From a virus, in IMG/VR virus record IMGVR_UViG_3300025585_000172, positions 1 through 23,307 of that record: a DNA stretch of 23,307 bases; one strand, written 5' to 3'. A model generated the notes under the pieces. That model ran no database searches. It had not been told where the DNA came from and saw only the letters and a list, made by a program, of their open reading frames with translations. Positions within the stretch are counted from its first letter, which is position 1. Every line of letters begins with the position of its first letter. Made by a program: the position numbers and the translations under genes. Of this stretch, positions 1-23,307 are shown in pieces.

Positions 1-178
1 CGGTGTACGGATTCTGCCCGTTTTTACGGGACATTAGATCGGCGGTCTGAATCTTCACCATCGTGTCGTATAAAGCTGCTCGATCTTCGTTGCTCAAAGT
101 TTCGTACAGTAGAGCGATCGGACATCTAGCGCGGGGCGCAGGTTTGTCGGGTATCCCTAACGATTTTGCGAGGCTCAC
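1..178 (-). CDS. Partial small phage protein, 3' end beyond left edge (possible DNA-binding regulator)
   Basis: A minus-strand frame opens at a GTG (176-178) and stays open through 59 codons to the window edge, so the C-terminus is missing. The start is supported by GGAG four bases upstream (TTGGAGTGCTGTG). The visible protein starts MSLAKSLGIP and continues with a hydrophilic helical stretch containing ALLYETLSNEDRAALYDTM. The pattern of a Cys (residue 19) followed by an LxxxLxxEDRxAL helix recalls, from memory, small helix-turn-helix proteins of actinophages whose DNA-binding part lies further downstream; that part is not in the window, so the function is inference. It is separated from the lysis genes by a 157-base gap, which makes it the first gene of a new unit or the last of the lysis unit. 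Confidence 0.6.
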   Translation of the reverse strand, partial: MSLAKSLGIPDKPAPRARCPIALLYETLSNEDRAALYDTMVKIQTADLMSRKNGQNPYT

Positions 179-335
179 AGCACTCCAATCTGTTTATCAA
201 CGACAACAATAGTTGTTCGTCTTCTCTCCCTTTTGGCACTACCCGTGTCAGGTAGTGTCTGATTTCAGGGAACAGTTGACAGACATGGGAACACAAAGTC
301 AAGCATCCTTTACAAATTAGCCCTGTACGCTGGGG
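179..335. other. Noncoding gap between lysis cassette and left-edge gene
   Basis: No credible coding frame is present on either strand. It is the largest gap in an otherwise tightly packed window. It holds one clear inverted repeat (235-259) and, directly before the left-edge gene, the GGAG ribosome-binding site. A TTGACT-like hexamer occurs on the minus strand, but I found no convincing -10 partner at 16-18 bases. The gap may hold a promoter or processing site for the left-edge gene. Confidence 0.5.
235..259. repeat. Short inverted repeat in noncoding gap
   Basis: CACTACC (237-243) and GGTAGTG (251-257) are perfect complements around a 7-base loop. On the plus strand the stem extends outward by a G-T wobble and a G-C pair (235-236 with 258-259). 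No T-run follows on either strand, so it is not a standard intrinsic terminator. It could be an operator dyad, an RNA processing hairpin, or chance. Confidence 0.4.
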
Positions 336-530
336 TTATTCTTGGTGAGCGTGCCAGTCTATATGCTTGTCGAGGCGACGGCGAACAGTTTTCATGTCGT
401 CTCGTACTTCAGTCAGAATTTTCATTGACTGGCCGTGTTGCGCGGTGTTCCGTTGGTCAAGACGATGCAGGAACCACATCACCGGCCCGCCGATGAGGGC
501 TACGGCGATGGGTACAAGTATCGCTTCCAC
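336..530 (-). CDS. Small one-segment membrane protein of the lysis cassette
   Basis: A 64-residue protein starting at GTG, four bases after the stop of the preceding holin-like gene. Residues 3-21 form one hydrophobic segment (AILVPIAVALIGGPVMWFL). The rest is highly charged and probably helical (about residues 22-60), with alternating Arg/Lys and Asp/Glu. This layout, an N-terminal anchor followed by a soluble helix, is common among small actinophage lysis-cassette proteins (DUF2746-like from memory) and also resembles a minimal inner-membrane spanin. The basic residues right after the segment favour a cytoplasmic tail, which would argue against a spanin. The role is inferred from position, and the ribosome-binding site is weak, suggesting coupling to the upstream gene. 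Confidence 0.75.
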   Translation of the reverse strand: MEAILVPIAVALIGGPVMWFLHRLDQRNTAQHGQSMKILTEVRDDMKTVRRRLDKHIDWHAHQE

Positions 531-533
531 GGG

Positions 534-824
534 TCACTCGTCGTCGGAGTCGCGGTTTGCGATCTTCTTGGCTGCCCCGCCTGCGGCGAGTCCGGTGAGC
601 GCACCGCCGATCGAGAACGACAGCGGGCTGAGAACGTCCATGAACGCGAGATCGAGCGGGGCTGCTTCTTCAGGCTGGTAGACGAAGATGAGGGAGTACA
701 GCATCCCGAGGACGGTGAGTCCGAGAACGCCTGCGAGAGTGAGAATCAAGATAGCCCGGATGCGGGCTTCGATCTCACTTGGGGAGAGTCGTTGACGACG
801 GCGCGGGCTGTTTACGGGGGTCAT
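534..824 (-). CDS. Holin candidate, two membrane segments
   Basis: The 96-residue frame begins at ATG 824, preceded by AGGA six bases upstream (ACAGGAACCCCAATG). An in-frame TTG further upstream (857) lacks such a site. The N-terminus is basic (PRRRQR, residues 7-12), then two hydrophobic segments follow at about residues 24-48 (ILILTLAGVLGLTVLGMLYS) and 66-84 (a Gly/Ala-rich segment), with a charged end (KKIANRDSDDE). This matches the general shape of class II holins, which oligomerise in the inner membrane to release or activate the endolysin. Its first 50 bases overlap, in another frame, the lipoprotein gene that precedes it. It shares the cassette with a second two-segment protein, so which one is the holin and which an antiholin cannot be decided from sequence. 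Confidence 0.8.
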   Translation of the reverse strand: MTPVNSPRRRQRLSPSEIEARIRAILILTLAGVLGLTVLGMLYSLIFVYQPEEAAPLDLAFMDVLSPLSFSIGGALTGLAAGGAAKKIANRDSDDE

Positions 825-918
825 TGGGGTTCCTGTAATGGTCGGTGCAAGCTGCAAGCAGGCAGGCGGCCGCGACAGCGACGACGAGTCCTACTTGTAT
901 CCGCAGATGGTTTGCCAC
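775..918 (-). CDS. Out-of-frame overlapping small lipoprotein (spanin-like or exclusion lipoprotein)
   Basis: A 47-codon minus-strand frame starts at GTG (916-918) and ends at TGA (775-777). The translation has a short basic head (MANHLRIQ), a hydrophobic core (VGLVVAVAAACL) and a lipobox LAAC ending at Cys24, which would be lipidated after signal peptidase II cleavage. The mature part is only 24 residues and polar, with Pro-rich stretches (NPNDPRKQPAPSS). The 3' 50 bases overlap the next gene in a different frame. This size, overlap and lipobox recall Rz1-type outer-membrane spanins, but in a monoderm host the same protein would sit on the outer face of the membrane, as superinfection-exclusion lipoproteins do. 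No good ribosome-binding site precedes the GTG; the transcript may be leaderless (see the site at 926-931). It is too short for usual gene callers. Confidence 0.6.
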   Translation of the reverse strand: MANHLRIQVGLVVAVAAACLLAACTDHYRNPNDPRKQPAPSSTTLPK

Positions 919-925
919 GGGTATA

Positions 926-931
926 AGTGTA
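926..931 (-). promoter_or_regulatory. Promoter-like -10 site before the lipoprotein gene
   Basis: On the minus strand GTAGGGTACACTTATACCC contains TACACT, a plausible -10 element, in a gap between two genes. The core GTAGGGTA(C/T)ACT recurs before the small Lys-rich gene at 7683-7802. Transcription would start about seven bases downstream, essentially at the GTG of the lipoprotein gene. GGGTA and TACCC also form a 5-base inverted repeat. No TTGACA-like -35 is visible at 17 bases, so this is tentative. Confidence 0.3.
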
Positions 932-946
932 CCCTACTTTAGCAGT

Positions 947-1105
947 CTATTTGTCGTCTGTGAGACTGACTCCGAGGTACATCAGGATGGATGCGATGGC
1001 GCAGACGACCCCGATGTCGCGGGTTGTGCCGGACAGGGTGATGAGGACGAGGATGAGGCCGGCGAGCATAATCCCGGCCTCTAGGAAGATTCGAAAGTAT
1101 TTCAT
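947..1105 (-). CDS. Second small holin candidate, 52 residues, two membrane segments
   Basis: An ATG (1103-1105) overlaps the TGA of the preceding gene as ATGA, and the frame runs 52 codons to a TAG at 947-949. AGGA precedes the ATG (AACAGGAAAAAGCCATG). The protein starts MKYFRIFLEAG. It has two hydrophobic segments, at about residues 11-26 (GIMLAGLILVLITLSG) and 31-47 (IGVVCAIASILMYLGVS), separated by TTRD and ending TDDK. A very short loop between two membrane segments inside a lysis cassette fits a holin or antiholin. It lies directly after the endolysin and the secreted Ser/Thr-rich gene. The coding call is strong because start, ribosome site, overlap and hydrophobic layout agree; the exact role is inference. 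Confidence 0.75.
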   Translation of the reverse strand: MKYFRIFLEAGIMLAGLILVLITLSGTTRDIGVVCAIASILMYLGVSLTDDK

Positions 1106-2202
1106 GGCTTTTTCCTGTTTGGGGTGATTGCGACGACTCCCATTGTGACAGTTCCGGCTGTGACTGTGCGTCGTGTGCCGACATCTACGGCTGATCCGAG
1201 GGGAACATAGGTGTCAAATTGGCCGTCGAACACGTTGATTTCGGTTTCAAACGCTTCACGGATTTCGTCGGGGGCGTTTTGGACGGCTGCGACGACGGCT
1301 AGGGCTTCTTCTTCGGTGAGTTCGTCGGGGTTGATGGCATCGAAGATTTCGGCGGCTTGTTCGGGGGTGGCTTCTGCCAGCACTTCTGGGTCGGTGGCTA
1401 AGTCGGCCGCCTGTTCGGGCGTTATTTCGTCTGTGAGCGTCTCCAGCGGGTCGGCTGGGGGTTCGGTGGGGTCTGGGGCGGGGAGGCTGTCAGACGGCGT
1501 TTCAGAGGGTTCTGGGACGGTTTCGGTGGTTGGCGGGATGGTTGTTTCGGGACTGCTCGTAGGCGGCACGGTAGGCGGGATGGTAGATGTCGTCGTACTC
1601 GTCGTCTGCGGGGGTGGGGCAGGCAGGGTCGTCGTTGTTGACGGCTCTGAGGTAGGCGGCACGGTGCTGGTCGATGTCGTAGATGGAAGGGTTGGGGGCC
1701 ATGTTGTTACCTCGCTGGTTGTTGTGGTTTCCGGCAGGGTACTGGTTGTGCTTGTTGTGGTGGTGGATGGTTCGGTCGTCGTCGTACTGGTCGTGCTAGT
1801 TGTCGTCGTTGAGGGTTCTGTGGTTGTGCTGGTGGTGGGCTGGCTGGGGGTGGAGTTTGTGTCAACGACATACGATGTTCCATACCACGCCTCCGGGTTT
1901 CCACAGCAAACCCCGGCACGAAGCCGGTATTGCCCCGGCTCGACTGGGACTTGAAGGTACGAGTCCAGCCCGTAGTAATCGTCGTTTTGGGCGATCAGCG
2001 TGTTTTCAGAGTTGTACAGCCACAGCATTGAGTCAATCCCGTATTGGATTGCGAATGTGCGTACTGTGAATGTTGATGGTTCGTCAAATGTGAACCAGAT
2101 GTCGGTCGGGCCGGTGACGGTGACGGTGTCAGCGTGCGCCGGAGATGATGCCCATGTCAGGAACGTGAGGGCTAGGAGGGTGAGGCGAGGGAGATGCCTC
2201 AC
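1102..2202 (-). CDS. Secreted Ser/Thr/Pro-rich protein with beta domain and helical tail
   Basis: I chose the GTG at 2202, one base after the endolysin stop, because it yields a good signal peptide (MRHLPRLTLLALTFLTWASS, cleavage after AHA at residue 24). An ATG upstream (2247) lies inside the endolysin and would bury it. The 366-residue product has a beta-rich part (about 25-115) that resembles pre-peptidase C-terminal-type domains, with Cys99-Cys100. A Ser/Thr/Pro linker follows (about 117-230, mostly TTTT/STTST blocks with PP and EP). Then comes an acidic helical part with repeated TPEQAA units (about 255-320), a VFDGQFDTYVPLGS motif and a tail TVTMGVVAITPNRKKP that could anchor weakly in the membrane. 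The linker and tail look like actinobacterial surface proteins from memory. In a lysis cassette it may act on the cell envelope or be a moron gene; no enzyme motif is seen. Confidence 0.85.
   Translation of the reverse strand: MRHLPRLTLLALTFLTWASSPAHADTVTVTGPTDIWFTFDEPSTFTVRTFAIQYGIDSMLWLYNSENTLIAQNDDYYGLDSYLQVPVEPGQYRLRAGVCCGNPEAWYGTSYVVDTNSTPSQPTTSTTTEPSTTTTSTTSTTTTEPSTTTTSTTSTLPETTTTSEVTTWPPTLPSTTSTSTVPPTSEPSTTTTLPAPPPQTTSTTTSTIPPTVPPTSSPETTIPPTTETVPEPSETPSDSLPAPDPTEPPADPLETLTDEITPEQAADLATDPEVLAEATPEQAAEIFDAINPDELTEEEALAVVAAVQNAPDEIREAFETEINVFDGQFDTYVPLGSAVDVGTRRTVTAGTVTMGVVAITPNRKKP
1513..1854 (-). repeat. Low-complexity Thr/Ser/Pro-coding repeat
   Basis: This stretch encodes the linker at residues 117-230 of the secreted protein. 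On the plus strand it reads as a GT-rich tract (gttgttgtggtggt-type). Units such as EPSTTTTSTTST recur almost exactly, so slippage-driven length variation between related phages is likely. Confidence 0.8.
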
Positions 2203-2203
2203 T

Positions 2204-2938
2204 TCAACCGAACATTTTGGCCCATGTTGCAGGCCCGACAATTCCATCCGACTTCAAACCCTGCTTGGCCTGCCACAAGCGAACAACAGCATCGGTTTTA
2301 CGACCGAAATCTCCGTCGATCACCGGTTCACCGACGACTGCTTGAACGAGTTTCACCGCGTCACCTTTGCTGCCAAGTTTGATTGGTGTTCCGGGGTATT
2401 CAAACTTCAGTCCACCGGCCGGTGCGGGTGCAGGGGCGGGCGTGGGGGCGGGTGCGCCTCCGAGACTGGCGAACGCCTGCTCATAGTAAGCGGGATCGTC
2501 GGCATGAGCTGGTGCGATTTCGACGTGGAACCAGTCGCCTCCGGGGGCTGATCCGATGGACGGCTTCTTGTAGGTCGTCCAGACTGATCTGTCGCAACGC
2601 CATCCGCGTCCGTGCGGGGCAGGCCAGTAGTCGTGGATTTCTTCAACCAAGAACAGTTCGGCGTTGGCAACCCAGAAGTCCACAACCTGACAGGCGACGG
2701 CGTAGTCACCAAAACCTTTCGCCTTGTTTTTGCGCCATGAGAGGTCGGCCGCACGTCCGGTTCCGTGGACTGAGGGTCGTGGAGTAGCAAGGTTCGGATT
2801 GTTCATGTTGCGAACCGACCATGTTCCATTGTTCCACACGCCGTTGTTGAAATGTTTGATGGTGAGTTCAACAAACTTTTCGAGGCCGGCTCGTTTGCCG
2901 GTGGCGTTGCCGTCAAATCCTGTGTAGTTGCGTCCCAT
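2204..2938 (-). CDS. Endolysin: M15-type zinc peptidase plus peptidoglycan-binding domain
   Basis: The 244-residue protein has an excellent ribosome-binding site (AAGGAGCAAACATG). The catalytic part carries the SxHxxGxAxD signature of M15/VanY-like peptidases as SVHGTGRAAD (Ser56, His58, Gly61, Ala63, Asp65) and a later DWFHVE (His138, Glu140), which together would supply the zinc ligands and the catalytic acid. These enzymes cut peptide stems of peptidoglycan. A Pro/Ala linker (about 161-175, PAPTPAPAPAPAGG) leads to a peptidoglycan-binding type 1 domain (about 184-243) with IKLGSKGDAVKLVQ and DGDFGRKTDAVVRLWQ followed by DGIVGPATW. There is no signal peptide, so export depends on a holin, consistent with the two small membrane proteins just downstream. 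The call is firm; the exact bond cleaved is not. Confidence 0.93.
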   Translation of the reverse strand: MGRNYTGFDGNATGKRAGLEKFVELTIKHFNNGVWNNGTWSVRNMNNPNLATPRPSVHGTGRAADLSWRKNKAKGFGDYAVACQVVDFWVANAELFLVEEIHDYWPAPHGRGWRCDRSVWTTYKKPSIGSAPGGDWFHVEIAPAHADDPAYYEQAFASLGGAPAPTPAPAPAPAGGLKFEYPGTPIKLGSKGDAVKLVQAVVGEPVIDGDFGRKTDAVVRLWQAKQGLKSDGIVGPATWAKMFG

Positions 2939-2947
2939 GTTTGCTCC

Positions 2948-3937
2948 TTAGTTGTAGACGAGTGTTAGGCGACCTGAATTTGCGTCGCTAAACGGCGAAT
3001 CAAACACACGGTATGTTGAACCGCTACCACAACTTGTTGACGCAGTTCCGTCAACAGTTCCGTTGGAATAGCCCGGATACATGAACATTCCGAAATTTGA
3101 ATACACGGCGATGCGACCCAACGTCGCTGAAGTCAATGTGAACTCTCGCGCATTTCCTTGTGTTTGCGATGTGCCGGTCGTGTAATAAGTCGTGTCGTTG
3201 GCTGGTGCGCCAGACGGTTGAGACGCATAGTCGTGTGTTCCGAAAGCGACAACTGCGCTAGAGCATCCGTCTGCGCTACTACGGTAGGTACGAATAGTCC
3301 CGCTGTCCGGGGCATAACCCTTTGCAACAGCAGCAACACTTGTGCCGTAGAACCAATGCCCATATTGGTAGCCGTAAGTGCTGCTAATCCATCCCGAGAA
3401 GATGCTTCCTATGTTGCCCAAGTCGGAACGCCATCCACCTGTTGAACCGTATGTGCCATGACTGGTAGCCGTCACATAGAACGTGCCGAGCGGTTTCGCA
3501 TATGCAGAAGAAGCAGCTGAGGTGGTGGTGTTGTTCGCAGCGTCGGTGGCGACAGTACGGAAATAATGAATGTTTCCTCGATTGCCACTTGACACCGAAT
3601 ACGAATGGCTGCCACCCGAAGTAGAAATGCTTGTAACAGTCGACCAACTTGAATTGTTGGAAGAATATTGAAGATCATACGATGACACACCCGAACCAGC
3701 GTCGCTTGTAGACGCATAGTTGACTGTGAAACCGGGAAGGCTTTGATTCCAAGAAATTGATGTGATGCCGCCACCGGTCGGCCCGGTGTTGTCGTATTGA
3801 TATACCTGCTGCCAGCCGGAACCATTGTGCGCGTAAATGTTGGTGACACCCTGAAACGAACCGCCAGCATGAACATACGGGCGATCCGTACCAGTCAACT
3901 CCTGCCAACCAGAACCGTCGTGAACGTAAGTAGGCAT
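2948..3937 (-). CDS. Fibronectin-type appendage or adhesin protein
   Basis: The 329-residue product starts at an ATG that shares one base with the upstream stop (TGATG). Its N-terminus holds two related short units, VHDGSGWQEL and AHNGSGWQQV (about residues 5-14 and 35-44), a motif common in phage tail proteins. A fibronectin type III-like domain spans about 55-148 (GITSISWNQSLPGFTVNYAS, then VSSYDLQYSSNNSSWSTV and HYFRTVATDAANN). The remaining 180 residues are Gly/Ser/Tyr-rich and probably beta-structured, with no motif I recognise; this end may bind the host surface. It follows the decapeptide-repeat fibre and precedes the endolysin, so it is probably the last virion gene. The product is inferred to be an external tail component. 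Confidence 0.8.
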   Translation of the reverse strand: MPTYVHDGSGWQELTGTDRPYVHAGGSFQGVTNIYAHNGSGWQQVYQYDNTGPTGGGITSISWNQSLPGFTVNYASTSDAGSGVSSYDLQYSSNNSSWSTVTSISTSGGSHSYSVSSGNRGNIHYFRTVATDAANNTTTSAASSAYAKPLGTFYVTATSHGTYGSTGGWRSDLGNIGSIFSGWISSTYGYQYGHWFYGTSVAAVAKGYAPDSGTIRTYRSSADGCSSAVVAFGTHDYASQPSGAPANDTTYYTTGTSQTQGNAREFTLTSATLGRIAVYSNFGMFMYPGYSNGTVDGTASTSCGSGSTYRVFDSPFSDANSGRLTLVYN

Positions 3938-4956
3938 CAGTATTTGAACCAGATGTCCCCAGCAGAACCACCAGTCGGGGAGGAAGTCGAGATAGTCACA
4001 ACCGGGTTCGTGGAACCGGCGTTGGTGTACACGCCAGCCAACTTGGTGTAGGAGATAGCGGCCGACGCGTTCACGTCAGCGTTCACGATCGTGCCATCCG
4101 CAATCTTGGCTGACGTGACAGCCGAATCCGCAATCTTGGCGGTCGTCACATTCGCATCCAAAATCTTGGCGGTCGTCACAGCATCCGACGCGAGCTTGCC
4201 AGCAGTCACCGCCGTATCAGCGATCTTGCCGGTCGTCACGTTCAGATCGGTGATCTTTGCAGTAGTTACCGCGCTATCAGCCAGTTTCGCCGTCGTCACA
4301 TTGGCATCAAGAATCTTGGCGGTGGTCACCGAATCGGAAGCCAGTTTGCCGGCCGTAACGTTTGCATCCAAAATCTTGACAGTAGTGACAGCATCGGAAG
4401 CCAGTTCAGACGCGCCAACAGCACCAGCAGCGATCTCCGAAGAACCCACCGCATCAGCAGCGATCTTTGCAGAAGTAACAGCATCATCAGCAATACCGGC
4501 CGTCGCAACCTGACCCCACGCCAAACCAGTCGAAGCCGACGAGTCAGCCTTCAAAACATACGCGTTCGTACCGACAGCCAGACGAGCAAACGTCGAGGTG
4601 TCATGCGTCAGGATGTCACCCTTTGAGGTCATCGTGGCCGCCAACTCGTTCGCCTCATCAGCGTCAACAGCGGTGAAAACCGGGTAGACAACGGAACCAG
4701 CAGCGTGTTGAGCGGCGGTCGTATCATCTGCCCCGCGGGTCGTGACGTTCACCGTCGTGTCGGTAGCACCGGAACGGGTAACCAAAATCTTTTCTTCGTT
4801 CGCTGTACCCGGCTCAATCACCACATAAAACGGGTTGCTGCCATACGGCCAGCCGGTGTATGCGGCGATCACAAAGTTCGTCCCGTTGGACGCGAGCGTG
4901 CCGGTAATCGTGGTGGACGCTGCTCCACCCTTGTAGCTTCTGCGTGTCTTTGCCAT
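3937..4956 (-). CDS. Decapeptide-repeat tail fibre
   Basis: A 339-residue protein whose ATG directly follows the stop of the nozzle candidate (TAAATG). Residues about 12-95 form a beta domain with a TTVNVTTRGADDTTAAQHAA stretch similar to that of the connector candidate. Residues 160-289 are thirteen tandem decapeptides of the form VTTAKIxDxx with no change of register. The C-terminal 40 residues end in TGGSAGDIWFKY, a common end of phage fibre proteins. The repeats suggest a trimeric shaft. The neighbours are the nozzle candidate upstream and the fibronectin-like protein downstream, so it probably attaches to the tail and presents the adhesin. The fibre call is strong; the receptor is unknown. 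Confidence 0.88.
   Translation of the reverse strand: MAKTRRSYKGGAASTTITGTLASNGTNFVIAAYTGWPYGSNPFYVVIEPGTANEEKILVTRSGATDTTVNVTTRGADDTTAAQHAAGSVVYPVFTAVDADEANELAATMTSKGDILTHDTSTFARLAVGTNAYVLKADSSASTGLAWGQVATAGIADDAVTSAKIAADAVGSSEIAAGAVGASELASDAVTTVKILDANVTAGKLASDSVTTAKILDANVTTAKLADSAVTTAKITDLNVTTGKIADTAVTAGKLASDAVTTAKILDANVTTAKIADSAVTSAKIADGTIVNADVNASAAISYTKLAGVYTNAGSTNPVVTISTSSPTGGSAGDIWFKY
4090..4479 (-). repeat. Tandem 30-bp coding repeats (13 decapeptides)
   Basis: Thirteen contiguous units of 30 bases encode VTTAKILDAN-like decapeptides. Identical protein units (VTTAKILDAN) appear three times, while their DNA differs at synonymous positions, so the array is old and under protein-level selection and not freshly amplified. 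The register is perfect through the array. Confidence 0.9.
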
Positions 4957-6801
4957 TTATGCCACCAAACTCCTGAGTGTTACTACTGCTGTTCCGTCGT
5001 ACTCCCACGACTTGTCGCCCGAATCGATCGGGAACCATTCTACATTCTCGACGATGGCACGGAAAGTTTCTTCGCCTTCTTGATATGAGATGATGCGTTG
5101 GTCTGAGATGAGGCCGCGTAGATACGACAGTTCGCTGACTACATCTAGGTAGTAGTCACGGTTGAAGCGGTTGATTTTGCGGTGTAGGAGTACGGGGACG
5201 CTGAATAGTTCGCTTCGTACTGGGGCGGGGAAGACGCGGGCTTGCCAGCGTGTCAAGGTGGGGCCGAGCGTGGAATCGGACGATGATCGGGTGAACGATA
5301 GTTTGATGAGGGTTTCACCGAACTGTCCGTCCGGGCCGTCTAATGAGAGTTCGGTTGCGTTCGCTGTGTTGAATGGTGCGAGCGTCTCGTAGCCGGAACC
5401 ATCATGGTCGTATGAAAGGGTGATGGAGCCACGAAGCGGACGTGTACGGAAATCAAAGAAGGCGAGGAACTTGCGGTCGGGGATACCCCAACGCCAGAAC
5501 CCTGTCTCGATGTATCCGCTGGCCGCAAGGTTGGTGGCGTGTTCACGGTATACACCTTGCCCTGATACGGAGAACAGGCGGTAGTCGCCCCAGTTGACGA
5601 TCGCGTTCACGTCACCCTGAACATCAGCCATCAGATCGGAGGCGTATGCGGGTTCGTTGGTGCTGTTGAACTGCGACAAGTCCATGCGACCCAGCCCGGT
5701 GGATGTGCCATCAAAGTTTGTCCAGCCGTACCAGACGAACCGTCCGTCACCCGAAGCGCATTTGACGCTGCTGGTGGTTTCGAGGATGGGGCCGATGAGT
5801 AGGTCGCCGTTGTTGTCGGAGGTGGCGAGACGGACACCCATGTTTGTGCCAATGATGATGCTTCCCAAATATCCGTAGATAGTGGAGACAACTTCTCCGA
5901 TAGGTAGTTCACCTGCCTGTACGGGGACATCGAGGGATGTGCCGTCTGCTTTGATAGCGGTGCGATAGATGAGACTGGTTTTGCCTGCGTACCCGGCCGC
6001 ATAAATGTGGTTTTGACCGGCTGCGAAACCGACATAACGGAACGCGTTATTAGGGTGCGTGTACAGGATCGTAGGGTTGTTGCCGGATGCTGTAATGTTC
6101 CACAGCTTGTAACCGTCAGTTGAGCCGGAACCGGCCGCCATCAAACGACCTTTGACGTAGCCAAGAACACCCCAGTTGTGGCCGGTGTTGTACGACGACG
6201 CAGAAGTTGACCCGGTGTTAGTCGTGTAAATACCGTTGCCTTCATACGACACATAGACGGTGTAGCCGTCTGTCGTCATACCGTTGATCGCCGCAGATGG
6301 TGTGCCTGTAACAGTCGAGAACGTTGATAGGTCAGTTGTGTACTTCAACGTCTGATTATCGGCAACGTACAGACGGTCGCCGGCCACAACCATGTACAGG
6401 TTGGTAGACGCAGAACTCAACACCTGCGATGTTGTCTTCAACATTGACAACTGACCCTTAGTCCACGGATCAACATTCTTAGACGTATAGAACCGGGTAT
6501 CTACACCGTCAGCAGTATCCCCATACTTCTGCCCCGACCCCTTATGCCAAGACACTTGCGAACGTCGCCACAAACCCTGCGGGTTGATCGCAGCCTCACC
6601 CGGAATGTTTGAATCGTCGGCAGAATCACGCAAACGGTTCTCAAACGTGCGAGTAAACCGATTGGACTTCATGTCCAACATATACGAGTGACCGCCGATA
6701 GCGACAGGGAAGATGTCGGGGACAAGTGACGATGTGCCTGTACCCGTGAAGAACGTCGGCCCACCCGTGAAGGCGGTCGTGAAATCCATCAAAGTAGCCA
6801 T
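4957..6801 (-). CDS. Tail nozzle / tubular protein B candidate, beta-propeller-like
   Basis: The 614-residue product starts at ATG 6801 with AGGAAG seven bases upstream. The middle part (about 100-450) contains repeated short beta blades, for example NLYMVVAGDRLYVADNQ, TVYVSYEGNGIYTTN, VWYGWTNFDGTSTGLG and DYRLFSVSGQGVYRE. These are typical of propeller-type phage tail proteins and of the large tail nozzle proteins of short-tailed phages (T7 gp12-like in layout, not shown by homology). The C-terminal part (about 455-614) looks like a mixed beta region. It follows the adaptor candidate by three bases, the order expected of adaptor then nozzle. I see no catalytic motif. An alternative is a minor tail or receptor-binding protein. 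Confidence 0.72.
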   Translation of the reverse strand: MATLMDFTTAFTGGPTFFTGTGTSSLVPDIFPVAIGGHSYMLDMKSNRFTRTFENRLRDSADDSNIPGEAAINPQGLWRRSQVSWHKGSGQKYGDTADGVDTRFYTSKNVDPWTKGQLSMLKTTSQVLSSASTNLYMVVAGDRLYVADNQTLKYTTDLSTFSTVTGTPSAAINGMTTDGYTVYVSYEGNGIYTTNTGSTSASSYNTGHNWGVLGYVKGRLMAAGSGSTDGYKLWNITASGNNPTILYTHPNNAFRYVGFAAGQNHIYAAGYAGKTSLIYRTAIKADGTSLDVPVQAGELPIGEVVSTIYGYLGSIIIGTNMGVRLATSDNNGDLLIGPILETTSSVKCASGDGRFVWYGWTNFDGTSTGLGRMDLSQFNSTNEPAYASDLMADVQGDVNAIVNWGDYRLFSVSGQGVYREHATNLAASGYIETGFWRWGIPDRKFLAFFDFRTRPLRGSITLSYDHDGSGYETLAPFNTANATELSLDGPDGQFGETLIKLSFTRSSSDSTLGPTLTRWQARVFPAPVRSELFSVPVLLHRKINRFNRDYYLDVVSELSYLRGLISDQRIISYQEGEETFRAIVENVEWFPIDSGDKSWEYDGTAVVTLRSLVA

Positions 6802-6804
6802 CGG

Positions 6805-7686
6805 CTACTTCCTGATACGTGTCGGATATTGACGGTTCAGACGTGCAGCTTCAGCGGTGATGCGGTCACGACGCAAACGCAACAAGTTCGTGACGCTGTT
6901 GCCGACAGCACCGGCAGGTACTTCGTCGCCTCGACGGGTGTCGCCTTGCGATTCGGTGAAGTTACGCTTTACTTCGCGGCCAGCCATCAAACGAATCTGA
7001 GTTCCCAAAACCAACAAATCTTCAATCTCCGAGGATGCGCCGATCGAAGACACGGTGGTCGACTCACTAGTGAACGGCGTGTACGGAGCCTTGTAAATGA
7101 CGCGCACCGTACCGGAACGAACATACGAGTCAAACGCTAACGCAAACCCGGATGCGAAGTCGCTGGTGGGCATATCACGGAGAAGGCGAACGTTGCGGAT
7201 GATCGGATAGTCGTCGGTGAGGAAACGGTAACGAACATCGTACAGATCAATGATGCTGGTAACCCCGGTGAGGTTTACCATACGGTCGGAACCGTTGTAA
7301 GAGATGTCCACCGTCTTCACTTGGAACAAACCGTTCATCGGTGACGACAAGTCAGCGAGATCAGAGTTCAGGCCGGTGAGTACATGGTGGCGGGGGAAAC
7401 GCGGGTTGACGGTGATGATCGCCCCAGCAGAATGTGAACTGGCGGTCGTGCCACCATAGCCACGCTCCACAGTCACAGTCTTTGCGCTGGTGTTCGCTTC
7501 CCACACATAAAACAGTTCCGTACCAATCTCAAAAACGGTGTTTTCGCGGAGCGAACCAAGATTGTAGGTGAGCGTCAACAGGGTGTCATCGGAGTCCACG
7601 GACGACACAAGCTTGTTGCGTTCCTCAACCGTGCCAGCCAACAACTGTTGAACAGACCGGTCAATCAAATCACCGGCTGTGGTCAC
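6805..7686 (-). CDS. Connector / tail adaptor candidate
   Basis: The 293-residue frame starts at a GTG that overlaps the upstream TGA as GTGA, so it is coupled to the small Lys-rich gene. The N-terminal third (about 28-95) holds a beta domain with TVTVERGYGGTTASSHSAGA and NPRFPRHHVLTGLNSDLADL. The middle has beta strands and the C-terminal part (about 225-290) is helical and rich in Arg (REVKRNFTES, RLRRDRITAEAARLNRQYP). A structural protein with mixed beta and helical parts just before a propeller-like protein fits an adaptor or tail tubular A role in a short-tailed phage. Homology to T7 gp11 is not visible to me, so the role rests on order and size. Confidence 0.6.
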   Translation of the reverse strand: MTTAGDLIDRSVQQLLAGTVEERNKLVSSVDSDDTLLTLTYNLGSLRENTVFEIGTELFYVWEANTSAKTVTVERGYGGTTASSHSAGAIITVNPRFPRHHVLTGLNSDLADLSSPMNGLFQVKTVDISYNGSDRMVNLTGVTSIIDLYDVRYRFLTDDYPIIRNVRLLRDMPTSDFASGFALAFDSYVRSGTVRVIYKAPYTPFTSESTTVSSIGASSEIEDLLVLGTQIRLMAGREVKRNFTESQGDTRRGDEVPAGAVGNSVTNLLRLRRDRITAEAARLNRQYPTRIRK

Positions 7687-7802
7687 TTCTTCTTCTTTCG
7701 AGCCTTCTTGCCGTATTCCATCTCACGTTCCTTCTTACCTTCGGAATCTTCGTGCTTCATCTTGGCCGGCTTCGACTTGTACTTTTCGCCCTTCATGGAC
7801 AT
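7683..7802 (-). CDS. Tiny Lys-rich protein
   Basis: A 39-residue frame starts at ATG 7802 with GGAG seven bases upstream (CGGAGTACCCCCATG) and ends in a TGA overlapping the next GTG. A second ATG six bases in is possible, but the first fits the ribosome-binding site better. The product begins MSMKGEKYKSKPAKMKHED and ends GKKARKKKK. It is very basic, with 16 Lys and only a few acidic residues in the middle, and probably disordered. It could bind nucleic acid or an acidic virion surface. It is positioned between the glycosyltransferase and the connector candidate and has its own promoter-like site. I do not recognise a family. Confidence 0.72.
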   Translation of the reverse strand: MSMKGEKYKSKPAKMKHEDSEGKKEREMEYGKKARKKKK

Positions 7803-7833
7803 GGGGGTACTCCGATCTGAAAGATACACCGTG

Positions 7834-7839
7834 AGTATA
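7834..7839 (-). promoter_or_regulatory. Promoter-like -10 site before the Lys-rich gene
   Basis: The 49-base gap after the glycosyltransferase contains GTAGGGTATACTCAC on the minus strand, with TATACT as a good -10 hexamer. Expected transcription start is near 7827, leaving a leader of about 25 bases with a GGAG ribosome-binding site. No clear -35 is visible at 17 bases. The GTAGGGTA(C/T)ACT core is shared with the site at 926-931. Confidence 0.4.
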
Positions 7840-7851
7840 CCCTACAGACTG

Positions 7852-8961
7852 TCAGTTTTGGATGACGGCCTGAGCGTCCAGCAGGTTCTCCAATGTTGAT
7901 AGCGGAACCCAGCTTGTTTCCCCTGCCGTCAAACGAATCCGATAGCGGCCGATGTCAGCGACAAGCGTTTTCGTGGCTTTTACGGGGATCATCTGACTGC
8001 CGGTTTCCACCCATGTTTGTTGAGTGATACGGTCGGTCGGCGGGTGAACTTCCAATAGCCGATCAACGGCATTATCCCACGAAAACGGCAACGTATCCTC
8101 AAATCGGAGTTGTCGCTCCCATAAAGCCGGTCTACCCCGCTTGTAGGCGTGGCGCATCGAGTCCACCAGTTCATCATGATCCGGCACAAACCAGTTCCCA
8201 ACCTCAGGAAAGTTGGACATAAACGCTTTCTCTTTGCGGGCAGATAACGGGAAATCAAGTAGACGGGAAAACATGAGGTGACCGTGAGCGGCTGTGCCGA
8301 TCACCAGATTCCCTAACGCACATTGTTGGAGGGGCATCATCCCGAACCCTTCGCCCCTCGATGCCGACACAAAACAGTCGGCTGTAGCGTGCAGATCACG
8401 TTCTGCGATCGGATCAAGCGCATCCTTGATGACGGTAATCCGATCCTCAAAATCGTAGATTTGTGGGTCGTCAAACGTGTATGGCGGGATTTTGATGACC
8501 AGTTCGGAGTCCGGCAGGTTCGCATCTTTGAACGCTTGAATGACCTGCGGGATACCTTTACGCAACCACCCTGAACCGCCAGTCATAAAACGGAATCGAT
8601 CGTTGTCGGGGACGTTCTGTGGAAACCAGACATCATGGTTGACACCCAGAGGGACAACGTGAACGTCGTCGTGGATAGTGTCGAACAGTTCTTTGTTCCA
8701 GTCGCATGGGACGATCACCCGGTCAAACAGTCGGCTGAACCGTTCAAAACGTGCGGGTAGACGGTCGGTTTCCCACATTGTCATAACCGCTGTGGACTGG
8801 CCTTCCCACCAGCCTTTCACCATGTCCGGCAACATCCCGAACACAACAGTTCCAGCGTCGTCGGACAGTTCTCCACGGCCGGCAAGGTGGCGGGCGAACT
8901 CGTCCACCATCCGTCCGTAGCCGACATGAGGGATGTTCACCCCTTTGATGTCGTAGATCAT
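7852..8961 (-). CDS. GT-B glycosyltransferase (family 4-like) with C-terminal extension
   Basis: The 369-residue protein starts at an ATG overlapping the upstream stop (ATGA). It shows the GT4/GT-B layout: an N-terminal half with GYGRMVDEFARHL, a sugar-nucleotide half beginning at FMTGGSGWLRKGIPQVIQAF (about 125-143) and SASRGEGFGMMPLQQCALG (199-217). The last is the family's EX7E site, but the second Glu is Gln212 (Glu204 kept). Such enzymes transfer a sugar from a nucleotide donor. An extra 50 residues at the end (about 318-369, VKATKTLVADIGRYRIRLTA) look like a small beta domain found in phage structural proteins. The gene sits among virion genes, several with Ser/Thr-rich products, so virion glycosylation is a fair inference; cell-surface modification is the alternative. 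Confidence 0.85.
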   Translation of the reverse strand: MIYDIKGVNIPHVGYGRMVDEFARHLAGRGELSDDAGTVVFGMLPDMVKGWWEGQSTAVMTMWETDRLPARFERFSRLFDRVIVPCDWNKELFDTIHDDVHVVPLGVNHDVWFPQNVPDNDRFRFMTGGSGWLRKGIPQVIQAFKDANLPDSELVIKIPPYTFDDPQIYDFEDRITVIKDALDPIAERDLHATADCFVSASRGEGFGMMPLQQCALGNLVIGTAAHGHLMFSRLLDFPLSARKEKAFMSNFPEVGNWFVPDHDELVDSMRHAYKRGRPALWERQLRFEDTLPFSWDNAVDRLLEVHPPTDRITQQTWVETGSQMIPVKATKTLVADIGRYRIRLTAGETSWVPLSTLENLLDAQAVIQN

Positions 8962-9230
8962 GGGATCAGACCGGACTCCACTTGTGCTTTCGTTTCAGCC
9001 CGTTTCTCAACTTCGGCTGCCCCATCGATCTTGCGTGGTTGCAGACCGTCGTTGCGAAGCCGTTTATAGGCATCCAAATCTTTGTCGAGGACTGCTTCTT
9101 TGTTGGCGATGTGTTGAACCTGTTGACGGCGGGTAGGGGTTGCTGCGGAACTGATACGCACATGGGCGATCCGACAACCAAAACAGCCTTCAACATCAAG
9201 GTTCGGATGGGTTTCTTGGTGTTTCACCAT
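8958..9230 (-). CDS. Small CxxC protein of actinophage type
   Basis: A 90-residue protein with ATG at 9230, just after the preceding stop. The N-terminus reads HPNLDVEGCFGCRIAHVRIS, with Cys16 and Cys19 as a CxxC pair and His8 nearby, a half zinc-site. The second half is helical and charged (DLDAYKRLRNDGLQPRKIDG). From memory, similar HPxxxxxCFGCK plus DAYRRLRxxGxQP proteins occur in structural clusters of actinobacteriophages, where their function is unknown. Its stop overlaps the start of the glycosyltransferase, so the two are coupled. It may be a small virion or assembly protein. Confidence 0.75.
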   Translation of the reverse strand: MVKHQETHPNLDVEGCFGCRIAHVRISSAATPTRRQQVQHIANKEAVLDKDLDAYKRLRNDGLQPRKIDGAAEVEKRAETKAQVESGLIP

Positions 9231-9231
9231 G

Positions 9232-9522
9232 TCACGTAATATACGCCCCGTAACCGGCTGATGTCAGTTGCGCGGCTTCTTCATCGGTGATCTGGTTGTC
9301 GTGACCACCGTAATAAGTAGTTACTACAGTTGCCATGTCGGATGGTTCCGACTCGACATACGATCCGTCTGTCAACTTGTAGACGTTGCGTCCTTTGGGG
9401 AGGGCCGCATAGTGGCGTAGAAGACGGTAGGAGAACCGTTCGCGTTCACCCCACGGGATTGTTTCATCGAAGTCGGACAGGTTGTAGAAGTTGTCTGACG
9501 GGCATCTGAATATGGGCATCAT
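9232..9522 (-). CDS. Small structural-type protein, copy of the preceding gene's C-terminal domain
   Basis: I start this at ATG 9522 (ATGATG, overlapping the upstream TGA); the longer open frame upstream is a shadow of the previous gene. The 96-residue protein reads IFRCPSDNFYNLSDFDE, then RGRNVYKLTDGSYVE-like residues (45-58), YYGGHDNQITDEEAAQLTSA and a GYGAYIT end. The same order occurs at the C-terminus of the preceding protein (RNIFRLTNGTY, YLGAHEHFVTEQEKADLVAA, GYTVT), so the two share a domain. Small proteins with an RNVxxLTDGxY...GGHxxxVTxxEAxxLxxAGY pattern are familiar from actinophage structural clusters. The function is unknown. Confidence 0.8.
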   Translation of the reverse strand: MMPIFRCPSDNFYNLSDFDETIPWGERERFSYRLLRHYAALPKGRNVYKLTDGSYVESEPSDMATVVTTYYGGHDNQITDEEAAQLTSAGYGAYIT

Positions 9523-10334
9523 GTCACCGTGTATCCGGCCGCTACAAGGTCGGCTTTCTCTTGTTCTGTTACGAAGTGTTCGTGCGCTCCAAGATACACC
9601 TTGTCTACGAGCGACGGATCGAGCGGGTCTACGTTGGTGTATGTGCCGTTGGTTAGCCGGAAGATGTTGCGGGCGCGGTAGCCGGGGTTGGCGCGGGCGA
9701 ATAGACGGTGCGATGGTGTGGATTCTCGATAGTCCGACCACGGGAATCTGTCTTCGATGGGCGGCCGGAAAATCAAAGATTTCGTCCAGTTGGCTGTTTG
9801 TGTGCCGGCCCCAGATGTTGAGGCGGTTCGTATAAAGAGGATGCCACTAAGCGACGATGATGTGCCTGTACCACTAGATGTTGCGGTTCGAGGGGCGATA
9901 TGACGGCCGGTGGCACTATCGCTTGCGGTTGCGCCACCTGAGCCGTAGCCGGTGCGTAGACGGCCGACTGTGATGGCGGTGAGGGATGTCCCCGTACCGG
10001 AAGCAGATGCGGTACGGGGAACAATGTGCAGTCCGGTCGAGTCAAAGCTGCTTGTGCCTGATCCGGTTGCTGTGCGAACTGGGACGCGGATGCGAGTTGC
10101 GGTTTCTGTTCCTGTACCAGACCCGGTGGCGGTACGTACAGGATTGATGTTCGAGTCGGCGGTTTCACTACCAGCACCAGACCCTGTAGCGGATCGTGCT
10201 TTGATTCGAACAGACGACGCGGTTTCTGTACCAGCACCCGACCCAGTAGCAGTAGCGGTAAAGGTTGCTACGCCGTCATAGGTGAGGTTTGACGCATTGT
10301 AGGTGTAGTTAGCGTCGTTGTATAGGTGAGGCAT
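9519..10334 (-). CDS. Ser/Thr/Gly repeat protein with C-terminal structural domain
   Basis: The 271-residue product starts at ATG immediately after the upstream TAA; the GGAGG four bases upstream is the end of that upstream gene. Residues 1-28 are a short beta-like head (YNDANYTYNASNLTYDGVA). Residues 29-183 are about eight units of 20 residues of the type ATGSGAGTETA...RT. Residues about 184-271 form the domain repeated in the next gene. Such repeats probably make an extended, flexible or beta-solenoid surface protein. The many Ser and Thr residues make it a possible substrate for the nearby glycosyltransferase; that is inference. A minor virion or decoration role is likely. Confidence 0.78.
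   Translation of the reverse strand: MPHLYNDANYTYNASNLTYDGVATFTATATGSGAGTETASSVRIKARSATGSGAGSETADSNINPVRTATGSGTGTETATRIRVPVRTATGSGTSSFDSTGLHIVPRTASASGTGTSLTAITVGRLRTGYGSGGATASDSATGRHIAPRTATSSGTGTSSSLSGILFIRTASTSGAGTQTANWTKSLIFRPPIEDRFPWSDYRESTPSHRLFARANPGYRARNIFRLTNGTYTNVDPLDPSLVDKVYLGAHEHFVTEQEKADLVAAGYTVT
9786..10250 (-). repeat. Tandem ~60-bp coding repeats (20-residue units)
   Basis: Seven units of 20 residues (one of 22) and a partial eighth encode ATGSG(A/T)GTETA followed by a variable part and a closing (V/I)xxRT. The sixth unit has two extra residues, GY, before GSGGATA. The first three units are closest to one another, suggesting recent duplication at that end. Confidence 0.85.
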
Positions 10335-10514
10335 TTAGCCTCCGGGGGGTGGTGTTATTTCGGTGGGGGTGTCGTTCCACGGTTCTGCGGTGTTGCCTTC
10401 TGTGACCCACGCTAAATACTTTTGATATTCGACGTTCGCCTCAGCGGTTGGAACAAATGATACGACACCATTCTCAACCATAACCAATCCATGATGTTCA
10501 GAAACGTAGAACAT
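10335..10514 (-). CDS. 59-residue protein with tail-assembly-chaperone-like motif
   Basis: The start is ATG 10514, overlapping the upstream TAA (TAATG), with GGAG five bases upstream. A longer open frame upstream is not used. The sequence begins MFYVSEHHGLVMVENGVVSF, and its second half contains NVEYQKYLAWVTEGNTAEPW. The string YxxYLAWVxEGNTxEP is recurrent in phage tail fibre assembly proteins and fibre-linked small proteins. It lies immediately after the fibre-like gene, the usual place for a fibre chaperone. The end TPPPGG is Pro-rich. Function by motif and position only. Confidence 0.75.
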   Translation of the reverse strand: MFYVSEHHGLVMVENGVVSFVPTAEANVEYQKYLAWVTEGNTAEPWNDTPTEITPPPGG

Positions 10515-11878
10515 TAGAACTCCGCGCTTGCTGTGTAGTGGCACAGAACGTACCATCCTGTGTTTGATCCGCTTTCATCCATAGCGATCGTCCAACCTTT
10601 GTCTGTTGCAACGGAAAACTTTGTCGTGTTATCTGTGTAACTTGTTGACACAAGCGACCCGACATGACTTGTTTTACCAGATGTTCCTGCTATCGAATAC
10701 ACCGTCAAAGTCGGGGCAACCCTCATCACTTGCGATACAAAGATTGCTGCAAACTGATCTGTTACGGCTAACGCGATTAAAGCGTTTGTCGCCGTAGGGA
10801 CAGAGGCCGACAAGTTAGCGCCTGGTGCTACTCCAGCGCCATAACTGCTGAAATAGTACCGCTGACACAACGCCAACTCCGTGCCGATGGGTCGCTGTTC
10901 AAACGGAGTCGCATACGACCCACGCTCAACCTGAACACCCCAGAAGTCAAAGGTGTTGTTCTGGATGCCAAGACTATTCAGACGACTGTTGAACGTAGAG
11001 CCTGCCGAAGTCCAAAGATTCACATTCAAAGTAGATGAATTGAGACTACTCCCAAAAGTCTTTCCACTAATTGACGGTACAGACATAGTAACGCTGTATC
11101 GCGCCCATGACGTTGACAAAGTTACTTGTCCACCCAAAGTGTTTACGTCTGCCGATGGGCTTCCACCAGTACCAAAGACTTGTGCTACTTCTACAGCAAC
11201 TTTCGGTGTACCTGACGAGGCTTTCGCCCAAAACGAAATTGTGATTGTGGCATTAGCAAATGTGCGAGCATCTTCTACTGGTTGTTGCAATACCGCATAA
11301 TCACCTGATGCTGACTGTGACGCACTAACCAAACGCACAAACTTTTCTGCCTCGTACCCAGTTGCGGCTGGAGAACCAACCGTGAACGACTGTGATGACA
11401 TGGTGACTGTCCCACCAGAGTTGAATGCTCTCCACCTATCAAAACCATAAGTTGCGCTTGCTGTAGACGACGACCACACACGCTGATTGATGCGGAAATC
11501 CCCGTTGATGATCGCATTACGGAACCCGTTGTACGGCGACAAATAATCAGCCGCGTTCTGAATGAACGCTGTCGCATTTGCCACCCCGGTCACGTCTAAT
11601 GCATACGCAGGAGACTGGTTGTTGATGCCGACGCGATTATTCGCCGCGTCAACATACAAGACACCCGAATCAACATTCAGGCCGGACAAAACACCGTTCG
11701 TCACCTTGTAATCAAGACTCGTCGTAACAGCAGAACCATCAACCCCAACCTTCGCCTGCAACGCCTCGATCGCATCATTCGCATCAGCGTGCTGAACAGA
11801 ATGAGAAGGCGACGAAAGAGAATCACCCGAAGCCGGGTTAGTCAAACTGTCAAGCGAAGACGGAAAATTAGTAGCCAC
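10514..11878 (-). CDS. Tail-fibre-like structural protein
   Basis: A 454-residue protein from a GTG start (11878) with AGAGGTGG about seven bases upstream. Residues 27-60 (SVQHADANDAIEALQAKVGV) are a common head of phage fibre proteins. Residues 70-98 hold YVDAANNRVGINNQSPAYAL, the short trimerisation-type motif of fibres and host-derived adhesins. Then NGFRNAIINGDFRINQR (117-133) opens a beta-sandwich, carbohydrate-binding-like region to about 330 (GFDRWRAF, ITISFWAKASS, GVQVERGSYATPFEQRP, ALCQRYYF). The final 120 residues are beta-rich and unrecognised. It probably sits on the head or tail surface and contacts host glycans. A second fibre system lies at 2948-4956. Confidence 0.83.
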   Translation of the reverse strand: MATNFPSSLDSLTNPASGDSLSSPSHSVQHADANDAIEALQAKVGVDGSAVTTSLDYKVTNGVLSGLNVDSGVLYVDAANNRVGINNQSPAYALDVTGVANATAFIQNAADYLSPYNGFRNAIINGDFRINQRVWSSSTASATYGFDRWRAFNSGGTVTMSSQSFTVGSPAATGYEAEKFVRLVSASQSASGDYAVLQQPVEDARTFANATITISFWAKASSGTPKVAVEVAQVFGTGGSPSADVNTLGGQVTLSTSWARYSVTMSVPSISGKTFGSSLNSSTLNVNLWTSAGSTFNSRLNSLGIQNNTFDFWGVQVERGSYATPFEQRPIGTELALCQRYYFSSYGAGVAPGANLSASVPTATNALIALAVTDQFAAIFVSQVMRVAPTLTVYSIAGTSGKTSHVGSLVSTSYTDNTTKFSVATDKGWTIAMDESGSNTGWYVLCHYTASAEF

Positions 11879-11891
11879 CTACGGCCACCTC

Positions 11892-12254
11892 TCAATCCAA
11901 CGTCAACGTCAACGAAGTAATCTGGAACGTATCCCCAGCAGTCACAGCAGCCGACGACGACAACGCACCCGACCACAAACAATTACCAGAAGTCGAAGCA
12001 TCCCACAACGACCAATGCGAATACGTCTCCGTCGCAGCCACATTCGTCCACTCCACAGTCGCAGACGAAGCCATCGACCCAGAAGACGCAGCCGAAAACG
12101 AAATACTCTTACGAGTCGTCTCAGTCGCCGCGTTCGACGTACCAGCCTCACCCGGATCACCCGTATGCAACTTCACATACACCGCCGACACAGCAAGCGA
12201 AGTATTCCGCAACGTGTCCAAATAAGCGTTCTCAAGATAATTCGAAATCGACAT
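11892..12254 (-). CDS. Small conserved phage structural protein (tail-fibre or decoration family)
   Basis: The 120-residue protein starts at ATG 12254 with GAGG nearby (GTGAGGTAACTGATG). It has the pattern VYVKLHTGDPGEAGTSNAAT, then a run of SISFSAASSG, VEWTNVA, SHWSLWDASTSGNCLWSG and a final DTFQITSLTLTLD. Proteins with LHTxDPGxxG...WDAxSGGNxLWxG are widespread in phages and usually labelled tail fibre or minor structural proteins; the exact role is unknown. It is the first gene after the terminator behind the capsid gene. Its proximity to the capsid gene also allows a decoration role. Confidence 0.82.
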   Translation of the reverse strand: MSISNYLENAYLDTLRNTSLAVSAVYVKLHTGDPGEAGTSNAATETTRKSISFSAASSGSMASSATVEWTNVAATETYSHWSLWDASTSGNCLWSGALSSSAAVTAGDTFQITSLTLTLD

Positions 12255-12272
12255 CAGTTACCTCACTAAAGC

Positions 12273-12314
12273 CAAAAGGCCGGGGACACGGTAATTGTAC
12301 CGCATCCCCGACCT
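12273..12314 (-). terminator. Intrinsic terminator after the major capsid gene
   Basis: On the minus strand AGGTCGGGGATGCGGTA and TACCGTGTCCCCGGCCT pair as a 17-base stem around a CAAT loop and are followed by TTTT. Three positions pair only as G-U wobbles, and only in minus-strand RNA, so the hairpin is built for that direction. It lies in the 80-base gap between the capsid stop (12335) and the next gene (start 12254). The short T-run may allow read-through to the downstream genes. Confidence 0.88.
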
Positions 12315-12334
12315 CAAAGCGGGTTGACTCAGAC

Positions 12335-13291
12335 TCAGGCGAGCGAGCTGGACGACTCGATGCGACGGAGAGCCGCCTCGCGGAATCGGCCGTAGCCACC
12401 CAACCAGTACCAACCGACCGGCTGGAAACGGTTGAGGGTATCGGTGATCGGGCCGCGAACGACCTTCGGAACCGCACCGTTGCCGTCCTGCTGGCTGTAC
12501 GCCTTCGCGATGGCCTGACGACCCATGATGTGCGTGCAGTACACCTCGATCGTGCCGGTCGAACCGGAACCGTCCGAAGCGTTCTCGAACACCTTCGCTC
12601 GCGGAGTCTCGATGAAACGCACTCCTTCGAACGCGCCGATCTCACCGTTGTAGATCATGCTGGTGTCGACGTACACGTGCGGGTCACGCCACGCGGCCGC
12701 GCCAGTCTCACGACGGAAGTCGTAAGCCACGTCCGGGTGGATGTAACCCATGTACAGGCCGTTGAACGTCGGAACGTTCGCGCCACGCAACTGGGCGGTC
12801 ACCTTGCGGATGTCGTTGGCCTCGATGATGTCTTCGGCGGCGACGGTGGTGCGGCTCGACGGGGTGGACGATCCACCGCCACCGTAAACCACGTTCGTGC
12901 CACCAGCGATCACATCGCGGACGATGCTGTCGATCGAGATGCCAGCGTTGTAGCCGACGACGTTCGCGGCCACCGTGTCCACGTCGAGGAACGAGGTTCC
13001 GCGAAGCTTGGCGGTGGTGAGGACGGCGTTACCGTACTCGGCGAGGGTGACGCTGACCTGCGAGTCGGACATGGCCACGGCGGTCACATCGGACGTTTCG
13101 GTCAAAGCGGAGGTGGCGGCCGAAAGATCGTTGAAGATCGTGAAGGTCACCGACGTACCGGGCATCGCCTGATTCGTGGGCTGGACTTCGACGGCTGCGT
13201 CGAACAGCAGTTCGGAACGGAGGGCGAAGTACGCCAACCGGTCAAATGCTGCCTGATCGACTGAAAGGGCTGCGGTATCTGTGTATGCCAT
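12335..13291 (-). CDS. Major capsid protein, N4-gp56 family
   Basis: The 318-residue product has a strong ribosome-binding site (GAAGGAGTGAACCCTCATG). The region 159-235 (NDIRKVTAQLRGANVPTFNG, YIHPDVAYDFRRETGAAAW, NGEIGAFEGVRFIETP) matches the N4-gp56-type major capsid family, which has the HK97 fold and forms the head shell. The N-terminal part (AYTDTAALSVDQAAFDRLAY) and the FTIFNDLSAATSALTETSDV strand region are typical of these proteins. The gene follows a coiled-coil scaffold gene by 48 bases and is followed by a strong terminator, as expected for the most abundant virion protein. Length is within the usual range. This is one of the firmest calls in the window. Confidence 0.93.
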   Translation of the reverse strand: MAYTDTAALSVDQAAFDRLAYFALRSELLFDAAVEVQPTNQAMPGTSVTFTIFNDLSAATSALTETSDVTAVAMSDSQVSVTLAEYGNAVLTTAKLRGTSFLDVDTVAANVVGYNAGISIDSIVRDVIAGGTNVVYGGGGSSTPSSRTTVAAEDIIEANDIRKVTAQLRGANVPTFNGLYMGYIHPDVAYDFRRETGAAAWRDPHVYVDTSMIYNGEIGAFEGVRFIETPRAKVFENASDGSGSTGTIEVYCTHIMGRQAIAKAYSQQDGNGAVPKVVRGPITDTLNRFQPVGWYWLGGYGRFREAALRRIESSSSLA

Positions 13292-13339
13292 GAGGGTTCA
13301 CTCCTTCAAGTGAGATTTGGAAGCCCCCCGACTGGCAGG

Positions 13340-13771
13340 TCAGTAGGGCTGTTGGGCTTGACGTGCTTCAGACAGCAGCATTTCGATCTCGGCTTGGCTG
13401 GTCGCCTTGCCGATCCGGGTCATCAAATCCACGGGAGGCTCAGAGTTGTTGCCGGACGCAACCTTTGCGGTTCTGTCCCAAGCATCCTTCTCGGCTGCCT
13501 TTGTGTCGTGGATGATTGCGGCCTCGATAGCGGCTGCCCGGATCGCATCGGCTGTGAGTTCACCGTCGTATGCCTTCACGAAATACTTGGCGACCGGAAG
13601 GTTCGGATCAACTCCGGCCTTCACAAACGCCAGTTCGCGTGCGGCAGATGCGGCTTCGTCTGCTCTTGCTTTCAGGGCTGCGTTCTCGGCTTCCAACTGC
13701 TTCATCCTCTCGCGGAGAGGATTGCGGCCGGACTCCTGTTCTTCAACTTCGAGTTCGAGTTCGCTGTCCAT
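13340..13771 (-). CDS. Capsid scaffold protein candidate
   Basis: The start is ATG 13771, set by GAAGGAG upstream (GAAGGAGTGTACATAATG); an in-frame TTG at 13792 is not preceded by a ribosome-binding site. The 143-residue protein begins MDSELELEVEEQESG and has a strongly charged coiled coil at about 17-50 (LRERMKQLEAENAALKARAD). It continues with FVKAGVDPNLPVAKYFVKAY, a string common in actinophage scaffold-like proteins, and more helix up to the end (KATSQAEIEMLLSEARQAQQ). Position directly upstream of the major capsid gene, small size, acidity and coiled coil all fit an assembly scaffold that guides head formation and is lost later. Confidence 0.85.
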   Translation of the reverse strand: MDSELELEVEEQESGRNPLRERMKQLEAENAALKARADEAASAARELAFVKAGVDPNLPVAKYFVKAYDGELTADAIRAAAIEAAIIHDTKAAEKDAWDRTAKVASGNNSEPPVDLMTRIGKATSQAEIEMLLSEARQAQQPY

Positions 13772-13868
13772 TATGTACACTCCTTCGCCCAACCAACCCC
13801 CGGAGGCAGGGGAAGGTGCTGCTATGTCTCACCTTGCGGTGGTTCCTGCCGGTATTGGCATCAGGATG

Positions 13869-13897
13869 AGTGTATCACATCTAAAAGTAGATGCCAC
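13869..13897 (-). promoter_or_regulatory. Promoter-like site before the scaffold-capsid pair
   Basis: In the 131-base gap upstream of the scaffold gene the minus strand holds GTGGCA (13892-13897) and TACACT (13869-13874) separated by exactly 17 bases, a fair -35/-10 pair. The spacer contains a perfect 6-base inverted repeat, CATCTA...TAGATG, around CTTT, and the -10 lies in a near-palindrome GATGTGATACACTCATC. Predicted leader is about 90 bases. The dyad may be an operator. Confidence 0.45.
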
Positions 13898-13902
13898 TAT
13901 TG

Positions 13903-14739
13903 TCAGACGATTGACGACTGCCCGTCTTGTGCGACGGCGAATCCACCGCCACCAGCGAACGCGGCTTGGCGTTCAGCTTGACGCTTACGAAGCCTTTGTT
14001 GAGCGGCCGCCGATGTACCAAATACCGCACCAACCTGTTCAGCCTGACTGATCGTTTCATCCTGCTGACCGGCTAACGGTTGGAACAATTCGGTCGCTGT
14101 GGCAAGCGTCTGGAACGACTGTCGAGCCTGTTCGCCGGTAACGCCGGCCTGAGCCAACTGTTCAGCCTGCGTAGCCGTCAAACCAAATCCGGCTTGCAAC
14201 GTTCCTTGTGCAGCGATCTCAGCGGCGCGAGCCTGCTTCAACAACAACGGTGTCGCCTTCTCAGGATCAAGGAAATAGGCGGCCAACTGACCATCATTCA
14301 CTCCGTACAAACGACGCATTTCTTCGATCACCTGTGGATCAGCGTTCTTGACAGATTCATAACCCTGATTGATGCGTTGAGCGAACTCGCCGGGAGACAC
14401 GTCGCCACCGATCAGACGGGAGAACGTGTCGGGGCTGGAATAGAACTCGCGGGGCATACCAGCGGAACGCAAAGTCTGACGGTACACGTTCTCCAACTGG
14501 ATGTACTCGTTTTCAGACAGGACGTTGAGGCCGGCTTGACGACGTTGTTCGTTACCGGCGAACCGTTGACGGTATTCGTTTGTCTGTCGGATACGGCCGA
14601 CAAGAATGTTCGTATCAACAATGTCTTCTTGAAAGACCATCTGGTTGACAAACGAACTCAACTGTTCCAAACCATACGATGTCAAAGTTTGGGCGATGAT
14701 GTCATACGCCGACTGTGCTGTTGAACCCATGTCGCTCAT
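13903..14739 (-). CDS. Probable internal virion / head-associated protein (278 residues)
   Basis: I start at ATG 14739, with GAAGG six bases upstream; the upstream TTG at 14754 is less likely. The protein is mostly helical. It contains FYSSPDTFSRLIGGDVSPGE (99-118), GVNDGQLAAYFLDPEKATPL (146-165) and a Gln/Ala-rich coiled part (190-270) ending in a Gly-rich stretch FAGGGGFAVAQDGQ. The combination of DVSxxE...RIxxxY and a LAAYFLDPxxAxPLL string is familiar from structural proteins of actinophages. With its two neighbours it probably forms an internal or ejection complex that follows the genome into the cell, or a portal-associated core. No enzyme motif is seen. Confidence 0.68.
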   Translation of the reverse strand: MSDMGSTAQSAYDIIAQTLTSYGLEQLSSFVNQMVFQEDIVDTNILVGRIRQTNEYRQRFAGNEQRRQAGLNVLSENEYIQLENVYRQTLRSAGMPREFYSSPDTFSRLIGGDVSPGEFAQRINQGYESVKNADPQVIEEMRRLYGVNDGQLAAYFLDPEKATPLLLKQARAAEIAAQGTLQAGFGLTATQAEQLAQAGVTGEQARQSFQTLATATELFQPLAGQQDETISQAEQVGAVFGTSAAAQQRLRKRQAERQAAFAGGGGFAVAQDGQSSIV

Positions 14740-14740
14740 G

Positions 14741-15772
14741 TCATGCCTTCCCAAACAAATTGGCCAACTGGTTTGTTACTTCGAACGCCCGTTGTTTGGC
14801 TTCGCTGGTGTATTCGTATCCGAACGACCGTTCGTTACGCAGATACTTTCCCCATTCGTTGTAATTCATTGGTCGAGCCTCACCTTTATCGGTCGTGAAC
14901 GTAACGGCTTGCGCCCATTTTGGATCGGTGAAATTGATTGATTCCGGGTTGATTTCCAGAATACGGGCGGCCGCTTGACGGTATGGGTCGGTGATCTGTG
15001 TAAACGTTTGACCGGCATCTAACTGTGCGCTAATCCCCGGATACAACGCTTTAGCCGTGTTCAACGCATAGTTGTTGAACGACTGAATGTTGTCTTTACC
15101 GACAGCAATATTATTCACCCAACTGTTGAACGTTTGATCGGACAACGAAATCCCATAATTCGAGGCGGTTTCTCGCAACTGTTGACCGATAAATCCGGTC
15201 GACAGCTGAGACATACCACCAGACGTTTTCACGCCTTCCGCACCGACAGCGTTCTGCAACGTTTGTTCGTCCCAACCGCCACGCAAACTGTTCTCAGCCA
15301 ACTTCATAACAGTCGCATCATCAAACGCCAAACCAAGCGTGTTAGCCATGCTTCTCACGTTGTTTGCCTGCTTGTCGATCTGCTGTTGAGCGGTCGCAGG
15401 ATCAGTTTGTTTGAGACTGTCCCATGAACGGGCCGACGAACTGTTGTTCTTGAACCAGTTGGTTTGACGAAGTTCGTACTCAAACTTTGCGTCCGACCAT
15501 TCGCCTGCAACCGCTTTCTGAATCAGATCAGAGATTTCGGGGACAGATTCAATGATGGCGAAATAACCGCCGTACTGTTCTTTGGCTGCCTGCTTCCAAT
15601 CAACGGGCGTAACCGTGGTCGGAGCGACTGGAGCGGGTTTAGATTTATCGCTCGGCTTTTTCTTCGGCACATACGGATCAAATTTGCCGACCGCACCGGG
15701 CGCATAACCACCAATATCAATCGGAGTCGGCGGTTTTGTTTCAGCAGGTTTCGTTGGCTTTTTAGATGCCAT
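14741..15772 (-). CDS. Probable internal virion protein (343 residues)
   Basis: The ATG shares one base with the upstream stop (TGATG). The N-terminus is Lys/Pro-rich and probably disordered (ASKKPTKPAETKPPTPIDIG, to about residue 55). The rest is helical. It has KFEYELRQTNWFKNNSSSAR (about 97-116), then DPATAQQQIDKQANNVRSMA and a long C-terminal helical part with NEWGKYLRNERSFGYEYTSE near residue 310. The FxxxLRxTxWF...R.W...DPATAxxQ pattern occurs in actinophage structural or ejection proteins from memory. The end KAFEVTN-like helix (QRAFEVTNQLANLFG) is amphipathic. It lies within a run of four helix-rich genes between portal and scaffold, a typical ejection-protein position in short-tailed phages. 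Confidence 0.68.
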   Translation of the reverse strand: MASKKPTKPAETKPPTPIDIGGYAPGAVGKFDPYVPKKKPSDKSKPAPVAPTTVTPVDWKQAAKEQYGGYFAIIESVPEISDLIQKAVAGEWSDAKFEYELRQTNWFKNNSSSARSWDSLKQTDPATAQQQIDKQANNVRSMANTLGLAFDDATVMKLAENSLRGGWDEQTLQNAVGAEGVKTSGGMSQLSTGFIGQQLRETASNYGISLSDQTFNSWVNNIAVGKDNIQSFNNYALNTAKALYPGISAQLDAGQTFTQITDPYRQAAARILEINPESINFTDPKWAQAVTFTTDKGEARPMNYNEWGKYLRNERSFGYEYTSEAKQRAFEVTNQLANLFGKA

Positions 15773-16509
15773 CACACACCACCAATCGCATTGAAGAACT
15801 TGTTGATATAGCCCAACGTCTTATACGCCGAAGCCTCAGTAGGAGCCTGCTCCTCAGCAAACTTTTGGGCAGCCACATCAGGAGACGGAGCCTGCGTCAT
15901 CGTTCCACCACCCGAAGCCTTACGTTGTTCAGCAACCTGTTGAGCCTGAAAAGCCTCCACAAACCGGTTCGCCTCGTCATCGGTGAAATCACGCCCCAAC
16001 GTCTGTTGAGCAACCTGCTTTGCAACAACCTTCAAATCCTCAGGATTCGTCACCTGATAAGTCCGACCGGAACCGCTCGAAACCGGTGTGCGACCGGTCA
16101 AACGTTGCTTCAAATAGTTTTGCTTCTCCAAGCCGGCCATATTCGATGCAACCAACCATTGTTTGATCGCATAAATCTCAGAACTGAAATCACCGATCGC
16201 ACCCTTAGAAATAAACCCGGCTGCCGCAAGTTGTTGCATCAAAGCCTGCTGATTTCGAGGACTCAACGACGAATAGATAAACCCGGGCTGAGTATCAATA
16301 TCATACGGGCCGGACTGAACAACTTTACCGTTTGAACCGACAAGACCGGGGCCGTCATACGGAACAAACTTGCCGTTCTCAATGATGTAACGGATCGGAG
16401 GCACATAGTTGCCGGGGCCAGATGCACCAGCGTTCTGAATATCCTCGATCGCGGTATCAGCACTATTGTTAGCGTCAGAACCACCTTCACGCGGTTTTCT
16501 CGGAGCCAT
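15772..16509 (-). CDS. Probable internal virion protein (245 residues)
   Basis: ATG 16509 lies just after the TGA of the giant gene; the stop overlaps the next start. The N-terminal 50 residues are hydrophilic and likely disordered (MAPRKPREGGSDANNSADTA). The middle part YSSLSPRNQQALMQQLAAAG (about 79-98) and VTNPEDLKVVAKQVAQQTLG plus DFTDDEANRFVEAFQAQQ (about 152-191) form helices. The latter resemble a motif of ejection or minor head proteins in other actinophages (NPxDLxxxAxxVAxxxLGRxxTDxE). The C-terminal end KTLGYINKFFNAIGGV is amphipathic, with a possible membrane-touching helix. A role in genome ejection is inferred. Confidence 0.65.
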   Translation of the reverse strand: MAPRKPREGGSDANNSADTAIEDIQNAGASGPGNYVPPIRYIIENGKFVPYDGPGLVGSNGKVVQSGPYDIDTQPGFIYSSLSPRNQQALMQQLAAAGFISKGAIGDFSSEIYAIKQWLVASNMAGLEKQNYLKQRLTGRTPVSSGSGRTYQVTNPEDLKVVAKQVAQQTLGRDFTDDEANRFVEAFQAQQVAEQRKASGGGTMTQAPSPDVAAQKFAEEQAPTEASAYKTLGYINKFFNAIGGV

Positions 16510-16511
16510 AA

Positions 16512-19500
16512 TCAGTCCTCGTCCTTCACATCAACTTCTTGCAACAACAAACGTTCCCAAATTCGACCGAAATCAGGATACACCGTTGCCAGACGCTCAC
16601 CTTCTGCACGGAGAATGTCACGCAAATCTGCGTTTGCGCCAGCAGCCAAAGTTTTGCCGCGTTGATCCGCAACTTCTAAAGCAGCATCGCGAGCAGTCAA
16701 ATACTCGCGGGTCGCTATCGCAACCTGATTATCGTCCATACGAGCATCAAACGCGGCCTCATACAACACGTTCATTTTGGCATCAAAAGCCCGTACGTCA
16801 ATAGGAGCCTTAGCAAAACCGGGGTATTGATCGTAAAGTTTTTCTCGTTCACGACGCAAAATTGCTCTTTGCTCATCGTTGGGTTTCGGGCCGGCCGCAC
16901 GGATCATACGACGATAAATTGAGGTTCCCATCAACCGTTGAGATTCCTCAATCATTTCTTGTGGACTCAAAGGTTTACGAACATCGTTTTCGATTTGACG
17001 GAGGTAAACCTGATAATCAAACTTTGACCCGACAGGAGAAAAGAAACCGGCAACTTCGTCGTATGTTTTGAAAAACGATTGGTTGTTACGTTCCCATTTA
17101 CCGAATTCTGTTGAGGCATCAAGACCTGAAACAGTCGATTTTGTTTTGCCTGCCAGATACAACATGAAGTCATCTTTGAACGTGTCGGTAAATATCTCAA
17201 CTGCGGTGTCATAGTTTTCGTCTTGTAACTGACGGAAATACTTTGACATTTCAACAGCATGAATGTCTGTCTTTGACAAATCAATTTTTTCGTTGCCGAC
17301 CGTAATCGTCTGTTTCTTTGCTTCTTCACCTAACGGAACAACAAGACGCGGAACGGGTCGAGTCGGCCCAACAAACTGTCCCAAAACGCGAAGGAAAAGA
17401 AGTGCGCGTGCTTTTTCAACCGAATCGTTTTGCAGTTTTTGCATATCTGCTTCAGTTGAAAGATCGTAGTCACCGGATGCGGCAAGAACTTCCATGACTT
17501 GCATTGTCATGTCGCCGTACAAACGATCGTTTTCTGGGTCTTGAAACGCTGACCATAATTTTTGCCACCATGCAGGGTTCGGAAGAATTCCGATTTGAGG
17601 TGATCCGTATGGAGTAAGAATTTTTGAAGCCCAATCAAATTGAGGTTTATCTTTCAAAAAGAAACCTGCCGCGGCCTGAACATATGGGCCAACACCCGGA
17701 AGAATGTTGAATCCCATGTTCAAAGTCTTTGCAGGAGCAACCATGTCAACTTGAGGAATGTCTAAAGCTTTCTGCAAACCTGTTCCTGCACCGTAACCAA
17801 GACCAGCACCACCAATCAAACCGGGCAAACCAAAACCAATCGCCCCAATCCCAGCAGTACCAAAAGCCGCCATGAGCGGAACTGTCTGTGATCCAAAAGG
17901 ATAGTTGAAAACGTATTCGCCGGTTACAGGGTCGGTGTAAAAGAAACCTCGACCATCGTTATTGAGGTCTGCTTGACGCAACCCTTCAATCGCAACATAT
18001 CCACGTTTGAACGCTTCTGGGTTGGTAGTCAACGTTTTGCCCCAGTTTTTCATCACTTCAGCCCATGCAGAACCGAACGGAGTGATGATCTGCAAAATGT
18101 CACCAAAGTTGGATCGTTCAGCAGCGTTATAGAAAAGTTCTTTAGTGGTGTCTAGGGCTGCGCCTTTGGCATAAGCATCAATTTCTTCGAACGTGAGTTT
18201 CCCGTTTGAAGCCAACGTTCCTTCTGCTTTGTCCCACAGTTTCTTGGCTGCTTCATCGTTGCCGACATATCGGAAAAAGAACTTCTTATTGAATGTTTCT
18301 CCGGCCTCTTTAGCTGCGGCTTGAATGTTTGCTTTGATAATTGCTGCTTCGCCGGGCGCAAGTTCATCGGCAAGATTGTCAATCACCTTGTAATATTCTT
18401 GTCTGAATACTGGTGAACGATTCAAGAAACTTTCGCGCTTCGGGTAAAGTTCAGCGAAGAATTTGTCAACAAGTCGATCGTACATTTTGATGACGGGGAT
18501 TCCACGACTACTTGATCGAAGCACATCAATGGTGTCTTGTGCTTTATAGGTTTCTCTCAGCACAACATTCGGGTTATTTACGACATTGTTGATTTCTTTT
18601 AGGAAATTATCTTCGTAACCAATGATTTGGCCGGTGCGTGAAAACTGAAGACCACCAACAATTTTCCCGGTTGCATCCGTGTATTTCCCTGATGCAACAA
18701 TTTCACGCAACAAATCATTTTTGCCGGTGCTTAGATCAATGCGTCGTTGAACAGTCTCGATATAACCGCGAAGATTTGTTTCATTCAATGCGCCCTGAGC
18801 ATCTTTGAAAACAACGGTTCCAATGGTTTTTTGACCGGATGAATCAGGAATAATCTTGTTCTTCCACATATTCTGAAGACGGTCAACGTGTCTGCGGCCC
18901 TCAGGAGTGGATTTCATCCAATCAATGATTTCATCAACGGTTTGACCAGAAGCAAGTCGTCGAGCAACATCATCTGTGTGCAGCAACGCCATTTCGGCGG
19001 CAATCGCTTTTGAATAGTCTTGGATGCCGTCGCCTCGACGGACGCGTCGCCATGCACCAGTAAGTCTTTCCCGTGCATGACGGTTCACGTCACCAATGTT
19101 TTCGCGGACTGAAGCAGAAACAGCTTCGGCCATTTCCTGTTGTCCTAGACGAATCAAATCTTCTGGATCGCCCTTGAATGTTGTACCCCAAATGTCGCCC
19201 TTGAACTTTTTGTGGAACGCAACTTGGATCAATTCGAGAGGATGGAATACTCCGGTCTGGATTCCGGGAGCAAATGATTGACGGAACAACGAGTCAGACA
19301 TATTGCGGTAGACGTAACCGCCAGTCATCAATGTTACGGGTTTCCACAAATAGCCTTGAATCCAATCAAGAACAACAAGAGGTGTTCTCAAATTTCCAAG
19401 TTTTGTTGCGTCACGCAAGCCTTTACCAGTTGTCAAAAATTTGCCGGGATTGATGAAACCTTGTTTTGTCGTAATTTTTTGAATTGGTGACCATTTTGCG

Positions 19501-21218
19501 GCGATTCGACGGACGCGTCGAGGATCAGGAAGCATGACCGAATGTTTCATTGTTTCGGACATCAAATGTGCTGTCATCAACGGATGACCAGAAGTCACAA
19601 TATTTCCTGCATCATCAATCCATGTGAATGTTCCACCCAAATCGCCGGCCGCACCTGCATTATCCAAGAAGCCGTACAAATCTTTCTGATACACCTCTCG
19701 CATATCTGAAAGACCATTATGCAAAATGTCGTTCAGCTCGTCGCTGACTCCCAACTTTCGCATAGCGGCGCGACTCGCCTGCTCAATCTCAATGACAACA
19801 TTACGGATTGAACCATCACCTAAAACAAAAGCATCCGTCAACTTGTTGACAAGATCAATACGTTGCGCTTTCGGCAAACGAGCCTGAATCAAATAGTTAT
19901 TGACATTCTTGATTGATGACGCAACAGCACGATCAGAGCCACCCTCGATCACAACATGACGACCCGGAACGGCAGCCAACAAACGTGCCACTTTAGATTC
20001 TTTTTGAGAACCGAAATACGGGATGTTTCGTTTTACATCATCCCATCGACTGATGTTTACTTGATCGATTCGTTTCGGGCCGATACCACGCGTAATGTCA
20101 CCCAAACCTAAAGTGTCTTCAATGAACAAACGTGCAGTTGTTGAGTCTTTGACATCAACCACACCTCTCCAAAATTTTGCGTCAGCAGTTGGAAACAAAC
20201 TGATCGCTTCATCAATGTTTTTGACTTTTGCAATTCGGTCAATTACTCCACGTCCGGCACGTGTATCAAGAAAGTTGGCGACTTTGCTAGGATTGATGTA
20301 CGCAGAATTGACATCAGTCAATCCGGCAAGTGTGCGTAAGCCTGCTTTAGTTCCTGCGGTTGTAAGGGCCGCATGACTAATCAAGCTACTGCCCGGAAGT
20401 GCTGGTGTTTTGATAGCGACACCGGCATCAATAAGACCCGAAAGAATGTTGTACTCGCGCGAACCCGGTTGCGCGATTACAGTTGCTAGACCTCTACCAA
20501 TCGTCAACGCATGACCATCGATAGTGCCTCGAAGTTTGCGTTGTTGTTCACCTGTTATTTCGTAAATTCGAGCATTTGGGAACCATCCTTCGCCTTGCAG
20601 ATCAGGGTTCTGCACCATTTCACCCAACAGAGTCGCATCCCAAAGGGCATCACCTAAGTTGAATGATCCGGGCGTATAAGCAGATTCACCACCAAAAACA
20701 GTTTCAAGTGAATACTGGTATTGATTGCTTGTTGGAGTTGGCGGGGTAATCGTTGTACCGGGAATTGTTCCAGTTTGACCGCCTTCTTTGACTTGACCGG
20801 AAATATTGTAGATCGCACCAATTACCGGCGTAGCAAGGTTTGTTGCTACGTCTCCAGTCCAAGTGACACCAGCACCAGCCCAACGAACACCAGTTTTTGC
20901 TTTATCAACAACGTTGCGTTCCCACCAACTTTTCTTCTTTGGTGGTTTGACTTCACGAATCCCACGGAAAACTTCTTTAGAAACAACCTGCATCAAAAAA
21001 TCTTTTGATTGCTTCTCATCCATCACACCAGATGTATATGCGCGAGCTGCCGCAATCACAGCACCCGGAGAACTGGCGGGAGCAACCTTGTAAAAATCTG
21101 TTACAGCCTGCGCTAAATCAAAACCGACTGTTCCTTTCAAATTTTGGTAGCGTTGATCGGCCTGTTCCAGTTCGTCGTCAAGACTGTCTTCTTCTTCAGG
21201 ACTCAAAGGAAACGGCAT
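16512..21218 (-). CDS. Giant 1568-residue virion protein, probable internal/ejection protein
   Basis: A single uninterrupted frame of 1568 codons, about 20% of the window. ATG 21218 overlaps the upstream stop (TGATG). The protein begins acidic (PLSPEEEDSLDDELEQADQR). A Trp-rich part near 105-140 reads WWERNVVDKAKTGVRWAGAG followed by TNLATPVIGAIYNISG. The middle is mixed and helical with WIQGYLWKPVTLMTGGYVYR (about 625). A later part has FGDILQIITPFGSAWAEVMK (about 1055), then a Gly-rich hydrophobic stretch near 1105-1150 (MAAFGTAGIGAIGFGLPGLI), which could insert into a membrane. No lysozyme, protease or polymerase motif is visible. Its size, place after the portal and hydrophobic patches fit the large internal core proteins of short-tailed phages that cross the envelope with the DNA. 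GC is visibly lower than in the capsid and portal genes. Confidence 0.7.
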   Translation of the reverse strand: MPFPLSPEEEDSLDDELEQADQRYQNLKGTVGFDLAQAVTDFYKVAPASSPGAVIAAARAYTSGVMDEKQSKDFLMQVVSKEVFRGIREVKPPKKKSWWERNVVDKAKTGVRWAGAGVTWTGDVATNLATPVIGAIYNISGQVKEGGQTGTIPGTTITPPTPTSNQYQYSLETVFGGESAYTPGSFNLGDALWDATLLGEMVQNPDLQGEGWFPNARIYEITGEQQRKLRGTIDGHALTIGRGLATVIAQPGSREYNILSGLIDAGVAIKTPALPGSSLISHAALTTAGTKAGLRTLAGLTDVNSAYINPSKVANFLDTRAGRGVIDRIAKVKNIDEAISLFPTADAKFWRGVVDVKDSTTARLFIEDTLGLGDITRGIGPKRIDQVNISRWDDVKRNIPYFGSQKESKVARLLAAVPGRHVVIEGGSDRAVASSIKNVNNYLIQARLPKAQRIDLVNKLTDAFVLGDGSIRNVVIEIEQASRAAMRKLGVSDELNDILHNGLSDMREVYQKDLYGFLDNAGAAGDLGGTFTWIDDAGNIVTSGHPLMTAHLMSETMKHSVMLPDPRRVRRIAAKWSPIQKITTKQGFINPGKFLTTGKGLRDATKLGNLRTPLVVLDWIQGYLWKPVTLMTGGYVYRNMSDSLFRQSFAPGIQTGVFHPLELIQVAFHKKFKGDIWGTTFKGDPEDLIRLGQQEMAEAVSASVRENIGDVNRHARERLTGAWRRVRRGDGIQDYSKAIAAEMALLHTDDVARRLASGQTVDEIIDWMKSTPEGRRHVDRLQNMWKNKIIPDSSGQKTIGTVVFKDAQGALNETNLRGYIETVQRRIDLSTGKNDLLREIVASGKYTDATGKIVGGLQFSRTGQIIGYEDNFLKEINNVVNNPNVVLRETYKAQDTIDVLRSSSRGIPVIKMYDRLVDKFFAELYPKRESFLNRSPVFRQEYYKVIDNLADELAPGEAAIIKANIQAAAKEAGETFNKKFFFRYVGNDEAAKKLWDKAEGTLASNGKLTFEEIDAYAKGAALDTTKELFYNAAERSNFGDILQIITPFGSAWAEVMKNWGKTLTTNPEAFKRGYVAIEGLRQADLNNDGRGFFYTDPVTGEYVFNYPFGSQTVPLMAAFGTAGIGAIGFGLPGLIGGAGLGYGAGTGLQKALDIPQVDMVAPAKTLNMGFNILPGVGPYVQAAAGFFLKDKPQFDWASKILTPYGSPQIGILPNPAWWQKLWSAFQDPENDRLYGDMTMQVMEVLAASGDYDLSTEADMQKLQNDSVEKARALLFLRVLGQFVGPTRPVPRLVVPLGEEAKKQTITVGNEKIDLSKTDIHAVEMSKYFRQLQDENYDTAVEIFTDTFKDDFMLYLAGKTKSTVSGLDASTEFGKWERNNQSFFKTYDEVAGFFSPVGSKFDYQVYLRQIENDVRKPLSPQEMIEESQRLMGTSIYRRMIRAAGPKPNDEQRAILRREREKLYDQYPGFAKAPIDVRAFDAKMNVLYEAAFDARMDDNQVAIATREYLTARDAALEVADQRGKTLAAGANADLRDILRAEGERLATVYPDFGRIWERLLLQEVDVKDED

Positions 21219-21607
21219 CAGAACCCACTATTTCCGTAGCGACTCAACATCTCCAACAAATCATCATTCGGGAACATCGCATACAACGCACGCAACGTTT
21301 CCAACACATCATCCTGCGGGACACGTCGAGGCATAATGCCCATCTCCGCAGCAGACGGGCCAGCACCAAAATCGGCTCCAGCGGTCACCGGCTCATTCGG
21401 ACGTTCAGTCGGTCGCAACAAATCGCCGCCAGCACCCGGAACCGGACGAGCAGCCCGCTGCGCCTGCACATCAGCAGGCGACGAACCGGGCGACACCTGC
21501 TGTTGAGAACGAGCCTGCGCCGCACCCTCACCATACGTCTGCCCCGTAAAAGCCATCTTACGAGTCGCAGGATTACGAAGATCAGAACGATTCGGATAAT
21601 CGGCCAT
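21218..21607 (-). CDS. Small Gly/Ala/Pro-rich protein between portal and giant gene
   Basis: The 129-residue protein has its ATG in the portal's stop (TGATG) and its stop in the next ATG. The first 90 residues are Ala/Gln/Pro/Gly-rich and probably disordered (AQARSQQQVSPGSSPADVQA). The last 30 form a helix with DDVLETLRALYAMFPNDDLL, ending MLSRYGNSGF. I do not recognise a family. By position it could be a head-completion or portal-linked protein, or a cargo linker. The coupling suggests fixed stoichiometry with its neighbours. Confidence 0.75.
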   Translation of the reverse strand: MADYPNRSDLRNPATRKMAFTGQTYGEGAAQARSQQQVSPGSSPADVQAQRAARPVPGAGGDLLRPTERPNEPVTAGADFGAGPSAAEMGIMPRRVPQDDVLETLRALYAMFPNDDLLEMLSRYGNSGF

Positions 21608-23307
21608 CAGCCACCACCAAGTTGAGCGAGCAACCCTTCAATACCAGCCGGAGGCGCAGACGCAACAGGCTGTTCCGCACCCATACCCGGCATCGCCAAA
21701 CCGGGCTGCGCTTCAGGAGACATCGCAGCAGTTTCCTGCGCCTGACGTTCCTTCGCAGCCCGATCAACCTCAGACACCGCGTCATACAAACTCTTGGAAT
21801 CCACAAGAACCTTTCGGACAAGCAACGCAAGATCAGCAGGCTGATACGGGCCAGCAGGATTCGCGGCCTGCTGCTGAATCGAAGACAACAAAGCGGCTTC
21901 CACACCCTCCGCGATAATCCGATCATGTTCCATATCAGGATCAGCGATCAGAGGATCAGCCTCACGTGCCGACTCCTTCGACATCAAACCAGTACCGACA
22001 CGCTGACCCAAACCGATAATCAGATTGTTCACGTCCGAACCAGCGGCCGAATACGACACGTAATGGAAATCGGTTTCCCAAACCTTGTTCGGCGTGTAAT
22101 CCACCTTGCCGGCCGTCGCTCGACCCGGCATAAAAAACGACTTCGGAGTGTTACCCCAATACGCTTTCTCGATAGCGATAGCAACCTTATCCTCAGCCAA
22201 CAACGACTGAGCGAACGCTTCCTGTGCTTCCTGCACACGAAAATCGATCGTCGCGGACAGCACGTTCTCACCGCGACGGCCGGTACGAATGTTCGTGCCA
22301 GATTCACCACCGAACTCGGCGGGAATAGCACCCTCCAAACGTTCCTGACGTTCCAAACGATCCAACGCCTGCTCAGTCTTATAGCCCGGATTGACCTGCT
22401 GAATCTGAAGGTCGCCGCCCTTCAACACACCCAAAATGCCGGCCTTACCGTCCGCGAGCTGGACGATCTCCGGGTTCTCACCGGGGCGAGCCACCAAATA
22501 TTCGTCAGGGAAAATGCCTCGCTCAATAGCGATTTCGGTCAACGCTTGCAGTCTTGCACGCGTGTAATACATCCCCAACAGACCGTCAAACTGGCCGTGC
22601 GGCTTATCGAGAGTCGTACGGTTGGCGACGATAGCGAGCGGGACACCGGCACGGTTGACGATTCGTTCCAACTCCACAGAGTCCAAACCGGCGTTCTCAT
22701 GCGGAGTGAAATTGGGGTTTTCATCTGCACCCAACACACCCATGACGATCTCGTATTCGTCCACATACTCGATCAAAGTGAACATGGTGTCAGGATCAAC
22801 ACGACCCATACGCAAACGGCCGGCCACAAGCGGGCCATAGTTGTGCATCAGCCACGAATAAGGCTTCCGATACGTGAAAATGCAGTCGTACGGAACCGGG
22901 TTATCAAGGTCTTCCGAAGGACACGGGTAGGTGTCCAGCGGGTTACGGACGTGCCAACGGGGAACAAGCGTCTTGAAATCAGGTTTCAACACGACAGCCG
23001 ACGACGAATAAGCAAGCAGATGGCGTGCGCGACGACGCAACACCATCTTCATCCGGTTCTCATCCCACATCGCCAACATCGCCTTCTTACGAGTGTTAGC
23101 CAAATCCTTTGATCGTTCCGAACCTTCACGGAACGCCGGGAAATACGGGGACGGCATCGTGGAAGCGACACGCATCGACATCTGATCCAACCCTTGAACC
23201 AGCAGGTTGGCAACCGAAGAACGGGCGTTGCGATCCAACTCGTTCAACGGGACAATGATGTCACCGTTGGCGAGTTCACGTACAGCCTGCATCTGCTGAT
23301 GCACCGA
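21607..23307 (-). CDS. Portal protein, N-terminus beyond right edge
   Basis: The frame is open to the window end, so the 5' part is missing; an internal GTG at 23304 is only the first start-like codon in view. At least 566 codons are visible. Features fitting a phage portal are the helical N-terminal region (LDRNARSSVANLLVQGLDQM), HVRNPLDTYPCPSEDLDNPV (about 120-140), a central part with VPLAIVANRTTLDKPHGQFDG (split: VPLAIVANRT and HGQFDGLLGMYYTRARLQAL), GGESGTNIRTGRRGENVLSA (about 330-350) and the crown-type end with MSKESAREADPLIADPDMEH followed by an Ala/Gln/Pro-rich tail. The portal ring is the DNA gate of the head. It is the first gene in view of the head module, with scaffold and capsid further downstream. 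The terminase is expected upstream, outside the window. Confidence 0.8.
   Translation of the reverse strand, partial: SVHQQMQAVRELANGDIIVPLNELDRNARSSVANLLVQGLDQMSMRVASTMPSPYFPAFREGSERSKDLANTRKKAMLAMWDENRMKMVLRRRARHLLAYSSSAVVLKPDFKTLVPRWHVRNPLDTYPCPSEDLDNPVPYDCIFTYRKPYSWLMHNYGPLVAGRLRMGRVDPDTMFTLIEYVDEYEIVMGVLGADENPNFTPHENAGLDSVELERIVNRAGVPLAIVANRTTLDKPHGQFDGLLGMYYTRARLQALTEIAIERGIFPDEYLVARPGENPEIVQLADGKAGILGVLKGGDLQIQQVNPGYKTEQALDRLERQERLEGAIPAEFGGESGTNIRTGRRGENVLSATIDFRVQEAQEAFAQSLLAEDKVAIAIEKAYWGNTPKSFFMPGRATAGKVDYTPNKVWETDFHYVSYSAAGSDVNNLIIGLGQRVGTGLMSKESAREADPLIADPDMEHDRIIAEGVEAALLSSIQQQAANPAGPYQPADLALLVRKVLVDSKSLYDAVSEVDRAAKERQAQETAAMSPEAQPGLAMPGMGAEQPVASAPPAGIEGLLAQLGGG

Follow-up and report, generated by a model that had tools for sequence, protein, structure and literature searches.

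A lipoprotein gene of 47 codons lies hidden in the late region of a phage and overlaps, in a different frame, the gene of a two-helix membrane protein. The gene is real and under selection at the protein level, and its pairing with the two-helix gene is obligate and near-absolute, the lipoprotein being inseparable from its partner. In the reading that we favour, tentatively and with a little less than even confidence, the product is a lipid-anchored extracytoplasmic partner of the two-helix, holin-like protein in a lysis module of actinobacterial phages. The window, that is the whole stretch of DNA analysed, is a 23.3-kb IMG/VR virus record of 23,307 nucleotides. Its late region runs, on the minus strand, from the portal gene through the capsid and endolysin genes to a series of small membrane-protein genes (Table 1).

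Table 1. Coordinates of the features of the window, in the reading direction of the late region
Feature	Position	Strand	Remarks
Portal	21607-23304	minus	Start of the late region as read
Capsid protein	12335-13291	minus	Between portal and endolysin
Endolysin	2204-2938	minus	C-terminal PG_binding_1; catalytic domain weakly M15-like in relatives
Secreted Thr/Ser/Pro-rich protein	1102-2247	minus	Syntenic module member in the clade of the window
TM52	947-1105	minus	Small membrane protein of 52 aa, upstream of the lipoprotein; phrog_29041-like (E 0.039)
Lipoprotein gene	775-918	minus	47 codons, GTG start at 918; product MANHLRIQVGLVVAVAAACLLAACTDHYRNPNDPRKQPAPSSTTLPK
Lipobox L21-A-A-C24	847-858	minus	Cys24 is the predicted lipidated residue
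Conserved mature motif CTDHYRNPNDPRK	811-849	minus	Family form C[ST]DxYR[ND]PxDDPRN
AGGA	831-834	minus	Likely ribosome-binding site of the two-helix gene; inside the YRNP codons
Overlap of lipoprotein and two-helix genes	775-824	minus	50 bases, different frames
Two-helix membrane protein	534-824	minus	96 aa; N-in/C-in suggested; holin-like; PHROG 25359
TM64	336-530	minus	Membrane protein of 64 aa; one N-terminal helix, probably N-out/C-in; holin-like topology

The frame, its LAAC lipobox with Cys24 and the overlap with the next gene had been described in an earlier note on this sequence and are present exactly as given there, the partner starting with an ATG at 824-822. The "basic head" that the note ascribed to the protein is weak, with one Arg and one His. 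The mature tail of the window-type form, here called lip1, has approximately 24 residues, and Pro makes up around 17% of mature tails. Directly upstream of the lipoprotein start, at 919-945 on the minus strand, lies a GGTACACTTATACC-like sequence that is similar in close relatives and could be a promoter or operator.

Several lines of evidence identify the frame as a selected gene. Using the 47 amino acids in tblastn against loci that had been retrieved with the neighbouring protein or the endolysin, we found it at the same location in dozens of IMG/VR contigs, with identities from 98% down to about 45%. Six residues, C24, D26, R29, P31, D34 and P35 (numbered by the first row of alignment A1), are invariant among 18 diverse members. 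For the mature codons outside the overlap, pN/pS was 0.24, 0.23 and 0.04 in three clades, whereas the two wrong frames gave 0.92-1.74; these are pairwise counts and are not phylogenetically independent. Random substitution simulated at the observed divergence kept both lipobox and motif in at most 0.025% of the runs, a figure that applies to relatives differing by 30-42 changes within 90 nt. A chance frame is excluded by the relatives at the same site, the pN/pS values and the simulation, which also bear out the earlier note in its proposal of a hidden, overlapping gene for a lipoprotein. The refuting case named there, a lipobox lost while the holin-like gene is retained, did not occur among close relatives. 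Suppression of synonymous change in the overlap, which had been expected as well, was found in the clade of the window, where pS is 0.074 inside the overlap against 0.23-0.26 outside it, but is not clear in the other two clades (0.34 and 0.36).

The partner's AGGA and ATG fall within the most conserved codons of the lipoprotein, those of YRNPND, so conservation driven by the RNA is conceivable: the frame would then be a by-product, held open by the overlap and the ribosome-binding site of the partner, and would encode no functional protein. This reading is almost certainly wrong and is already contradicted by the data. It does not agree with the low pN/pS outside the overlap and the high values in the wrong frames. 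The conserved Arg is encoded by AGG, AGA or CGA among the relatives and is preserved although CGA disrupts the AGGA. Within the overlap, a Pro-Arg of the lipoprotein is retained although its codons vary, and it is the N-terminus of the partner that changes (MTPV.., MTPG.., MTQE..); at this site the lipoprotein frame is therefore under the tighter constraint. Moreover, in the wider-family form, lip2, the overlap with the partner is 4-29 nt, usually 17 nt, and lies at the far end of the gene; the motif DGxYRYPCQDPxNW is still present, beyond the reach of that overlap, and is therefore not merely the ribosome-binding site of the partner. The choice of Arg codons and the overlap layout of lip2 together exclude conservation of the motif as a side effect of the partner's start site.

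An alignment scan with lip1 recovered 54 loci, and a scan of IMG/VR with lip2, whose motif is CGYDGxYRYPCQDPxNW..., gave at least 582 matching stretches. After removal of duplicates the relatives occupy 135 distinct junctions, 134 of which have a strict or relaxed lipobox; among the 56 lip1 junctions the strict form occurs in 42 and relaxed forms in the remainder. The lip2 proteins have four additional conserved cysteines, and profile comparison of lip1 with lip2 gave an E value of 5e-4 and a probability of 32%. A common origin of the two forms is likely, because they occupy the same position upstream of homologous partners. Neither lip1 nor lip2 has a confident family match in Pfam or PHROG. 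Searches of known phage genomes with the lipoprotein of the window or with its partner gave no match, and the records of DSL-LC01 and of the Manatee Spring phage were reached solely through lip2. In the Manatee Spring homologue (L140, 2828-3016 of MW202675.1), a transmembrane helix replaces the lipid-anchor Cys, which indicates that the common property is anchoring on the outer face of the membrane. Structure prediction for the lip2 domain was poor (pLDDT 71, pTM 0.28), and a PDB sequence search found nothing.

The pairing was counted from both genes. The two-helix gene lies directly downstream in 133 of the 135 junctions, and the contig ends in the remaining two; two of the underlying scans had the lipoprotein as their sole query. 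Starting from the partner, lip1 or lip2 is found upstream of 210 of 226 two-helix genes; the other 16 comprise two truncated cases, 12 with a different small lipoprotein-like ORF in the slot and two without any. L058 and L059, which belong to a more distant lineage with a two-helix protein 61-62% identical, have TM52, the two-helix protein and TM64 with no lipoprotein between (L058, 2606-3249). Different ORFs, some with non-canonical lipoboxes, sit directly upstream of the two-helix gene in four lineages (L020/L027/L028/L030, L134/L135, L122/L132/L136 and L100/L102/L109), which suggests repeated replacement or extreme divergence. Retention of frame and lipobox, on which the earlier note had staked its claim, thus holds in close relatives and gives way in the lineages just named, and perfect conservation in all relatives was rejected on the same cases, one lineage being without the gene and four having a replacement.

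All 13 diverse two-helix proteins that were scanned match PHROG 25359 (best E 9e-32), their sole confident match; PHROGs labels this family "function unknown", and the link to a lipoprotein, which its entry does not contain, is an addition made here. AlphaFold2 models the window copy as a hairpin of two helices (H15-48/H56-94) joined by a short loop, at a pLDDT of 77, and the distribution of charges suggests that both termini are inside. In the short loop outside the membrane, QP and D are among the invariant positions. Matches of the two-helix proteins to holin families are weak; as a small membrane protein in a lysis context, the partner agrees with the holin-like neighbour of the earlier note and may be regarded as a candidate holin.

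Apart from the two-helix gene, the junctions have no universal neighbour. TM52, TM64 and the Thr/Ser-rich protein occur at 30-35 of 48-54 lip1 junctions (approximately 60%) and, with the models used, at 0 of 73-79 lip2 junctions; the TM52 relative in L039 has an E value of 9e-12. In the secreted protein of the window, an N-terminal globular domain is followed by a long linker rich in Thr, Ser and Pro and by a conserved C-terminal stretch with basic residues at its end; searches of Pfam, PHROG and PDB gave no match to this protein. In one lip2 clade a divergent TM52 relative adjoins a secreted PA14-domain protein, which looks unrelated and occupies the place of the Thr/Ser-rich protein. An endolysin is encoded within approximately 3 kb, upstream or downstream, at about 107 of the 135 junctions, so that the lipoprotein is encoded there, as a holin partner or antiholin would be, together with holin-like and endolysin genes. 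The architectures are many, and the endolysins include the window type, VanY (E 2e-14) and CHAP (E 1e-10), as well as a GH19 type in the Manatee Spring phage. Since some loci had been fetched with the endolysin as query, the lipoprotein-fetched loci were also counted alone, and a window-type endolysin lies within 2.5 kb in 7 of 23 lip1 and 22 of 32 lip2 cases. The exception is a clade of large phages (about 13 junctions), in which the membrane module is intact and the endolysin lies roughly 7-9 kb off, so that the module may serve another role. Some cassettes encode a second holin-like protein, either TM64 or, in cassettes of the L126 type, a protein of 65 aa, and this could be the real holin.

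WhiB is a marker for actinobacteria and their phages, and it exceeded the cut-off in 22 of the 29 long records of relatives and in 8 of 33 mostly short records, DSL-LC01 among them; the short L126-type lip2 contigs have none. The authors of DSL-LC01 assigned it to Actinomycetia (PMC10611076). Hosts of the window's kind are accordingly actinobacterial, as the earlier note had proposed from the neighbouring genes, and the window itself is taken to come from a virus of freshwater actinobacteria, its host being deduced from its relatives. A LysB-like or cutinase gene was found in none of 31 records, whereas mycobacteriophage D29, the positive control, was detected, so nothing points to a mycomembrane. 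Among 31 records, none had a tyrosine integrase that passed the cut-off, and a serine recombinase was found in a single case, DSL-LC01, among 28 records, the scope of both searches being restricted by fragments. The pair has no relatives in the bacterial and archaeal genomes searched, which therefore provide no prophage-based link to a host.

The preferred reading can be set out as follows. The small lipoprotein would be exported and, given its predicted lipidation, anchored to the outer side of the host's cytoplasmic membrane, and would form with the overlapping two-helix protein a two-gene unit of the lysis module. The motif CxDxYRxPxxDPxN that follows the anchor probably binds the external loop of the partner (QP...D), and such binding would regulate or enable its oligomerisation and triggering. 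The lipoprotein would thus be an antiholin or a holin co-factor acting from outside the membrane. Its role in lysis is suggested by gene context, and the pairing with a two-helix, holin-like protein points to a part in holin triggering, as a control or as a support; lysis timing could be affected in either direction, antiholin or co-factor, which sequence alone does not settle. The stronger proposal, that extracytoplasmic lipoproteins gate two-helix holins through CxDxYRxPxxDPxN as an unnamed and widespread form of lysis control in actinobacterial phages, is possible but rather doubtful.

By analogy, the gene may act somewhat like known lysis accessories. In phage T4 the antiholin RI, which has a signal-anchor-release helix, acts on the holin T, which has one helix and a large periplasmic domain; no relation in sequence is known, and the likeness lies in the proposed logic, in which a small membrane-anchored extracytoplasmic protein controls a holin from outside. 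In topology, a parallel is the pair LysF1a/LysF1b of F1 mycobacteriophages, a two-helix N-in/C-in protein of about 90 aa and a one-helix N-out/C-in protein reported to act jointly in lysis (PMC13056207), which resembles the two-helix protein beside the one-helix TM64 in the window. Unlike these cassettes, the window has an added lipoprotein, of which the passages of PMC13056207 dealing with them report none.

The genetic arrangement also recalls the Rz/Rz1 spanins (lambda, T5 and Jersey families), in which a small lipoprotein gene overlaps or adjoins a membrane-protein gene in the lysis cassette and the arrangement persists through sequence turnover of the lipoprotein. An Rz1-type o-spanin was rejected: the lipobox is there, but the partner architecture and the host are different. 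An i-spanin has one N-terminal helix and a long periplasmic coiled coil, and the partner here is a short-loop hairpin, with the lipoprotein gene placed first; the hosts, judged by the WhiB and LysB-like counts, are actinobacterial and give no hint of an outer membrane, and the spanin families in PHROG gave chance-level matches only (E 0.014-0.39). A looser version would have the lipoprotein, the two-helix protein and the Thr/Ser/Pro-rich neighbour disrupt an outer envelope of surface glycans or S-layer at the end of lysis. The overlapping gene pair, the Pro content of the mature tails and the secreted Thr/Ser/Pro-rich or, in one clade, PA14-domain proteins adjoining it in part of the family are in its favour, and a spanin-like factor of corynephages, LysZ, has been reported (cited in PMC13056207). 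We consider it unlikely, since the records give no sign of a mycomembrane, the lip1 tail is short, as is the external loop of the partner, and the secreted neighbour is missing from most lip2 loci. The envelope disruption suggested in the earlier note is further weakened by the transmembrane anchor of the Manatee Spring homologue.

That note had also offered superinfection exclusion. In such a reading, a lipoprotein made late would, with its membrane partner, stop the injection of DNA by a second phage. T4 Imm, a small two-helix membrane protein, counts for this reading. So does Ltp of phage TP-J34, reported to be a lipoprotein that sits outside the membrane of its Gram-positive host and stops DNA from being injected (PMC3952083). 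However, Ltp has 142 aa and belongs to the lysogeny module of temperate phages, where it is expressed from the prophage, and the passages of PMC3952083 that describe it report no obligate membrane partner. The gene studied here lies in the late, lysis region, is tied to a single membrane partner, shows no sequence match to Ltp, and occurs in records in which the integrase and recombinase searches gave the single hit described above. With no Pfam or PHROG family match, an Ltp-type lipoprotein was rejected; no exclusion family scored above chance, the Cor match being weak (E 0.006), and exclusion as a whole is unlikely. Finally, the pair could be a structural holin, with both proteins forming the hole together and the lipoprotein serving as a subunit that regulates nothing, as its near-absolute pairing with one partner and the variation of the other lysis proteins around it might indicate. 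This is improbable, because the lipoprotein is absent from L058/L059 and replaced in four lineages, and an accessory fits such a pattern better than a core subunit.

Because the lipoprotein has no match among the families of Pfam or PHROG, the arrangement is a new variant of the lysis module. The lipoprotein is conserved in more than 100 related viruses, always beside the two-helix protein where the contig continues and usually near endolysins. How phages of Gram-positive hosts control lysis is poorly understood, and a lipoprotein and two-helix pair near several unrelated endolysin types is a concrete candidate for such control. The result is moderately interesting because the antiholins of Gram-positive phages have been reported as not yet identified by experiment; if the gating proposal were true, the protein would be such an antiholin, and the first lipoprotein among them in the literature searched. 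For annotation, motif and partner define a searchable family, which is useful as gene callers may miss an overlapping gene of 40-50 codons, and the pairing gives a provisional handle on PHROG 25359.

Other late genes of the window, all on the minus strand, have features of their own. A protein of 1568 aa (16512-21218) has no Pfam match and lies in a region with a G+C content of 46%, below the rest. Among the tail genes is a glycosyltransferase-like protein (7852-8961; Glycos_transf_1, E 2e-5, slightly under the cut-off). Two tail or fibre-like proteins are rich in repeats, with ATGSGxGTETA and AVTTAKILDANVTAGKLASD as the repeated units (9519-10334 and 3937-4956).
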